Shown: positions 1-64,000 of the stretch, in pieces
How the letters are laid out: each line of letters starts with the position of its first letter
Numbering within the stretch: position 1 is the first letter of the stretch
NCBI RefSeq assembly: GCF_004342585.1
Contig: NZ_SLZQ01000004.1
Coordinates: forward strand, 186,001-250,000
Source: Paucimonas lemoignei
GTDB lineage: Bacteria > Pseudomonadota > Gammaproteobacteria > Burkholderiales > Burkholderiaceae_D
Direction: 5' to 3'
DNA length: 64,000 bases
Notes under the pieces: generated by a model
Databases searched by the model: none
What the model was told of the DNA's origin: nothing
The model's input: the letters and a program-made list of their open reading frames with translations, nothing else
Program-made: the position numbers and the translations under genes

Positions 1-246
1 CTCGCACAGGATCGGATAGCCCCAGTAGCTGACGAACAGCAGCACCAGATACACGCCCTGGCCGACCTTCGATCCAAGCAAGACCATCGCCAGCGCCCAT
101 ATCGCCATCAGCCAGATCATGAGATCGATCGCCCAGGCCCAGGCCCAGGCGCGGGTCGCGGCTCCCGCAGGCGTCAATAACAAGCGCACACCCTCGGGGG
201 TCGTCAGTGACAATCGGCCATCGATCAAATTTGCTTGGAAAGACAT
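1..246 (-). CDS. RDD family membrane protein, N-terminal part (cut by window start)
   Basis: The first 82 codons of a leftward gene are visible; the rest lies outside the window. The start is the ATG at 244-246. The N-terminus is polar (MSFQANLIDGRLSL), followed by TPAGAATRAWAWAWAIDLMIWL and a hydrophobic run, then a second hydrophobic stretch near residues 65-80. The Arg and Asp at the head of the first membrane segment match the RDD family (Arg-Asp-Asp membrane proteins of unclear, possibly transport, function). A short CCCAGG tandem repeat encodes the WAWAWA run. No strong Shine-Dalgarno is visible. The family call rests on this short N-terminal pattern only. Confidence 0.65.
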   Translation of the reverse strand, partial: MSFQANLIDGRLSLTTPEGVRLLLTPAGAATRAWAWAWAIDLMIWLMAIWALAMVLLGSKVGQGVYLVLLFVSYWGYPILCE

Positions 247-712
247 GGAAGCGTTATTTTTTGTCACCAGGACATATTTACCGGCACACAGTCTACGAGT
301 TCACCTTTTTTATGTCCATAAATGCAACATGGATGCGTCGTGCGCACAACAGCCTATGGCGTATGTTCTAAAAAATTTAACAAATAGCCACAAAAAAGGG
401 ATTTAGTTTCCGTCTGGAATTATTTATTATGGTACGAAGCACCTAGGCTTTATGTTGAAGCCTCCGCGCCGTAAAGAAAGTAAGTGATTCGTGCAAGCTG
501 CGCCACAAAATTATTGCTCCAGATCAACATTACCGTTCTTTTCAGGAAACTCATATAGAATGAAAAGCAATCGGTTCATGCTTGCGTATTGCCGCCACGG
601 CGCCTGTTTCAGGTTCAAGTCAAAGCCGATCGATTGCAAATGTTTGCCGCTGACATGTGCGCGCCCAAATCCGCGCGTTCCGGTATAAAAAGCCGGCACA
701 TGAAAGGCGGCA
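247..712. other. Intergenic region between divergent genes
   Basis: About 466 bases lie between the leftward RDD gene and the rightward cyclase. The first half is AT-rich. No frame here looks like a real gene: the short frames lack ribosome sites and have odd composition. A TATAAA at 684-689, flanked by CCGG on both sides, sits 24 bases before the cyclase start and could be its -10 box. No convincing -35 was found. Confidence 0.4.
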
Positions 713-1768
713 ATGGCCCAGACACCGAGCATGGAAAACCTTTTAAAACATCTGGTAGAAATCACGGGACACCGTGATCACAACCTGCTTGATATTTCCG
801 TCATCTCCGCGCTCAGCGATCTGGTGGGCGCCAGCCAGGCGCGTGTCCTCGAAATTTTCCGTGTGCGCGATGAATTGTTTGTGCGGCCGCGCGTATGGCT
901 CAAGGAAGGCAAAGCCGTTTCGGTGGATGACCTCGCCGACGGCGAGCAAAACGGTGAACCGCTTGCCGACTTCCCGGCGCTGGTCAACTGCATTGAAAAG
1001 CATCTCGACAGCGTAGAAGAAGATACGCCCAATGGCGACTATGCGCTGTGGGTGCCGGTCTGGCTGAACGACAAGGTCAGCACTTGCCTGCATATCGTCA
1101 ACACGGCGCCATACACGCATTCGACGAAGGATGTGATGGCAGGCATCCTGAACGTGTACCGCAATTTCCAGAGCCTCCTGGATTACAGCGAGCGCGACTC
1201 GCTGACCGGCCTGTTGAACCGCAAGACCTTCGATGAAAAATTCTCGAAGATGACTGCCTATATCGCGCCGCCAGATAGCAATAGCGCGAACGATGGCGAG
1301 CGGCGCAATAGCGACGAGGCACGTGAACACTGGATGGCGATGGTCGATATCGACCACTTCAAGCGCATCAACGATACCTTCGGCCACCTGTATGGCGACG
1401 AGGTGCTGATCCTGGTGGCAAACCTGCTGCGCGCTTCCTTCCGCGCCCAGGACCGCATCTTCCGCTTCGGCGGCGAGGAATTCATGATCCTGCTGCGCTC
1501 GGCGACGCTCGACGATGCGCGGCGGATTTTCGAACGTTTCCGCGCCAGCGTCGCGCAATTCAATTTCCCCCAAGTCGGCCAGGTCACGGTCAGCCTCGGC
1601 TTCGTAAAGATTTCGGCGCAAACGCCGGTGGTGCTGCTCGGCCATGCCGATCAGGCGCTTTACTATGCCAAGACCCATGGCCGCAACCAGGTATGCCAGT
1701 ATGAAGAGCTGGTCGCCAATGGCTTGCTGCACTCTGGCGTATCGAACGATAGCGTCGAGTTCTTCTGA
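713..1768 (+). CDS. Diguanylate cyclase (GGDEF) with an N-terminal sensory region
   Basis: A 351-residue soluble protein predicted to make c-di-GMP from two GTP. Residues 1 to about 155 form a GAF-like input region with no membrane segment. The GGDEF domain follows, opening with DSLTGLLNRKTF. The active-site motif is GGEEF at residues 253-257. An inhibitory site is present: RAQD at 244-247, exactly five residues before GGEEF, so product feedback is expected. The metal-binding stretch MVDIDHFKRIND is intact. The start chosen has AAAGGCGG just upstream; an in-frame ATG 18 bases later is an alternative. A linker of about 30 residues rich in Asn, Asp and Glu interrupts the early GGDEF domain (around residues 185-203), which is unusual. 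Confidence 0.9.
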   Translation: MAQTPSMENLLKHLVEITGHRDHNLLDISVISALSDLVGASQARVLEIFRVRDELFVRPRVWLKEGKAVSVDDLADGEQNGEPLADFPALVNCIEKHLDSVEEDTPNGDYALWVPVWLNDKVSTCLHIVNTAPYTHSTKDVMAGILNVYRNFQSLLDYSERDSLTGLLNRKTFDEKFSKMTAYIAPPDSNSANDGERRNSDEAREHWMAMVDIDHFKRINDTFGHLYGDEVLILVANLLRASFRAQDRIFRFGGEEFMILLRSATLDDARRIFERFRASVAQFNFPQVGQVTVSLGFVKISAQTPVVLLGHADQALYYAKTHGRNQVCQYEELVANGLLHSGVSNDSVEFF

Positions 1769-1837
1769 TAATATCCTGATATCTTTCTGTTGATCCTGCC
1801 GTGGCACTTTTGGTGCCGGTGCATGCGGAGCTTTTGG

Positions 1838-2803
1838 ATGCAGGCTTTTTCCCGCACTCTCATCGACCTTTACCATGTAGCGGAAAACGCCTCCTTGCAG
1901 CGCTTTCCGGAAGAGGTGCTGCGATTGCTGCAACCGTGGATCGATTTCGATGGCGCCGTATTCGGCATGGGAGAAAGCCAGACCGAGGCGCAGGCCAATC
2001 TGCAGATCGTCCATGCCCATATCCATAACCGTGACGCATCGCTCCTGGCCGATTACGAGACTGTCTCGGCCACCGACCCGGTCACCGGCGCCTTCCTTGC
2101 CGGCCTGGCCAGCCCCATGCCGGTGGATTGCCAGGCCGTGTATGCGAACCGGCAGCATGAACAAGTCGACGCTTTCGCGCATAAGCACCAGCTGCGTCAC
2201 CTGATGCTGTACGGTGACGCGCCCAGCGCCGAGCGCAGCGGCCGCTGGCTGGTGCTGTACCGTAGCGACAATCGGGCGTTCCAGGAACTTGAAGCGGATT
2301 TGCTGCATGCGGCGTGGTTCCATGTCTCGCGCGCGGTGGATATCAACCGTGCGGTTGCGCTGGACCGGCAAGACCCGCAGCATGCGCGGCGTGCCTCGGC
2401 ATTGGTCAATCCGCGCGGCTTGATCGAGGCGGCCGATCCGCAGTTTCATGCCTTGCTGGAGCACGAATGGCCGAGCGGCGGACACAAAAGCCTGCCACAG
2501 CCCTTGCTTGACAGCGCTGAACGCGGTCAGCCTTACCGCGGCCGCCGCATTGAAGTGACGATGCGGCGCGAGGATGCCTGGCTGGTGTGCGTGGCGTGCG
2601 CCATCGAGCAGCGCGGCAGGCTGACGCCAGGCGAATATGCCGTGGCGCGCCGCTTTGCCGCCGGCATGAGCAACAAGGAAATCGCCCGCGAACTGGGCGT
2701 GTCGCCGCATACCGTGCGCAGCCAGCTCAGCAATGCCTACGCCAAGCTGGACGTGCATGACAAGGCTGAGCTGGCGCAGCGCCTGATGACGCTGTCGCCC
2801 TGA
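1838..2803 (+). CDS. LuxR-type helix-turn-helix transcription regulator
   Basis: About 322 residues. The last 60 or so form a LuxR/NarL-type DNA-binding domain: LTPGEYAVARRFAAGMSNKE, then IARELGVSPHTVRSQLSNAY, the classic recognition helix pattern. The N-terminal 240 residues have no receiver-domain phospho-acceptor pattern and may be a GAF or PAS-like ligand domain; a specific ligand cannot be named. The ATG at 1838 was chosen because GGAG precedes it by about 9 bases; an upstream in-frame ATG at 1790 lacks a good site. TGGCAC(N5)GTGC at 1802-1816 loosely resembles a sigma-54 -24/-12 element but is unproven. A small inverted repeat (CGCCA/TGGCG, 2814-2828) lies between this gene and the converging hydrolase. 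Confidence 0.85.
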   Translation: MQAFSRTLIDLYHVAENASLQRFPEEVLRLLQPWIDFDGAVFGMGESQTEAQANLQIVHAHIHNRDASLLADYETVSATDPVTGAFLAGLASPMPVDCQAVYANRQHEQVDAFAHKHQLRHLMLYGDAPSAERSGRWLVLYRSDNRAFQELEADLLHAAWFHVSRAVDINRAVALDRQDPQHARRASALVNPRGLIEAADPQFHALLEHEWPSGGHKSLPQPLLDSAERGQPYRGRRIEVTMRREDAWLVCVACAIEQRGRLTPGEYAVARRFAAGMSNKEIARELGVSPHTVRSQLSNAYAKLDVHDKAELAQRLMTLSP

Positions 2804-2830
2804 GTCTTCACTCCGCCAGAATTTGGCGCA

Positions 2831-4183
2831 TTACAAGCCGGTGAAGACGCTGGTCTCCCACGCCGTTTCCGCATTCGGATAGAAATTCACCGTCGCGCCG
2901 CCCAATGCCGTCGGGGCGCTCGCTGCAGTTAACGTGCCCTTGATGAAGGCATCGATCAGGCGCACTGTCTCCAGCGGCTTGCCGACCGGGAAGCCATGGT
3001 CGAAGCCCTGATTGGGATTGATCATGACCGCGTCGACCGTGGCGCCGGCCTGCTTCAAGTCATACTTCGAGGTCGCCGTGTAATTGTCGTAAATGACCTG
3101 GTCGCCGCGCCATGTTGCAAAGTCCGTGCTGGCCTTGGCCAGCATGGCTTTCTTCCCGCTCAGCAGCGTACCCAGGCGGCCATCGCCGGGAATCGTCACC
3201 GGCGTGCCATCGCCATTGGCGACCGGCTTGACGACGTTGCTGCCCGATACGTTGAACTTGTGCGCGTAATAGAGCGACTCGGGCATGTACTGGATGTTGA
3301 AGCCGTCGTACAGCGAATTGGTGTAATTCGGCGAGGAACGGAAGGCCGGGTCGGTGATTGCCGCCGGGGTGAAGGCCTGGGTAATGTCGTACTTGAGGAT
3401 ATCGTTATACACCAGCATGTCCCAGATATTCTGCACATTGGTGAAGGTACGCTGATCGCCCTGCCAGGAGCGTTGCTGGAATTCGGTGGCGACGATGCCC
3501 TTGGCGTCATCGGTCACCGGCACCCAGTCGCCGTCCGCCCAGACTTGTCCGAGCGGGTCGGTGCCGGCTTGTCCGGCGTTGAAGGAGACGCGCACGCCGC
3601 GCGTGCCGATGCCGGCCAGCCCCACCAGGTTGGCGTAGCGGTTGGGATTGGCGATCACCATTTCGAGCGCCACGCCAAAACCGAGCGAATAGCCGACCAG
3701 CGTCACGCCCGACGTCGGAAAATCGGCAATGCTGTTCATGACTTTTTCAAAGTCGAGCGCGAAGTCGCGCAGCGAAGTGATCTTGCGGTTGTAGCTCGAC
3801 TTGCCGCTGCCGCGATAGTCGAAGGTGTACACGGTGTAAGCATCGTTGAAGGCATCCACCGCGCGGAAGGCTGCCAGCATGCCTTCGAAGGTCGCGCCCG
3901 AGGTGTTATTACCCGGCACCAGCACGATGGTGTGCGGGCCATGGCCGACCTTGCGCACGTAGATGCTTTCCTTCGGATCGGATGGCGAGGTGCCATTGAT
4001 AATGACCGCGCCTTCTCCGAGCGTGGCCACCGGGCTGAGTGTCGTCGTGGTGGTCGTGGTGACGGCGGTCGAGGCGCCGCTGGTGAGCGCCGCCTCCGGC
4101 GAGGAAGAACCGCCGCCGCAGCCGGCCAGCAATGTCGCGCCGGCCAGGCCCAGCATGGTCAATAATCTTCTTGCGATTGTCAT
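2831..4183 (-). CDS. Alpha/beta hydrolase lipoprotein
   Basis: A 450-residue alpha/beta-hydrolase-fold protein predicted to be exported and lipidated. The signal peptide ends in a lipobox LAGC with Cys at residue 22, followed by GGGSSS and a Ser/Thr-rich linker including TTTTTTT. The nucleophile elbow is GYSLG in VTLVGYSLGFGVALEM, and DYRGSGKSS matches the family's strand-4 region. His near the C-terminus (GFDHGFPVG) may complete the triad. The start is the ATG at 4181-4183 because AGGAG lies 8 bases upstream and the signal peptide begins there; longer in-frame starts would bury the signal. The substrate is unknown; esterase or lipase activity is likely. Confidence 0.8.
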   Translation of the reverse strand: MTIARRLLTMLGLAGATLLAGCGGGSSSPEAALTSGASTAVTTTTTTTLSPVATLGEGAVIINGTSPSDPKESIYVRKVGHGPHTIVLVPGNNTSGATFEGMLAAFRAVDAFNDAYTVYTFDYRGSGKSSYNRKITSLRDFALDFEKVMNSIADFPTSGVTLVGYSLGFGVALEMVIANPNRYANLVGLAGIGTRGVRVSFNAGQAGTDPLGQVWADGDWVPVTDDAKGIVATEFQQRSWQGDQRTFTNVQNIWDMLVYNDILKYDITQAFTPAAITDPAFRSSPNYTNSLYDGFNIQYMPESLYYAHKFNVSGSNVVKPVANGDGTPVTIPGDGRLGTLLSGKKAMLAKASTDFATWRGDQVIYDNYTATSKYDLKQAGATVDAVMINPNQGFDHGFPVGKPLETVRLIDAFIKGTLTAASAPTALGGATVNFYPNAETAWETSVFTGL

Positions 4184-4451
4184 GGTGTGTCTCCTGTGAT
4201 GAACGTGGCTTGTCAGCCACTTTGGGGAATCACACATTACGCAAATCCGCCGGCGACCTCCATCACGCAAATGCATGAGATGACGATATGCCGGAGGCGG
4301 AATCGCATAAAAATTTCTTGAGCTCAATGAAGGGAAAAAGCTGCGGCAATTCGATGCCGTAAGTTGCGCAATTAGCGTACGTGCGCAGATTTATCGGCGT
4401 ATGATCTTGATGGGTTACCCATCTATTCATGACTAGCTGAGAGGCAATATC

Positions 4452-5810
4452 TTGCAACACTCTGCATCAGCTCAGGGCGCCACAAGGCAAAAACCACCTT
4501 TGTACCGGTCGCTCTATTTCCAGGTCATCGTCGCCATTATCCTTGGCGTCTTGCTCGGGCACTTTTACCCTGAAACCGGCGCGGCGATGAAGCCGCTTGG
4601 CGATGGCTTCATCAAGCTGATCAAGATGATCATCGCGCCCATCATTTTCTGTACCGTCGTGATCGGCATCGCCGGCATGGAAGACATGAAAAAGGTCGGC
4701 AAAACCGGTGGCCTGGCGCTGATTTATTTTGAAGTGGTGAGTACGATCGCCTTGCTCATCGGGCTTGCCATCGTCAACCTGGTACAACCGGGCACGGGCA
4801 TGCATGTCGATCCGGCTTCGCTGGATATCAAGGGCTTGGCCGCCTATACCGGGCCGGGCAAGATGGAAAGCACGACGGATTTTTTTCTGAACATCATCCC
4901 ATCCAGTGTGGTGGATGCTTTTGCCAAGGGCAATATTCTCCAGGTTTTACTGTTTGCCATCCTGTTCGGCTTCGCCCTGCATCGTTTCGGTGGCCGCGAC
5001 AACATGGTGTTTCACCTGATTGAAAAGACCGGCTCGGTATTGTTTGGCATCGTCGGCATCATCATGAGAGTCGCGCCGATCGGGGCCTTCGGCGCCATGG
5101 CGTTTACGATCGGGAAATACGGCGTCGGCTCGCTGATTTCATTAGGCAAGCTGATGGGTACCTTTTACGCAACCTGCCTGCTGTTCATCTTTGTCGTGCT
5201 GGGCACCATCGCCCGCTTTCATGGCTTCCGCGTCTGGAAACTGATTAAGTACATCAAGGAAGAATTATTCATCGTTCTCGGGACATCTTCCTCCGAATCG
5301 GTACTGCCGCGCATCATGGCAAAGATGGAAAACCTTGGCGCGAAAAAATCCGTCGTGGGCCTGGTGATACCGACGGGTTACTCCTTCAATCTCGATGGCA
5401 CGTCGATTTACCTCACCCTAGCTGCAGTGTTTGTCGCTCAGGCAACCGATACGCACATGACGCTGATGCAGCAGCTGACGCTGTTGGCGGTGCTGGTGGT
5501 GACCTCCAAGGGCGCCGCCGGCGTGACGGGCAGCGGGTTCATCGTGTTGGCTGCCACCCTGGCCGCAGTCGGCCATGTTCCGGTTGCCGGCCTGGCGCTC
5601 ATTCTGGGTATCGACCGCTTCATGTCGGAAGCCCGGGCGCTGACTAACCTGATCGGCAATAGCGTGGCAACGCTGGTGGTAGCCAAATGGACGGGCGACC
5701 TCGATATGGACCGCATGCGCTCACACCTTGAACATGAATCTGCCGAAGAAGCGGATGCCCCCGAAGAAATCGTCGCTGAAAAACTCGAGAGGGATGAAAA
5801 AAGCGCTTGA
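4452..5810 (+). CDS. dctA: C4-dicarboxylate transporter DctA (DAACS family)
   Basis: A 452-residue inner-membrane symporter for succinate, fumarate and malate. The pattern of eight helices with re-entrant loops is supported by conserved motifs: serine-rich [12 protein letters not shown] (first hairpin), [11 protein letters not shown] (substrate and cation motif) and [14 protein letters not shown] (second hairpin). The length suits DctA (about 430-450). The start is a TTG with GAGAGG 7 bases upstream; no better ATG exists before the conserved N-terminus. The C-terminal tail is acidic ([13 protein letters not shown]). The gene stands alone, and no two-component dctBD pair is in the window. Confidence 0.95.
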
Positions 5811-5823
5811 TCGATCCACTGCC

Positions 5824-5847
5824 TGAATGCCCGTACACTGGCATTCA
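5824..5847 (+). terminator. Hairpin after dctA, no U tract
   Basis: TGAATGCC and GGCATTCA form a perfect 8-bp stem around an 8-base loop, 14 bases after the dctA stop. No T run follows on either strand, so it may stabilise the 3' end or mark a Rho-dependent end rather than act as a classic intrinsic terminator. Confidence 0.4.
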
Positions 5848-5954
5848 AACCCGGCGTGGATGGCAAGTCGATAGCGCATTCAAGTCGAGGAAAAGTGGCA
5901 AATCGGCAAAGGTGCGATAATGCTCCTCTGCTTCTCACACCCCTTATCTAATCG

Positions 5955-6839
5955 ATGAATCCCGGACTTGCTTATGCCGCCACCGCCTATACGGCATGGG
6001 GCTTGTTCCCCCTGTACTTCAAAGCGCTGCATCACGTGCCGCCTTTGCAAGTCCTGATGCACCGCGTGGTGTGGTCGCTGGCATTTTTAGCCATCGTCTT
6101 GACGACGCGTCGTCATTGGGCATGGCTGGGCCGGGCACTGCGCGACATGAAGGTAGTCGGCGGCTTCGCAGCCAGTGCGCTTTTGCTATCCGTGAACTGG
6201 TTCGTGTATATCTGGGCGGTTGGCGAAGGGCGGGTGGTCGATGCCAGCCTGGGATATTTCATTACGCCGCTCGTCAATGTCATGCTCGGTCTGCTCCTAT
6301 TGAAGGAACGGCTGCGGCCGCTGCAGTGGGGCGCAGTCGGCCTGGCGGCCGCCGGCGTGGCATGGCTGGCTTGGCAAAGCGGCGGCTTGCCCTGGGTCGC
6401 GCTAGTGCTGGCTATGACCTTTGGCTCCTATGGCTTATTGCGCAAGACGGCCGCGCTGGGGGCGATGGAAGGCTTGACGATGGAAACCCTGCTGATGTTT
6501 CCGGTGGCACTTGCTTACCTTGGCTGGCAATACACGAGCGGCAACGACGCCGTCGGCAGCGCCCCCGTGACCGAGCAATTGCTGCTGGCAGCATCCGGGC
6601 CCATCACGGCGATTCCGCTGCTGATGTTCGCCGCCGGCGCGCGCCGCATCCCGATGTCGGTGCTCGGCTTGCTGCAGTACATTGCACCCACCATTCAATT
6701 CCTGCTGGGCGTAGCGCTTTACCATGAACCCTTCAGCGGCGCGCGCCTGGTGGGATTCGCGCTGATCTGGAGCGGCCTGGCGATGTATTCCTGCGAAGGA
6801 CTGTGGCGCAGCTGGACAAGAAGAGCCGCCGTGCCCTGA
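5955..6839 (+). CDS. rarD: EamA-family transporter RarD
   Basis: A 294-residue polytopic protein of the drug/metabolite transporter superfamily with about ten hydrophobic segments in two EamA repeats. The opening AATAYTAWGLFPLYFKAL and the internal SVNWFVYIWAVGEGRVVDAS and SLGYFITPLVNVMLGL are typical RarD signatures; family members are linked to chloramphenicol sensitivity, but the substrate is not firmly known. The length fits the family (about 295). A small inverted repeat, CGGCAA/TTGCCG at 6857-6874, follows the stop. Confidence 0.9.
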   Translation: MNPGLAYAATAYTAWGLFPLYFKALHHVPPLQVLMHRVVWSLAFLAIVLTTRRHWAWLGRALRDMKVVGGFAASALLLSVNWFVYIWAVGEGRVVDASLGYFITPLVNVMLGLLLLKERLRPLQWGAVGLAAAGVAWLAWQSGGLPWVALVLAMTFGSYGLLRKTAALGAMEGLTMETLLMFPVALAYLGWQYTSGNDAVGSAPVTEQLLLAASGPITAIPLLMFAAGARRIPMSVLGLLQYIAPTIQFLLGVALYHEPFSGARLVGFALIWSGLAMYSCEGLWRSWTRRAAVP

Positions 6840-6994
6840 GCCATCCCCAGGTTCAACGGCAACGAGAATTGCCGCCTGATCCGAACACGGGATTAAAGCC
6901 AATCAACTGTCATGCGCTGAGCGCACCGGATTTCATCTCGGGTGACATATCGGGTATGCTTCCACCTTTCCATTGAAGTCATCTGATATCCATA

Positions 6995-8662
6995 ATGGCT
7001 AACTACGTTTACACCATGAATCGCGTGGGCAAGATCGTGCCGCCCAAGCGTCATATTCTTAAAGATATTTCTCTTTCCTTCTTCCCTGGAGCAAAGATCG
7101 GCGTGCTCGGCCTGAATGGTTCGGGCAAATCCACCCTGCTGAAAATCATGGCTGGCATCGACAAGGATATCGAAGGCGAAGCGATCCCGATGCCGGGTCT
7201 GAACATCGGTTACCTGCCGCAGGAGCCGCAGCTCGATCCGGAACAGACCGTGCGCCAGGCCGTGGAGTCGGCCCTTGGCGAAGTGTTCGAGGCGCAAGCC
7301 AAGCTCGACGCCGTGTATGCCGCCTATGCCGAGGAAGACGCCGACTTTGATGCGCTGGCCGCCGAACAGGCACGCCTGGAAGCGATCATTGCCGCAAGCG
7401 ATGGCAATAGCCTGAACCAGCAACTGGAAATGGCAGCCGATGCGCTGCGCCTGCCGCCGTGGGAAGCCAAGATCGGCGTGTTGTCCGGCGGTGAAAAGCG
7501 CCGCGTCGCGCTGTGCCGCCTACTCTTGTCCAAACCCGACATGCTCTTGCTGGACGAGCCGACCAACCACCTGGATGCGGAATCGGTCGACTGGCTGGAG
7601 CAATTCCTGCAGCGCTTCCCCGGCACCGTGGTCGGCATCACCCATGACCGCTACTTCCTCGACAACGCTGCCGAATGGATCCTGGAACTGGACCGCGGCC
7701 ACGGCATTCCCTGGAAAGGCAATTACAGCTCCTGGCTGGAACAAAAGGAAGCGCGCCTGAAGCAGGAAGAAGCCAGCGAAAGCGCGCGTCAGAAGACCAT
7801 CGCCAAGGAATTGGAATGGGTGCGGCAAAACCCCAAGGGTCGCCAAGCCAAGAGCAAGGCACGCCTGGCCCGCTTCAATGAACTCTCCGAATACGATTAC
7901 CAAAAGCGCAACGAGACGCAGGAAATCTTCATTCCGGTCGCCGAGCGCCTGGGTAACGAAGTCATCGAATTCAAGAATGTCTCGAAAGCTTTCGGCGATC
8001 GCCTCTTGATCGACAATCTCTCGTTCAAGATTCCTCCGGGCGCCATCGTCGGCATCATCGGTCCCAACGGTGCCGGTAAATCGACCCTGTTCAAAATGAT
8101 CGCCGGCAAGGAACAACCGGATAGCGGCGAAGTGGTGGTTGGCCCGACCGTGAAGCTGTCGCTGGTGGATCAGTCGCGCGAAGAACTCGATAGCAAGAAA
8201 ACCGTGTGGGAAGACGTGTCGAATGGCGCCGATATCCTGACCGTGGGCCGCTTTGAAATGCCGTCACGCGCTTACCTCGGCCGCTTCAATTTCAAGGGAA
8301 GCGACCAGCAGAAAGTCGTCGGCAACCTGTCGGGCGGTGAACGCGGGCGTCTGCACTTGGCCAAGACCCTGCTCATGGGCGGCAATGTCTTGTTGCTGGA
8401 CGAACCGTCAAACGACCTCGACGTGGAAACCCTGCGCGCGCTGGAAGACGCCTTGCTGGAATTCGCCGGCAGCGTGCTGGTGATTTCGCATGACCGCTGG
8501 TTCCTGGACCGTATCGCCACGCATATCCTGGCGTTCGAAGGCAATTCGCAAGTGACTTTCTTCGACGGTAATTACCAGGAATACGAAGCCGACAAGATCA
8601 AGCGCCTCGGCGAAGAAGCGGCCAAGCCAAAACGCGTGCGTTACAAGCCGGTGACCCGGTAA
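6995..8662 (+). CDS. ettA: Energy-dependent translational throttle protein EttA (ABC-F)
   Basis: A 555-residue soluble ABC-F ATPase with two nucleotide-binding domains and no membrane segments. It binds the ribosomal E site and gates early elongation according to ADP/ATP ratio. Visible motifs are two Walker A loops (GLNGSGKST and GPNGAGKST), two signature loops (LSGGEKRR and LSGGERGR) and Walker B with LLDEPTNHLD and LLDEPSNDLD. The arm and linker region (SAEWILELDRGHGIPWKGNY, KARLARFNEL) is characteristic of EttA rather than of Uup or YheS, as is the N-terminus MANYVYTMNRVGK. The length matches the family (about 555). Confidence 0.95.
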   Translation: MANYVYTMNRVGKIVPPKRHILKDISLSFFPGAKIGVLGLNGSGKSTLLKIMAGIDKDIEGEAIPMPGLNIGYLPQEPQLDPEQTVRQAVESALGEVFEAQAKLDAVYAAYAEEDADFDALAAEQARLEAIIAASDGNSLNQQLEMAADALRLPPWEAKIGVLSGGEKRRVALCRLLLSKPDMLLLDEPTNHLDAESVDWLEQFLQRFPGTVVGITHDRYFLDNAAEWILELDRGHGIPWKGNYSSWLEQKEARLKQEEASESARQKTIAKELEWVRQNPKGRQAKSKARLARFNELSEYDYQKRNETQEIFIPVAERLGNEVIEFKNVSKAFGDRLLIDNLSFKIPPGAIVGIIGPNGAGKSTLFKMIAGKEQPDSGEVVVGPTVKLSLVDQSREELDSKKTVWEDVSNGADILTVGRFEMPSRAYLGRFNFKGSDQQKVVGNLSGGERGRLHLAKTLLMGGNVLLLDEPSNDLDVETLRALEDALLEFAGSVLVISHDRWFLDRIATHILAFEGNSQVTFFDGNYQEYEADKIKRLGEEAAKPKRVRYKPVTR

Positions 8663-8676
8663 TAACGCGCATTCAT

Positions 8677-8703
8677 CCCGGATGGCTTGTATCGGCATCC
8701 GGG
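8677..8703 (+). terminator. Hairpin after ettA, no U tract
   Basis: CCCGGATG and CATCCGGG form a perfect 8-bp stem with an 11-base loop, 15 bases after the ettA stop. The following sequence is C/T-rich rather than a T run, so its role as a terminator is uncertain. Confidence 0.4.
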
Positions 8704-8934
8704 GTCGCCTCCTTCCTGCCTCCCTGCCCTCTCCGCCAGCCATTCCAACAGGAATCGATCGATTCCCACCCGCACGCAAGCCTAGGGAATTTTTTAGGCC
8801 GCATGCCGCCATCGCCGTGCAGAATACTGCTTCAATTTATATGTAATCAAAGGCTTACAACATTTTTCCTGCCTATGATGAGGTGTTCTTCCCTTGCATG
8901 AACACTTTTCATCTCAACGATATCCCGAGGAAAA

Positions 8935-9600
8935 ATGAAGACAAACAGCACTCTTCTTTTGGCTCTTTTTGGCGCGCTGGCGGCTAACGCGGCGCATGCG
9001 GTTGGCGTCACCGGCGAACTTGGTACCACAGGCGTGGGCGTGCATTTCAGCGTGCCGCTGACTTCCAGCATCAATGCCCGCATTGGTGCCAATGTGTTGA
9101 ATTACAGCTTCGACGGCTCGACCAGTAACGTGGACTATGACTTCAAGCTCAAGCTACGTACCGTGGATGCGTTACTGGATTGGTTTCCCACCGCGAATCA
9201 ATTTCGTTTGACGGCAGGCGTCATCTATAACGGCAACAAGGTGGATGCCGTTGGCCTGCCCACCGCCGGCACCTATACGCTTAACGGCAATGTCTATAAT
9301 GCGGCGACTGCCGGCACGCTCAATGGCCGCATCGATTTCCGCAATTTTGCTCCGTATGTGGGCATCGGCTGGGGCAATGCCGCGTCCAGAACCAGAGGCT
9401 GGAGCCTCTCTTCCGATTTGGGCGCGTTCTATCAAGGGAAGGCGCGCACTTCCCTGAGCCTGAATGGCTGTTCAGCGGGCCCGGCGATCTGCAACCAGAT
9501 TGCCAACGACGTTGCCGCCGAAAATCTTCGGCTGGCCGACAAAGCAGACGATTACCGCGTCTATCCCGTTATCCGCATTGGCATCACATATATCTTCTAA
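8935..9600 (+). CDS. Outer-membrane beta-barrel protein
   Basis: 221 residues with a clear signal peptide (basic start, then LLLALFGALAANAAHA, cleavage near residue 22). The mature part alternates polar and hydrophobic residues as in beta strands and ends in aromatic Phe (RIGITYIF), the usual barrel-assembly signal. A GAGGAAAA ribosome site precedes the ATG. The size suggests an 8-strand barrel. Similar proteins are annotated as hypothetical outer-membrane proteins in related genera. No ligand or function can be inferred. The only Cys pair (NGCSAGPAIC) lies in a predicted loop. Confidence 0.7.
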   Translation: MKTNSTLLLALFGALAANAAHAVGVTGELGTTGVGVHFSVPLTSSINARIGANVLNYSFDGSTSNVDYDFKLKLRTVDALLDWFPTANQFRLTAGVIYNGNKVDAVGLPTAGTYTLNGNVYNAATAGTLNGRIDFRNFAPYVGIGWGNAASRTRGWSLSSDLGAFYQGKARTSLSLNGCSAGPAICNQIANDVAAENLRLADKADDYRVYPVIRIGITYIF

Positions 9601-9644
9601 GCCCCGCCTGGTGAGATAACTTGGCGCTGCGCGTTCTGGGCTAC

Positions 9645-9878
9645 CTATTCCACCACGCCCTGCTCGCGCAGCCATTGCACCAGTTGCTGCAAGCCTGCCT
9701 GGTTGATCGTGATTTCGCTGGAAACGAGATCCTGGCCATCCGTGTCTTCACGAATCTGGATGCCCACGGACTTGCCGCTTTCCCCATGCAGCGTCACGAC
9801 CAGTTTTTCATTGCCGATGGCGGAAGCATTCTGGATTACCGCCTGGCCGGAATCCGATGCCTGGAATGTCGATTGCAT
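9645..9878 (-). CDS. Small hypothetical protein
   Basis: 77 residues, no membrane segment and no recognised domain. It is acidic with a C-terminal amphipathic helix (LQQLVQWLREQGVVE). AAAGGAG, which begins within the stop region of the upstream leftward gene, serves as its ribosome site 5 bases before the ATG. It therefore looks like the second gene of a two-gene operon. The function is unknown. Confidence 0.65.
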   Translation of the reverse strand: MQSTFQASDSGQAVIQNASAIGNEKLVVTLHGESGKSVGIQIREDTDGQDLVSSEITINQAGLQQLVQWLREQGVVE

Positions 9879-9890
9879 GGCAACTCCTTT

Positions 9891-10106
9891 TCATTCATCC
9901 ATGCCATTCAAGGATTCGATATCGCCGATGGCTAGCTTCAGCATCAAATCCGGCTTGGCTTCCTTGAAAGGAATGCCGGTTGCCATGGCGTCGGGAAAAG
10001 CCTTTTTCATCAGGCCATTCTGAAAAATAAAATACTCTCCATGATCGTATTCGATCGTGTAAGTCAATTGCTTTCCGGTGCGGCGCTTGTATTCTTCAAT
10101 AGGCAT
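9891..10106 (-). CDS. Small hypothetical protein
   Basis: 71 residues starting MPIEEYKRRTGK. GGAG lies 7 bases before this ATG, which is why it was preferred to an ATG 33 bases upstream that has no such site. The protein contains YTIEYDHGEYFIFQNG, a predicted beta hairpin, and no known catalytic pattern. Its stop codon is 12 bases from the next leftward gene, so both are likely co-transcribed. The function is unknown. Confidence 0.65.
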   Translation of the reverse strand: MPIEEYKRRTGKQLTYTIEYDHGEYFIFQNGLMKKAFPDAMATGIPFKEAKPDLMLKLAIGDIESLNGMDE

Positions 10107-10222
10107 GGTGCTTCTCCATGTACGATGACCATCCATCATTGTTTATAGCGCTTACGCTAGCATGGCTTGCCGAATCGTGAAGCGCGTTTAGTCAAAGATG
10201 ATTTTTTTCCACGGAGGTTGCC

Positions 10223-10465
10223 ATGCCTTTGGAAATAATCGATGAATATGAAATCGAGTATGAGGGCGTACTCCTGCCGCAGCACGAGGGCTGGGGCGCC
10301 TATGTCACCGTGTATGGCCCCTCGCACAATCCCATGCACATGAATGCGATTTATCCGCGTCACCATGTCTCGTTTGAAAAAATTTTTCCTAACGAACAGT
10401 TAGCCGAGGCGGAAGCGCGTCGGGTCGCGCTGGAGCTGGTGCATCACCATCGTCGTCCGGCCTGA
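10223..10465 (+). CDS. Small hypothetical protein
   Basis: 80 residues. A strong GGAGG lies 6 bases before the ATG. The protein opens with strand-like MPLEIIDEYEIEYEG and contains QHEGWGAYVTVYGPS, with a His-rich tail (VHHHRRPA). It is transcribed divergently from the two small genes to its left. No family is recognised. Confidence 0.65.
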   Translation: MPLEIIDEYEIEYEGVLLPQHEGWGAYVTVYGPSHNPMHMNAIYPRHHVSFEKIFPNEQLAEAEARRVALELVHHHRRPA

Positions 10466-10573
10466 CGCTTTGCCGCTCAACACCGTCACGGAGAGGCTTT
10501 GCTGAGGAAAGGAACGATTGCGCTGTTTATCGGCCTAAATCCTTTATCACTCCCAGCCTAATTGGAGATGGAT

Positions 10574-10915
10574 ATGAGCGTGTCGAAACTGCAGAAGGAA
10601 GCATGGCACCCCTATTTTGACGCCATGTCGCGGATGTTAACCGGCAAAACCGCAGAGATTGCCGTGGATTCCTTGAAGCTCGGTCATCAGATCGAAGCGG
10701 AATGGCTGCCCTTGTACGGCCTTGTCTATGATCCGAAAAGCGATGTGTTCGAAGTAGTGATGGAAGGACTGGACCACATGATCCGTCATCCGCAGGAAGT
10801 GTACATCGACATCGACGCCACCGGCTTGAACAGCGTAGAGGTGGTGGATGAAGACGATGTGCACCAGATCATCAGTCTGCGTTCACCCCTGATGCTGCCG
10901 CAATCGCTGCACTGA
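10574..10915 (+). CDS. DUF5335-like protein
   Basis: About 113 residues, soluble. The opening LQKEAWHPYFDAMSRML and the central GHQIEAEWLPLYGLVYDPKS resemble the small DUF5335 family, whose function is unknown; members often sit near stress or poorly characterised genes. The ATG at 10574 was chosen because GGAG sits 6 bases upstream; in-frame TTG and ATG codons 12 and 6 bases earlier overlap that site. The C-terminal half is acidic (DATGLNSVEVVDEDD). Confidence 0.65.
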   Translation: MSVSKLQKEAWHPYFDAMSRMLTGKTAEIAVDSLKLGHQIEAEWLPLYGLVYDPKSDVFEVVMEGLDHMIRHPQEVYIDIDATGLNSVEVVDEDDVHQIISLRSPLMLPQSLH

Positions 10916-10959
10916 CGAGAAGCCTCGTTAGCCGCCCGCAGGCCAGATGCATGAATTGA

Positions 10960-11004
10960 GCGGCAGGGTGGACAAACAGGCCTTGCCGCTGCCCACCCTG
11001 CCGC
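10960..11004. terminator. Long hairpin between convergent genes, no U tract
   Basis: GCGGCAGGGTGG and CCACCCTGCCGC pair perfectly over 12 bp with a 21-base loop. It lies between the rightward DUF5335-like gene and the leftward dehydrogenase, so it could end transcription from both sides. No T run flanks it on either strand. Confidence 0.45.
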
Positions 11005-11024
11005 CGTCCAGCCCTAACTCACAC

Positions 11025-12191
11025 TTAGGGCTTCAGCACGACCTTGATGCATTCATCCTGCTTGTTCTTGAAGAGATCGTAGCCGTGCGGCGCCTCGTCC
11101 AGCGGCAAATGATGCGTGATGATGCAGGTGGTATCGATCTCGCCCTTCTGGATCCGTTCCAGCAAGGGTTGCATGTAACGCTGCACATGCGTCTGGCCGG
11201 TCTTGATGGTCAGCGAGCGGTTCATCACCGAGCCGAACGGCACCTTGTCGATCAAGCCGCCATATACGCCGGGCACCGATACCGTGCCGCCGTTGCGGCA
11301 TGCCATCATGGCTTCGCGCAGCGCGATGGGCCGGTCGGACTCCATCCTTACCGCCTGCTTGATCGTGTCATACGCGCCCACCATGCCGACGCCATGCGCT
11401 TCCATGCCGACGGCGTCGATGCAGGCATCCGGGCCGCGTCCGCCAGTCAGCTGCTTCAAGGCTTCTAGCACGCTGACCTCTTCGTAATTGAGCGTTTCGG
11501 CACGCAGCTTTTTGGCCATGCGCAAACGTTCAGGGAAACGGTCGATGGCGATCACGCGTTCCGCCCCCTGCACGAAGGCGCTCTGGATGGCGAACAAGCC
11601 GACCGGGCCGCAACCCCAGATCGCCACGACATCGCCCGGCTCGATACTGCAATTTTCCGCCGCCATCCAGCCGGTCGGCAAAATATCGGACAGGAAGAGC
11701 ACCTGGTCGTCGCTCATGTCATTCGGCACCTTGAAGCAGCCGACATCGGCATAGGGCACGCGCACATATTCCGCCTGGCCGCCTGCATAGCCGCCGGTCA
11801 GATGCGAGTAGCCGAAAATGCCGGCCGGTGAATGCCCCCACATCTTTTCCGCCATCCAGGCATTGGGATTGGAGTTCTCGCACAGCGAATACAGCTTTTC
11901 CTCGCAGCTCAGGCAATGACCGCACGAGATGGTAAACGGCACCACCACGCGGTCGCCGATTTTCAGGTTGGTGACAGCGCTGCCGAGCTCGACCACTTCG
12001 CCCATGAATTCGTGGCCGAGGATGTCGCCCTTTTCCATGGTCGGCACATAGCCGTCCAGCAGATGCAGGTCGGAGCCGCAGATCGCCGTGGAGGTGATCT
12101 TCAGGATCGCATCGCGCGGATTGAGGATGGTCGGGTCGGGAACGTTATCGACTTGCAGCTTGTTCTTGCCATGCCAGACATTTGCTTTCAT
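11025..12191 (-). CDS. Zinc-dependent alcohol dehydrogenase (formaldehyde dehydrogenase-like)
   Basis: A 388-residue medium-chain dehydrogenase predicted to oxidise an alcohol or aldehyde with NAD. Catalytic zinc ligands are seen in [10 protein letters not shown] and [12 protein letters not shown]. The structural zinc lobe is the four-Cys cluster in [15 protein letters not shown]. The nucleotide fold is GCGPVGLFA followed by [11 protein letters not shown]. The insertion [21 protein letters not shown] is typical of the glutathione-independent formaldehyde dehydrogenase-like branch. GGAGAACCGGG precedes the ATG. Its first codon overlaps the stop of the upstream SRPBCC gene (ATGA), so the two are probably translationally coupled. 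The exact substrate is not known. Confidence 0.88.
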
Positions 12192-13297
12192 CCCGGTTCT
12201 CCCTGTTTGAACAATAAACGCGTGATCATGCTGCGCGGCCCTGACGGCTGGCCGACCGTGGTCGGAATCTCGCCGGTTTCCATCAATTGCTTGAAGCGCC
12301 GGAGGTCCTGGTCGATTTGCAGTTCCGGCTCTTCGCCAAAGAGTTTCGCCAGGACTGACCAGGCCTTGCCCCCCGGCGGGCTATACAGCAGGTCGATCCG
12401 GATCACGGTGCCGCGCCCGCCGGCACCCCGCTCAAATCGCACCGTGCCGGCATTTTCAATGTCGGCGCCTTCCAGCGAATGCCAGGCCAATAGTTCACCC
12501 GGATGGTCTACCGTGATTTCGGCATCCCATTCGACGGTCGTGCCGCCCGGCGCCTTCGCGCGCCAGTGTGACTTGGTATCGCCAGTCACACTGACCTCTT
12601 CCAGGTGCTTCATGAAACGCGGGAAATTCTGGAAGTCACGCCAGAAGCGGTAGCATTCTTCCGGCGACTTGTTGACCGTGATGCTCTTCTGGACATCTAC
12701 TTCGCCCGGCTTGGTGGTTTGCACGACCGACATGCTGGATTGGCGCGCTTCGCGCTTCTCGCGCATGCTGGACATGACGTCGAGCACGGTGATGCCGGCG
12801 ACGATGGCGGTGGCCATGCCGATGCGCTGGCGGCGCTTACGGTGGAAGCGGCTGGTCGTCTGCGCCGCCACGCCGAGCAGCGCCAGATCCATGATGTCGC
12901 CCGCCACGCGCGACCATAGCCAGTTGCCCTGCTGGCGCGGCTGGCTCAGGATGCCGGCGCCGCTGGCAATCTCGCGCAAGCCGACCGCGCGCAAGAGCAT
13001 GGGATGTTCATCGACGCCGGCGGCGCGCGACACTGCGCGCGGCGCCAGCAACTGGGCAACACCGAGTCCGATACTGAGCCACCCCAAGCCCTTTGCCAGA
13101 TTCGCAGCGCTGCTATGCCGTTGTTGCGGACGCGAACGGGCGCTGCCGGCAGAACGGCCATACGAGGCGACACCGGAAAACGCTTGCTCGTCATGCTGTG
13201 CCGACGCGGGGGCCAGCGGCGTATTGGGTGGGTTGTAGAGGGCTGGGGCTTGGCGTGGCGCAGCAGCTTGCCCCGCTGAATTCAGTGTTGACTCCAT
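12188..13297 (-). CDS. SRPBCC (cyclase/dehydrase) protein with N-terminal membrane region
   Basis: 369 residues. A Pro/Ala-rich N-terminus precedes two to four hydrophobic segments ([40 protein letters not shown]). A C-terminal SRPBCC or START-like domain begins at [21 protein letters not shown], which resembles polyketide cyclase/dehydrase proteins that bind small hydrophobic ligands. The start ATG at 13295-13297 has GGAGAG upstream; an earlier in-frame start lacks one. It overlaps the dehydrogenase by 4 bases. Pairing of such a protein with a zinc dehydrogenase suggests a shared pathway, but no substrate is evident. Confidence 0.75.
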
Positions 13298-13440
13298 AAG
13301 TCTCTCCATTGTGCGTGGCGGAAATGACAACAAATTTGATAATTAGGGTGTCATGCCAGACTGGAGTTCCCGCTTACCGCAATGCAGACTTGCGCGGCTT
13401 ATACTTGCGCCTACGCGCTTTCCAAAAATGAATCTTGCCG

Positions 13441-13761
13441 ATGAAACTTGCTAATCTCTTCGAAAATATTCCTCAGCAACTTCCCGAAGAAGTCGTGGAA
13501 ATGCTGGCCGGCTCCGGGCAGGTGCGTATCGAACGTATCGTGTCGCATGGCCACTCCTCGCCTGCCGGCTATTGGTATGACCAGGACCAGCATGAGTGGG
13601 TGGTGCTGTTGAAGGGACAGGCAAGCCTGTCGATCGATGGCCGCGATGAACCGCTGCACCTGTCGCCGGGCGACTATGTGAATATCCCGGCGCATGTGCG
13701 CCATCGGGTCGAGTCGACCAGCACCAGTGAAGAGACGGTGTGGCTGGCCGTTTTCTATTAG
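13441..13761 (+). CDS. Cupin-domain protein
   Basis: 106 residues forming one small cupin barrel. Motif 1 is seen around YWYDQDQHEWVVLLKGQASL and motif 2 in LSPGDYVNIPAHVRHRVEST. The His and Glu residues expected for metal binding are partly present (HEW, HVRHRV). Such single-domain cupins are diverse: isomerases, dioxygenases or binding proteins. A TTG 6 bases upstream is an alternative start; neither has a strong ribosome site. It is transcribed away from the SRPBCC gene. Confidence 0.75.
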   Translation: MKLANLFENIPQQLPEEVVEMLAGSGQVRIERIVSHGHSSPAGYWYDQDQHEWVVLLKGQASLSIDGRDEPLHLSPGDYVNIPAHVRHRVESTSTSEETVWLAVFY

Positions 13762-13841
13762 CCGGCTTTGTGAGTGTACATCTACAAAAAGCGGCGGCTG
13801 CATGCGACAATCGCAGCCATTGTTTCAGCTGAGCAATCACT

Positions 13842-14294
13842 ATGCAACGCGACACTCTGGTTCATTGCCATCCTGACGACCTTCCCTGGGTACCCTGGGC
13901 TTTGCCGGGCGCAGAGTTCAAGCTGCTGCATGCCGACCCGGATAGCGGCCGGTTCTCGCTGATGATCAGAATGGCGCCCGGCGTTGACGCGCCGAAGCAT
14001 CGCCATGTCGGCGCGGTGGAAGGCTGCGTGCTGGCGGGCGGCTTTTACTACGATGACCAGCCGGATGTGTGGTTCGGGGCGGGCTGCTATCTGCTGGAGC
14101 GCGAAGGCGCCGAGCATAGGCCTGTAACACCGCAGGGCGCGGAAATGTTCGCGGTCTATCACGGCCCGGTGGAAGGTCTGGATGCGCAAGGCAATGTCAC
14201 CGGCCGCATCGACTGCCGCTGGCACATGAAAGCCTGGCGACTGCGCATGGCACAGGCGCGCCGCCACAGCGAAAAACCCAAGGCCGGCACATGA
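13842..14294 (+). CDS. Cupin-domain protein, dioxygenase-like
   Basis: 150 residues with a cupin fold. APKHRHVGAVEGCVLAGGFYY gives the first motif, with His ligands in KHRHVG; AEHRPVTPQGAEMFAVYHG gives the second. It resembles proteins annotated as 2,4'-dihydroxyacetophenone dioxygenase-like or ChrR-like cupins, but the substrate is not assignable here. Its stop overlaps the start of the AsmA-like gene (ATGA), so the two are probably coupled. Only a weak ribosome site precedes it. Confidence 0.75.
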   Translation: MQRDTLVHCHPDDLPWVPWALPGAEFKLLHADPDSGRFSLMIRMAPGVDAPKHRHVGAVEGCVLAGGFYYDDQPDVWFGAGCYLLEREGAEHRPVTPQGAEMFAVYHGPVEGLDAQGNVTGRIDCRWHMKAWRLRMAQARRHSEKPKAGT

Positions 14295-15418
14295 GCGGCA
14301 CGGGCGGCATGCGTCAAAGGCGGCTTGCTCGCTTCGCCGCCATTACCCTGGTGGTGCTGCTGGTGCTGGCGGGGGCTGGATTTTTCGGCTTGCGCTATGC
14401 CACCTCGCTCCTGAAATCCCAGGTCGAAGCGGCGCTCGGAGAAAATAGCCAGGTCGGCGCCATCCATGTCGGCTGGTCCGCCATCGAAGTGCAAGACTTG
14501 CGCATCCGCGCGCCGCGCGACTGGCCCGCTCAGGAAACCTTGCATGCCGCCCGCATCGTCATCGTGCCGGACTTGCGCGGCCTCCTATCGGACCGTTCGC
14601 ATATCAAGATCCATAGCATCACCATCGACGATGCTTACCTGTCGGTGCTGCGCACCCGCAATGGCCGCTTGCGCCTCTTGCCCAGCCTGCTGGAAGCCAA
14701 AAAAGCGCCGGAAGAAAAAGGTGGCGGCAATGCCGTTGAGGTATCGATCGGCAAAATCGAATTGCGCGGCAGCCAGGTGGAATTTTATGACGCCAGCATC
14801 AAGCAGCCGGCGCACCGCATCCGCCTCGATGCCTTGCATGTCACGGCGGAGCAATTGAATGTGCCGAGCCTGAGCGGCCGCACCGAGGTACGGATTGATG
14901 GCATCGTGAAAGGCATAAAGCGCGACGGCAAACTGACCATCGTCGGCTGGCTGGAGATGACCAATAAAAATTCGAAACTGGACACCCGCCTGTCCGGTGT
15001 CGACTTATTGACGTTGCAGCCCTACCTCATCAAGGCAGCGGAGACGGGGGTCAAGCGCGGCACGCTCGACCTGCAATTGCAATCCACCGTGACCGCCAAC
15101 CGCTTGCATGCGCCCGGCAAGATTACGCTGATTGATCTGGAATTGAGTGAAAAAGGCGGAGGTTTCGGCACCTTCATGGGCTTGCCGCGTCAGGCGGTCG
15201 TTGCCGGATTAAAGGACCGCAACAACCGCATCACGGTCCAATTCACGCTGGAAGGCAGACTCGACGATCCCCGCTTTTCACTCAACGAGAGCTTTGCCAA
15301 AACGATAGGTGCGGCGACCGCAGGCTTGCTTGGCATTAGCATCGAAGGCTTGGCAAAGCAATTAGGCAATGCGCCGCAATCCATCGGCTCGGCACTGAAG
15401 AATCTGTTTGGCAAGTAG
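14291..15418 (+). CDS. AsmA/DUF748-like envelope protein
   Basis: 375 residues. One N-terminal membrane segment (FAAITLVVLLVLAGAGFFGL) is followed by a long periplasmic region. Recurrent strand-rich units such as VGWSAIEVQDLRIRAP and ITIDDAYLSVLRTRNGRLRL resemble the DUF748 and AsmA-like families, whose larger members form bridge-like phospholipid carriers between membranes. This one is short. A basic N-terminus (RQRRLARFA) suggests type II topology. It overlaps the upstream cupin gene by 4 bases, an odd partnership. No ligand is known. Confidence 0.7.
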   Translation: MSGTGGMRQRRLARFAAITLVVLLVLAGAGFFGLRYATSLLKSQVEAALGENSQVGAIHVGWSAIEVQDLRIRAPRDWPAQETLHAARIVIVPDLRGLLSDRSHIKIHSITIDDAYLSVLRTRNGRLRLLPSLLEAKKAPEEKGGGNAVEVSIGKIELRGSQVEFYDASIKQPAHRIRLDALHVTAEQLNVPSLSGRTEVRIDGIVKGIKRDGKLTIVGWLEMTNKNSKLDTRLSGVDLLTLQPYLIKAAETGVKRGTLDLQLQSTVTANRLHAPGKITLIDLELSEKGGGFGTFMGLPRQAVVAGLKDRNNRITVQFTLEGRLDDPRFSLNESFAKTIGAATAGLLGISIEGLAKQLGNAPQSIGSALKNLFGK

Positions 15419-15498
15419 CGTCGGCTATTGCCCAAAAGGCTTAGAACTTTCCACTTATGCATGACTCCATTGGTTTTGACCCGTATGGAGACAGCATC

Positions 15499-16131
15499 AT
15501 GGATAGCACTCAAGATACCCAAGGGGCGCAAGACAATCTGCAGCAATTGGGCGGCCTCCGCGTAGCGGTACTCCTTACCGATGGCTTCGAGCAAGTCGAA
15601 CTTACCGGCCCGCGCGAAGCACTGGAGCGAGCCGGCGCCAGCGTCAGCTTGATTTCGACGCATCTGGGGCAAGTACATGGCTTGCATCATGTCGACAAGG
15701 GCGATGCCTTTGATGTCGACCTGACCTTCGATGACGCCGAACCTGAGGATTTCGATGCCGTACTCTTGCCCGGTGGTGTCGTCAATGCCGACCAGATCCG
15801 CATTTCCCCGCAAGCCCAGCAATTCGTCCGCCGCATTCAGGATGAAGGCAAGATCATTGCCGTCATTTGCCACGGCGCCTGGCTGCTGGTATCGGCGGGA
15901 CTGGTGAAAGGCCGCACGCTCACCAGCTGGCCGACGCTGCAAGACGATATCAACAATGCCGGCGGCCACTGGGTCAACCAGCAAGTCGCGGAAGACGGCA
16001 ACTGGATCAGCAGCCGCCGTCCGGGCGACATTCCCGCTTTCAATGAAAAACTGGTCGAACGGCTGAGCGAACGCATCAACCTGAGTGCGCGCGGCACTTC
16101 GGATCAGTTGCGGCCCGGCGCGACCAGCTGA
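15499..16131 (+). CDS. PfpI/DJ-1 family type 1 glutamine amidotransferase-like protein
   Basis: 210 residues with the DJ-1/PfpI fold. The nucleophile elbow is IAVICHGAWLL, with catalytic Cys followed by His. RVAVLLTDGFEQVELTGPREAL and AVLLPGGVVNADQIR match the family. Members act as proteases, glyoxalase III-type deglycases or chaperones; which applies here is not clear. The ATG at 15499 has GGAG 8 bases upstream; an in-frame ATG 42 bases earlier is less likely. A long hairpin follows the stop. Confidence 0.85.
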   Translation: MDSTQDTQGAQDNLQQLGGLRVAVLLTDGFEQVELTGPREALERAGASVSLISTHLGQVHGLHHVDKGDAFDVDLTFDDAEPEDFDAVLLPGGVVNADQIRISPQAQQFVRRIQDEGKIIAVICHGAWLLVSAGLVKGRTLTSWPTLQDDINNAGGHWVNQQVAEDGNWISSRRPGDIPAFNEKLVERLSERINLSARGTSDQLRPGATS

Positions 16132-16138
16132 CGCCTTA

Positions 16139-16182
16139 ACGGCTGGCCAAGCCTGGAGACCGATAGCCGCATGGCCAGCCGT
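16139..16182 (+). terminator. Long hairpin after the PfpI-like gene, no U tract
   Basis: ACGGCTGGCCA and TGGCCAGCCGT form a perfect 11-bp stem around a 22-base loop, starting 8 bases after the stop. No T run follows. Confidence 0.45.
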
Positions 16183-16373
16183 CCCGACTTGTTCCGCATG
16201 CATTGCGGCTCGCAGACAAAATCTGCACGGCTAGTCAAGTGCCAATTTCCGGTAATAGTTACAAGATCCGCCAGCCAAAAAACGCTACGATCCTGACATG
16301 GATCGGCGATGCGAGCTCAGGCGCGCCAGCGATCCACACTCACTCATCAGAATCAATCAGGGAGAAAAATAAC

Positions 16374-16727
16374 ATGACGTTTGTGGATGCGATCAAGACT
16401 TGCCTGTCGAAATATGCGGACTTCAATGGCCGTGCCTCACTGTCGGAATACTGGTGGTTTGTGCTGTTTATCGTTGCCGGCGGCTTTGCGATTTCCTTCG
16501 TCAGCGACTTGCTCGGCATGCTGTTTTCTCTCGCCACCCTGGTGCCGTCGATCGCGACGGCCGCACGTCGCCTGCACGATACCGACAAGAGCGGCTGGTT
16601 GCAGCTGATCGCGCTGATTCCCGTATTGGGATGGATCGCCGTCATTTACCTGCTGGTGCAACCGGCAAAAGAGCCGAACCGCTTTGGCATGGCGCCGGAA
16701 TTGACGCCCTTTAACAGCACCAACTGA
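16374..16727 (+). CDS. DUF805 family inner-membrane protein
   Basis: 117 residues. The N-terminus MTFVDAIKTCLSKYADFNGR followed by ASLSEYWWFVLF is diagnostic for DUF805, as are RRLHDTDKSGW and the C-terminal LLVQPAKEPNRFG. About three membrane helices are predicted. The function is unknown. GGGAGAAAAATAAC precedes the ATG; a longer in-frame extension is not supported. A T-run terminator follows. Confidence 0.85.
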   Translation: MTFVDAIKTCLSKYADFNGRASLSEYWWFVLFIVAGGFAISFVSDLLGMLFSLATLVPSIATAARRLHDTDKSGWLQLIALIPVLGWIAVIYLLVQPAKEPNRFGMAPELTPFNSTN

Positions 16728-16762
16728 ACTGAGGATTACCGTCTTCCTGGACTTGTCTCGTG

Positions 16763-16787
16763 GGGCGCCTGGCGGCGCTTCGTTTTT
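16763..16787 (+). terminator. Intrinsic terminator after the DUF805 gene
   Basis: GCGCC and GGCGC pair around loop TGGC, extended by two G-T wobble pairs. TTCGTTTTTATG follows, giving a five-T run. It lies between the DUF805 gene and the converging GGDEF/EAL gene. Confidence 0.6.
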
Positions 16788-16825
16788 ATGCCGCCGGCTT
16801 TTTTCCGCGCCCCGCTCTGCTGCAC

Positions 16826-19282
16826 CTATTGCAGGAAACGCGCCAATTCCGCCGGCCGCACCGCCTGCGTGACATAGTGCCCCTGGAATTCATCACATCC
16901 CTGTTCCCGCAAAAAATCCAACTGCGCCATCGTTTCCACGCCTTCGGCAATCACCTTCAGCTTTAAACTCTTTGCCATGATCAGGATGGCGCGAATGATG
17001 GCGGCATCATTGACATCGTCAGCCAGATCGCGCACGAAGGATTGGTCGATCTTGAGCTTGTCGACGGGGAAGTGCTTCAGGTAACTGAGGCTCGAGTAGC
17101 CCGTGCCAAAATCATCGACCGCCAGCGCCACGCCCATGTCACGCAAGGCGCGCATGGTAGCCATCGTACTGCTGGATGCATCCAGCAATACGCTTTCCGT
17201 AATTTCAAGTTCCAGGTAACGGGGTGGCAAGCCGGTTTGCTCCAGCGTCTTGCGCACCTTTTGCAAAAAGTCCTTTTGCCGGAACTGGATGACCGACAGG
17301 TTGACGCCAACCCGCATGGGCTTGCCCTCGTCATACCAGGCTTTCGCCTGCCGGCACGCATTCTGCAAGACCCAGTCGCCGATCGGGACGATCAATCCGG
17401 ATGCTTCGGCGGCATGCAAGAACCGCGCGGGCGCCAATAAGCCAGCCTCGGGATGCTGCCAGCGCAGCAGGGCTTCCACGCCGATGATCCGGCCGGAACC
17501 GATGTCCAGCTCCGGCTGGTATTCCAGCACGAGTTGGTTCTGATCCAGCGCCACGCGCAACTCGTGCTCCAGCGTCAGCCGCTCGACCATGCGCACATTC
17601 ATGTCGTGATCAAAAAACTGGTAATTGTTGCGGCCGCTTTCCTTGGCATGGTACATCGCCGTGTCGGCATTCTTGATCAGGGTATCGACGTCGTTGCCGT
17701 CGTCCGGATACATGCTGATGCCGACACAGGTGGTGATGGTCAGGGTATGGCTTTCGATATAAAAGGGCATCCCGGTGGCGTGCAGGATATTGCCGGCGAT
17801 ATGCGCCACCTGTCCGCTATCGCCGATATTCGACAGCATGACGACGAATTCATCGCCGCCCTGGCGGCTGACGGTGTCGTTACTGCGCACGCACTTCTTC
17901 AGCCGCTCCGCGAGCGCCTGCAAGAGGTTGTCGCCGATATGGTGGCCGAGCGAATCGTTGATATTCTTGAAGCGGTCCAGATCCAGAAACAGCACCGCGA
18001 GCTTGCCGCGATTGCGCCGCGCGGAAGCGATGGCTTGATGCATCCGGTCCAGCAGCAAGACGCGGTTGGGCAAGCCCGTCAGGAAGTCATGCTCGCTCAG
18101 GTGGCGTATGCGCTCTTCGGCAGCCTTGCGTTCCGAGATATCGGAAAAGATGACGATGTAGTTGACGATGCGCTGGTCGCTGCTGCGCACTGCCGATACC
18201 GAAGCCCATGCAGGAAAGCTTTCGCCATTGCGGCGGCGTCCCCAGATTTCGCCTTGCCAGTGGCCGTGGCGCTGCACGGTTTCCTTGATGCGTTCATAAA
18301 AATCCGGCTCATGCACGTCCGAGCGCAATATATCCCTGCCGCCGCCGGCAATGTCCTGCTCCTGCAATCCGGTCAGCTCGGTGAATGCCGCATTCACGCG
18401 CATCATGCACCACTTCGCATCGAGGATGGCGATCCCTTCGCGGCTGCCTTCGAATACCTGGGCCGAGAGCCGTAATTCATGCTCCGCGCGCTTGCGGTCG
18501 GTGATATCGCGCACGATGGCATACATGAAGGCATCGCTGCTGCCATCCAGCACCGTCAATGTCACCTCGCCCCAGAATGTGCGCTTATCCAGGGTGCAGT
18601 ACTGCCATTCGAAGCGGTGGCTGCCATGCTTGAGCGCAATGGCATGCATTTCTTCCATCTTCTCTTGCGACAGGCGGCCGTCAGGCTGGTACTTCGGCGA
18701 GATCTGGTAGGGGACCGCCCCCTTCAGGCCGTTGGTATCCTGACCATAGCCGAACAGGCGTAGCGCCGCCGGATTGAATTCCTGGATCTGCCCTTCGCGC
18801 ATCATGATGATGGCATCCGCCGACTTGGTGAACAATTCGCGGATGCGGCTTTCCTTGTCCAGCAAGTCACGTTCGCGCTGCTTGCGCTCGGTGATATCGA
18901 TATCGATGCAATAGATGCCTGTGGTCTGCTCACCTTCTCTTATCGGGAACATCGTGGAGCACACCCATACATGGCCGCCCGCAGGCGTAGCGACTTGCAT
19001 ATCGCGCGGCACGGCCGGCTTGCCAGCCTGCCATATGCGCGCCACCTCGTCCTCCCACCCCGGGTGATGGCGGCACGATACCAGGACGTCGCGGATATGC
19101 CGGCCAAGCGCCTCGCTGCGCGAGATGCCATACAGCTTTTCGCTGACATCATTCCAGACACGGATGATGCCGTCGCGGTCGAAACCCTGCACGGCGACAA
19201 GGGGCACCTGGTCGATCGCCTGTGCGAAACGGGTCAGGGCCTCGATCGAATTTGCCTTCTCGTCGCCAGCAAACATAGCCAC
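16826..19282 (-). CDS. PAS-PAS-PAS-GGDEF-EAL c-di-GMP signalling protein
   Basis: 818 residues, no membrane segment. Three PAS modules occupy roughly 15-135, 145-260 and 270-385. GGDEF runs about 390-550 with motif GGDEF at 475-479 and an inhibitory site RSND at 466-469. EAL runs about 565-815, with EALLRW from 603, VDDFGTGYSS and VIAEGVET. Both catalytic halves look intact, so it may be bifunctional, though in such hybrids one activity usually dominates. It starts at a GTG, with an ATG two codons later; GGATGAG precedes. The PAS ligands are unknown. Confidence 0.92.
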   Translation of the reverse strand: MAMFAGDEKANSIEALTRFAQAIDQVPLVAVQGFDRDGIIRVWNDVSEKLYGISRSEALGRHIRDVLVSCRHHPGWEDEVARIWQAGKPAVPRDMQVATPAGGHVWVCSTMFPIREGEQTTGIYCIDIDITERKQRERDLLDKESRIRELFTKSADAIIMMREGQIQEFNPAALRLFGYGQDTNGLKGAVPYQISPKYQPDGRLSQEKMEEMHAIALKHGSHRFEWQYCTLDKRTFWGEVTLTVLDGSSDAFMYAIVRDITDRKRAEHELRLSAQVFEGSREGIAILDAKWCMMRVNAAFTELTGLQEQDIAGGGRDILRSDVHEPDFYERIKETVQRHGHWQGEIWGRRRNGESFPAWASVSAVRSSDQRIVNYIVIFSDISERKAAEERIRHLSEHDFLTGLPNRVLLLDRMHQAIASARRNRGKLAVLFLDLDRFKNINDSLGHHIGDNLLQALAERLKKCVRSNDTVSRQGGDEFVVMLSNIGDSGQVAHIAGNILHATGMPFYIESHTLTITTCVGISMYPDDGNDVDTLIKNADTAMYHAKESGRNNYQFFDHDMNVRMVERLTLEHELRVALDQNQLVLEYQPELDIGSGRIIGVEALLRWQHPEAGLLAPARFLHAAEASGLIVPIGDWVLQNACRQAKAWYDEGKPMRVGVNLSVIQFRQKDFLQKVRKTLEQTGLPPRYLELEITESVLLDASSSTMATMRALRDMGVALAVDDFGTGYSSLSYLKHFPVDKLKIDQSFVRDLADDVNDAAIIRAILIMAKSLKLKVIAEGVETMAQLDFLREQGCDEFQGHYVTQAVRPAELARFLQ

Positions 19283-19707
19283 TCATCCATGCCAAATAAC
19301 GCACTCTTATCGAAAAACGGACCTGGCGCTGCCTTGGCAACAGCCATCGCTTCCCGCCCTTTCCTGAGAAAGGCTCCCAAATATCCAGTTGACGCAATCA
19401 AGGTCGAATCCGACCAACAGTTGGTATGTGACTTAAGGTATGCAGCGCCATCTTTGCACCACGAGGCAATGACCTCTCTTTCCAGCATTCGGCTGGAATG
19501 AATAAGGAGCATACGGGCTGATTGGCGCGAATGAAATATCAGGCAACCAAAGATCGCAAACGTTTTTTAATTATTCGTTATATTTTTGAGAACGATTAAC
19601 GTTATTTCTGGGATGCACCTTGCCGGCAGGATCAAGGTGCAAGGGCGAGGAGTCAGACAGCGCGGCGGGAGGACGTCAGGCAACGCCTCCCGCTGCTTCA
19701 GGCAGGG
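19283..19707. other. Intergenic region upstream of the PAS-GGDEF-EAL gene
   Basis: About 425 bases upstream of the GGDEF/EAL gene and downstream of the next leftward small gene. It includes an AT-rich patch at 19555-19610 containing repeated AACGTT/AACG elements, a likely promoter area for the leftward gene, and a hairpin listed separately. No convincing gene was found. Confidence 0.4.
19665..19693 (-). terminator. Hairpin after the small leftward gene, no U tract
   Basis: GCGGGAGG and CCTCCCGC pair perfectly over 8 bp with a 13-base loop, 15 bases beyond the stop of the leftward gene starting at 20031. No T run is present in either direction. Confidence 0.4.
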
Positions 19708-20031
19708 TTACTTCTTCTCTTTCGGCCGGCCATCCGGCAACTTTTCGGCATTCGGGTCGCGTGTGCGGGCAGGGTCCGGCGGACTGGGTTCGGTTTGATT
19801 GAAGCGCGCGCGGGTCGCTTCATCGACACCCAACACGCCACGCAGATCCGTATCGACCAATCCATTTTCCAGGTCTTCAAAGGCTTGCTGGATATCTTCC
19901 CGCGGTTCGCCGATATCCTGGCTGTCGAAGGATTCATCGCGTTCGTGCGGCAAACGGGGAGCCGCGCCCGGCGCGGTCGGCGGCCCGGTCTTGATTTGGC
20001 GTTGTTTCAGAGGAGGTTGAGCCATAGTCAT
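19708..20031 (-). CDS. Hypothetical proline-rich small protein
   Basis: About 107 residues, hydrophilic and probably disordered. It is rich in Pro, Asp, Arg and Glu (TGPPTAPGAAPRLPHERDES), has a central helix (REDIQQAFEDLENGLVDTD) and a charged tail (DGRPKEKK). No signal or membrane segment is seen. The start is uncertain: ATG at 20029-20031 or two codons later, neither with a strong ribosome site. No family is recognised. Confidence 0.5.
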   Translation of the reverse strand: MTMAQPPLKQRQIKTGPPTAPGAAPRLPHERDESFDSQDIGEPREDIQQAFEDLENGLVDTDLRGVLGVDEATRARFNQTEPSPPDPARTRDPNAEKLPDGRPKEKK

Positions 20032-20255
20032 CACCACAAAGGAATTGGCAAAACCAGCTTTCATGCAATGCTCATACCACCCAGACTTATGCCCCTGCCG
20101 CATGAAACAGCTTGCATCTGCGGCCATCTTTGCCGAAAAATGAAGTCGCGCACGGCCTTTGTCAGTAGGAATTACAAAGCCATGTAAAGATTACCGGAGG
20201 AATGACTGGACTTCGCATAAAAGGCAATTGATAGCGAGCGCCTGATAGCCAGCCG

Positions 20256-21218
20256 CTACACCTGCAGCCGCGCCCTGGCAGCGCGATATTCTTGCTCCAG
20301 CCTTGCCACCACGTCGGCGACGGCCGGCGCGTCATCGATCAAGCCCACGCCCTGTCCCGCACCCCAGATATCGCGCCAGGCTTTGGCAGCGTTATTGCCA
20401 CCGGAACTGAAATTCATTTTGGATTTGTCTGCCTGCGGCAAATTATCCGGATCGAGACCGGCGGCTTGAATCGATGTCTTCAGGTAGTTGCCGTGCACGC
20501 CGGTAAACAAATTGGTATAGACGATATCGGCGGCGCTGGAATCGAGGATAGCCTGGCGATAGGCTTCGCTGATATTGGCTTCCTTCGTCGCCAGCCAGCG
20601 CGAGCCGATATAGGCGAAATCCGCGCCCATGGCTTGCGCCGCCAGGATGGCATCACCCGTGGCAATCGCGCCCGACAAGGCAAGCGGCCCGGAAAAGAAT
20701 TTTCGCACTTCTCCCACCAGGGCAAACGGCGACAGGGTGCCGGCATGGCCACCGGCGCCGGCGGCGACCAGCACCAGGCCATCGACGCCGGCTTCCAGCG
20801 CCTTTTGCGCATGCCGGATCGAGATCACGTCGTGCAGCACGATGCCGCCATAGCCATGGATCGCCGCCAGCATGTCCGGCGGCGGTGCGCGCAGGCTGGA
20901 AATGATGATCGGCACGCGGTGGCGCACGCAGACTTCGACATCCTGCGCCAGCCGTTCGTTGGACTGGTGCACGATCTGGTTGACCGCAATCGGCCCTATC
21001 ACGGCGTGCGGATGCGCGGCGAGATAGGCCGCCAGTTCCGTCTGCATTTCATGCAGCCAGGTGTCGAGTAACTCCGCCGGGCGCGCGTTGAGCGCAGGGA
21101 AGGCGCCTACCAGGCCAGCCTTGCATTGCGCCAGCACCAGCTGCGGGCCACTGGCAATGAACATCGGCGAACAGATCACCGGCAAACGCAGGTTTTGCAA
21201 AACGGCGGGCAATGCCAT
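20256..21218 (-). CDS. Nitronate monooxygenase-like flavoprotein
   Basis: A 320-residue TIM-barrel FMN protein of the nitronate monooxygenase / 2-nitropropane dioxygenase family, which oxidises alkyl nitronates such as propionate 3-nitronate. Motifs include LRLPVICSPMFIASGPQLVL at the N-terminus, AAGAGGHAG (phosphate and flavin binding) and GADFAYIGSRWLATKEA. GAGGAGC precedes the ATG. It stands between two sets of c-di-GMP genes and diverges from the next cyclase with a 151-base gap; no functional link is evident. Confidence 0.87.
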   Translation of the reverse strand: MALPAVLQNLRLPVICSPMFIASGPQLVLAQCKAGLVGAFPALNARPAELLDTWLHEMQTELAAYLAAHPHAVIGPIAVNQIVHQSNERLAQDVEVCVRHRVPIIISSLRAPPPDMLAAIHGYGGIVLHDVISIRHAQKALEAGVDGLVLVAAGAGGHAGTLSPFALVGEVRKFFSGPLALSGAIATGDAILAAQAMGADFAYIGSRWLATKEANISEAYRQAILDSSAADIVYTNLFTGVHGNYLKTSIQAAGLDPDNLPQADKSKMNFSSGGNNAAKAWRDIWGAGQGVGLIDDAPAVADVVARLEQEYRAARARLQV

Positions 21219-21369
21219 ACAAGCTCCTCAAGCGCAATTGCGAACTGCTTGATTATGCGTCAAAAAGAACGGTCGTTCCTAAATTCAGGATAAAACCGGT
21301 GATTTGTCGCATTTTCAGCGCGAAATCGTATGCTACGATCAGTCACCATACTGAGACACAGTCGCATTA

Positions 21370-23826
21370 ATGAAAAAAACGCCCTGGCAAGCGCACCAAA
21401 GCATCGGGTTGCTCGTTGCGCTTTTCGGCGCCATCCTGGTGTTTCGCTGGATATTGAACGATGCAACGATCACCCGCCTGATTCCGGGTGCGGCAGCGAT
21501 GGAATTGAATGCGCCATTGCTGTTGCTGACCGCGGGCATTTGCTGCGTTTTTTATCCCGAGCGCGACCACTATGCCGCGCCGCTCAAGATACTCTTGCGC
21601 CTGTGTGGCTGGCTAGTGCTCATTCTGCCGCTGCTGCAGCTGCTTCAGCATCTGTTCGGCATCAATTTGGGCATCAATTTTGTTAGGCTGCCAGTCGTGC
21701 CGACCGAAGGCAGGCCGCATCCGGGCCGGCTATCCCCGCAAGCCGCGCTGGCCTTCCTGAGTGTTGGCAGCGCCCTGTTCCTCCTGCGGCGCAAGCGGGA
21801 CGACATCCGTTACTACCGCATCGTGCTGACGCTGATCCTGGTGCCGATGCTGATCGGCTTAACCGGGCTGGCCGGCCATTTCCTGCAGCTGGAAACCTTC
21901 TACCACCTGCCGAAATATAACCAGATGACCGTGCCGACGGCGCTCGGCATCAGCCTGCTGAGCTACGGCGTGTGGCTGCTGCAGCAAAGCATCCTGAGCC
22001 ACCATCAATTGAAGACGCGCCAGTACTGGGAGCGCGCAACCCGCCGTGCCATTGCGACGCTCGTCATTGTCGCGCTGGCAGGAGGCATTGCGGGTTTTGC
22101 CGTCATGCGGGATGCCTTCGAGGATGCGCTGGCAGAGAGCATTCGGCTGAGCGTCACGTCCAATGTGGCTGCGCTTGGCAATATGCTGGAAAACAAGCTG
22201 GCATTGCATCGCACGATTGGTGCCAATCCAGGCCTTCGCCGCAACCTGATCCAGCTGCAAAAGCAGCCGCATGACAAGGCTGCGCGCGCCTCCGTGGCGG
22301 AACATATCGCTTACCTGTCCGCGGTCGGCCTGGACGGCGTGCGACTGTACGATGCCGGCGGCCGGCTGGTTGCCGCCGCGGGTGGGGCCATGCTGCATGA
22401 CCAAGCAGCGCTGGCCCATCGCCTGAGTCGCGCCGAGCAGACTGCCTACCTGGTGTGGCAGGATGGCTACCTGCTGCACACGGAAAACAAGTTGATCGCA
22501 GAGGGCCACACAGTCGGCACCATCGTGGTCGAACAACGCTTGCCGGATTTCGACAAGTTGCTCCATGACCTGCAGGTCAGCCATGCTTCTGCCGATGCCT
22601 TGCTGTGCAGCCGCGATAACAACGCGGCGATATGCGCGCCAAGCCGACTCACCGATGCGGTTACCAGCATGCCGCTTCCCGGCCCGCCGGGCATCGCGAC
22701 GCCGATCGAGCTGGCGTTGCTGGGCCAGAGCGGCATCGTGACCACCCGGGATGCGCGCCAGAACAGAATCTTTGCCGCCTACGCGCCATTGCAGGAATTC
22801 GGCCTCGGGCTGGTGATAACGATGGATCTCGAAACGCTGTACGCGCCGCTCAGGCAAAAAATCCAGCTGCTCGCAGCAGCGCTGATCATATTGGTGGCAT
22901 TCGGCACCCTGACCCTGCGCCTGGCGGTGCGTCCTCTCCTGCAACGCCTGTCGGACAGCCAGCGGCGCCTGCGCGCCATTACCGACAATGTGCCGGTATT
23001 GATCACCTATATCGATCCGGAATACAAGATCGGCTTTTGCAATCACACCTTTGAGGAATGGTTTGGCACGCCGGCCAGCGACGTACTCGGCAAGCCCGTG
23101 AACGCCGCCATCGGCCCATTTAATTTCGCCCAACGCGAGAAATACATGGAACGGGCACTTGCCGGAGAAAGGGTGGAATTCGAGGTGAGCTCGGACACCA
23201 ATGGCGTCAGGCGCCACTTGCAGAATACTTACGTGCCCGACATCACGAGCGACGGCACGGTGGCCGGCATTTACACCTTGTCCATGGATATAACTGCCGC
23301 AAAGGACGTGCAGCAGCGATTACAGCAAATGGCGCGCTTCGATGCGCTGACCGGCTTGCCGAACCGCTATCTCATGAACGAGAAGCTGCATGAAGCCATC
23401 ATGCGGTGTCATCGGTCGGGCGAGCCGATGGCGATCATGTTCCTGGATGTCGACCATTTCAAGCTGATCAACGATAGCCTTGGCCATGCCGGCGGTGACG
23501 AGGTGCTCAAGGAGTTCGGGCGACGCCTGAAGGCGAGCGTGCGGCAAACCGATACGGCGTGCCGGCTGGCGGGCGATGAATTCGTGATCATCTTTGAAAA
23601 GATCGGCAGCCCGGATGCTGCCGAAACTATCGCCAGCAAAATCATTGCCAATGTCGAGGCGCCCTTCGCAGTAGAAGGCCATCCCGTGCAGATCGGCACC
23701 AGTATCGGCATTGCCTATTGTCAGAATCCGCCCCAGTCGCCGGCATCCCTGATCAGCCAGGCTGACCAGGCGCTCTACGAAGCCAAGGAAGCCGGCCGCG
23801 GCACGTACCGCCTGGTGTGCTGCTGA
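21370..23826 (+). CDS. Membrane diguanylate cyclase: multi-helix N-terminus, periplasmic sensor, PAS, GGDEF
   Basis: 818 residues. About seven hydrophobic helices lie in residues 10-245. A predicted periplasmic Cache- or CHASE-like region spans 250-495 and is closed by a helix near 500-518. A PAS domain (535-645) and a GGDEF domain (655-815) follow. The catalytic motif is AGDEF (734-738) rather than GGDEF; several known AGDEF cyclases are active. The inhibitory site RQTD (725-728) is kept. No EAL domain is present. The combination of a polytopic N-terminus and a separate periplasmic sensor is uncommon. It converges on the Cache-CheW gene with a 13-base gap. Confidence 0.88.
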   Translation: MKKTPWQAHQSIGLLVALFGAILVFRWILNDATITRLIPGAAAMELNAPLLLLTAGICCVFYPERDHYAAPLKILLRLCGWLVLILPLLQLLQHLFGINLGINFVRLPVVPTEGRPHPGRLSPQAALAFLSVGSALFLLRRKRDDIRYYRIVLTLILVPMLIGLTGLAGHFLQLETFYHLPKYNQMTVPTALGISLLSYGVWLLQQSILSHHQLKTRQYWERATRRAIATLVIVALAGGIAGFAVMRDAFEDALAESIRLSVTSNVAALGNMLENKLALHRTIGANPGLRRNLIQLQKQPHDKAARASVAEHIAYLSAVGLDGVRLYDAGGRLVAAAGGAMLHDQAALAHRLSRAEQTAYLVWQDGYLLHTENKLIAEGHTVGTIVVEQRLPDFDKLLHDLQVSHASADALLCSRDNNAAICAPSRLTDAVTSMPLPGPPGIATPIELALLGQSGIVTTRDARQNRIFAAYAPLQEFGLGLVITMDLETLYAPLRQKIQLLAAALIILVAFGTLTLRLAVRPLLQRLSDSQRRLRAITDNVPVLITYIDPEYKIGFCNHTFEEWFGTPASDVLGKPVNAAIGPFNFAQREKYMERALAGERVEFEVSSDTNGVRRHLQNTYVPDITSDGTVAGIYTLSMDITAAKDVQQRLQQMARFDALTGLPNRYLMNEKLHEAIMRCHRSGEPMAIMFLDVDHFKLINDSLGHAGGDEVLKEFGRRLKASVRQTDTACRLAGDEFVIIFEKIGSPDAAETIASKIIANVEAPFAVEGHPVQIGTSIGIAYCQNPPQSPASLISQADQALYEAKEAGRGTYRLVCC

Positions 23827-23839
23827 GGCCTCAATCGCA

Positions 23840-26413
23840 TCATGCCGCCAGGCGCATCTCGAACACCGCCGCGGCATCGGGCAGCAAGGGCGCATTCGGC
23901 GCCAGCGGGTCGCTCAGCACGGCGAACAGGTAATCGATATTGATTACCTGGATCAGCAGGTCGCCGCCATTGGCCTTGATCACCTGGGTGATCAGCATAC
24001 CGCCCGCGCCATTGGCCAGGGGAGTCGCGACGATTTGCGCGGCCTCGAACTCGGGCACGCCGTGCAAGTCTTCCACCAGCAGCCCGATCATCTGGTCGCC
24101 ATGCTTCACGATGATGACCTGACTGGCGGCTTCCATTGGCGAAGGCGTGCCGCGCATCAGGTGGCCGAGATCGTAGACCCAGGCATAGCGCTTTTCTTCC
24201 CCTTGCTGTTCCAGCGAAATGATGCCGACCCGTTCGCTGCGGCCGCCGATCGACACGCGCGAGATGCGCTGCACCGGCAAGGCTTGCTGTGCATGTTCGG
24301 CGTCGATGGCGAACATGGCGCCGTTGACGAAGAAGGTGGCAAATTCATGGCCGCCGCTGCCGGCGTCGACAATGGCCTCCTGCCTGCTCTTTGCCGCGAT
24401 CTGGCGCACTTGGCCAAAATAGGTGAACACCACTGCCAGCACATCATCGACATAGCCATCCGTCTTCTTGAATTCCCGGTAGCCGCTGGATACCGTGCAG
24501 CCCATCACGGCATAGTGGCCATCGTGCTCGACGATGCGCGAAGCGCCGCTGCCGTTGGGAAGTTTGAGCAAGCCCGGATCGATTTCCAGCATGCTGCCGA
24601 CCGGACGCGCCGGATCGGTGCTGGAAATGATGCGCCCCTGCCGATCGATGTAAAAGGCATGGGCTGCCTCCTTGCCTGCCAGGCAGCTTTGCAGCATGGC
24701 GGAAAATTCGATCGTGCTGTCGAACACGAGGCCGATGCCGCCCACCACCATGCCGTCATGGTGCGGATCGCGGATGGCGGCATGATAGATGTACGTCGGT
24801 GCGCCGTCATACAACTGGCTGGAGGAAAATGCGCTGACATGGTAATTCTGCTCGCCGCGCAGGGCTGTCACCTGCGCCAGCGTTTCGGCGTCGAGCATCG
24901 TGCCGACGATTGAAGCATCTCCTTCGCCGTCGCGGCTGCTGGCGATAATCACGCCGTCGCGGTCATACACGAAAATGCGTGTGTAGACGGTGTAAAGCCG
25001 GTTGATGTAATCCAGGATGGCGGTGATCTGCTGCGTCGACTCCAGATCGAGTTCCTGCTCCGCCAGGCGCAGGCGCAATTCCGGCGTCAGCGCCCACCAG
25101 CGGCAATCGTCCGAGCGTTCATACAGGTTGCGGTCCAATAGGTCGACCAGCAAGTGCGAAACGAATTCGGCGTCATTGAGGTTCGAGCCGATGACGGTCT
25201 GGTACAAATCCCGAATCGATTGCGAAAACAGTTCATTGCTGCGGCTGCCGGTTTCGCCGATCTGCTCGAGGATCGTCTTGAGCTTTTGCAGTTCGCCGTG
25301 CTGGCCGGCGGTCATGACCTGGCCATTCCAGACCACGCGCCGGATAGTGTCGGCCGCCGTCATGATCTCGAACAGTGGCGGACAGAACGAGCGCGCATGA
25401 CTCAGCAAGCCTTCCGCGCTGTCGGCGCCGAGATCGTCCAGCGCATGACTAGCCTCGCCGGTAAACGCCACCTCGACCGGTATCATCACCTGGCCCTGCC
25501 ATCCCGGCGGCCCCATGTAACCCTGATAACCGGCGGCGGAAAATGTCCGCACCAGATATTCGCGGCCGCCATAGACCATCAGGCGCGAACTGCCGTCGCG
25601 GTTGACCGGCACCACCGCACCGACATCGATCCAGCTACGGTCGGCGCTGGCAATCACCCGGTTGCCGCCATCCAAGAGCAGCATGTTGAAACGGTCTTCC
25701 TCTTCACGCAGCGAACGGAAGATGCCGGCCATTTCTTCTTCGAAGTTGAAGCACAGGCAAAGCACGCCGACCACTTCGCCTGTCTGCGGATGCAGCATGC
25801 GCTGCGAATAAATCAGCGCCTGCTTCTTGCTCGGACGCAGATCCGTGGCGCGGAAAGTCTGCACATAGCCGGCAGTGCGGAGCGACTGCGCAATCAGCGG
25901 ATCGACGCTGCCTTCGACCGGACTTTCCTCATCGATCTGCACCAGCACATTGCCCTTCGTATCGAGCAGCAGGATTTCGTCGTAGACCGTGTACTTGTTA
26001 CGATAGGCGCGCAAACGGTAGCGAATGGCAGCGACATCGTCGGTGTCGCCGGCGACGAATTCGCAGAGCTTGCGGTCCGTCGCCAGGAAGCCGACGTCGG
26101 CCGTGCGCTCGTACAGGTTGCGCACCACGATATCGATGACATACTGCGCCTTGGCGCCGATCTTGGCCAGCACGGTCGCCACTTTCTCGCGCACCAGGCT
26201 GGTCACGAGCTCCTGCTCCAGGCGATTGAAGCCCTCGCGGGTCGCGGCCATGGTCGGCAGGATCGCCTTAGCCTCGTTCGGACAATTCATTTTCGCCGAG
26301 GCCTCGATCATGCGCCACATCAGGTTCAGCTCATGCAGCGACTGCTCGCAACGGGTCACGTCGCGCATATAAGGGAGAAAGTTATCGATCTGCAAGGGCG
26401 TGCTCTTATCCAT
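23840..26413 (-). CDS. Soluble double-Cache-like protein with C-terminal CheW-like domain
   Basis: 857 residues. Two regions resemble Cache sensor modules: about 75-300 (YTVYDEILLLDTKGNVLVQID) and about 420-640 (YTVYTRIFVYDRDGVIIASS). Each follows a similar preamble (DIVVRNLYERTADVGFLATD and DLLDRNLYERSDDCRWWALT), suggesting internal duplication. Residues about 685-835 resemble CheW (FATFFVNGAMFAIDAEHAQQ, VIIVKHGDQMIGLLVEDLHG), the adaptor that joins receptors to CheA. No signal peptide or membrane helix is visible, so the Cache modules appear cytoplasmic. Its ATG lies just inside the end of the upstream GGDEF-EAL gene (8-base overlap), so they should be co-translated. The role as a sensor-adaptor is inference. 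Confidence 0.8.
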   Translation of the reverse strand: MDKSTPLQIDNFLPYMRDVTRCEQSLHELNLMWRMIEASAKMNCPNEAKAILPTMAATREGFNRLEQELVTSLVREKVATVLAKIGAKAQYVIDIVVRNLYERTADVGFLATDRKLCEFVAGDTDDVAAIRYRLRAYRNKYTVYDEILLLDTKGNVLVQIDEESPVEGSVDPLIAQSLRTAGYVQTFRATDLRPSKKQALIYSQRMLHPQTGEVVGVLCLCFNFEEEMAGIFRSLREEEDRFNMLLLDGGNRVIASADRSWIDVGAVVPVNRDGSSRLMVYGGREYLVRTFSAAGYQGYMGPPGWQGQVMIPVEVAFTGEASHALDDLGADSAEGLLSHARSFCPPLFEIMTAADTIRRVVWNGQVMTAGQHGELQKLKTILEQIGETGSRSNELFSQSIRDLYQTVIGSNLNDAEFVSHLLVDLLDRNLYERSDDCRWWALTPELRLRLAEQELDLESTQQITAILDYINRLYTVYTRIFVYDRDGVIIASSRDGEGDASIVGTMLDAETLAQVTALRGEQNYHVSAFSSSQLYDGAPTYIYHAAIRDPHHDGMVVGGIGLVFDSTIEFSAMLQSCLAGKEAAHAFYIDRQGRIISSTDPARPVGSMLEIDPGLLKLPNGSGASRIVEHDGHYAVMGCTVSSGYREFKKTDGYVDDVLAVVFTYFGQVRQIAAKSRQEAIVDAGSGGHEFATFFVNGAMFAIDAEHAQQALPVQRISRVSIGGRSERVGIISLEQQGEEKRYAWVYDLGHLMRGTPSPMEAASQVIIVKHGDQMIGLLVEDLHGVPEFEAAQIVATPLANGAGGMLITQVIKANGGDLLIQVINIDYLFAVLSDPLAPNAPLLPDAAAVFEMRLAA

Positions 26414-28751
26414 GATGCGATCTCGATGCTAATAAATTGTGTATGGCGGCATGGCTGCCGATCAGCTCATTCAAGGGCAGCGGCTTGCTCAGCAGGTAGC
26501 CTTGCAGGTAGGTGCAGCCGAACTGGGTCAGATACAGCAGTTGCGCATCGTTTTCGATGCCTTCGGCCACCACGTCGAGCTTCATATGCCGTCCCAGGTC
26601 GAGGATGGAGCGCACGATGGCGCCGTCACCACGGTCGTCCGGCAGGCCGGCGACGAACAAGCGGTCGATCTTCATTGAAGTAATGGGCAGTTTTTTGAGG
26701 CGCGACAGCGAGGAATGGCCGATGCCGAAATCATCCAGGCTGATCTGGAAACCCAGCTGCCGCAGCATTTGCATGACCGGCACGACTTTTTCCGGCTGCT
26801 TCATGACCATGCCTTCGGTCAGCTCCAGGCAGACATGGCGCGAGGCGATGCCGCTGGCGGCCACGACGTCGGCGAGCTCATACGGCAACCGCAGATTGAT
26901 GAATTCCGGCGCCGCCATGTTGACGTTGACGCGCAGTTCGGGAAAACCGGCGCGGTGCATGACGCCCAGATCGCGGCAAGCCTGGCGCACGACCCAGCGG
27001 CCGATCTGTACAATCAAGCGGCTCTTTTCGGCAATCGGAATAAAGCTCCCCGGCAGCACCAGCTCGCCGCCCGGCTTGCGCCAGCGCAGCAAGGCTTCCA
27101 CGGCGACGATCCGGTTGCCATAAAAGTCGAACACCGGCTGGTATTCGAGGAAGAATTCATTCTGCGCCAGCGCCCGATGCAGTTCCGCTTCCATGGTCAA
27201 TTGCTGCGCCAGCGAAGTCTGTTGCTGGGCGATCAGGCGCGTGCCGCTCTCGGAGCAGAAACAATAGGCGTTGCGCCCGGCCTTCTTGCTGCGATACATG
27301 GCTTCATCCGCGCTGCGCAACAGTTCCTGCGGGGTCCAACCATTCTCGCCGAATACGCTGATGCCGACGCTGGCGGATACTTTCAACTCCTGGCCTTCGA
27401 ATAGCGATGGCGTGCCAGCGGCATGCAGCACGTGTTCCGCCAGGTCCGACAAGGAAGCATTCACCGCCGCGCCGTCGGCACTATCCAGGGGCGCCAGAAT
27501 GGCAAACTCATCGCCGCCCAGCCTGCCGATGCGCACGCCTTTTCGGGCCAGCGGCTGCAGGCGCCTGGCAAAGTCGCGCAACACCAGATTGCCCGCATCA
27601 TGGCCGAAGGCATCGTTGATCGGCTTGAAGCGATCCAGGTCGATATACAGCAGGCCGAACAGCTTGCCGGTACGGCCTGCCTCCTCGCTCATTTCGCCGA
27701 GGAGCTGATGGAAATAACTGCGGTTGGCGAGTCCGGTGAGGTCATCCGTCTGCGCCAGCTGGCGCATCAAGTCTTGCTGCTCCATGCGCTGCACCGCCTG
27801 GGCGATCAGGCCGCCGATGACCGCCGACAGGTTGGGCAATTGGGCATCGTGCTGGCGGGTCAGCGTGCTGAAGAACTCCAGCACGCCGACATTGTGCCGC
27901 TGGCCGTCCGCCGCGACATAGGAAACCGGAAAGGCATAGCCTGACTCCAGCCCGCATTCGCGCGCCGCGTCGCGCCGCAGGAAGCTGTGGTCGCTTTTCA
28001 TGTCCTCGATCCAGCCTGCCTGCCCGGTGCTCCAGACATGGCCGACGAAGCCTTCGCTGGGCGCCATCCGTACGCGCGCACTCGCGTTGTCGAATTCTGC
28101 CAGCGCATAGTCGGAGTGGCTCCAGTGGTACTGGCAAACCAGTTGCGCCGACTCGTACGGCCCTTGCTGGATCTTGCGCATTTGCCAATAGGCTCCCCAC
28201 TCCCAGCCGAGGTTTTCGCATACCAGCTGGATTACCTTCGGCACCGCCTCATCCAGCGAATCGGCGCCGACCAGCGACTGCGTCATGGCATAGCTGAAGC
28301 GTTCGCGCATTTCCACGTGCTTGGCCGCAGTAACATCCACCACGACGCCGGCATGCATGCCCGGCGTTGCGCCTGCCGCCGGCACCGATTGCATCCGCAG
28401 CCAGCGCAAGCCGCGCGTCCCCTGCAGCACGCGGAACTGGTAATCGATCAGCACGCCCGGCAGCTTGGCTTGCATGAGTGCCGTGGTGAGCTGGAGCATG
28501 TCTTCGGGCACGACATTGGTAAAACACTCTTCCAGCGACCTGTGCAGGCCGGGATCGACTTCGAGGAATTGCGCCGCGCCATGCGACAGGATGAGTTGTT
28601 CCTCGCGCAGATCAAACCACCAGCGACCAAAGCCGGCAACGGTTTCCATGGCATCCGGATAGGCGAGCTCGGCCAGCACGGGTACGGCAGCATGCGGGAC
28701 TGAAGCCGAAGTCGGCACCAGGGCTTGTAGCGGCGGCAGTTTGGAATTCAT
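26406..28751 (-). CDS. PAS-GAF-GGDEF-EAL c-di-GMP signalling protein
   Basis: 781 residues, soluble. A PAS-like region (35-145), a GAF domain (165-320), GGDEF (330-500, motif GGDEF at 412-416) and EAL (515-775, EALLRW from 552) are visible. No RxxD inhibitory site precedes GGDEF. In EAL, the usual DDFGTGYSS is changed to DDFGIGHSS in loop 6, while the metal-binding Asp pair and VVAEGIEN remain, so phosphodiesterase activity is plausible. Its stop overlaps the start of the Cache-CheW gene. The first Met has no strong ribosome site. Confidence 0.9.
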   Translation of the reverse strand: MNSKLPPLQALVPTSASVPHAAVPVLAELAYPDAMETVAGFGRWWFDLREEQLILSHGAAQFLEVDPGLHRSLEECFTNVVPEDMLQLTTALMQAKLPGVLIDYQFRVLQGTRGLRWLRMQSVPAAGATPGMHAGVVVDVTAAKHVEMRERFSYAMTQSLVGADSLDEAVPKVIQLVCENLGWEWGAYWQMRKIQQGPYESAQLVCQYHWSHSDYALAEFDNASARVRMAPSEGFVGHVWSTGQAGWIEDMKSDHSFLRRDAARECGLESGYAFPVSYVAADGQRHNVGVLEFFSTLTRQHDAQLPNLSAVIGGLIAQAVQRMEQQDLMRQLAQTDDLTGLANRSYFHQLLGEMSEEAGRTGKLFGLLYIDLDRFKPINDAFGHDAGNLVLRDFARRLQPLARKGVRIGRLGGDEFAILAPLDSADGAAVNASLSDLAEHVLHAAGTPSLFEGQELKVSASVGISVFGENGWTPQELLRSADEAMYRSKKAGRNAYCFCSESGTRLIAQQQTSLAQQLTMEAELHRALAQNEFFLEYQPVFDFYGNRIVAVEALLRWRKPGGELVLPGSFIPIAEKSRLIVQIGRWVVRQACRDLGVMHRAGFPELRVNVNMAAPEFINLRLPYELADVVAASGIASRHVCLELTEGMVMKQPEKVVPVMQMLRQLGFQISLDDFGIGHSSLSRLKKLPITSMKIDRLFVAGLPDDRGDGAIVRSILDLGRHMKLDVVAEGIENDAQLLYLTQFGCTYLQGYLLSKPLPLNELIGSHAAIHNLLASRSHHG

Positions 28752-28952
28752 GGCGGTCTATTGCTTGATGTTTTGTATCCATAAAGCAACATTCGGGCCA
28801 TCCCGAACACAACAAGCCTCACCAAAATGGAACATCAATGGAAAGCGTGCCTGCCCTTTCCTGAACAGGCAAAAACACACTGCACAAGCACGCACCAGAT
28901 CGGTGCGACAGTAGGCAAAAGCACTGCTTCCTGCTGTCGCACGCTGCGCAGG

Positions 28953-29402
28953 CTAGCGCGTGTTTTGATAGGCCAGCGCGAGCTTGGCAAACTCGATCAG
29001 CAAGGCTTGGTTACCGCCATTGAAAGTCATGAAGGAATTGCCGGTGCGGACGACCAGGCGCGGTGGAAAAATCCCGCTGGCATAAGGAATGCCCAGCATT
29101 TTCACGCCCCTGACGTCAGACCAGGCCACCTGCTTGGTATAGAGCCAGGTTTGGCGGATGCCTTTATCATCGATGGTCGTGCGTGCCCGCAAAAACCAGT
29201 AATAACTCACGCCCAGCATGACTGCGGCTCCCAGCAACAGCAATTTGACCCCGATGCCGAATTGCAGGATCGGGAACCGAACCGCGACCGAAATGCCATA
29301 ACCAGCCAGAGCAATCGACACGACCGTCGCTAAAATTTTGAACCAAGGGCTGTATGACGGCCCGGTTATTGCCTGTTCAGGCTGATACCAACGTAAAGTC
29401 AT
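28953..29402 (-). CDS. Membrane protein with PH-like domain
   Basis: 149 residues. Two hydrophobic segments (FKILATVVSIALAGYGISVA and IGVKLLLLGAAVMLGVSYYW) form a hairpin near residues 22-70. A C-terminal bPH2-like region follows (TTIDDKGIRQTWLYTKQVAW, SDVRGVKMLG). Such proteins are poorly characterised. About 200 bases without a gene separate it from the GGDEF-EAL gene downstream. No function is assigned. Confidence 0.65.
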   Translation of the reverse strand: MTLRWYQPEQAITGPSYSPWFKILATVVSIALAGYGISVAVRFPILQFGIGVKLLLLGAAVMLGVSYYWFLRARTTIDDKGIRQTWLYTKQVAWSDVRGVKMLGIPYASGIFPPRLVVRTGNSFMTFNGGNQALLIEFAKLALAYQNTR

Positions 29403-29706
29403 CCGTTTTAACTTGCATCAATGTTAACATTTTAATAAAAGGCAATATATCGCCGCTTAAGCCTAAGCTGCCAGACGTCATTATGCCGGGAAGTGTACCA
29501 AGTCACCGAAGATTGCCTGTCTGCTCGGATTAGCCAGCTGAAATTTTTTATATAGCATTTTTACGAGTGGACAATGCCTACCCAGCCATTTAGACTTTCC
29601 GCAATTATAAAAATTGCAAATGGTCACAGACCGCATTGCACAGGGACAACCAGGCTTGAAAGTATTGAAGATCACTTTCGAACAAGCCTTACTAAAGGAG
29701 AGATGC
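29403..29706. other. Intergenic region before the acyl-CoA ligase
   Basis: About 300 bases between divergent genes, AT-rich in the first part and around 29530-29630. It probably holds promoters for both sides. No distinct motif or gene was recognised. Confidence 0.35.
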
Positions 29707-31287
29707 ATGACCGACGCGCGTAATTACGATGCGTTGCCGATGGATTGGGTCGGCGATTATTCTGGCAAAAAAGCACTGCTGACGCCGAATATTGAAGCCA
29801 TTTTCGACCCGCATACCGGTGCTCGTTATACCTACAAGCAAATCGATGAACGCGCCAATCGTGTGGCGACCTATCTGGTAGATAAGCTCGGTATCAGCAA
29901 AGGCGACCGCGTCGGCCTCATCTCGCGCAACCGCATGGAATGCATCGATCTCTTCTTTGCTTGCGGCAAGATCGGCGCTATTCTCAGTCCGCTTTCCTAT
30001 CGCTTGCAAAAACCCGAACTGCGCGACCTGATGCAGCGTGAAACCTTGAAAACGCTGTTCATCGAAGATGTGTTTGCCACGCTGGTCGACGACAGCGTCC
30101 TCCCCGAGCAACGCCCGACGGTGATTCAGTTTGGCGATGGCGACAATGCCGCAGCCTATGATGCGATCCTGGCTACCGAGCCGCGGGACGTCAAGGTGCC
30201 GGTCGCCATGAATGATCCCTTCCTGTATATCCATACCGGCGGCACCACGGCCGTGCCGAAGGTTTGCATCATTTCTCATCGCCAAATGATGTGGAATGCC
30301 TTCGAAGCCTTGCTCATGTGTGCCGGCTCGGGACACAGCCGCGAGCTGGTGCTGTTCCCCCTGTTCCATGTCGGCGGCTGGAATGTCTTTTTCTGCCTCT
30401 TCATGCGCAATAGCCTGGCGATCCCGCTCAGGCAATTCGACGCCGGACAAATTCTCGACATGGTTGATCAAAAAGTCATCAACCGTCTCGGTGTCGTGGA
30501 AGCCATGCTGCAAATGCTGGTGGCACATCCAAAATTCGAAAAGACCGATTTCTCGGGCATCGAGCTGATCACGACTGCGGCGGCGCCGTGCTCTAACGAA
30601 ACCCTGCAGCCATTCTGGGATCGCGGCATTTCTACCAACCAGGCTTATGGCTTGACGGAAGCAGGCCCATCCAATTTCGCCTTCCTGGCGCGCGAGCCGG
30701 GCCTGGAGCATGTGAAAGCCAATTCGCGCAAGGTCGGCACGCCCTTCTTCTGCTGCGATTACAAAATCGTCTCCGAAGAAGACCACAACACACCATTGCC
30801 TCCGGGCAAGATCGGCGTGCTGTGCCTGCGCAGCTACCATAACTTCGATGGCTATCTGAACGATCCGGAACGCACTGCCAAGATTCTCGACCAGGATGGC
30901 TGGATCTACAGCGGCGACCTGGCTGTCTGCGACGAGGAAGGCTTGGTCTCCATCGTTGGCCGCGCCGACAACATGTTCATCACGGGCGGCGAGAATGTCT
31001 CTCCGGAAGAGATCGAGAATGCACTACGCAGTCATCCGGCCGTGGCAGCGGCCATCTGCGCCGGCATTCCCGACAAAAAGTGGGGAGAAATCCCGGTTGC
31101 CATGGTAGTGCTCACTCCTGGCAAATATGCCACCGAGGCAGACTTGCGTACGCATTGCAAGGAATTGCTGGCTTCCTACAAAGTCCCCAAAACGGTGGCC
31201 ATTGCCGACGCCATCCCCTTGACTCCGGTCGGCAAACTCGACCGTAAGGCTTTAAAAGCCTATTTCACTAATAAGCAAGCTGCCTAG
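29707..31287 (+). CDS. AMP-forming acyl-CoA synthetase / acid-CoA ligase
   Basis: 526 residues of the ANL superfamily, activating a carboxylic acid through an acyl-adenylate to a CoA thioester. The P-loop reads YIHTGGTTAVPK, a variant of the usual TSGTTGxPK. A5 is QAYGLTEAGP, A7 is GWIYSGDLAV, A8 is VGRADNMFITGGENVSPEEI, and the catalytic Lys is in PLTPVGKLDRKAL. GGAGAG lies 4 bases before the ATG at 29707; an upstream in-frame ATG is unlikely. Chain length and substrate cannot be told. Its neighbours (PH-like protein, chemoreceptor) do not clarify the pathway. Confidence 0.9.
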   Translation: MTDARNYDALPMDWVGDYSGKKALLTPNIEAIFDPHTGARYTYKQIDERANRVATYLVDKLGISKGDRVGLISRNRMECIDLFFACGKIGAILSPLSYRLQKPELRDLMQRETLKTLFIEDVFATLVDDSVLPEQRPTVIQFGDGDNAAAYDAILATEPRDVKVPVAMNDPFLYIHTGGTTAVPKVCIISHRQMMWNAFEALLMCAGSGHSRELVLFPLFHVGGWNVFFCLFMRNSLAIPLRQFDAGQILDMVDQKVINRLGVVEAMLQMLVAHPKFEKTDFSGIELITTAAAPCSNETLQPFWDRGISTNQAYGLTEAGPSNFAFLAREPGLEHVKANSRKVGTPFFCCDYKIVSEEDHNTPLPPGKIGVLCLRSYHNFDGYLNDPERTAKILDQDGWIYSGDLAVCDEEGLVSIVGRADNMFITGGENVSPEEIENALRSHPAVAAAICAGIPDKKWGEIPVAMVVLTPGKYATEADLRTHCKELLASYKVPKTVAIADAIPLTPVGKLDRKALKAYFTNKQAA

Positions 31288-31300
31288 CCACATATTGGCC

Positions 31301-31331
31301 GGCGCCGATGCGCAAGTGCGACATCGGCGCC
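31301..31331 (+). terminator. Hairpin after the acyl-CoA ligase, no U tract
   Basis: GGCGCCGATG and CATCGGCGCC pair perfectly over 10 bp with an 11-base loop, 13 bases after the stop. AAAA follows on this strand instead of T. The core CCGATGCGC...CATCGG recurs in the hairpin at 39206. Confidence 0.45.
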
Positions 31332-31499
31332 AAAATCCAGAGCTTATTTACCTTTTCTAACCTTTTCTCGATTTCCTTCGGAAAACAAACCGGTACAATG
31401 ATTCGGTAATCGAGGGAATGTTGGCAATAAAATAACAATCATATGCCGCTTTCCCAAGCGCATGGCTTTGTCATGCTCAATCTGGAGAGACCGAGGCAA

Positions 31500-32990
31500 A
31501 TGAATTTGGCAAACGTGACAATTCGCACCCGGCTGCGCATCGGGTTCGGTATCCTGCTGGCTTTTTTGGTCGGCATGACCTTGCTGGCATTATCGACCGC
31601 TGCACCTGATGCCAGCCGCACAGTCATCATCGCGAGCGGTGCTGGCATGCTTGTGGTCGGCATGCTGTGCGCATGGTGGATCGGCCGCAGCATCAGCGGC
31701 CCGCTGCAGGAAGCCATCGCAGTCAGCAAGCGCATGGCGGCAGGCGACATCAGCGAACCGATCAGCGCACGCGGTCAGGGCGAATTGCTGGAACTGCAGC
31801 AAGCGCTGCAGGAAATCAGCGAGCGCATGTTCGAGATCGTCTCCAAGGTCCGTTCCGGCACCACCGCTGTGGCGACTTCCGCCGGATTCATCAATGGCGA
31901 CAATACCGCCCTGTCCGGACGCACCGAAGCGCAGGCCAGCTCGCTGGAAGAGACGGCGTCGTCGATGGAAGAACTGACTTCGACCGTGCGCCAGAATGCC
32001 GACAATGCCCGCCAGGCCAACCAACTGGTGTCGCACGCTGCCGAATCCGCCGTCAAGGGCGGCCAAGTGGTCGATAACGTCGTGGCCACCATGGGGTCGA
32101 TCAAGGAAAGCTCGCGCAAGATCGTCGACATCATTTCCGTCATCGATGGCATCGCTTTTCAAACCAATATTCTCGCCTTGAATGCAGCGGTGGAAGCAGC
32201 GCGCGCCGGCGAGCAGGGACGCGGCTTTGCCGTGGTGGCGGCGGAAGTGCGCACGCTGGCACAGCGCTCGGCTTCGGCGGCCAAGGAAATCAAGACGCTG
32301 ATCGGCGACTCGGTCAGCAAGGTCGATGCCGGCAGCCATCAGGTTGACGAAGCTGGCGACGCCATGAAGGATATTGTCTCCAGCGTCAAGCGCGTGGAAG
32401 ACATCATGAGCGAGATTGCCGCCGCCAGCGCCGAGCAGAGCAGCGGTATCGAGGAAATCAACAAGGCAGTCATGCAGATCGATGGCATGACGCAGCAAAA
32501 TGCCAACCTGGTCGAGCAGGCAGCCAAGACCGTGGTCACCCTGCAGGATCAGGCGGTACGCCTCAGCGAGGCCGTCTCAGTTTTCAACCTGGGCGAACGG
32601 GAATTCGGCAATGCTGAAGATGCTCGGGCGCTGGTCGAGCGCGGCTGCGAAATCCTGCGCAACTATGGCAAGCAAGCCTTCTTTGATGAAGTCTGCGACC
32701 CGACCGGCCAGCTGATCGACCGTGATCTGTACTTGTCGGCCTGCGACAACACCGACAAAATCGTCATACATGGCGCTTTCCCGCGCCTGGTGGGCACAGA
32801 CGGCAAGGTCATCAAAGACCCCGATGGCAAGTATTTCGTCATGGAGATGCTGCGAATCGGCCGCACTCAGGGCAATGGCTGGGTAGATTACAAGTTCATT
32901 GATCCGATGACCAAGAAAACCATGGACAAGACTGCTTACATTGGCACGGTCGGCGATATCGTCATGTCGTGCGGGTTCTACAAACGTTAA
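31500..32990 (+). CDS. Methyl-accepting chemotaxis protein with C-terminal cytoplasmic Cache domain
   Basis: 496 residues. Two membrane helices (about 12-32 and 42-62) are joined by only about 10 periplasmic residues, so there is no periplasmic sensor. HAMP follows (IGRSISGPLQEAIAVSKRMA). The signalling domain carries the conserved hairpin tip EQGRGFAVVAAEVRTLAQRS around residues 235-260. After the signalling helices comes a single Cache-like domain (about 380-495: KQAFFDEVCDPTGQLIDRDL, then VMEMLRIGRTQGNGWVDYKF), therefore cytoplasmic. The ATG at 31500 is preceded by GAGG; an in-frame ATG 57 bases earlier is possible. Methylation-site candidates lie in the Gln/Glu-rich helices. The ligand may be internal. 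Confidence 0.88.
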   Translation: MNLANVTIRTRLRIGFGILLAFLVGMTLLALSTAAPDASRTVIIASGAGMLVVGMLCAWWIGRSISGPLQEAIAVSKRMAAGDISEPISARGQGELLELQQALQEISERMFEIVSKVRSGTTAVATSAGFINGDNTALSGRTEAQASSLEETASSMEELTSTVRQNADNARQANQLVSHAAESAVKGGQVVDNVVATMGSIKESSRKIVDIISVIDGIAFQTNILALNAAVEAARAGEQGRGFAVVAAEVRTLAQRSASAAKEIKTLIGDSVSKVDAGSHQVDEAGDAMKDIVSSVKRVEDIMSEIAAASAEQSSGIEEINKAVMQIDGMTQQNANLVEQAAKTVVTLQDQAVRLSEAVSVFNLGEREFGNAEDARALVERGCEILRNYGKQAFFDEVCDPTGQLIDRDLYLSACDNTDKIVIHGAFPRLVGTDGKVIKDPDGKYFVMEMLRIGRTQGNGWVDYKFIDPMTKKTMDKTAYIGTVGDIVMSCGFYKR

Positions 32991-33010
32991 GCAGCAACGA
33001 ACGTTTTTTC

Positions 33011-33038
33011 AGGGCGCCGTTGGCGCCCTTTTTATTTT
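33011..33038. terminator. Intrinsic terminator, bidirectional
   Basis: AGGGCGCC and GGCGCCCT form an 8-bp stem around loop GTT, followed by TTTTTATTTT; a T-rich stretch on the left flank (TTTTTTC) sits before the stem. It separates the chemoreceptor from the converging hydrolase. Confidence 0.85.
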
Positions 33039-33862
33039 CAGGCTTGCGCTACGCCTTGCTCGAGGAAGCGCTCCAGACAAGCGTTGAATTCCGCCTGCTT
33101 TTCCTGGAACAGCACATGGCCGGCTTCCTTGAAAAGCGCCAGTTCGGCATTGTCGCCAATACCTTTAACAAGCGTATGCGCATTCTTCACCGGCCAGACC
33201 ACGTCGTCTTCACCATGCATGACCAATACCGGCACGTTGATTTTCGCCAGCCACTTGTAATACGGTCGGGTATCCTGCACCGCCTGTAATTGTGCCCGCG
33301 TTGCATGGTCGGGCTGGGCGCCGATCCTGGCGTAGAGTTGTATCGCTTCGTCAAACACTTCCGGATGCGCTTCCAGATAACGCGGATGGAAATACAGGCT
33401 GAACAGGGTTTGCAGGCGCTGCCGCGGCGTGGCGCCGGGGAAGGCCAGTTTCTGCAAGACGGCAAGCGAAGGAAAGGTGATGCGCGGATCGCCGCCGGAG
33501 ACGCCGGTGGACACCAGTGCGAGTTGCGCGACCCGCTCGGGATAATGATGAATGAAGCATTGCACCAGCACGCCACCCATCGATACGCCGACCAGGCGCA
33601 CCGGCTCGGTAATATCCAGGGCATCCAGCAAGCCGGCCAGGTCTGCCGCCATGTCATCCATGGTATAGGGACCGGGCGGCATGCTGCTGCGGCCGGAGCC
33701 GCGGTTATCCAGCGCAATGACGCGGTAACGATGCTTGAAGTGGGCGATCTGCGCCCGCCATGACTCGACCGTGCCGCCCAGACCAGGCACCATCACCAGC
33801 GGCGCGCCGCTGCCCTGCTCTTCGTAATAAAGATCGATTCCATTGACTCGTAATGTCGGCAT
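33038..33862 (-). CDS. Alpha/beta hydrolase
   Basis: 274 residues, no signal peptide. Nucleophile elbow VGVSMGGVLVQ (Ser), acid MHGEDDVVWP (Asp) and C-terminal His in EAGHVLFQE give a complete catalytic triad. The oxyanion motif is PGLGG; NRGSGRSSMP is typical of the family. It resembles 3-oxoadipate enol-lactonase and related hydrolases, but no aromatic pathway genes are nearby, so the substrate is left open. No strong ribosome site is seen before the ATG. Confidence 0.88.
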   Translation of the reverse strand: MPTLRVNGIDLYYEEQGSGAPLVMVPGLGGTVESWRAQIAHFKHRYRVIALDNRGSGRSSMPPGPYTMDDMAADLAGLLDALDITEPVRLVGVSMGGVLVQCFIHHYPERVAQLALVSTGVSGGDPRITFPSLAVLQKLAFPGATPRQRLQTLFSLYFHPRYLEAHPEVFDEAIQLYARIGAQPDHATRAQLQAVQDTRPYYKWLAKINVPVLVMHGEDDVVWPVKNAHTLVKGIGDNAELALFKEAGHVLFQEKQAEFNACLERFLEQGVAQA

Positions 33863-33898
33863 AGGCTTTGTAGGCTGGCTAAGCTGAATTCATCCGGA

Positions 33899-34210
33899 TT
33901 AATGCGCGCGCTGCTGCACCAGGATCCATGGCTTGACGACCACGGTCCACAGTTCAGCCTCGGCATCCAGCCAAGTTTGAGCCTGATCGTCGGAAACGCG
34001 GCCCAACTGACCGGCACTCATCCATTGCGCGACCGCTTCCTTGTTGTCATTGGCAATTTGCAGGGCAACCTCAACCAGGTCCAGGTCATCATGCACGGCA
34101 ATGACCGTGCCGGAGGCAAAGAAGCGCTGCAGTTCTTTCCAGGCAAAGCGGGCGGTTTCGCCATTGAGCTTGGCGCGCAAGAGTTCATCCTGCGAGGGGG
34201 CATTCGTCAT
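33899..34210 (-). CDS. DUF2288 family protein
   Basis: 103 residues. LRAKLNGETARFAWKELQRF, FASGTVIAVHDDLDLVEVAL and the ending ELWTVVVKPWILVQ match the conserved core of DUF2288, a small soluble bacterial family of unknown function. The ATG at 34208-34210 gives the usual family length; a longer in-frame start is not needed. No strong ribosome site is visible. Confidence 0.8.
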   Translation of the reverse strand: MTNAPSQDELLRAKLNGETARFAWKELQRFFASGTVIAVHDDLDLVEVALQIANDNKEAVAQWMSAGQLGRVSDDQAQTWLDAEAELWTVVVKPWILVQQRAH

Positions 34211-34308
34211 GGGTATGGGATTGATAACGGAATAAAGTGAGCATTCTAATCGCTGGATGCTGCGCTCGCCCAGGCGCGAAGCAAGCCGGGCTGCACGACG
34301 CAACCAAT

Positions 34309-34659
34309 TCAGCGATTGATGAGCAGGATCAGGGAAGTGGCAATGGCAATCACCGACAGGATCATTGCGGTCATGCACATGCGCGTCATGCGCTTTGCCC
34401 GGCTTTCTGCCTCCAGCGCCGCATCTTCCAACGCCGTGACGGCACGCTGCAGCTGCTCGGCCAGTTCGCGGATGTTGGCATCATTTTGCGCGGCGACCGC
34501 CTGGAGTTCGGCGATCTGCTGCTGTACCGGCGCATCCACGGACAGGCCGACGGACCCGCCTTCCGCTTTGGGCTTGGTGAAAATCGGCCGGGCCGCCGAG
34601 ATGATCGTGCCCACATGAGGCAGCACTGCTTTTAAGGCTGGAATAATCCAGGATGCCAT
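34309..34659 (-). CDS. Small protein with coiled coil and C-terminal membrane anchor
   Basis: 116 residues. The N-terminal half is amphipathic and Pro/Lys containing (RPIFTKPKAEGGSVG); a heptad-like helix follows (QQQIAELQAVAAQNDANIRE, then AEQLQRAVTALEDAALEAES). One membrane segment ends the protein (MTAMILSVIAIATSLILLI). This tail-anchored layout has no named family here. AGGAGC lies 7 bases before the ATG at 34659, which fixes the start. The function is unknown. Confidence 0.65.
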   Translation of the reverse strand: MASWIIPALKAVLPHVGTIISAARPIFTKPKAEGGSVGLSVDAPVQQQIAELQAVAAQNDANIRELAEQLQRAVTALEDAALEAESRAKRMTRMCMTAMILSVIAIATSLILLINR

Positions 34660-34906
34660 GTTCTGCTCCTTGCGCGCGGCAGGTCTGAAAACAAGGGGAA
34701 AGCTCATGGTGCTGCGCGGACCATGTCCGTTTCGCGGCACCGTACGGCCATAGCCAGGTGAATACGCATTATCGGCCACAACGCCTGCCCGAGCCAGTCC
34801 CGGCCTATTGTCCAGGGTCAATTACATTTTTGCGATTGAAAAAACGCAGATGCGAGGTTCGATTCAATGGTCTAATAAGGCTCTATCATTTGAGGAAGGT
34901 ACCGGC

Positions 34907-35140
34907 ATGACTGCAAAGAATCACGATTCCGCTGACGACGATTCGATTTGGGTGGTGTATGAAGCGCCGCCTGATTTCCCGGATAAATATGTCGCCCGCC
35001 GCTTGCTGGGGAATCGTCCGACCGCCGATTTTGTCATCGGCGACACGCTCAACGACGTGCGCAGCAAGCTACCGGAGGGCTTGTTCAGGATCGAACGCAG
35101 CGACCGCGACGACCCGATGGTGCGGGAATCGTGGATATGA
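34907..35140 (+). CDS. Small hypothetical protein
   Basis: 77 residues, acidic N-terminus (HDSADDDSIWVVYEAPPDFP) and a charged C-terminus (RIERSDRDDPMVRESWI). GGAAGGT lies 6 bases before the ATG at 34907. It has no signal, membrane segment or recognised motif. It faces away from the coiled-coil gene and converges on the carbonic anhydrase. Confidence 0.6.
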   Translation: MTAKNHDSADDDSIWVVYEAPPDFPDKYVARRLLGNRPTADFVIGDTLNDVRSKLPEGLFRIERSDRDDPMVRESWI

Positions 35141-35169
35141 GCGGATTCAGCCTGATCTGACCCGCCGAC

Positions 35170-35190
35170 GCCGGACGCCTTGGCGCCGGC
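35170..35190. terminator. Compact GC-rich hairpin between convergent genes
   Basis: GCCGG(A)CGCC-TT-GGCGCCGGC folds into a 9-bp stem with a single bulged A and a two-base apex that would open to a larger loop in RNA. It lies 30 bases after the small rightward gene and just beyond the carbonic anhydrase stop. No T run is present. Confidence 0.4.
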
Positions 35191-35198
35191 TCGAAAGA

Positions 35199-35828
35199 TT
35201 AAGCCTGGGACGGCACGCCGTCGAAGAAGTCGACTTCACCGGTTTCGAGCGAATACTCGGCGCCGACCACCAGCAAGCCATCGTTCTGGATCAATTGCTC
35301 GATGATTTCGGAGCCATGGCGCAGATGATTGGCCGAGGCGCGGATGTTGGCGCGCACGGCCTGGTGCACCAGCTCGTCATGCTGATGACGCAATTCCGTC
35401 TCCATCAATGGCGCCACCGACGGCCGCACGCGGTCGACGATCGCGCGCAAATTGCGCGACTGGTTTTCGGAAGGGCGCTGCAATTCTTCAATCGTGGATT
35501 TGATGGCGCCGCAATGGGAATGGCCAAGCACGACCACGAGCCTGGTATGGAACAGTTCCGCGGCAAATTCAACGCTGCCGATCTGCGACGGCGCGACGAT
35601 ATTGCCAGCCACGCGGATGACAAACAGGTCGCCCAGACCCTGATCGAAAATGATTTCAGCCGGGACGCGGGAATCGGAACAGCCGAGGATGATGGCAAAC
35701 GGTTCCTGCCCGGCGGTCAACTGGCTGCGGCGCGTCTGGCTGGACAGGGTGGCCATGCTTTTCACATCCGAGACGAAACGGTGATTCCCCTCGCGCAAAC
35801 GTTGTAGTGCTTCAATTGCTGAAATCAT
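35199..35828 (-). CDS. Beta-class carbonic anhydrase
   Basis: 209 residues. Zinc ligands are seen as Cys in LGCSDSRVPAE and as His and Cys in GHSHCGAIK; the Asp-Arg dyad of CSDSR is intact. The enzyme interconverts CO2 and bicarbonate, supplying bicarbonate to carboxylases. The ATG at 35828 gives the normal N-terminus (MISAIEALQRLREGNHRF); a longer frame would add a 32-residue basic tail unlike the family. The ribosome site is weak. Confidence 0.92.
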   Translation of the reverse strand: MISAIEALQRLREGNHRFVSDVKSMATLSSQTRRSQLTAGQEPFAIILGCSDSRVPAEIIFDQGLGDLFVIRVAGNIVAPSQIGSVEFAAELFHTRLVVVLGHSHCGAIKSTIEELQRPSENQSRNLRAIVDRVRPSVAPLMETELRHQHDELVHQAVRANIRASANHLRHGSEIIEQLIQNDGLLVVGAEYSLETGEVDFFDGVPSQA

Positions 35829-36040
35829 TGGAGTGTTACCCTTTCTTGTATGGTACGCGATGTTATCGCTGCGACGGGCTTTGCGGACGCGCATCGGCGT
35901 CGGGCACCTCGCCGCAAATAGCACGCTGGTAGTCGGTCGCAGCAGGTTACTTAAGTGGCTAACATTATAAAAGAAGCTCCGGTATGCCGTATGCGGATAG
36001 AAATATCCTGACTTGATGAATACGGCATCTACATTGAAGA

Positions 36041-37138
36041 ATGCAGCGCCTATTTTTCTGCAATCAGCCTATGCCAAGCTTACTGACCATGCAGGCACCT
36101 TGCACGGAATCATCCGAGGAAAATGTGCACCATACCCTCTCGCTGGTGATACCGCTGTATAACGAAGAGGGGAATGTCCTGGCGCTGGTCGATGCCGTGC
36201 AGGCGGCACTGCAGGATTCGCCCTGGCCATGGCAGCTGATCCTGGTGGATGACGGCAGCCACGACGGCACCCGGCGGCGCTTGCAGGAAGTGACGGCGCG
36301 TTTTCCCGGCCAAATCTGTGCCGTGCTGTTACGCCGCAACTTTGGCCAGACGGCGGCAATGCAAGCCGGCATCGATATGGCAAGCGGCAGCATCATCGTC
36401 ACCATGGATGGCGACTTGCAAAACAATCCCCAGGATATCCCGCGCATGGTAAAGCGCTTGCTGGACGAGGATCTCGACCTGCTGGCCGGCTGGCGCCAGA
36501 ACCGCCAGGACCACGTGTGGCTACGCAAGGTGCCGTCGTGGATCGCCAATTGCCTGATTGCCCGTGTCACCGGCATCAGGTTGCATGACTATGGCTGCTC
36601 GCTCAAGGTATTCCGCGCGTCGGTGATCAAGGGCGTGCGCCTGTACGGCGAGATGCATCGCTTCATTCCCACCTGGCTGGCGACGCGGACCGCGGCGGAG
36701 CGTATCCGCGAAGAGCCGGTCAGCCACTTTCCGCGCCTGCACGGCAAGTCGAAATACGGCTTGTCGCGCACGATCCGGGTCGTGCTCGACCTGATCGCGA
36801 TGTCATTCTTCATGCGCTTTCGCGCCAGGCCTGGGCACTTCTTCGGCTGGATCGGCCTGCTGTGCGGCCTGAGCGGCACGGCGGCGATGATTTATCTGGC
36901 ATACCTTAAAATTGTCTGTGCAGAGCAGATCGGCAACCGGCCGCTCCTGGTATTGGGTGCGATACTGCTCCTGACGGGCGTGCAATTCATCTGCACCGGC
37001 ATCGTGACCGAGATGCTGATGCGGACCTATTACGAGGCCTCGGACTCGCGCATCTACGTGATCCAGAAAATACTTGGCGGCCCTGCGGATGGCGCGCCAG
37101 CGAAGGCCGGACTGGCAGAGGAAAGGAATGTGCCATGA
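36041..37138 (+). CDS. Family 2 glycosyltransferase, polyisoprenyl-phosphate sugar type
   Basis: About 365 residues. The GT-A domain begins LSLVIPLYNEEGNVLALVDA, with VDDGSHDGT and the DXD motif in VTMDGDLQNNP. Two C-terminal membrane helices (near 265-290 and 305-330) match ArnC, DPM1 and FlmF-like enzymes that load a sugar onto undecaprenyl phosphate. The start is uncertain among ATGs at 36041, 36071 and 36089. Its end overlaps the next gene (ATGA), and a GT39 transferase follows, so a three-gene module that makes and then transfers a lipid-linked sugar is likely. The sugar is unknown. Confidence 0.87.
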   Translation: MQRLFFCNQPMPSLLTMQAPCTESSEENVHHTLSLVIPLYNEEGNVLALVDAVQAALQDSPWPWQLILVDDGSHDGTRRRLQEVTARFPGQICAVLLRRNFGQTAAMQAGIDMASGSIIVTMDGDLQNNPQDIPRMVKRLLDEDLDLLAGWRQNRQDHVWLRKVPSWIANCLIARVTGIRLHDYGCSLKVFRASVIKGVRLYGEMHRFIPTWLATRTAAERIREEPVSHFPRLHGKSKYGLSRTIRVVLDLIAMSFFMRFRARPGHFFGWIGLLCGLSGTAAMIYLAYLKIVCAEQIGNRPLLVLGAILLLTGVQFICTGIVTEMLMRTYYEASDSRIYVIQKILGGPADGAPAKAGLAEERNVP

Positions 37139-37422
37139 GCACGGAAAGCTGGTGGTTGCTGGTCGGCCTGCTTGGCCAGGGCTTGTTCATGATGCGCTTC
37201 GTGATCCAGTGGATTCACAGCGAGCGGCAGCGCAAGAGCGTGGTGCCGCTATCGTTCTGGTATTTCAGCATCCTGGGCGGGCTGACGCTGCTCGTTTACT
37301 CGATTTATCGCAAGGATCCCGTCTTTATCCTTGGCCAGGTGCTCGGTATCGGGATTTATTTGCGTAACCTTGCCTTGATCCGTTCCGCCAAAACATCCGG
37401 CGCCAATTCCGAAGCCACCTGA
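37135..37422 (+). CDS. LAB_N (lipid-A-disaccharide synthase N-terminal) domain membrane protein
   Basis: 95 residues with three membrane helices. WLLVGLLGQGLFMMRFVIQW, IHSERQRKSVVPLSFWYFSI and GQVLGIGIYLRNL match the small LAB_N family, named for a domain fused to LpxB in some bacteria. Stand-alone members sit with GT2 and ArnT-like genes; their biochemical role is not established. It starts within the last codons of the GT2 gene, implying coupling. Confidence 0.88.
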   Translation: MSTESWWLLVGLLGQGLFMMRFVIQWIHSERQRKSVVPLSFWYFSILGGLTLLVYSIYRKDPVFILGQVLGIGIYLRNLALIRSAKTSGANSEAT

Positions 37423-37457
37423 TCCGCCATCCCGGGCTACAGGAGCATGCATCCTCG

Positions 37458-39176
37458 ATGAATCCCACTGCCTCGCCCTCTTCTTTGCACGCCGGCGAGC
37501 CGTCGGCGGTGGCCTTCTCCGGTTCCCGGCGCTTGTGTCGCCTGCTGGCCTGGCTGCTGCTGGCTGCGTGTTGCGCCTTGTGGTGTTACGTGCTCGGCGC
37601 GCGGACGCTGATTCCCACCGACGAAAGCCGTTATGCCGAAATCGCGCGCGAGATGACGGCCAGCGGCGACTTTATTTCGCAACGCCTCAATGGCATCCAG
37701 TATTACGGCAAGCCGCCGCTGCAGGCATGGATGACTGCGCTCACCTTCCAGGCATTTGGCCTGGGCGAATGGCAGGCGCGCTTGTGGACCGGCCTGTGCG
37801 GCCTGTTCGGGATTGCCATGGTCACGTACACGGGCTGGCGCCTGTTCGGCAGGCGCGCGGGCCTGTTCAACGGCCTCGTGCTGGCGTCGAGTCTGTACTG
37901 GATCGCCGCCGGCCACATCAGTTCGCTCGACATGGGCTTGGCGGCCATGATGACCCTGGCGCTGTGCGCGCTGCTGCTGGCGCAACGCGATGATGCCAGT
38001 GATGGCGAGCGGCGCAACTACATGCTGCTGTGCTGGGCCGGGCTGGGGCTGGCGATGATGTCGAAGGGCTTGATTGGCGTAGTGCTGCCGGGTGCGGTGC
38101 TGGTAGTGTACGCGCTCCTGACGCGTGACTTCGCCATCTGGAAGAGGCTGCATGTCATTGCGGGGCTGCCGGTATTTTTTGCCATCACCCTGCAATGGTT
38201 CGTGGCGATGTCGGTGCGCAATCCTGAATTCCTCCATTTCTTTTTCATCCGCGAGCATTTCCAGCGCTTTTCCAGCAATGTGCATTTGCGGCAAGCACCC
38301 TGGCATTATTACCTGCCCTATCTGTTGGGCGGTGTGCTGCCATGGCTGGGGGTATGCCTGCAAAGCCTGCGGGCGGGATGGGGCAAAGCAGCCGGCAGGT
38401 TCCAGCCAGATAAGTTGCTGCTGGTATGGGCGGTTTTTATTTTCTGCTTTTTCAGCATCGCAAAGGGCAAGCTTCCCTCGTATATCCTGCCGGTTTTCCC
38501 GGCAATCGCGATGCTGATAGGCCATTACCTCGACAAGGCGCCGCGCCGCGATTTCATCATCGCTGCGGCGTTGACTGTCGTCGTGGGCGTTGTCATGCTA
38601 GGCATGGCCTGGCATTTCCCCAGGCGGCGCGATCCGGCCGAAGTCGCGCTGTATCACGCTTACGTGCCCTGGATCGTCGTTGCGGGTATGTCGATGCTGA
38701 CCGGCGGGATACTGGCGATTCGCTTGTCGGCGAAGATGCGCACGGCGGCGGTTGTGAGCATCGCGCTGGCAGGCTTCGTCAGCGGACACGCGCTGCTGCT
38801 CGGGCATGAACCGTTTGGCCGCAACAAGGCCGGACTGGAGCACCTTGATGAGATCAGCGCGGAAATCGGCCCGGATACCGCGATCTATTCCGTCGGCGCC
38901 TATGAATATTCCCTGCCCTTTTACCTGCGCCGCACCATGACCATGGTTGAGCATGCGGAAGATGGCATGGTGCTGGGCTTGCAGAAGGAACCGCAGTTGT
39001 GGATTCCGCAGCGTGAAGATTTTGTGCGTGAGTGGATGAAGAAGCGCTCAGCCGGGAACAAGGCCATCGCTGTCATGCGCCCGGACATTCATGCGCAATT
39101 GCAGAAGGATGGCGTGCCAATGCGGGTGATCGCCAGGGATGCGCGCCGCATCGTCGTTGCCAACGATGCGCGCTGA
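37458..39176 (+). CDS. ArnT-like family 39 glycosyltransferase
   Basis: 572 residues with about 11-13 membrane helices. The first periplasmic loop has TDESRYAEIAREMTASGDFI, with the acidic catalytic pair, then YYGKPPLQAWMTA, which is typical of GT39 transferases that move a sugar from undecaprenyl phosphate to lipid A or other acceptors on the periplasmic side. A soluble C-terminal domain of about 130 residues follows. AGGAG lies 12 bases upstream of the ATG. With GT2 and LAB_N it forms one operon. Acceptor and sugar cannot be deduced. Confidence 0.88.
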   Translation: MNPTASPSSLHAGEPSAVAFSGSRRLCRLLAWLLLAACCALWCYVLGARTLIPTDESRYAEIAREMTASGDFISQRLNGIQYYGKPPLQAWMTALTFQAFGLGEWQARLWTGLCGLFGIAMVTYTGWRLFGRRAGLFNGLVLASSLYWIAAGHISSLDMGLAAMMTLALCALLLAQRDDASDGERRNYMLLCWAGLGLAMMSKGLIGVVLPGAVLVVYALLTRDFAIWKRLHVIAGLPVFFAITLQWFVAMSVRNPEFLHFFFIREHFQRFSSNVHLRQAPWHYYLPYLLGGVLPWLGVCLQSLRAGWGKAAGRFQPDKLLLVWAVFIFCFFSIAKGKLPSYILPVFPAIAMLIGHYLDKAPRRDFIIAAALTVVVGVVMLGMAWHFPRRRDPAEVALYHAYVPWIVVAGMSMLTGGILAIRLSAKMRTAAVVSIALAGFVSGHALLLGHEPFGRNKAGLEHLDEISAEIGPDTAIYSVGAYEYSLPFYLRRTMTMVEHAEDGMVLGLQKEPQLWIPQREDFVREWMKKRSAGNKAIAVMRPDIHAQLQKDGVPMRVIARDARRIVVANDAR

Positions 39177-39205
39177 GTGAAAAATCACCTCAGGTTTTTG
39201 CAGGC

Positions 39206-39239
39206 TGACCGATGCGCTGATTCGTGCACATCGGTCAGG
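39206..39239. terminator. Hairpin between convergent GT39 gene and bioB, no U tract
   Basis: CTGACCGATG and CATCGGTCAG pair perfectly over 10 bp with a 14-base loop. No T run lies directly beyond either arm. Its CCGATGCGC...ACATCGG core resembles the hairpin at 31301. Confidence 0.45.
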
Positions 39240-39256
39240 TATTGCTTAGTTCTCGC

Positions 39257-40282
39257 TTAATTATCGATTTCGCAGCGCGCATCGACAGCGGTGCCGCGCG
39301 CCTTCATGCCGAGCTTGTCGAGCAAGGCGCGGTCTTCATCGATATCCGGGTTACCGGTGGTGAGCAGCTTTTCGCCATAGAAGATCGAATTGGCGCCGGC
39401 AACGAAGCACAGGGCTTGCACCGCTTCGCCCATCTGGCGGCGACCTGCCGACAAGCGCACGCGCGCCTTCGGCATGGTGATGCGCGCCACGGCAATGGTG
39501 CGTACGAATTCGAGCGGGTCGAGCGGCTCGGTGCCATGCAACGGCGTGCCTTCCACCTGCACCAGGTTATTCACGGGCACCGATTCCGGGTACGGTTCCA
39601 TGTTGGCCAGTTGCGCAATCAAGCCGGCGCGCTGGCGGCGCGATTCGCCCATGCCGACGATGCCGCCGCTGCATACCTTGATGCCGGCGCCGCGCACGCG
39701 TTCCAGGGTATCCAGCCGGTCCTGGTAGTCGCGGGTGGAAATGATATTGCCGTAGAATTCCGGCGCGGTATCGAGATTATGGTTGTAGTAATCCAGGCCG
39801 GCATTACGCAGGCGATCGACCTGGTTTTCATTCAGCATGCCCAAGGTGCAGCAGGTTTCCAGACCGAGGGCCTTCACTTCGCGCACCATCTCTTCGACCT
39901 TTTCCATGTCGCGGTCTTTCGGCTCGCGCCATGCCGCGCCCATGCAGAAACGGTTGGCGCCATGCGCCTTGGCTTCGCGGGCTGCTTCCAGCACGGTTTC
40001 CAGGGGCAGGATTTTTTGCGCTTCCACGCCGGTATCGTAGCGCGCCGCCTGCGGGCAATAGCCGCAGTCTTCGGAGCAGCCGCCGGTCTTGATCGACAAA
40101 AGCGTGGCCAGTTCCACTTCGGTCGGGTTGAAGTGTTCGCGATGCACTTGCTGCGCGCGATAGAGCAGCTCGGTAAACGGCAAGTCGAACAGCGCGACGA
40201 TTTCATCCACCGGCCACTTCTCGGCCACGACAGGCTCCACGGGCGCGGGAGCAGGATGGAACACCAGAGTTTGCGACGACAT
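39257..40282 (-). CDS. bioB: Biotin synthase BioB
   Basis: 341 residues, a radical-SAM enzyme that inserts sulfur into dethiobiotin. The SAM-binding cluster motif CxxxCxxC is seen as [29 protein letters not shown] and [20 protein letters not shown] are strong family signatures. The [2Fe-2S] ligands are plausible in the TCCTLGML and [16 protein letters not shown] regions. The ATG at 40282 is preceded by AAAAGGA; a TTG two codons earlier is possible. It is last in the bioA-F-D-B order and separated from bioD by an 86-base gap with a strong hairpin. Confidence 0.95.
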
Positions 40283-40306
40283 AAACAAGCATCCTTTTCA
40301 GGCAGC

Positions 40307-40337
40307 GGCTGTAGCCTAGGCAATGCAGGCTACAGCC
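40307..40337 (-). other. Intercistronic hairpin between bioD and bioB
   Basis: GGCTGTAGCCT and AGGCTACAGCC form a perfect 11-bp stem with a 9-base loop in the transcribed spacer 25 bases ahead of the bioB start. No T run follows in the direction of transcription. It could set relative bioB expression by processing or stabilisation. Confidence 0.5.
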
Positions 40338-40368
40338 CCGGGTTAAATAAATACTTTCACAATCACGG

Positions 40369-41085
40369 TCAGGCAGAGCGCGGCGCGCGCTGCACCGGCC
40401 AGCCGGGCAATACCGAGAAATCCAAATGACTCGCAGCAGCCGCCGGCAACGCCGACGGCAGGCGTGGAATGCAGCCCAACAGCGGCGCCTCCAGGCGCGC
40501 ACTCAGCGATTCGACATTGGCGATGCCATGCTGCATCCCCAGGTCCACCACGTTGCCGATCCAGCCCACCAGCTTCAAGCCGCGTGCCGCGATGGCTTCG
40601 GCAGTCAGCAAGGCATGGTTGATGCAGCCCAGGCGCAGCCCGACGACCATAATCACCGGCAATCCAAGCTGTTGCGCCAGATCGGCAGTATCGTAATTAT
40701 CGGTCAGGGGCACGCGGAAACCGCCGACGCCTTCGACAACCACGGCATCCGCCATGCCGGCTACGCGATCATAGCAGGCCAAGATGCGCTGCGGGTCGAT
40801 TTCGACGTTTTCCAGGGCGGCGGCGATATGCGGCGAAGCCGGCTCGCGCAGCAAATAGGGAGTCGCCAGTTCTGGCGGCAAGGACACCGAGGCAGCGGCG
40901 GCAATGGCATCGGCATCGGTGTTATGCCAGGCGCCATCCCGCTGCACGGCGCCGGCGGCGACCGGCTTCATGCCGGCGGCACGGATGCCATTTTCCGCCA
41001 GCACGTGCAGCATGGTGGCGGAAACCAGGGTCTTGCCGATATCGGTATCGGTACCGGTGACGAAGTATGCGCAGGATGCAGTCAT
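40369..41085 (-). CDS. bioD: Dethiobiotin synthetase BioD
   Basis: 238 residues. The P-loop GTDTDIGKTLVSA, MKPVAAGA and VVEGVGGFRVPLTD identify BioD, the ATP-dependent carboxylase that closes the ureido ring of DAPA. Its start lies 1 base after the bioF stop, so the genes are tightly linked. Confidence 0.95.
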   Translation of the reverse strand: MTASCAYFVTGTDTDIGKTLVSATMLHVLAENGIRAAGMKPVAAGAVQRDGAWHNTDADAIAAAASVSLPPELATPYLLREPASPHIAAALENVEIDPQRILACYDRVAGMADAVVVEGVGGFRVPLTDNYDTADLAQQLGLPVIMVVGLRLGCINHALLTAEAIAARGLKLVGWIGNVVDLGMQHGIANVESLSARLEAPLLGCIPRLPSALPAAAASHLDFSVLPGWPVQRAPRSA

Positions 41086-41086
41086 G

Positions 41087-42262
41087 TCATGTCTCCAGGT
41101 TGTTAAGGGCTTGGGCCAGTTGATCCACTTGTTCTGCAGTGTGCGAAGCCGACACCGTCACGCGCAATCGCGCGGTGTTCGCCGGCACGGTGGGCGGACG
41201 GATCGCCGGCACCCACAAGCCTTGCTCATGCAATGCGGCGGCGACATCCAAGGCTTCCTGATTCGGGCCGATCACCACCGGCTGGATCGCCGTAATCGAT
41301 GGCAGCCGTTGCCAGCGTTTGAGTTTAAGCGTCGCATCGAACCGGCCGATCAAGGCTTGCAGGTGAGCGCGGCGTGCCAGGCCTTCCGGGCCGGCGATGA
41401 TATCCACGCTGGTCAGCAAGGCATGCGCCAGCGCCGGCGCGGCGGCCGTGGTGTAGATGTAGGGCCGGGCACGCTGCACCAGCCATTCGACTACCGTCTC
41501 ATGCGCCGCCACGAAGGCGCCGCCGACGCCGGCAGCCTTGCCCAGCGTGCCCATGTAGACCAGGTTGGGAGAACGCAGCTTGAAATGTTCCAGGGCGCCG
41601 CGACCGTGCTCGCCCAGCACGCCGAAACCATGGGCGTCATCAACCACGAGCCAGGCGTCATGGCGCTCGCAAAGCGCCAGCAATTGCGGCAGCGGGGCGA
41701 TATCGCCATCCATGCTGAAGACGCTATCGGTCACCACCAGCTTGGTCTTGGCACCGCTTGCGGCAAGCAGGTTTTCCAGCGCCGCCACATCGCCGTGCGG
41801 ATACACCTGCACCTGCGCGCGCGCCAGACGGCAGCCATCGATCAGCGAGGCATGATTCAAGCCCTCGGAAAAGATTACGGCATCGGCGCCGCCAAGCGCT
41901 GACAGCAGCGCCAGATTCGCCATGTAACCGGTGCAGAAATACACCGCGCGCGGCCGTTCCAGATGCAGCGCCATGAAGTGCGCCAGCTTGTCTTCCAGTT
42001 GCGCATGGGCGCGGCTGTGGCCGCTGACCAGGTGCGAGGCGCCACTGCCGGCGCCGTACAGGCGGGCACCTTCGCGCAGCGCTTCGACCACTTCCGGATG
42101 CGCCGCCAGGCCCAGGTAATCGTTGCTGCAAAATGCCAGCATGTCGCGGCCATCGACGGCGACGCGCGGCGCGCAGGCGGTGTCGGCGGTGCGGCGGCGG
42201 CGCTGCAGGCTTTGCTCGCGCAATTGCTGCAAGCCCAGCTCCAAGTCGTCCAGCAGCTTCAT
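41087..42262 (-). CDS. bioF: 8-amino-7-oxononanoate synthase BioF
   Basis: 391 residues, a PLP enzyme that condenses pimeloyl-ACP or -CoA with L-alanine. The PLP lysine lies in [16 protein letters not shown], and [15 protein letters not shown] is a family signature. Its ATG overlaps the bioA stop. No bioC, bioH or bioZ gene appears in the window, so pimelate supply is encoded elsewhere. Confidence 0.95.
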
Positions 42263-43599
42263 GGCGCGATCACCTTGTCAAAGACGGTGCGCGTGCGCTC
42301 GGCGAGCAACTGCAGTTCCTCGTCATCGAGGATATATGGCGGCATGAGATAGACGGTCGTGCCGATCGGGCGCAGCAGCAATTCATGTTCGAGCGCAGTC
42401 GTGAAGTAGCGGCGCGAGAATGTCCCGGCATGCTCGGGATTCTGGATCGCGGCATCGAACGCCCAGATCATGCCGCGTTGGCGGAAGTGGCGTACCTGCG
42501 GGTGTGCTGCCAACGGCGCCAGCGCCTCGGACAGGCGCGCCGCCTTGGCGCGGTTGCGCTTCAGTACATCGCCTTCCTCGAAAATTTCCAGCGTCGCCAG
42601 CGCCGCACGGCAAGCCAGCGGGTTGCCGGTAAACGAGTGCGAATGCAAAAAGCCGCGCGTGACATCGCGGTCGTAAAAGGCCTGGTACACCGTGTCGGTC
42701 GTCATCACCAGCGACAGCGGCAGATAACCGCCGCTGATGCCCTTGGAGAGGGTGAGAAAATCCGGCCAGATGCCGGCTTGTTCGCAGGCGAAATACGTGC
42801 CGGTACGGCCATTGCCGACGGCAATCTCGTCGGCAATCAGGTGCACGCCATAGCGATCGCACAGTGCTCGTACCTGTTTCAGGTAAGCCGGATCATGCAT
42901 GGCCATGCCGGTGGCGCATTGCACCAGCGGCTCGACGATCACGGCAGCGATGTATTGCGAGCGTTCCTGCAGCAAGCGCTCCAGTTCGCCGGCGGCGCGC
43001 AGCGCGACATCCGCCGCCGTTTCGCCTTCCTGCGCCAGGCGCGCATCGGGGCTGGCAACGACATGCACATTCCGCAGCAGGCTGCCGTAGGCTTCGCGAA
43101 ATAGCGGCACATCCGTCACCGCCAGGGCGCCGAGCGTCTCGCCGTGATAACTGTTTTTCAAGCACACGAATTCGCGCTTGTCCGACTGCCCGGCATTGCG
43201 CCAGGCATGCGCGCTCATCTTCAAGGCGATCTCGACTGCGGATGCGCCGTCGGAAGCGTAAAAGCAATGTCCCAGCGCCTGACCGGTCAACTCGGCCAAC
43301 TTTTCCGACAGGCGGATCACCGGCTCGTGAGTGAAGCCCGCCAGCATGGCGTGTTCGAGCTTGTCGAGCTGATCCTTCAGGGCGGCATTGATGCGCGGAT
43401 TGGCATGGCCGAAAAGATTCACCCACCACGAGCTGATGGCATCCATGTAACGCCGGCCATCGGCATCGTACAGCCAGGCGCCCTGGCCGCGTTCCACGGG
43501 GATGAGCGGCACGGTTTCATGGTGTTGCATTTGCGTGCAGGGATGCCAGACGCTTTTCAAGCTCCGCGCCATCCATTCCGCTTGCTGATTCTGTTTCAA
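42259..43599 (-). CDS. bioA: Adenosylmethionine-8-amino-7-oxononanoate aminotransferase BioA
   Basis: 446 residues, a class III PLP aminotransferase that uses SAM as amino donor to make DAPA. The PLP lysine is in [20 protein letters not shown], and [16 protein letters not shown] is the usual BioA N-terminal signature. It starts with TTG, and GGAG lies 7 bases upstream; an ATG 9 codons later is less well placed. An enoyl-CoA hydratase-like gene ends 12 bases before it, possibly in the same transcript. Confidence 0.93.
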
Positions 43600-43611
43600 A
43601 ATTTGACTCCG

Positions 43612-44283
43612 TCAAACTGCCTGATCCGGCTGGCGCGATGCCAACTGGCGTAATAACTGCCGGCGCCGGGCCAGCGCTTGCGGCTCTGTTCGCAACAGCG
43701 CGCCGACCATGATTTGCAGGCGTTCGTCCAGCGCATCCGCCGCCACCACCTCATGCACGAGGCCGAGTTGCCTGGCGTCGAAGGCGGAAAAGCGCTCGCC
43801 GGTTAAAAAATAACGCTGCACCGCGCGCGCCGGCATCGTTCGGGCCAGCCAGGAAAGCATGGCCTCCGCAGGCTCGCTTGCGTCATGCATGCTGAAGCTG
43901 GCCTGGCCTGCCGCCAGCACGATATCGCAGGCGGCAACAAGCGCCATTCCCACGCCATGGCAATCGCCCTGCACACTCGCCACGACCGGCACACGGCAGG
44001 CATGAATGGTATCGAGCAATGCCGCTATCGCCGCCGCCTCCGGCCGGCCGGGATTGGTAACATGCCCAGGATTTTCATCCGACGCGACGCCGGCACAAAA
44101 TACCGGTCCACGCGCGGCCAGCACGATGGCACGCAACGATGGCGCGATATTGAGTTCGCCGAACACGGCGGACAATTCATCGAGCATCGTGGCATCGATG
44201 GCATTGCCATGTCCCGGACGATTCAGCCATACCGTCGCCAGGCTGCCGCCACCATGCTCGATGTCCACTGTGCGATATGCCAT
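43612..44283 (-). CDS. Enoyl-CoA hydratase/isomerase-like protein (crotonase fold)
   Basis: 223 residues, shorter than the usual 255-265. The oxyanion segments are visible as VFCAGVASDE and GDCHGVGMALVAACDIV. The part that normally supplies the catalytic glutamates (as in LPEVKLGLIPGAG) is replaced by FSMHDASEPAEAMLSWLART, so ordinary hydratase activity is doubtful. GAGG precedes the ATG, 7 bases past the end of the upstream YchJ-like gene. It sits 12 bases ahead of bioA. The substrate is unknown, and a link to biotin precursor metabolism is speculative. Confidence 0.72.
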   Translation of the reverse strand: MAYRTVDIEHGGGSLATVWLNRPGHGNAIDATMLDELSAVFGELNIAPSLRAIVLAARGPVFCAGVASDENPGHVTNPGRPEAAAIAALLDTIHACRVPVVASVQGDCHGVGMALVAACDIVLAAGQASFSMHDASEPAEAMLSWLARTMPARAVQRYFLTGERFSAFDARQLGLVHEVVAADALDERLQIMVGALLRTEPQALARRRQLLRQLASRQPDQAV

Positions 44284-44290
44284 GCCAGCC

Positions 44291-44689
44291 TCAGGCGTCG
44301 TTGGGAAAACTGCCATCGACGTAATACCAGCGGCCATCCTCGCGGAGGAAGCGGCTGATCTCGTGCATGCGGTGCGCCCGTCCGCCCACCTTGTAGCGGG
44401 CGACGAATTCCACCGTCGCCTCGTCGCCTGATGGAACATGGCGGCGCACGTCCAATCCCAGCCATTTCATGCCAGGCTCGTTCGATACCAGCACGCCGTC
44501 CGGCAGCGTGCGCGGGTACCAGGTGGCGCGCACGTATGCTTCATTGCCCAAGGTGTAAGCGGTATAGCGCGAGCGCATCAATTGCTCGGCGGTCTGCGCG
44601 ATTTGTCCCTGGTCGAGAAAGCGCCCGCAGCATGTCGCATACTCGCCGCCACCGCAGGGACACTTGCCGGATTCACTGGTGCGCGCCAT
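44291..44689 (-). CDS. YchJ/UPF0225 family SEC-C-type protein
   Basis: 132 residues. The N-terminal Cys-rich zinc motif CPCGGGEYATCCG is followed by the YchJ core (QLMRSRYTAYTLGNEAYVRA, MKWLGLDV, EFVARYKVGGRAHRMHEISR). The family is widespread and uncharacterised; zinc binding is likely. The gene is 17 bases from its upstream neighbour and 7 bases from the next start, fitting an operon. Confidence 0.88.
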   Translation of the reverse strand: MARTSESGKCPCGGGEYATCCGRFLDQGQIAQTAEQLMRSRYTAYTLGNEAYVRATWYPRTLPDGVLVSNEPGMKWLGLDVRRHVPSGDEATVEFVARYKVGGRAHRMHEISRFLREDGRWYYVDGSFPNDA

Positions 44690-44707
44690 GGCTTCGTTCA
44701 GCCTTCC

Positions 44708-45313
44708 TCAAATCTTCCCGTCTTTTAACAAGGCTTCGAGTTGCGCGAAACGGTCGAAGCCCCAGAAGGATTCATGGTCGACGATGATGAAGGGCGAGCC
44801 GAACACGCCACGCTTCATTGCCGCGTCAACTTGTTCCTTGAACTCGTCCTTGATGGCCGGGTCATTGCTGCCCTCGATCATTCTGGCTGCATCGATACCA
44901 AGGTCGAAGGCAATCTGCGCGAGGACTTCCGGGCGATCGATGCGCAAGCCATCGACAAAGTAAGCATGGTAGACCGCCTTGGCAAACGCCACCGCTTTCT
45001 CTTCGCCATCATGCTGGCGAATCCACAGCATGGCGCGCGCCGCCGCCTGCGTCGACAGGGGAAATTCCGCCGGCTTGCGGTAATGGATGCCATAGAATCG
45101 CGCGGTCCGCTCGAAGTCGTGCAGCGAATATTCGCCCTTGAGCGGCACGGTCGGCAAAGGCGCGGCGCCCGTGGTTTTGAAAATCGCACCCAGCAATACC
45201 GGATGCCACTTGACCGTGCGCCCGTATTTCGCCGCCAACTCGTCGATGCAGGTGGAAGCGAAATAGCCATAAGGCGAGGAAAAATCGAAATAGAAATCGA
45301 TCGGTTTGCTCAT
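44708..45313 (-). CDS. Kappa-class GST-like / 2-hydroxychromene-2-carboxylate isomerase family protein
   Basis: 201 residues with a thioredoxin fold and helical insert. The N-terminus IDFYFDFSSPYGYFAS matches the DsbA-like kappa GST branch, where Ser rather than Cys is the glutathione-activating residue; FGSPFIIVDHESFWGFDRF is the cis-Pro and C-terminal signature. It may isomerise or conjugate an aromatic or thiol compound with glutathione. The specific substrate is unknown. Confidence 0.82.
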   Translation of the reverse strand: MSKPIDFYFDFSSPYGYFASTCIDELAAKYGRTVKWHPVLLGAIFKTTGAAPLPTVPLKGEYSLHDFERTARFYGIHYRKPAEFPLSTQAAARAMLWIRQHDGEEKAVAFAKAVYHAYFVDGLRIDRPEVLAQIAFDLGIDAARMIEGSNDPAIKDEFKEQVDAAMKRGVFGSPFIIVDHESFWGFDRFAQLEALLKDGKI

Positions 45314-45351
45314 GTTGTGGGATTCTTCTTGTATGAAATGAGACCGCTTGC

Positions 45352-46017
45352 CTACCAGGGCAGCGGCGTGCCATCAAAATTGCGGAAGCTGCCGCTTTCC
45401 TCCGGCTTGAGCTTGGCAATCACGTTAAGCATGCCCGCCACGCTTTTCTCGGGCGAGATCAAGGCATTCGGCCCGCCCATATCGGTTTGCACCCATCCCG
45501 GATGCAGCACCGCGAAAGTCGCATGGCGGTATTGGCAGGACGCCGCCTTGACCGCCATGTTGAGCGCTGCCTTGGAAACGCGGTACACCCAGCCCTGGCT
45601 TGACGATGCATCGTCGATGCTACCCATGCGGCTGGACAGGAACACACACTTGCCGCCCGCTTTGACCATCGGCACGACGGTCGGAATCAATTGCATGGCA
45701 CCCAACACATTGGCATGCATGACCTGGTCGAAGGCTGCTTGCGTCGGCGCGGAATCGGCGCCCTGGTCCGGCCCGTAAACACCGGCCACGAACAGCGCCA
45801 GGTCCAGTTGTTCGCCATCGAGTTGCCAGCCCAATGTGGCAATCGACTCGGTCTTGGTGACGTCGAGCTTCAGGGTCTTTGCCCCGTCGCTCTGCAATTG
45901 CGCCAGGCTTGCATCGTCGCGCGCGGTGGCCCAGACGCTCCAGCCGCCTTGCAGCAATTGCCGGGTAAATTCCCGGCCGATGCCGCGCGACGCGCCAATC
46001 ACTAATGCAGTAGGCAT
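45352..46017 (-). CDS. Short-chain dehydrogenase/reductase
   Basis: 221 residues. The cofactor motif is VIGASRGIGREF, and the active-site Tyr and Lys are in YRVSKAALNMAV. The typical Asn-Ala-Gly motif is changed to FVAGVYG. AAGGAG lies 6 bases before the ATG. It is probably NADP-dependent. The substrate is unknown. It lies in a leftward run between the thiolase and the GST-like gene. Confidence 0.87.
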   Translation of the reverse strand: MPTALVIGASRGIGREFTRQLLQGGWSVWATARDDASLAQLQSDGAKTLKLDVTKTESIATLGWQLDGEQLDLALFVAGVYGPDQGADSAPTQAAFDQVMHANVLGAMQLIPTVVPMVKAGGKCVFLSSRMGSIDDASSSQGWVYRVSKAALNMAVKAASCQYRHATFAVLHPGWVQTDMGGPNALISPEKSVAGMLNVIAKLKPEESGSFRNFDGTPLPW

Positions 46018-46082
46018 ATCGTCTCCTTTCGCCAGACCTCCCCTTCCCGATCAAGAGAAAGGGAGGCCCGAATCAATGGCAA

Positions 46083-47264
46083 TTACAGCATTTCGATCGC
46101 CATGGCGGTGCCTTCACCGCCGCCGATGCACAGCGAAGCGACGCCGCGCTTGCCGCCGGTGCGCTGCAAGGCGCCGATCAGGGATACGATGATGCGCGCG
46201 CCGGAAGCGCCGATCGGGTGACCGAGGGCGCAGGCGCCGCCATGGATATTGACCTTCTCGTGCGGGATGTTGTGCTCCTTCATCGCAGCCATCGGCACGG
46301 CGGCAAAGGCTTCGTTGATCTCGAACAGGTCGACTTCCGCGGTGCTCCAGCCCACCTTGCTGTAGAGCTTGGCGATGGCGCCCACCGGCGCGGTGGTGAA
46401 CCATTCCGGCGCTTGCGAATGACGGGCATGGCCGAGGATGCGGGCGATCGGCTTCAAGCCGAGCTTTTGCGCAGTCGACTGGCGCATCAGCACGAGCGCG
46501 GCGGCGCCGTCGTTGATCGACGACGACGACGCGGCAGTGATGGTGCCATCCTTCTTGAAGGCCGGCTTCAAGGTCGGGATCTTGTCGAGCTTGGCTTTCA
46601 GCGGGCCTTCATCCTTGTCGATGACGGTCTCGCCGCCGCGTCCCTTGACGGTCACCGGGGCGATTTCGTTATTGAACCAGCCGTTGGCGGTGGCGGCCTG
46701 GGCGCGCTTGACCGACTCGATCGCGAAGGCATCCTGGTCTTCGCGGGTGAAGCCATACTTGGCGGCGCATTCCTCGCCGAAGGTGCCCATCGAGCGGCCG
46801 GCTTCGTACGCATCTTCCAGGCCGTCGAGCATCATGTGGTCGTAAATCGTGCCATGGCCGATGCGGAAGCCGCCGCGTGCCTTTGTGACCAGGTACGGTG
46901 CATTGGTCATGGATTCCATGCCGCCGGTGACGACGATCTCGTTGGTGCCGGCGAGGATGGAATCGTGGCCGTACATGGTGGCTTGCATGGCCGCGCCGCA
47001 CATTTTCGACAGCGTGACGGCGCCGGTGGAAACCGGCAAACCAGCCTTGATCATGGCCTGGCGTGCCGGCGCCTGGCCCTGGCCGGCCATCAGGCAATTG
47101 CCCATGATGACGTCCTGCACCTGCTCCGGCGCGAGGCCGGCGCGCTCGACGGCGGCGCGAATGGCGACGGCACCGAGTTCATTGGCCGACAGCGAAGAAA
47201 AATCACCCTGGAAGGCGCCCATGGGAGTACGGGCAGCGCCGACGATAACGACTGGATCTTGCAT
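46083..47264 (-). CDS. Acetyl-CoA acetyltransferase (thiolase)
   Basis: 393 residues, a biosynthetic or degradative thiolase joining or splitting acetyl-CoA units. The first active Cys is in LSKMCGAAMQATMYG, the His in GHPIGASGARI and the second Cys in ASLCIGGGEG. Its length is typical. GGAGAG precedes the ATG. It may feed polyhydroxybutyrate or ketone-body metabolism; no phaB or phaC gene is present here, so no symbol is given. Confidence 0.93.
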   Translation of the reverse strand: MQDPVVIVGAARTPMGAFQGDFSSLSANELGAVAIRAAVERAGLAPEQVQDVIMGNCLMAGQGQAPARQAMIKAGLPVSTGAVTLSKMCGAAMQATMYGHDSILAGTNEIVVTGGMESMTNAPYLVTKARGGFRIGHGTIYDHMMLDGLEDAYEAGRSMGTFGEECAAKYGFTREDQDAFAIESVKRAQAATANGWFNNEIAPVTVKGRGGETVIDKDEGPLKAKLDKIPTLKPAFKKDGTITAASSSSINDGAAALVLMRQSTAQKLGLKPIARILGHARHSQAPEWFTTAPVGAIAKLYSKVGWSTAEVDLFEINEAFAAVPMAAMKEHNIPHEKVNIHGGACALGHPIGASGARIIVSLIGALQRTGGKRGVASLCIGGGEGTAMAIEML

Positions 47265-47289
47265 ATTGGTCTCTCCAATTGATAGTAAT

Positions 47290-47354
47290 AAAAACCGCTC
47301 AGCATCCGGCCGGACGCACGACAGCGTGCCGGCATTCCCCTCAAAAACCGCTCA
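47290..47354. repeat. Short direct repeat flanking the aceK stop
   Basis: AAAAACCGCTCA occurs at 47290-47301 and at 47343-47354, 53 bases apart. The second copy includes the aceK stop codon, so on the coding strand both read TGAGCGGTTTTT. The T run after a small stem (CACGC/GCGTG) at the gene end may act as a terminator; the copy could be a duplicated transcription end. Confidence 0.4.
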
Positions 47355-49148
47355 CGCCGCTTGCGTGGATGGCACCGGCGGGCACATCTGGTTGCAAAAG
47401 CGTATCTCGGCCGGATAGGGAAATATGTCTTCAATATAGCCTTGCATTATCCGCTGTTTCCGGCTTTCCCAGTATTGCGGCGTTAGCAAATCGGCATGGT
47501 ATCTCATGAAATACTTGCGCACCTTCGGATTGCCGAGCAAGAAAATATCGAACTGTTCCGGAAACACATCGTTTTTCGCGATCGGGTACCAGGGCTCGGC
47601 CGACATTTCATCTTCCTCGTTGCGCGGCGCAGGAATCGCGCGGAAATTGCAATCAGTGATGTATTCGATTTCATCGTAATCATAAAACACCACGCGGCCA
47701 TGCTTGGTCACGCCGAAATTCTTGTACAGCATATCGCCGGGGAAGATATTCGCCGCCACCAGGTCCTTGATGGCATTGCCGTATTCGCGTATGCCATGCT
47801 CGAGCGCTTCGTCGTCGCCGCGTTCTTCCGCCTCGGTCAGCCAGATATTGAGCGGCACCATGCGCCGCTCAATATACAGGTGGCGAATGACGATCTGGTC
47901 GCGCTCTTCCTCGACCATCGACGGCGCGGTGGCCTTCAATTCCGCCAGCAAGTCCTTGTCGAAGCGATGGCGCGGAAAAGCCACGTAAGAAAACTCCAGG
48001 GTATCGGCCATGCGGCCGACGCGGTCGTGGTGTTTCACCAGCAGGTATTTCTCCGCCACCAGCGCCGGCGTCGTTTCCTTAGGCGGCGGGAAGGAATCCT
48101 TGATCACCTTGAAGACATACGGGAAGGATGGCAATTCGAACACCGCCATGACCAAGCCGCGGATGCCGGGCGAGGCCTGGAAACAATCCGAGGAATGACT
48201 GAGGTGATGCAGGTAATCGCGGTAAAACAGCGCCTTGCCGAGTTTTTGCAAACCGAGAATCGTATAGATCTCGCTCTTCGGCTTGTTCGGCATGATACTG
48301 CGTAAAAAGTGCACGTACGCCGACGGCACTTCCATGTCGACCATGAAATAGGCGCGGGTGAAGGAAAACAATACCGTGATCAGGGCCGGATCGACGATGA
48401 TGGTATCGAGCAGCAGCTTGCCCTTGCGGTTTTGCAGGATCGGGATCACGAAGGGATAGGTACGATAGCCATTGATGCCCTTGCCTACGATGTAGGCGCC
48501 CTTGTTGCGGTAAAACAGGCTCGACAGTACCTGGATCTGGTGATTCGCTTCGCCATGGATGCGGCCGAAAATCTGTTCGATGCAGCGCTCGACGTAACCG
48601 ATATCGCGGTCGAGGTCGACGAATTCTGCCTCCAGCTGGAAATTGGTGATGATGCGCTGCCAGACATTGCGCATGCCTTCGCGCCCCGGATAATACACGC
48701 GGTAAGTCGGCACGCCCTGCACCGGCTCGATGTATTCGGTGGATACCGCCGGGCGCACGAAAATGAAATCGTTGTTGAAATACGCGCGGTGCAAAATATT
48801 GCAGCACACCGAATTGAAAAAGGTCTCGGCCAGTTCCGGCTGCTTATGGTTGATCAGCAGCCCGATGTAATGCAGCTTAACCTCGCGCCAGACATCATCG
48901 GACAAATCTTCTTCGGCATATTCATCTTCCAGGATCTGAACGCATTCCTGCACGCGCTTGTCGTAAAAGGAAATGCGCTCGCGCGCATTGCGCTGCGCAC
49001 TGGGCCAGTCGCCTTGTTCAAAGAGGACTTTGGCTTGCTGGCTGATCTGGCGAAACAGGCGGTAATGCTTGTCGAAGCCATCCAGAATCGTGCGCGCGAT
49101 ATCGAAGGCGATTTGCGACGACAGCAGTTTGGGGAAATCGGGTTGCAT
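47352..49148 (-). CDS. aceK: Isocitrate dehydrogenase kinase/phosphatase AceK
   Basis: 598 residues, typical of AceK. The bifunctional enzyme phosphorylates isocitrate dehydrogenase to divert carbon to the glyoxylate bypass and reverses this. Motifs such as [38 protein letters not shown] and [12 protein letters not shown] are highly characteristic. AAAGAGCGAG precedes the ATG. Isocitrate lyase and malate synthase genes are not in the window. Confidence 0.95.
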
Positions 49149-49369
49149 CTCGCTCTTTGCAAGAAGATCGGGACTGCTAGTTTAACCAATTCTGCTGGGC
49201 TACTGCGCGTTTGCCGGAAGACTTTGCTGCTTGCCGGCACGGCAAAGCAAATGCGCTTAAAATTTCAGAACGACCGTGCCGGGGCGAAAATTGTTGCGCA
49301 TTGCATTACCAAAATTGCAATCAGCATCCACACGCCGGCCACTCCTTTTACCCACATCGAATATTCTTC

Positions 49370-50434
49370 ATGAATCCGCTTGAATCTCAGTTGGACTATC
49401 CGTTTGGCGAAACCCTGCCCGCACCGGGCGCCGTGATCGAGGTCGCGCCTGGCATTCTCTGGCTGCGAATGGGCCTGCCGTTTGCGCTCAACCATATCAA
49501 CCTGTGGCTGCTGGAAGACCAGATCGATGGCGATGACGGCCCGCGCAAGGGCTGGACCGTCATCGATTGCGGCATCGCCAGCGATGCCACGCGCGAAGCC
49601 TGGGAAAGCATCTTTGCCACGCAATTGCGCGGCTTGCCGATCTTGCGCGTCATCGGCACGCATTGCCATCCCGACCACGTCGGCCTGGCTGACTGGCTCT
49701 GCCAGCGCTGGCAAGCGCTGCTATGGATGAGCGCCGGCGAGTATGCCTTTGCCCGCATGATGTCGGCTGACTTGCCGGGTGCCGACGGCGCCTCGATGTT
49801 TCCGCATTTCCAGCGCCATGGCTTGCTGGACGCTTCCCGTCTCGAACAGCTGGAAGGCCGCCGGCATTACTATTCATCGCTGGTGCCGGCCTTGCCGCAT
49901 GCCTTCGTACGCTTGCAGGATGGCCAGCAATTGCGCATCGGCGCGCATACCTGGCGGGTCATTACCGGCTTCGGCCACTCGCCGGAACATGTAGCGCTGC
50001 ACTGCGACAGCCTCAACGTGCTGATCTCCGGCGACATGGTGTTGCCGCGCATTTCCACCAATGTCTCTGTATTTGCCATTGAACCCGAAGGCAACCCGGT
50101 CCAGCTCTACGTCGACTCCTTGGGCAAATATGCCGACCTGGCGGCGGATACCCTGGTGCTGCCATCCCATGGCAAGCCATTCCGCGGTTTGCATGTGCGT
50201 ATCCGGCAATTATGCGAACACCATGCGGCGCGCCTTGGAGAAGTATGGGAAGCCTGCGCGGAGCCGCGCTCGGCGGCGGATATCCTGCCAGTCATGTTCC
50301 CGCGGCCGCTCGATTCCCATCAGTTGAGCTTTGCCTTAGGAGAAGCGCTGGCCCATCTGCATCAACTTTGGTATGCGGGTCGGGTGCGTCGCCTGACCGG
50401 AAACGATGGCGTGATTCGCTTTGTAACCGCCTAA
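49370..50434 (+). CDS. MBL-fold metallo-hydrolase
   Basis: 354 residues. The metallo-beta-lactamase motif is GTHCHPDHVGLADWL, with further metal ligands in GFGHSPEHVALHC, SGDMVLP and LPSHGKPFRG, arranged as in two-metal glyoxalase II-like enzymes. A C-terminal helical domain of about 100 residues follows. The first His of HxHxDH is replaced by Cys (HCHPDH), which is not rare. The ATG at 49370 is used; an upstream frame has no good start. No specific substrate is evident. Confidence 0.87.
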   Translation: MNPLESQLDYPFGETLPAPGAVIEVAPGILWLRMGLPFALNHINLWLLEDQIDGDDGPRKGWTVIDCGIASDATREAWESIFATQLRGLPILRVIGTHCHPDHVGLADWLCQRWQALLWMSAGEYAFARMMSADLPGADGASMFPHFQRHGLLDASRLEQLEGRRHYYSSLVPALPHAFVRLQDGQQLRIGAHTWRVITGFGHSPEHVALHCDSLNVLISGDMVLPRISTNVSVFAIEPEGNPVQLYVDSLGKYADLAADTLVLPSHGKPFRGLHVRIRQLCEHHAARLGEVWEACAEPRSAADILPVMFPRPLDSHQLSFALGEALAHLHQLWYAGRVRRLTGNDGVIRFVTA

Positions 50435-50730
50435 ACTAAACATAGTGACTTTCTTTAACCGTTGCTACCTTACACAGGCTACTGGTAATTCGCCTAGTAT
50501 TAAGGTGCAACGGCTATTTCCGCATCAAATGTAACCGACTTTCCAACTGACATCCCAATCAATTTGGCTTACACTTGCTTACTAGATATCAATTATTCAT
50601 GAAGGTGGTTTTTGCATAGCGAAAGCCATTCGGCGTTCTGTCGATGCTTCTTCGCGCATTCGGGTATAGCTTTCAGCCAGTAATTATTTTTTGCGCAAAA
50701 TCTGCATTACAGGAATTATTGAATAGATCA

Positions 50731-50751
50731 AATGTCTGTCAAATAGACATT
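50731..50751. promoter_or_regulatory. Operator-like inverted repeat 1
   Basis: AATGTCT and AGACATT pair perfectly across a 7-base spacer, with outer ATC/GAT pairing if one A is bulged. It sits about 82 bases before the HTH gene start. The TGTC/GACA half-sites are shared with the second repeat nearby. Confidence 0.5.
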
Positions 50752-50798
50752 GATACAAATCAGCTGGGAAAATCGAGCGTCGGCTAGTGAAAGCCCGG

Positions 50799-50816
50799 CT
50801 GTCTTATTTTTGACAG
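50799..50816. promoter_or_regulatory. Operator-like inverted repeat 2
   Basis: CTGTC and GACAG surround the AT spacer TTATTTTT, 17 bases before the HTH gene start. It would place a regulator over the promoter or leader, consistent with autoregulation, but this is inference. Confidence 0.45.
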
Positions 50817-50832
50817 GAAATAGTGCGCGGTC

Positions 50833-51246
50833 ATGAAAGCATCAATTGAACGTGAGGATTTCAGTGAACGCTTGCAACAAGCATTGCGTAACGCTGACTA
50901 TTCTCCCGATAGTCCTACCCAACTAGCGCGAGAGTTCAACATCCGCTTTTCAGGACGCCCGATTACCGTCCATGCTGCCCGTAAATGGCTGGTCGGCGAA
51001 GCCATTCCTACTCAGGAAAAATTGCGCACGCTCGCGCAATGGCTGGGCGTGCAAGCGGAATGGCTGCGATTCGGCAGCGGCCAGCAGGAACAGCGGCTTG
51101 CCGGCGCCACCGGCGAAGCAGGCGAGCGCTTCGATTCCAACGATGTCAAATTGATCGCCGACCTGCAGCGTCTGGATGAGCATCACCGCGCCATCGCCCG
51201 CGAATTCATTCGCATGCTGCTGCGCATGCACCGCGCCAAGGATTAA
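50833..51246 (+). CDS. Small helix-turn-helix regulator (phage-repressor-like)
   Basis: 137 residues. The N-terminal region (TQLAREFNIRFSGRPITVHA, ARKWLVGEAIPTQEKLRTLA, QWLGVQAEWLRFG) resembles the DNA-binding domain of XRE- or CI-like proteins, though the recognition helix is atypical. The C-terminus is a charged helix (DEHHRAIAREFIRMLLRMHR) rather than a peptidase domain, so no self-cleavage is expected. It is read alone after an AT-rich region with inverted repeats. Its stop overlaps the stop of the converging SDR gene by 3 bases. The target is unknown. Confidence 0.72.
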   Translation: MKASIEREDFSERLQQALRNADYSPDSPTQLAREFNIRFSGRPITVHAARKWLVGEAIPTQEKLRTLAQWLGVQAEWLRFGSGQQEQRLAGATGEAGERFDSNDVKLIADLQRLDEHHRAIAREFIRMLLRMHRAKD

Positions 51247-52052
51247 GACGCCAGCGGCGGCTCGCCCGCCTGCTCCGGCAACTGGCGCGGCTTGCGCCCC
51301 GCCCGCGCGCTCAAGGCATCAAACACTGCATTCGGCAACAGCCGCATGAGTTTCGCCACCACTCCCATCTGCCATGGAATGACCCGATAGCTGACGCCGG
51401 CCGCGATGGCTTGCTGCGCTCGCGCCGCGAATTTCTCAGCCGGCAGCAGGAAAGGCATGGGATAGGGATTAATGCGCGTCATCGGCGTATCGATGTAACC
51501 CGGCGCGATCGTCACCACGCGGATGCCGCTATCGCGCAATTCCACCCGCAGCGATTCGCAATAGCTGATCACCGCCGCCTTTGACGCGCTGTAGGCACCG
51601 GCGCCGGGCAGCCCACGGATACCGGCGACACTGCCGATACCGACCAGGCGACAGGCATGCCCTTGCGCCGCCTGCTGTTTCATCGTTGCGATAAACGGTG
51701 CAAAGGTCGCCACCGTGGCCGTCAAATTGGTGGCGATAATGCGCTCGAACACCGGCAAGTCTTCGGAAAATTCCGTCAGGGTACCCTGCGAAATACCGGC
51801 ATTGGCGATCACGACATCCGCGCCTCCCGTCGCCGCGATGAAATCGGCAGCCGCCGCCGCCAGGGAAGCGTGATCCGTCACATCCAACGAATAGCAGCGA
51901 TGCCGCGCCGGGTTCGGCAAACTGGCCGCCAGTTCACGCAAGGTTTCGGCGCGGCGCGCCACCAGCCCGAGGATGGCGCCGCTCTCGGCATAACGCCGCG
52001 CCAGGGCCGCGCCAATCCCGCTGGAAGCGCCCGTGATGAAAACTCGCTGCAT
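51243..52052 (-). CDS. Short-chain dehydrogenase/reductase
   Basis: 269 residues. TGASSGIGAALARRYAESGA binds the cofactor, NAGIS is the structural motif, and Tyr and Lys lie in AYSASKAAVISYC. The ATG at 52052 is preceded by GGAG. The C-terminal tail (RAGRKPRQLPEQAGEPPLAS) extends past the fold. It lies downstream of dsbA but is separated by an intrinsic terminator, so it probably has its own promoter or depends on read-through. Confidence 0.87.
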   Translation of the reverse strand: MQRVFITGASSGIGAALARRYAESGAILGLVARRAETLRELAASLPNPARHRCYSLDVTDHASLAAAAADFIAATGGADVVIANAGISQGTLTEFSEDLPVFERIIATNLTATVATFAPFIATMKQQAAQGHACRLVGIGSVAGIRGLPGAGAYSASKAAVISYCESLRVELRDSGIRVVTIAPGYIDTPMTRINPYPMPFLLPAEKFAARAQQAIAAGVSYRVIPWQMGVVAKLMRLLPNAVFDALSARAGRKPRQLPEQAGEPPLAS

Positions 52053-52065
52053 GAATCTCACTCCT

Positions 52066-52101
52066 GAAAATAAAAAGTCCGCCGTCTTGCGAGCGGCGGA
52101 C
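52066..52101 (-). terminator. Intrinsic terminator after dsbA
   Basis: On the leftward strand GTCCGCCG and CGGCGGAC form a perfect 8-bp stem around a 9-base loop, followed directly by TTTTTATTTT. It lies about 40 bases after the dsbA stop and next to the ribosome site of the following SDR gene. Confidence 0.85.
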
Positions 52102-52140
52102 CGGTAAAGTCGTGGCGGCCTCGCCGCCCTCCTTATTTCC

Positions 52141-52815
52141 TTATTTCTTGGCAGCCGGCTTGGCGGACTTCGCAATCAGCCAATCCATGACTTTCATCGT
52201 GGCGGCATGCAATGCCGGTTCCGGCATGCGGCCATTGCCTTCGGAAATGATCGACGGCGAAGTCACGTAGCGGCCATCGATTGCCAGAGTCGGCACACCA
52301 TTGATCTGGAAAGCCTGCTGCAGTTGTGGCACGCGCTTGACCTTGGAATCCACGCCGAAGGAATTATAGAGGTCGAGGAATTTCTGCTTATCGATTCCTT
52401 GCTTGGAGATGAAGTCGACGATCTGCGCTTCGGTGTCGAGCTGCTGGCGCTCGACGTGGATGGCACGCAGGATCTTCGGCTGCATTTCATCAGCCTTGCC
52501 CATGGCTTCCAGCGCATAGTACAGGCGCTGCTGCGGCACGAAGGAATCGCGGAACGCCACCGGCACGCGCTTGAAGCTGATCTTGTCGCCCTGCTTCTTT
52601 ACCCAGTCGTGCAGCACGGGGTCGAGCACATTGCAGTGCGGGCAGTTGTACCAGAAGAATTCGAGGACTTCGACCTTGCCGGTGTTTTCGGTTTGCTGTG
52701 GCTTGTCGAGCGTCAGGTAATCCTTGCCGTTTTGCGGATTGTCGGGCGTGGCGCTCGCGCTTGCCGCCAACAGGGAAAAACCGACTGCCAGAAAAATACG
52801 AGAAAGAAGACGCAT
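52141..52815 (-). CDS. dsbA: Thiol:disulfide interchange protein DsbA
   Basis: 224 residues. A signal peptide (LLSRIFLAVGFSLLAASASA) directs it to the periplasm. The active site is CPHC in FFWYNCPHCNVLDPV, and cis-Pro is in NGVPTLAID. It donates disulfides to exported proteins and is reoxidised by DsbB (not in the window). AAGGA precedes the ATG at 52815. It probably belongs to the same transcript as the SPOR gene 19 bases upstream. Confidence 0.93.
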   Translation of the reverse strand: MRLLSRIFLAVGFSLLAASASATPDNPQNGKDYLTLDKPQQTENTGKVEVLEFFWYNCPHCNVLDPVLHDWVKKQGDKISFKRVPVAFRDSFVPQQRLYYALEAMGKADEMQPKILRAIHVERQQLDTEAQIVDFISKQGIDKQKFLDLYNSFGVDSKVKRVPQLQQAFQINGVPTLAIDGRYVTSPSIISEGNGRMPEPALHAATMKVMDWLIAKSAKPAAKK

Positions 52816-52834
52816 ATAAATCCTTCTGAAAAAG

Positions 52835-53473
52835 TTATTTCTGAATGCGCACGACAGCGACATCGACGCCATTGTCGGATAGCTTCGAGCGCACCTTGTT
52901 CATGGCATCAACCTGGCCGAACGGACCGACACGGACGCGATACAGGGTACCGGTGTCGCCGTTGCGCTCATTGATGCTGCTCTCCACACCCAGCAGAGCC
53001 AGTTTAGCCTTGGCATTTTCCGCATCCGTCTGTTCGCGGAAAGCGCCGGCTTGCAGATAATACATCCACTTTTCTTCGCCTGCCGCGTCCTTGCCGGTGC
53101 CATCCTTGGCAACGGCATCAGCCGGCTTGGCCTTGTCGCTTGCCGCCTTGACCGGCGTAACCGGCGCTGCCGTATTTTCCGGCACGCTGACGACCGGGCC
53201 GGTCGCAGCCGGTTCCGTCGCTGCCGGCGCGGGGTCCTTCTGGAATTCCTTGGCCGCCTGGCGGGCCGGCTCACGGTTGCCGTACAAGGATTTGTTCAGG
53301 TCGGGCATCTGGGCGCCTTCGCCGGTATCCTTGGGCTTGAAGCCACGATCGACAAACGGGATCGGCGTTTTATTGATGGTGATCGCTACGCCGACTGCGA
53401 TGCCCAGGCCGATGATGAGCCCGAGGATCAGCCCGAGAAAAGTGCCGCCGGCCTGTTTATGCCTGTAATTCAT
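52835..53473 (-). CDS. SPOR-domain protein
   Basis: 212 residues. One N-terminal membrane helix (GTFLGLILGLIIGLGIAVGV) is followed by a Pro/Ala/Lys-rich linker and a C-terminal SPOR domain (about 137-210: WMYYLQAGAFREQTDAENAK, VRVGPFGQVDAM). SPOR domains bind denuded glycan strands at septa, so a cell-division role like FtsN or DamX is possible. It lies between argS and dsbA, a common order in this lineage. Confidence 0.87.
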   Translation of the reverse strand: MNYRHKQAGGTFLGLILGLIIGLGIAVGVAITINKTPIPFVDRGFKPKDTGEGAQMPDLNKSLYGNREPARQAAKEFQKDPAPAATEPAATGPVVSVPENTAAPVTPVKAASDKAKPADAVAKDGTGKDAAGEEKWMYYLQAGAFREQTDAENAKAKLALLGVESSINERNGDTGTLYRVRVGPFGQVDAMNKVRSKLSDNGVDVAVVRIQK

Positions 53474-53501
53474 GTGTTTCTGCCGCTTCCAATAAAAACG
53501 A

Positions 53502-55238
53502 TTACATCCTTGACGGCGCCGATACGCCGATCAGCGCCAAGCCATTGCGCAAGACCTGGCGGGTCGCCTGCAGCAAGGCCAGCCGCGCCAGGCGGACGGC
53601 CTCGTCATCGACCAGCACCCGCTCGGCATTGTAATAACTATGCAACTCGCCGGCCAGGTCGCGCAGGTAGAACGCTACCTGATGCGGGCCCAGTTCGTCG
53701 AGCGCTTTTTGCAGCATGTCCGGGTATTCCGCGAGACGGGCCAGCAAAGCCGCTTCGCGCGGCGATGTCAGTGGCGAAAGATCCACACCAGCCAGTGTCG
53801 ATTCGTCACTGCCCCATTGGTTGAACACCGAGCAGATGCGCGCATGGGCGTACTGGACGTAGTACACCGGGTTTTCATCGGATTGCGCCAGCGCCAGGTC
53901 GACGTCGAACACGAATTCGGTATCGGCCTTGCGCGAAATGAGGAAGAAGCGCACGGCGTCGCGCCCGCGCGTCAGATCGCGCGCGCCACTCTCTTCCGCA
54001 GACGCTTCGCCGGCCGACCATTCGATCAGGTCGCGCAACGTGACGTAAGAACCGGCGCGCTTGGAAATCTTCACTTCCTCGCCATTTCTCATGACGGTGA
54101 CCATCTTGTGCAGCACATAGTCCGGGTAGTCCTGCGGGATGCCCAGGCCGACTGCCTGCAGGCCGGCGCGCACGCGGGCAATGGTGCCGTGGTGATCGCT
54201 GCCCTGCACGTTGATGACCTTGGTGAAGCCGCGCTGCCACTTGGTGATGTGATACGCCACGTCCGGCACGAAATAGGTATAGGTGCCGTCGGACTTTTTC
54301 ATGACGCGGTCCTTGTCGTCGCCGTAATCGGTCGAACGCAGCCACAGCGCGCCATCCTGCTCGTAAGTCTTGCCGGCCTTGATCAGCGCATCCACGGCGG
54401 CGGCCACCTTGCCGTCGGTGTAGAGCGAGGATTCGAGATAGTAATTGTCGAACTTCACGCCGAAGGCTTGCAGGTCCAGATCCTGTTCATGGCGCAGATA
54501 CGCCACGGCAAAGCGACGGATCGAATCCATATCCTCGACGTCGCCGCTGGCGGTCACCGGGGCGCCATCGGAAGCCGACACGGTTTTCTTCGCCAGGAAG
54601 TCGACAGCGATGTCGGCGATGTAGTCGCCGTTATAAGCGGATTCCGGCCAGCCGGCGTCGCCCGGCTTCAAACCTTTGGCGCGTGCCTGCACGGAAGTGG
54701 CAAGCGTGGCGATCTGCACGCCGGCGTCGTTGTAATAAAACTCGCGGGTGACGTCGTAGCCCTGCTCTGCGAACAGCGACGACAGCGCATCGCCCAGCGC
54801 GCCCTGGCGACCATGGCCGACGTGCAGCGGGCCGGTCGGGTTGGCCGAGACGAACTCGATCATGACGCGCTTGCCGGCGCCGCTAGTGCCCTTGCCGAAG
54901 CGTTCGCCCTGCTGCTGAACGGCTGCCACGACCGCCTGCTTGGCGGCATCGGCCACGCGCAGGTTGATGAAGCCGGGGCCGGCAATCTCGGCGCTGGTGA
55001 TCAGTTGTTCGCGCGCGGGGATGGCCAGCAGGTTGGCTACCAAGGCTTGCGCCAGTTCGCGCGGGTTCTTTTTCAGCGGCTTGGCCAGCTGCATGGCGAT
55101 ATTACAAGCGATGTCGCCGTGGGCCGGGTCGCGCGGACGCTCCAGCACGACATTCGGGGTAAGGTCGCTGCCGGCGACGAGGGGGGCCAGCGCCTGCTGG
55201 AACAAGCCAATGATTTCTTGTCTTTGAGTTGCGAGCAT
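53502..55238 (-). CDS. argS: Arginyl-tRNA synthetase ArgS
   Basis: 578 residues, class I synthetase. The HIGH signature is in [18 protein letters not shown] and the KMSK-like loop is [12 protein letters not shown]. The N-terminal Add-1 domain and the C-terminal anticodon-binding helical domain ([20 protein letters not shown], ending [12 protein letters not shown]) are present, giving normal length. It heads the argS-SPOR-dsbA run. Confidence 0.96.
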
Positions 55239-55526
55239 GAAAATATCAGTCTATACGGCGTCGGGCGCCTGGATTGGAATTCAGCCGTGATTATACTGGC
55301 TAGGCTGGCCGGACTGCCCATATTGCCTGCTTACTGGAAATATCGACCATCCTACCTTGGCGCGTCGCCTTCACCTGTAACATAATGAAACAGGATGTGA
55401 AAGCGGTAAGCCACGGCGGCAAAACTTGCGCAAACGATAAAACCAAGCCGCCGAATTTGGCAAGATAGCATTATTCTCCTTGTTGAGACCCCCTACGCAT
55501 TGGCGCCCTTATCGAAGGAGCTCGAT

Positions 55527-56228
55527 ATGAAAAACCCGATTCTTTTGCCGGTCTATGCGCTGGCGCTGACCATGCTTGCCCCTGCGGCACTGGCGCAAGA
55601 CAGTGGCAAATCCGCCTCCGGCCCCATTCCTGCCTCGCCGGAAGCGGCGGCCGGCGCGCCACAGGCAGACCATTCCACGAACGCTCCTCGCCCCGAAAGC
55701 GCATCCCGCGCAGAGCCGGCCCATCGCCCTGCCGCGGCGTCCAGGCGCGAGCCGACCCGCATCTACCGCCAGGTGCTGCCTGATGGCCGTATCGTCTATT
55801 CTGATGAAACGGTTAGCGGCGCCAAGGTCGACCATACCATCACCATGACGCCGCCCATCAAGGGCAACCTGTGGAGCACGGAGCCGGGCACGCCGCCGAA
55901 AGTCACGCCGCAACCCGTGCCGACGCCGGTTCAGCGCATCGATCCGGTACGCAAGCCGGCAGCGGGCAAAAGCACCATCGCCGTGCCGGATGCAGTGCTG
56001 AGCGAAGTCATACGCGCGGAAATGCTGCTGGAGGATGCGAAAAAGCGCCAGGCCGCCGGCACCAAGCCTTTGCCCGGCGAGGAGCGCGACAATAGCGATG
56101 GCGGCCTGTCGTTCAACCAGGCTTACTTCAGCCGGCAAAAGCGGCTCGCGCGCGATGTCGAGTATGCGGAAAGCGAGTTGAAGAAAGCGCTGGCCACGCG
56201 CGATGGCGTGGTACCGCCGCGTAAATGA
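55527..56228 (+). CDS. DUF4124-domain exported protein
   Basis: 233 residues. A signal peptide (MKNPILLPVYALALTMLAPA, then ALA, cleavage near 22) is followed by a low-complexity Ala/Pro/Ser linker, a DUF4124-like segment (IYRQVLPDGRIVYSDETVSG) at 75-100, and a charged helical C-terminus (LSEVIRAEMLLEDAKKRQAA). The ATG at 55527 has AAGGAG 6 bases upstream. DUF4124 proteins are abundant in betaproteobacteria and of unknown function, probably periplasmic. Confidence 0.82.
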   Translation: MKNPILLPVYALALTMLAPAALAQDSGKSASGPIPASPEAAAGAPQADHSTNAPRPESASRAEPAHRPAAASRREPTRIYRQVLPDGRIVYSDETVSGAKVDHTITMTPPIKGNLWSTEPGTPPKVTPQPVPTPVQRIDPVRKPAAGKSTIAVPDAVLSEVIRAEMLLEDAKKRQAAGTKPLPGEERDNSDGGLSFNQAYFSRQKRLARDVEYAESELKKALATRDGVVPPRK

Positions 56229-56365
56229 GGTTCGCGGGGAAGTCGACTGTGCATTAGCTCGCATGGGCCCGCATTGGGGAGCGGAGGCCATCCCTGCGCG
56301 CTGCCATCCCGCGACGCCATAGATGACGCCGTTGCAGCGCCGCCGATCCGGCCACGCCGGTCTTG

Positions 56366-58720
56366 CTACGCTGATTTCACCACGCTGAAAGGAATAGCCC
56401 GGGCCGGACGCCGCTCGAACAGCTTTTCGCATTCGGCGGCGGTGACAGGCTTGTTGAAGTAATACCCCTGGCCGATGCCGCAGCCATGCCGCGCCAAAAA
56501 CTCCTGCTGCTCGGCTGTCTCGATTCCTTCGGCCACCACGCCGATCTGCAACTGCCCCGCCATCGCCAGGATCGCCGTGACGATGGCGGCGTTATGCGTG
56601 TCGATGTGCACATCGCGCACGAAGGAGCGGTCGATCTTCAGGATATCGATGGGGAACTGGCGCAGGTACGACAGCGATGAATAGCCAGTGCCGAAATCGT
56701 CGATCGAGATCGTCACGCCCAGATCGCGGATCTGTTTCAGGCGTGCCGCGCTGTTGACCGGATCTTCCATGACGATGCTCTCGGTCAGTTCCAGTTCGAG
56801 CAAGTGCGGGTCCAGCCCGGTGCTTTCCAGGCATTGCGCGATCTTGCTCACCAGCGTCGGATCCTTGAACTGCCTTGCCGACACGTTGACCGACACGCCG
56901 ATCGGTTCGGCTCCACGGCTTTGCCAATCCTGCGCCTGGCGGCAGGCTTCCTGCATCACCCAGTCGCCGATCGGCACGATCAGGCCCGACATTTCCGCCA
57001 CCGGAATGAATTTCAGCGGCGCGATCATGCCCTGGCCGGGGCGGTTCCAGCGGATCAGCGCTTCGACGCCGACGATGGCATTGGTCTGCAAGTCATGCTG
57101 CGGCTGGTAATGCAAAATGAACTCGCCATTGTCGAGCGCGTGCCGCAACTGGTTTTCCAGGTTCAGGTTCTCGCGGGCCAGAGCGCTCATTTCGGCGGCA
57201 TAGAAAGCAAAACCATTGCCGCCGGCTTTCTTGGCCTGGTACATCGCCGTTTCGGCGCGCAGGATCAATTGCTCGGGCGTGTCGCCATCGTCCGGGTAGG
57301 TGCCGATGCCGATGCTGGGCGTGAGATAGAGTTCCTCGCCTTCGATCGTGAAGGCTTGCTCGAAGCAGCGTTGCAGCTTCAATGCCGTGCGCGCCAGGTC
57401 TTGCGAATCCTTCACATACGGCAGCATGATCAGGAATTCATCGCTGCCGGGGCGGGCAATGATGTCCTCGGCGCGCAGGTTTTGCTTCAGGCGCTCGGCC
57501 ACGGCGCAGATCAGCTCGTCGCCGGCGGCATGGCCAAGGCTGTCGTTGATGCCCTTGAATCGGTCCAGGTCGAACATCATCAAGCCGAGCTTGAACTTCT
57601 GGCGGCGCGCCAGCGACATCGACTGGCGCAGGCTTTCCAGCAGCTGGCTGCGGTTGGGCAGGCCGGTCAGGCCATCGTGCTGCGCCAGGTAGCGCACCTT
57701 GTCCTCGGCGGCGCGCTGGTCGGTGATGTCGCGCAGCGCCGCCAGCCGCACGCGGCGGCCCTCGTAATCGAAATCGCGCGATTGCACCACAAGCGGCACC
57801 TCGCGCCCGCGGACATCGGCCAAGGTGACATCATAGGTTTCATCGCGATGCGAGCGCAGCATCTTGTCCAGGCGGGCACGATGCGCGGGAATGACGAAAT
57901 CGAGCGGCGAGCGCCCTACCAGGGCATCGACGGAAATACCTACCATGCGTGCAAATGCCTGGTTGGCGTTGATGATGACACCGTTTTCGTGGAACACCAG
58001 GCCTTCGCTGGCAACCGCCGCCAGGTGTTCGAAGCGAGCCTGGCTGGCGCGCGCGGTGGTGGTCGATTGCAGGGCGGCCTGTTCGGCTGCCTGGCGGATC
58101 GCCACTTCTTCCTGCAGCGACGCCACCAGCTCTTCATTATCGAATTGCACGCGCAAGGCTGCGCGCAGGGTGCGCGCCAGTCGCGTCGACGTCACCAGCA
58201 TCAGGATCAGGAATACTGCCGCCATCACCGTCAGCTCGTGGCTGATCATGGTGGAACCGGCCAGGATGCCCCATGCCAGCATGGGCGCCGCCACGCAGGT
58301 CGCGAATATCCGGTACACCTGCGGCACAACCGAAAACATGGGCAGTGCGGCCGCGCTGATGCCCAGCGCCAGCACCGTCAGCGCAAGCCGGAACTCCAGT
58401 GGCAGGTATGCCGAAAACAGGATCGGGCAAAGCCCCCAGCACAATCCCGACAAGGCTGTGATGGCGGTAAATGCATCGGCCCAGCGCTTATATTGGCTCT
58501 CGCATCCGGCGACGCGTTTGCGCTTGCTGTGCATGCCGAGGAAAATTCCGGCCGCCAGAACGGTGATGCCTAGCCAACTCAACAGCAGCCACAGCGGAAC
58601 CGTGGACGACACTGCCGCAGCAACCATCAGCGCGGTAGCTGCCGAAGCCAGCGCCGCGCCTTTGGATTGCTGATATAGCAGGTCGACCTGCCGGGACAGC
58701 AGGCGGTTCTCCATCTCCAC
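56366..58720 (-). CDS. Membrane-bound PAS-GGDEF-EAL protein with variant GSDEF motif
   Basis: 784 residues. Four to five membrane helices span about 22-180 (TALMVAAAVSSTVPLWLLLS, LTVLALGISAAALPMFSV). PAS (about 225-335), GGDEF (345-505) and EAL (515-775, EALIRW from 553) follow. The cyclase motif is GSDEF at 425-429: the second Gly of GGDEF is Ser, which often abolishes synthesis, while the RAED inhibitory-site motif at 416-419 remains. EAL motifs (DDFGTGYSS, VVAEGIET) look intact, so it is probably a phosphodiesterase with a regulatory GGDEF domain. The start may be GTG at 58720 or an ATG two codons later. Confidence 0.88.
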   Translation of the reverse strand: MEMENRLLSRQVDLLYQQSKGAALASAATALMVAAAVSSTVPLWLLLSWLGITVLAAGIFLGMHSKRKRVAGCESQYKRWADAFTAITALSGLCWGLCPILFSAYLPLEFRLALTVLALGISAAALPMFSVVPQVYRIFATCVAAPMLAWGILAGSTMISHELTVMAAVFLILMLVTSTRLARTLRAALRVQFDNEELVASLQEEVAIRQAAEQAALQSTTTARASQARFEHLAAVASEGLVFHENGVIINANQAFARMVGISVDALVGRSPLDFVIPAHRARLDKMLRSHRDETYDVTLADVRGREVPLVVQSRDFDYEGRRVRLAALRDITDQRAAEDKVRYLAQHDGLTGLPNRSQLLESLRQSMSLARRQKFKLGLMMFDLDRFKGINDSLGHAAGDELICAVAERLKQNLRAEDIIARPGSDEFLIMLPYVKDSQDLARTALKLQRCFEQAFTIEGEELYLTPSIGIGTYPDDGDTPEQLILRAETAMYQAKKAGGNGFAFYAAEMSALARENLNLENQLRHALDNGEFILHYQPQHDLQTNAIVGVEALIRWNRPGQGMIAPLKFIPVAEMSGLIVPIGDWVMQEACRQAQDWQSRGAEPIGVSVNVSARQFKDPTLVSKIAQCLESTGLDPHLLELELTESIVMEDPVNSAARLKQIRDLGVTISIDDFGTGYSSLSYLRQFPIDILKIDRSFVRDVHIDTHNAAIVTAILAMAGQLQIGVVAEGIETAEQQEFLARHGCGIGQGYYFNKPVTAAECEKLFERRPARAIPFSVVKSA

Positions 58721-59171
58721 TTTGGGCTCCGAGTAGGGTTTTTATCCGAGTATATTTCTACACGGAAATGTTGACGAGTGGCCGAACGGCCAGTGAATTG
58801 TCAAATGAACGTAAATTTTTTGCCACGCAGCAATAAAAGGGCGCGGATTGCTGAAAGCGCCGGTTGCCTGCGTCCTCCGTGATCGGCGCATCTTTCAACC
58901 ATCGATAGCCAGATGCGACCAACGACGTGGAGACGGAAGTGTCAGATCAGCTCCAGCAGAACCGGCTGGTGGTCGGAGGCATCGCTTTCGGCATCCACAG
59001 CAATACTGCGCAAATGCGGCAGCAAGTCCCCACTAACAAAGAAATAGCCGAAGCTAAAGAGTGCGCCTGCTCCATCAGCCTGTCGTCCACCAGCCATTCA
59101 ATATAATGTAGACCATTCCCCGGCAAGGAGCGAAGCTTGCGCGTGATGAACCTTATTCTGCGAGACAATCC
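58721..59171. other. Intergenic region containing a gene remnant
   Basis: About 450 bases between the divergent GGDEF-EAL and CYTH-CHAD genes. The left part (58735-58840) is AT-rich and may carry a promoter. The right part holds the remnant listed separately. No intact gene is seen. Confidence 0.45.
58942..59097 (-). pseudogene. Remnant of an endonuclease/exonuclease/phosphatase family gene
   Basis: The leftward strand reads FGYFFVSGDLLPHLRSIAVD then AESDASDHQPVLLELI before a stop. This matches the C-terminal end of EEP-superfamily proteins, including the catalytic SDH-x-P motif (SDHQPV) and the usual xxDYxFVSxDL strand, here degraded to FGYFFVSGDL. Upstream in the same frame a TGA stop appears and no other EEP motifs can be found, so only about 51 codons remain. 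The rest was probably deleted. It could instead be a short unrelated frame, but the motif order argues against it. Confidence 0.6.
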
Positions 59172-60719
59172 ATGGAAGTCGAATTAAAACTGACGATTGA
59201 CCCTCGCCACGCTGCAACCCTGCGCCAGCTATCCTGGCTGCAGGCCTATGCCAAGGCGCCGGCGCGTACGCTGGACATGGCGGATATTTATTTCGACACG
59301 GCCGACCTGGCGATCCGCAACAGCAATGCCGGCTTGCGCGTGCGGGAAGTGGATGGCGCCAGGGTGCAGACGCTCAAAGGCGGCGGCGGCGTCGCCAGCG
59401 GTTTGCACAGCCGCCATGAATGGGAATCCACCGTGGCCGGCCCGCAGCCGGAACTGGATGCCTTGCGCAAGCTGGTCGATCCGCACAGCGCCTGGGCCAA
59501 GCTATTGGAGGAACCCGGACTGGATGCGCGCCTGGAAAAGGCCTTCACGACTTCTATCAAGCGCACCGTCTGGGACTTGCAGCTGCCGGACGGCGACCTG
59601 GTCGAATTGGCGCTCGATGAAGGCAGCATCAGCTGCCGCGACCGGACGATTCCAGTTAGCGAAATCGAGCTGGAGCTGAAATCTGGATTACCGGAGCATT
59701 TGTTCGACCTCGGCTTGAAGCTGATGGAGCATATCCCGCTACGCCTGGCCACCAGCAGCAAAGCCGCGCGCGGCTATGACCTGTTCCAGGCACAGGTGCC
59801 GACCGCCGTGCGCGCCAGGCCGATTCAACTGGCGCGCGAGATGAATGTCGAAGATGGCGTGCGCGTCATCGTGACCAATTGCCTGGCACAGATCCAGGGC
59901 AATGAAGCCGCGGTGCTGGACGGGCACGACCCGGATGCCATCCACCAGATGCGGGTGGGCTTGCGGCGGCTTCGCTCGACGCTCAAGCTGTTTGGAAAAC
60001 TGGCGCCCTGCCCGCCCGACTTGCTAGCGGAATTGTGCTGGCTGGGCGACGCCCTTGGCGAAGGCCGCGACTGGGAAGTCTTGGTGGATTCGACCCTGCC
60101 GCGCATTATCGACGCGCTGCCTGAACAGGTGCAAGCGCTTACCCAGTTGCACCAGGCATGCGCCATCACCGCGCAGGAAAAGCGGCGGCAGGCGATCGAT
60201 GCCGTAGCCTCGCCCCGGTTCGCGACGCTGGCGCTCAACCTTGGCGCCTGGTTGACCGGCAAGCGCTGGCGCGACGCAGGACGCAAAGCCAATAGTAAGA
60301 AACTGCAGGCGTCGTTACCTGAATTTTCCGACAAGGTGCTGAAGCGCCGGCATGCCACCCTGCTGCAGCGCGGCCGGCGCCTGGCCCGCGCCAATGCCGA
60401 GACACGGCACCGGCTGCGCATCGCCGCCAAACAAGCCCGCTATGCCGGCGAATTTTGCCAGTCGCTCTATCCGCCCAAGCGCATCAAGAATTATGTGGCG
60501 GCGCTGACCGGCCTGCAGGATGCGCTGGGTTGGCTGAATGACGCGGCAGTCGCCGCTGACTTGCTGAAAACTTGGCAGCAAACCGGCGCCACCGATCCCG
60601 CGCTGGCGGGCACGGCGGAATTTGTGCGCGGCTACCTTTGTGCGGCAGCCGACATGGAACAGCCGGAATTGCTCAAACTGTGGACGCGCTTTACCAAGAC
60701 TAGGCAGCCATACCGCTAA
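59172..60719 (+). CDS. CYTH and CHAD domain protein (inorganic triphosphatase-like)
   Basis: 515 residues. The CYTH tunnel begins with MEVELKLTI (ExExK motif) and occupies about 1-205, with basic and acidic strand pairs (DIYFDTADLAIRNSNAGLRV, EIELELKSGLPEHLF). The CHAD domain spans about 225-510 with two conserved His/Arg helices (AIHQMRVGLRRLRSTLKLF and TRHRLRIAAKQARYAGEF). This architecture matches YgiF-like triphosphatases; CHAD binds polyphosphate granules. No polyphosphate kinase gene is adjacent. Confidence 0.92.
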   Translation: MEVELKLTIDPRHAATLRQLSWLQAYAKAPARTLDMADIYFDTADLAIRNSNAGLRVREVDGARVQTLKGGGGVASGLHSRHEWESTVAGPQPELDALRKLVDPHSAWAKLLEEPGLDARLEKAFTTSIKRTVWDLQLPDGDLVELALDEGSISCRDRTIPVSEIELELKSGLPEHLFDLGLKLMEHIPLRLATSSKAARGYDLFQAQVPTAVRARPIQLAREMNVEDGVRVIVTNCLAQIQGNEAAVLDGHDPDAIHQMRVGLRRLRSTLKLFGKLAPCPPDLLAELCWLGDALGEGRDWEVLVDSTLPRIIDALPEQVQALTQLHQACAITAQEKRRQAIDAVASPRFATLALNLGAWLTGKRWRDAGRKANSKKLQASLPEFSDKVLKRRHATLLQRGRRLARANAETRHRLRIAAKQARYAGEFCQSLYPPKRIKNYVAALTGLQDALGWLNDAAVAADLLKTWQQTGATDPALAGTAEFVRGYLCAAADMEQPELLKLWTRFTKTRQPYR

Positions 60720-60737
60720 TGCCGCTGGCGGCCATGG

Positions 60738-61496
60738 CTAGTATTTACAGTGGAAAACCTGCAGCGTGACATGCGGGTCGGCCACCAGCCGCGCGAACGG
60801 GCCGGCGCTCTCCAGCGCGGAAGCGTCCACGGTGCCATCGTCCACCGCGGCAGCCAGGGCACGGGCGCGCATGATGACATCGAGCTTGTCGGCGCCGCCC
60901 GTCCAGACATAACAGACTTTCTGCGCCGCCAGCGCCTTGAGCGACAGGGTTACGCGCGCATGCGGCGCCTGCCCCGGCTGCAACGCCACATAGCGGCGAT
61001 TGGTCGTGGCGGCATCCGGCCATTGCGGCGAATCGGGGAAAAGCGAGGCGGTATGTCCATCGGTGCCGAGGCCCAGCACGATGGCAGCCGGTCGCGCCAA
61101 CGCCGGATTGGCGTTGGCGACCTGAGCGGAACGCCGAGCCCATAACCAGGGATCGGTCGCTGCCGCTACCGTTGCCATCAATGGCACCAGGCGCGCCGCG
61201 CTGGCCGGCCCCTGCAGCAAATGCTGGCTGACCAGCGCCGCATTCGAATCCGGGTGAGTCAAGGGCACGCTGCGTTCGTCGACCAGCGAGACATCGATCC
61301 TGGCCCAGTCCAGCGGCTCGCGCGCAAGCGCGGCGAAAAACGGCAGCGGACTGCGGCCGCCCGACACCAGCAGCAAGGCGCGCTCGCCGTTTTCCCCCGG
61401 CGCCGACAACGCTTGTTGCAAGTCCTTACTCACCTGTGAAGCCAAGACTTCCGCGGCTTCTTCAGCGTTATTAAATATCGTCAATTGCAAGGCCAT
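60738..61496 (-). CDS. pgl: 6-phosphogluconolactonase
   Basis: 252 residues of the Pgl/DevB type, hydrolysing 6-phosphogluconolactone in the oxidative pentose phosphate pathway. LLVSGGRSPLPFF, VSLVDERSVPLTHPDSNAAL and GLGTDGHTASLFP are signature motifs. GGAGC precedes the ATG. zwf and edd are not adjacent, so it stands alone. It converges on the CYTH-CHAD gene with an 18-base gap. Confidence 0.92.
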   Translation of the reverse strand: MALQLTIFNNAEEAAEVLASQVSKDLQQALSAPGENGERALLLVSGGRSPLPFFAALAREPLDWARIDVSLVDERSVPLTHPDSNAALVSQHLLQGPASAARLVPLMATVAAATDPWLWARRSAQVANANPALARPAAIVLGLGTDGHTASLFPDSPQWPDAATTNRRYVALQPGQAPHARVTLSLKALAAQKVCYVWTGGADKLDVIMRARALAAAVDDGTVDASALESAGPFARLVADPHVTLQVFHCKY

Positions 61497-61568
61497 GTTC
61501 CGCTCCCGGCACGGCGCAACCTCCGCCCGCCCTCGATAGAAGAGAACATGATATACGAAGCATCCTGT

Positions 61569-62492
61569 TCAGAAGCGGTGCACGTAACGCACTGCGGCAA
61601 GTTTTTCCAGCGGCGCCGAAGCCTCATTATTCGGATGGCGGCGCAAGGACACGGCCCAGCCGGCATAAGCGCTCGTTCCCACGGGAGTGACATAGTTCAT
61701 TTCCGCAAGCAATTCTCGTCCGCTGGGTTCGGCAGCCTGCCAGCTACTACGCTCACCATTACCCATGCCCGGCATCGCCGAGGTCCACGCATAAGCCCGG
61801 ATCGGCCGCGACACGGCAAACGACAAGCGGTCGCCGGCACGATACCGGTCCGCCATCACCAGGCCCAGCGACAAGGCATTGCTCCGCACGATGCCATCGG
61901 CGCTGGTGCGCCCCAGCGGCGTGCGGCCATAGGATGCCTGCGCCGCCAATGCCGTTTTCGGCGCGATCAGCCACACGCCGGTCAACTGCGCCGAACTGGT
62001 CGGCGCGCCAAGACCGAACGCCGTCACGCTGCGCCACACGCCCGGCCAGGGATTACCTTCCTTGCTGCGCATGAGCGAAAACGATAGCGCCGCGTGGTCG
62101 AATGAATGTGAAAATTCCAGCACCCGGGCATCGATGCGCGGCTGCACCGTCATCAAGGCCGGCGACAGCGCATCCGGATCGAAGGCGCGCGCCGCCATAC
62201 CATGATTGAAGCCGGTCGCCAGCACGCCGAACTTGATGCGCACGCCACCCAGTTCCCGCCACACGCCGGCATGCCTGGCGTCCGGCGCCAGCGAAAACTG
62301 CTGCAATTGGACTTGCTGCTGCGCAGAAGTCGGCGGCGCCAGGCGGTCGAACGCCAGGCCGAACGCCATGGCAGGGGGAAGAATGAAACCACGCCCCAGC
62401 ACGCCGGTTTCCTCGGCCCGTACCGGCGCAGCCCACGCCAACGTCAATGCCAGCGCCAGTGCCGCTGGCTTGAGATGAATGCACGCACACAT
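61569..62492 (-). CDS. Outer-membrane barrel-like protein
   Basis: 307 residues. A signal peptide (MCACIHLKPAALALALTLAW, ending VRA) is followed by strand-rich sequence with alternating polar and hydrophobic residues and the C-terminal Phe of YVHRF. The barrel signal suggests outer-membrane insertion. The pattern resembles barrel domains of some autotransporters but without a passenger. GGAGGCGCGT precedes the ATG. An inverted repeat lies about 60 bases upstream. No function is assigned. Confidence 0.6.
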   Translation of the reverse strand: MCACIHLKPAALALALTLAWAAPVRAEETGVLGRGFILPPAMAFGLAFDRLAPPTSAQQQVQLQQFSLAPDARHAGVWRELGGVRIKFGVLATGFNHGMAARAFDPDALSPALMTVQPRIDARVLEFSHSFDHAALSFSLMRSKEGNPWPGVWRSVTAFGLGAPTSSAQLTGVWLIAPKTALAAQASYGRTPLGRTSADGIVRSNALSLGLVMADRYRAGDRLSFAVSRPIRAYAWTSAMPGMGNGERSSWQAAEPSGRELLAEMNYVTPVGTSAYAGWAVSLRRHPNNEASAPLEKLAAVRYVHRF

Positions 62493-62547
62493 ACGCGCCT
62501 CCTTCCCTTGTTACGTAAACCAGTAATTGTTTTGCGTTTGGTCTACT

Positions 62548-62566
62548 CGTACATTCATTTTGTACG
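62548..62566. promoter_or_regulatory. Operator-like inverted repeat upstream of the barrel gene
   Basis: CGTACA and TGTACG pair perfectly around TTCATTT, about 56-74 bases upstream of the leftward barrel gene. The layout suits a dimeric regulator, but no regulator gene is adjacent. Confidence 0.4.
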
Positions 62567-62689
62567 TTAATTTCCAGAAAGCAAGTTTTTATTCTGGAAT
62601 GGCTGGTGAATGGCGGGAATAGGCGCAGAAAAAATCGCTCCCACGCATCAGCGACATGGTGTCGGCGTTCAAGAGAGAAATTACTCAAA

Positions 62690-62751
62690 TATCCCATATT
62701 TATGGGATACCCAAATTAGCCGATTTGGCTTGTAATTGCTAATATGCAATT
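62690..62751. promoter_or_regulatory. Three consecutive dyads upstream of the orphan gene at 62767
   Basis: TATCCCAT-ATTT-ATGGGATA (62690-62709), CCAAAT-TAGCCG-ATTTGG (62711-62728) and AATTGC-TAATAT-GCAATT (62734-62751) follow one another with gaps of 1 and 5 bases. All arms are perfect (8, 6 and 6 bp). They occupy the promoter-side region of the rightward gene and may be regulator sites or mRNA hairpins. Confidence 0.5.
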
Positions 62752-62766
62752 GTTTTAGAAATTATA

Positions 62767-63111
62767 ATGATCATGCCTGCGCTCGACGACTTTACTGAAC
62801 ATTGGCGGGACCAGCCGAGCTTTCTGGTCGACTATTCCGGTAACTCCACATTTCTAGCGAAGGTGGAATACCATTCTGACCAAATCCATCATAGCCATTC
62901 CACGGTAGTACGGATTCGCAAGGCCGATAATGGCCAGGGCCAGATTTCCTTGCAAAAGGCGCCGTCCTCCCTGTTGCCGGGCTTTCCGCAATTGCTGTTT
63001 TCGCCACCGCTGCATGTCTATGATTACGACCGTAGCAAGCATGCCCTGCTGGTGCAGGGCCATTCCAACTTGCTGGGCGGCGCTTACAAAGTGGTCATCA
63101 CCCCGGCGTAA
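62767..63111 (+). CDS. Hypothetical protein
   Basis: 114 residues, soluble, beta-rich (FLAKVEYHSDQIHHSHSTVV, YKVVITPA at the end). The start is ATG at 62767 or two codons later; no clear ribosome site is seen, and TATAAT overlaps the first codon, so leaderless expression is possible. No family is recognised. It is followed by a perfect 14-base palindrome and then by tRNA-Ser. Confidence 0.6.
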   Translation: MIMPALDDFTEHWRDQPSFLVDYSGNSTFLAKVEYHSDQIHHSHSTVVRIRKADNGQGQISLQKAPSSLLPGFPQLLFSPPLHVYDYDRSKHALLVQGHSNLLGGAYKVVITPA

Positions 63112-63127
63112 GACATGCAAAAATAGC

Positions 63128-63141
63128 AATGCCTAGGCATT
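63128..63141. other. Perfect 14-base palindrome
   Basis: AATGCCTAGGCATT, followed by TT, lies 17 bases past the upstream stop. It may be a weak terminator with loop CTAG or a protein-binding site near the tRNA promoter. Confidence 0.35.
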
Positions 63142-63179
63142 TTCCCTGCAATATGTCATGTGGCAGCGGAATTATTTGC

Positions 63180-63185
63180 TATAAT
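63180..63185 (+). promoter_or_regulatory. -10 box of the tRNA-Ser promoter
   Basis: A perfect TATAAT stands 32 bases before the mature tRNA 5' end, followed by a GC-rich discriminator region. A clear -35 hexamer was not found 16-18 bases upstream. Confidence 0.55.
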
Positions 63186-63217
63186 CTGCGGTTTCGCGCC
63201 ATGCGAACCCGAATCCA

Positions 63218-63308
63218 GGAGAGGTGGATGAGTGGTTTAAGTCGCACGCCTGGAAAGCGTGTATAGGTTCATAGCCTATCGGGGGTTCGAATCCCCCTCT
63301 CTCCGCCA
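63218..63308 (+). tRNA. tRNA-Ser (anticodon GGA)
   Basis: 91 bases. Acceptor stem GGAGAGG with TCTCTCC (one G-U pair), discriminator G and encoded CCA. Anticodon stem CACGC/GCGTG encloses CTGGAAA, so the anticodon is GGA at 63252-63254, reading UCC and UCU. A long variable arm (TATAGGTTCATAGCCTATC region), typical of tRNA-Ser, and a T arm GGGGG-TTCGAAT-CCCCC are visible. The 3' end is the probable attachment site for the adjacent integrase. Confidence 0.96.
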
Positions 63309-63312
63309 AGAT

Positions 63313-63359
63313 AAAGCGCCTAACTCTTTGATTTAAAAGACTTAGGCGCTTTTTATTTC
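63313..63359 (+). terminator. Intrinsic terminator after tRNA-Ser
   Basis: AAAGCGCCTAA and TTAGGCGCTTT pair over 11 bp, and the inner bases TCTTT and AAAGA can extend the stem; TTTTATTT follows. The right arm includes the stop codon of the converging integrase gene. Confidence 0.85.
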
Positions 63360-64000
63360 TGGGTCGGATGGGGCTAAATGGGGTGATGTGGGCATTGAAA
63401 TGACAGCTTTTTTGCCAGCATTTCCGAACATCGCAACCGCCTTATTGCCAGCCTCGGGCTGCGCGTCTTTAATCCATTTTCCATACACGCGGGCGATCAT
63501 TGTCCAGTCCTTGTGACCCATCTGCTGGGCCACCCACATCGGTGACTCGCCGGCAGTCAGCATCATGCTCGCGAACGTGTGCCGGGTCTGATATGGACGA
63601 CGGTAACGTACCTTCGCCAGCTTCAATCCACGCTTCCAGGCTTCACGGATAACCAGATCGCCGCGCCACCGTTTGTCGGTGCGCGGGTTGTTGAAGACTT
63701 GGTCGTAGGACAGGTAGGTGAATGCCTTCTGTGCCTGTAGCGCCTCGAGCGCCGGGCCGAGCAGCTTGATCTCGCGCCGGCCGGACCGGGTCTTCGGTGT
63801 TTCGCCTTCGCTTTTCGCAATGATGGCCGCCCGGGTCAATGACCGCCTGACCTGCAGCGTGCCGCGGTGCCAGTCAATATCCCCCCACTCCAGCGCGATC
63901 AGCTCGGACGTGCGCATGCCGGTCCAGAATGCAAACTGAAACAGGTTGCGCTCCTGCCCCTGCAGCTTGTCCAGAATGGCCGTCTGCTCTTCAGCCGAAA
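63342..64000 (-). CDS. Tyrosine-type site-specific integrase, C-terminal part (cut by window end)
   Basis: The last 218 codons are visible; the gene continues beyond the window. It is a tyrosine recombinase: catalytic Arg in WTGMRTSELIALEW, second Arg box PYQTRHTFASMML (the usual His is Tyr, as in many phage integrases), GHKD, and the nucleophile Tyr in MIARVYGKWI. The tail (SPHLAPSDPEIKSA) ends inside the tRNA terminator. An integrase whose 3' end faces a tRNA 3' end is the standard layout of a prophage or integrative element inserted at that tRNA. The element body lies to the right. Confidence 0.92.
   Translation of the reverse strand, partial: SAEEQTAILDKLQGQERNLFQFAFWTGMRTSELIALEWGDIDWHRGTLQVRRSLTRAAIIAKSEGETPKTRSGRREIKLLGPALEALQAQKAFTYLSYDQVFNNPRTDKRWRGDLVIREAWKRGLKLAKVRYRRPYQTRHTFASMMLTAGESPMWVAQQMGHKDWTMIARVYGKWIKDAQPEAGNKAVAMFGNAGKKAVISMPTSPHLAPSDPEIKSA

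Follow-up and report, generated by a model that had tools for sequence, protein, structure and literature searches.

A soluble double-Cache–CheW protein as a candidate cytosolic input to flagellar chemosensory arrays

We analysed a window of 64,000 nucleotides from Paucimonas lemoignei (GCF_004342585.1, contig NZ_SLZQ01000004.1, positions 186,001 to 250,000 of the forward strand) that encodes an 857-residue protein, labelled CCW here, directly downstream of a GGDEF-EAL gene, labelled GE. In CCW, a unit made of a helical hairpin and a double-Cache (dCache) domain occurs twice in tandem and is followed by a CheW domain. By analogy with CheWS in spirochetes, we propose with moderate confidence that CCW acts in the cytosol as a chemosensory input and docks on flagellar arrays. 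The first-pass annotation had proposed an internal metabolite sensor that plugs into a chemosensory array while controlling c-di-GMP. The Cache and CheW folds, the solubility, the conservation of the unit and the presence of FliG in every CCW genome tested make a cytosolic sensor for such an array the best reading; the comparison of genomes did not support the fixed c-di-GMP device.

Chemotaxis arrays are usually regarded as sensing the environment by way of membrane receptors. CCW belongs to a conserved soluble family that joins two sensors of an extracellular type to an adaptor domain and, among the genomes tested, occurs only in those with FliG. If our reading is correct, it would give bacteria beyond the spirochetes, in which the sensor-CheW principle was shown, a way of coupling swimming to internal metabolism.

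Architecture of CCW

The CCW gene lies on the minus strand at 23,840–26,413, and its architecture was determined from the open reading frame, Pfam matches, an AlphaFold2 model (mean pLDDT 80.5) and a PDB fold search with that model. All parts are given on the minus strand. A conserved N-terminal helical hairpin (residues 1–111, helices 17–43 and 52–111; 26,081–26,413), placed by the modelled secondary structure and colinear with the second hairpin, precedes the first dCache module (residues 112–316; 25,466–26,080). The second hairpin (residues 345–441, helices 345–368 and 374–441; 25,091–25,381) leads into the second dCache module (residues 444–668; 24,410–25,084), and the CheW domain follows at residues 689–834 (23,912–24,349). 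The hairpins are the weaker parts of the model, with pLDDT of about 57–86 and 60–77 per block of ten residues. Within the second, Trp362-Asn363-Gly364 is invariant across 89 sequences.

Pfam matches dCache_1 (PF02743) to CCW in two stretches, the best at residues 452–599 with 46.9 bits, barely above the cut-off of 45 bits. In the fold search, residues 410–666 match DctB sensor structures (Z 18.0; 3e4p, rmsd 2.5 over 216 residues), residues 74–321 match KinD sensor structures (Z 14.2; 4jgp) and residues 94–230 match a citrate-sensor Cache domain (6lnp, Z 14.4). The DctB and KinD matches establish each module as a full dCache domain. These regions, together with the CheW match over 687–835 described below, correspond to residues 75–300, 420–640 and 685–835, for which structure prediction had been suggested.

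The two modules had been described as similar, each after an RNLYER preamble, and this is borne out. RNLYER is found at residue 98, on the long first helix of the first dCache, and again at residue 428, and the modules are related to one another by BLASTP (E 3e-10) and by profile-profile comparison of the whole units (E 2.4e-24). Their nearest folds are carboxylate or amino-acid binders. The two dCaches, which are each carried by a long helical hairpin, would probably bind small intracellular molecules, perhaps of the carboxylate-like kind that these folds suggest.

The hydropathy profile of CCW shows no membrane segment. Its 19-residue maximum is 1.47 and falls within a Cache strand, as against 2.3–2.4 for two membrane proteins encoded elsewhere in the window, and the N-terminus is not hydrophobic. 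Among 89 homologues the corresponding maximum is 1.9, again in a segment modelled as a Cache strand. The absence of a signal or membrane helix reported at first pass therefore stands, and export of CCW was ruled out. CCW departs in this respect from the usual extracytoplasmic placement of dCache sensors. That placement is not universal, with 78% of Cache domains extracytoplasmic according to the available text of PMC4822843.

A divergent CheW domain

The C-terminus, already noted as CheW-like, matches PF01584 at residues 691–830 (46.9 bits, E 2.7e-12; curated cut-off 23.5 bits), and residues 687–835 adopt a CheW fold, with 2ch4_W (Z 16.7, rmsd 2.4 over 137/139 residues) and 6s1k_C (Z 16.5) as the matching structures. 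By Pfam and fold, CCW carries a CheW domain and a sensor domain with no kinase domain, as do proteins of the CheWS type.

The conserved Glu38-Arg62 pair of the canonical CheW coupling protein is absent from the window's CCW, which has Gln and Glu at these positions. Across the 89 aligned sequences, the window included, Glu is kept at the Glu38 position in 80 and Arg at the Arg62 position in 13, although some of the latter assignments may be misaligned since an insert lies beside this position and an Arg occurs within three columns of it in 34/89. The meaning of the pair is treated in PMC3828127, in whose accessible text the E. coli CheW variant R62A still binds and impairs chemotaxis. Because the CCW domain mostly lacks Arg62, its sequence suggests that CCW is probably a modulator rather than a core coupling protein. 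A CheW-domain tree did not group the CCW domains with the CheWs of flagellar, Wsp-like or Chp systems.

The divergence raises the alternative that this domain no longer docks as CheW but has become an inhibitor or competitor that, like FrzB, contacts receptor tips alone, or that it mediates some other contact. The frequent loss of Arg62, the adjacent insert and the behaviour of R62A are consistent with it, as is the precedent of FrzB, a divergent CheW without CheA binding (PMC6952110, in part). CheW is also the least conserved part of CCW, with a mean of 49% identity to the window's protein as compared with 58–82% for the other parts. Against these points, the modelled CheW fold is retained with Z of 16–17, the domain is kept even in members about 35% identical, Glu38 is widely retained, and Arg62 is likewise missing from other CheW domains of the same genome, namely two in a Wsp-like cluster and that of a ChpA-size CheA. 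On this balance we regard altered docking as unlikely.

Distribution and association with the flagellum

The CCW family is patchily distributed, chiefly among betaproteobacteria, and its architecture is constant. Of 100 distinct homologues, 97 align to residue 800 or beyond, into the CheW domain, and one of the other three stops at a contig end. Among 100 relatives, FliG is present in 18/18 genomes with CCW and in 60/82 without it (one-sided Fisher p 0.007, ignoring the kinship of genomes). A further 24/24 CCW genomes, two of them common to the first set, also have FliG, giving 40/40 tested. Flagella are common among the relatives generally, and FliG occurs without CCW in one genome of the window's genus (87% complete).

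Chemotaxis genes are seldom found near CCW. When the MCP, CheA, CheV and CheW of the window genome were used as queries, an MCP match outside CCW appeared in 9/100 distinct loci, within about 6 kb, which rules out a position beside che genes as the rule. Three of these loci have the MCP within 200–600 bases of CCW (L088, L149, L156), and L070 has a CheW match besides its MCP match. In the 100 loci, which extend by a median of 6 kb to either side, no CheA match was found. Membership of a flagellar sigma-28 regulon found no support either, as 100 upstream stretches showed no excess of promoters scored with the E. coli consensus (mean 9.67, 9.59 for random stretches of the same loci), which may differ in these bacteria. 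Among the matches listed, the 18/60 relatives with at most four CheW matches have no CCW (0/11, p 0.012); the CheW-match count was dropped as a correlate because four CCW genomes (G487, G488, G489, G491) have only four or five matches including CCW itself.

The chemosensory system concerned is most likely that of the flagellar CheA, on whose chemoreceptor arrays the C-terminal CheW domain would dock. All 14 CCW genomes with listed CheW domains contain a CheW-bearing frame of 675–876 residues, the length of a flagellar-type CheA, the classes being assigned by frame length and not by trees. In 11/14 a short CheW is found no more than 3 kb from this frame, and in G491, G492 and G494 the frame lies within about 23 kb of FliG. 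In the Tepidimonas genome G491 and the Thiobacillus genome G489, the latter a metagenome assembly that may be incomplete, the only CheW-bearing proteins seen are this CheA, one CheW, one of CheV size and CCW itself.

CCW might instead serve a Wsp-like or type IV pilus Chp system. The window genome has four CheA-type frames and so offers other partners; one is of ChpA size and another belongs to a Wsp-like cluster whose last gene is of the REC-GAF-PAS-GGDEF-EAL type. Yet a ChpA-size frame (1639–2015 residues) is present in only 8/14 listed genomes, G489 and G491 lack, by length, both this and a second CheA-size frame, and FliG accompanies CCW throughout the tested genomes, so that we consider a non-flagellar partner quite improbable.

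Relationship to short soluble chemoreceptors

Short soluble proteins from Methylobacterium, Burkholderia and Caballeronia plasmids and from other Pseudomonadota contain a homologue of the CCW dCache unit, likewise preceded by a helical hairpin. In these proteins the RNLYER dCache is fused to an MCP signalling tip (PF00015, E 7e-11 to 1.1e-21, in 6/6 tested), and 4/9 plasmid matches of this type carry a methyl-accepting chemotaxis protein annotation. Against dCache_1 these six score 26–34 bits, below the Pfam cut-off. Unlike CCW, the short chemoreceptors have a single unit, an intact MCP tip and no CheW match. Unit 2 of CCW aligns with the single-unit relatives over 301 columns (E 2.2e-32), and the alignment of unit 1 begins at residue 88. 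Second-dCache matches in the 100 relatives all fall in CCW-sized frames, among the matches listed.

The N-terminal hairpin of CCW occupies the place of the MCP signalling tip in these relatives. Plain MCP tips were nevertheless ruled out for the hairpins, as CCW has no PF00015 match at E up to 1 and the hairpins alone find nothing significant among the MCP-tip relatives (E 0.5 and 0.44). The two hairpins are colinear inside the alignment of the whole units, and compared with one another alone they give E 0.0026 and a probability of 11.5%. We infer kinship of hairpin and tip from the colinear whole-unit alignment, which is what points there.

In our reading, CCW arose by duplication of a hairpin-dCache unit akin to the short soluble chemoreceptors, with addition of CheW. 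The series from one hairpin-dCache unit in a short receptor to two such units plus CheW in CCW suggests a route from receptor to adaptor. It is possible, and we put it forward only tentatively, that CCW combines a receptor and an adaptor in a single soluble chain. Two short cytosolic chemoreceptors would have had their MCP tips decay into private hairpins, the fused CheW would make the array contact, intracellular carboxylate-like metabolites would gate the flagellar CheA, and GE, where present, would be placed at the array. Flagellar CheA would in that case be gated without any membrane receptor.

Comparison with known systems

Fusions of sensors to CheW are already known, among them CheWS, CheW-CZB and CheW with PAS (PMC10653840). 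In the accessible text of that source, CheWS of Treponema denticola senses SAM and is anchored to arrays through its CheW domain. Like CCW, it is soluble, fuses a ligand-binding domain to CheW and is proposed to report on the cell interior to arrays; it differs in its CheR-like sensor, the lack of tandem sensors and its phylum, CCW having Cache domains. A literature phrase search for Cache-CheW fusions returned none, and a Cache-CheW architecture may be among the 30 undescribed CheW architectures of Fig. S10 in PMC10653840. What is added here to the known sensor-CheW principle is the frequent absence of Arg62 and a sensor unit common to short soluble chemoreceptors.

CheV (CheW-REC) resembles CCW in joining an added signalling domain to CheW, and CheV-sized frames accompany CCW in several genomes. 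The added domain of CheV is a receiver and not a ligand sensor, in contrast to CCW. The DctB, KinD and PctA sensors share the dCache fold; they are extracytoplasmic and signal through a membrane helix, whereas CCW has two dCaches without one. ParP and FrzB are, as CCW would be, array proteins other than the core coupling protein with a domain that is related to CheW or binds like it, and the source excerpts name no sensor domain for them, unlike CCW. In our reading, ligand binding by array-docked CCW would change kinase activity or array composition without a membrane receptor.

The co-encoded GGDEF-EAL protein

GE (26,406–28,751, minus strand) has an open reading frame of 781 residues and contains GAF (164–320), GGDEF (333–494) and EAL (522–757) domains by Pfam, with the GGDEF and EAL motifs intact. 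A PAS-like fold is modelled at about residues 41–139, with no Pfam PAS match, and GE has no membrane helix. Its fold match is MorA (4rnh, E 2.4e-91), and in the alignment with MorA the EAL, N, E, DDFG, K, E and Q positions are kept, giving a complete EAL signature. We take the residues compared to have the catalytic roles assigned to this signature. Judged from these residues, GE is probably a c-di-GMP phosphodiesterase, and its optional operon with CCW offers a direct way to test whether chemotaxis and c-di-GMP are linked. The two genes overlap by exactly 8 bases, as first reported (26,406–26,413, minus strand), which include the ATG of CCW and the TAA of GE and may allow translational coupling.

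The pairing itself proved variable. Constant domain order was confirmed in relatives, and conservation of the gene pair was not. A cognate GE lies upstream in 11/100 distinct CCW homologues, scattered over a FastTree family tree used for this scatter only, as it gave long-branch warnings; a few upstream genes may have been missed, since 8 of the 104 loci examined had under 2.6 kb of upstream sequence. Both genes also occur alone within the window's genus. One genome (G005) has CCW without GE and retains the same upstream neighbours, and another (G002, 99% complete), the one genome of the genus with GE and no CCW, has no FliG match. Among the relatives G014, which is 80% complete, also has GE and no CCW. 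On these observations we rejected a fixed partnership, and they do not support sensing and c-di-GMP control as one fixed device.

A dedicated pair, in which the main role of CCW is to sense a metabolite and to regulate the co-encoded enzyme as one signalling device, would fit the overlap and the gaps of −8 to +64 bases in 10/11 paired loci. It would also fit the association of GE orthologues with CCW among the 100 relatives (5/18 with CCW, 2/82 others, p 0.002), where orthologues are at least 40% identical, a cut set after the list was known that leaves out matches of 39% and less. There is a precedent in the Pch phosphodiesterase of P. aeruginosa (PA5017), which is tied to the chemotaxis machinery and both depends on and binds CheA (PMC3861689); a Cache-CheW protein is not described in the accessible text of that source. 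However, no upstream GE was found at 89/100 homologues, 13/18 CCW-bearing relatives have no GE orthologue, and the genomes with either gene alone count against it as well, making a dedicated pair very unlikely. We instead read GE as an optional partner of CCW, the two forming one co-expressed pair of motility functions. Where GE is present, the proteins would probably be made together, and GE may perhaps be recruited to the array.

By similarity to the GGDEF-EAL half of GE, another GGDEF/EAL gene lies within 3 kb of CCW in 19/104 loci (18 without a duplicate), mostly in Methylotenera- and Thiobacillus-like clades. We did not count these genes as evidence because few lineages are involved and 22 CCW genomes have 17–69 GGDEF matches each. 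Within the window, a GGDEF gene is convergent on CCW.

Structure of CCW and GE

The genes for CCW (857 residues) and GE, the 781-residue GGDEF-EAL protein encoded upstream of it, lie on the minus strand at 23840-26413 and 26406-28751. The position and the 8-base overlap of the two ORFs are as the first-pass annotation gave them, and hydropathy analysis bears out its description of CCW as soluble and without a membrane helix; by the same measure GE has none either.

Structure prediction recovered the proposed Cache and CheW folds of CCW. The AlphaFold2 model, built on 69 sequences (pLDDT 80.5, pTM 0.69), contains a helical hairpin at residues 17-111, a dCache at 112-316, a second helical hairpin at 345-441, a second dCache at 444-668 and a CheW domain at 689-834. 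In fold searches with Foldseek and VIA-align, residues 410-666 resemble DctB (Z 18.0), residues 74-321 resemble KinD (Z 14.2) and residues 687-835 resemble CheW (Z 16.7); citrate-sensor Cache domains match a portion of each dCache module (Z 14-15). At the sequence level, the CheW match (residues 691-830) is over the Pfam cut-off, and dCache_1 passes it narrowly in two stretches. CCW has no NCBIfam match at E up to 1, nor did phmmer detect a relative by sequence among PDB entries (best E 0.44). The RNLYER motif, earlier described as a preamble to each module, is indeed present twice, each time late in the long helix that opens a dCache. Because a similar motif, RNLFER, occurs in a protein with a hydrophobic N-terminus from a distant genome (in a neighbourhood judged che-like by eye), RNLYER is probably an element of a Cache subtype and not a separate preamble.

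GE is GAF-GGDEF-EAL by Pfam. Its N-terminal part was modelled as a PAS-like fold followed by GAF (pLDDT 78.8, from 7 sequences). Foldseek ranks phytochrome PAS-GAF structures highest for this part, with low TM-scores; we claim no chromophore. The GGDEF motif is intact and the EAL residues align with those of MorA. Four genes with GGDEF motifs lie in the window (16826-19282, 21370-23826, 26406-28751 and 56366-58720), of which the second and third were searched with Pfam, and the whole 4.2-Mb genome has 60 GGDEF matches. The gene at 21370-23826 is convergent with that of CCW, with 13 bases between them.

About 5 kb from CCW, at 31443-32987 on the plus strand, a 515-residue MCP comprises HAMP, the signalling domain and then sCache_2 (422-500). 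Being located behind the signalling domain, its Cache is probably on the cytosolic side, which would make it a second intracellular Cache near CCW.

Distribution of CCW and origin of its sensor unit

CCW was found in 11 of 60 and 18 of 100 relatives, and in 6 of a sample of 398 genomes from the phylum (E up to 1e-30). When one genome per species was searched, 100 loci were confirmed, and 80 of them were kept. Among the second-dCache matches listed for the 100 relatives, all fall in CCW-sized frames of 854-990 residues. Identity to the window protein ranges from 87% down to 35% in an alignment of 89 sequences; four loci whose matches were short or broken are not part of it. Conservation drops from the N- to the C-terminus: averaged across 88 homologues, identity to the window protein is 82% for the second helix of hairpin 1, 69% for Cache1, 58% for Cache2 and 49% for CheW.

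Profiles of the two dCache units (A5 and A6) reach 27 and 30 more phylum genomes, respectively, beyond the six with CCW. The matched frames are short (319-460 residues), except three A6 ones of 749-1291. In all six of the short ones tested, a PF00015 MCP signalling tip precedes one dCache, which scores under the Pfam cut-off; 4 of 9 plasmid matches of this type are annotated as methyl-accepting chemotaxis proteins. Eleven short relatives were aligned for profile comparison. Units 1 and 2 of CCW, each a hairpin plus dCache, are repeats (E 2.4e-24 over 297 columns). Unit 2 matches the short MCP-tip proteins at E 2.2e-32 over 301 columns, and unit 1 aligns to them only from residue 88 on. From these relatives and matches we conclude that the CCW sensor unit belongs to cytosolic chemotaxis. 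Compared alone with MCP tips, the hairpins gave nothing significant; they may plausibly descend from such tips.

Short soluble chemoreceptors of about 345 residues, with an MCP tip and one RNLYER dCache, occur in many Pseudomonadota (L190:1333-2361, L202:1183-2223 and L210:1303-2331, among others).

Pairing of CCW with GE

The neighbourhood of CCW was searched for GE in 104 loci, or 100 once duplicates were removed; 96 of the 104 offered at least 2.6 kb of upstream sequence. In 11 of the 100 distinct loci, the same GE immediately precedes CCW on its strand: the window, two genomes of its genus, three Rugamonas, the second CCW copy of Noviherbaspirillum malthae, a Rhodoferax MAG, two other MAGs and sampled genome G457. 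Gaps are -8, 11, -4, 13, -4, 32, 271, 11, 11, 11 and 49 or 64 bases. The paired state changes at least 8 times on the CCW tree, so pairs have often been made or broken. Within the window's genus, CCW of G005 stands next to the same upstream neighbours with no intervening GE, and G002 carries GE but lacks CCW. GE orthologues occur in 7 of 100 relatives, four adjoining CCW, one unlinked and two without CCW (one of these, G014, is 80% complete). The gene pair is real and recurrent, and it is optional.

A different GGDEF-EAL gene lies near CCW, divergent or convergent, in Methylotenera- and Thiobacillus-like genomes, either upstream (L036, L037, L038, L039, L042) or downstream (L053, L064, L067, L069, L071, L091, L093). 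Both tested, in L036 and L053, encode PAS-PAS-GGDEF-EAL.

Association with flagellar chemotaxis

The flagellar marker FliG is present in 78 of 100 relatives, comprising 18/18 with CCW versus 60/82 without (p 0.007 across the 100 related genomes, uncorrected for relatedness). All 24 further CCW genomes also have it; two are shared with the first set, giving 40 CCW genomes in total, with further overlap between collections possible. G002 gave no FliG match, and G001 (87% complete) has FliG and no CCW. A frame of 675-876 residues fitting a flagellar-type CheA occurs in 14/14 CCW genomes with CheW domains listed, adjoins a short CheW in 11 of them, and in G491, G492 and G494 shares a contig with FliG at a distance of up to about 23 kb. 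ChpA-size frames occur in 8 of the 14 as well. In G489 and G491 the CheW domains listed are confined to this CheA, one CheW, one CheV-size protein and CCW. Together, the FliG co-occurrence, the CheA-sized frames and these minimal sets argue for CCW serving the flagellar array, with Che classes assigned by the length and position of the frames rather than by phylogeny.

Within about 6 kb of CCW, an MCP gene lies in 9 of 100 distinct loci and a CheA gene in none. In L088, L149 and L156 an MCP gene is 200-600 bases from CCW.

Proposed mechanism and relation to known proteins

In the likeliest mechanism, the cytosolic dCaches would bind ligand and helices would carry the signal to the CheW domain, which would sit in the flagellar array. 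As a guess from fold rank only (DctB, CitA), the ligand could be a carboxylate. Arg62 of E. coli CheW is described as needed for function, not for binding (PMC3828127). The corresponding position is non-Arg in 76 of 89 aligned CCW sequences, an upper bound since 34 of 89 have Arg within three columns; on this account CCW is more likely a modulator beside a true CheW than its replacement. GE, where present, would probably lower c-di-GMP and favour swimming; a CheA-dependent phosphodiesterase is known in P. aeruginosa (PMC3861689).

Sensor-CheW proteins have already been published: CheWS, CheW-CZB and CheW with PAS, together with 30 CheW architectures that had not been described, of which 12 carry other signal-input domains (PMC10653840). 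Intracellular Cache families are described as existing and small (PMC4822843). Searches of an open-access library, supplements excluded, turned up no publication on a Cache-CheW protein. CCW is of the same sensor-CheW kind, and its Cache-CheW variant appears new.

Two other chemosensory loci were seen in the source genome. At 5887-8492 of L166 (C14:9000-21000), a 621-residue CheA is encoded directly behind a CheZ gene, with no further chemotaxis gene evident within the 12 kb. L165 (C2:195000-214000) holds a Wsp-like cluster of two CheWs, a CheR-like protein, an MCP, CheA and CheB (named by eye and from CheW matches), the last gene of which encodes a 937-residue REC-GAF-PAS-GGDEF-EAL protein.
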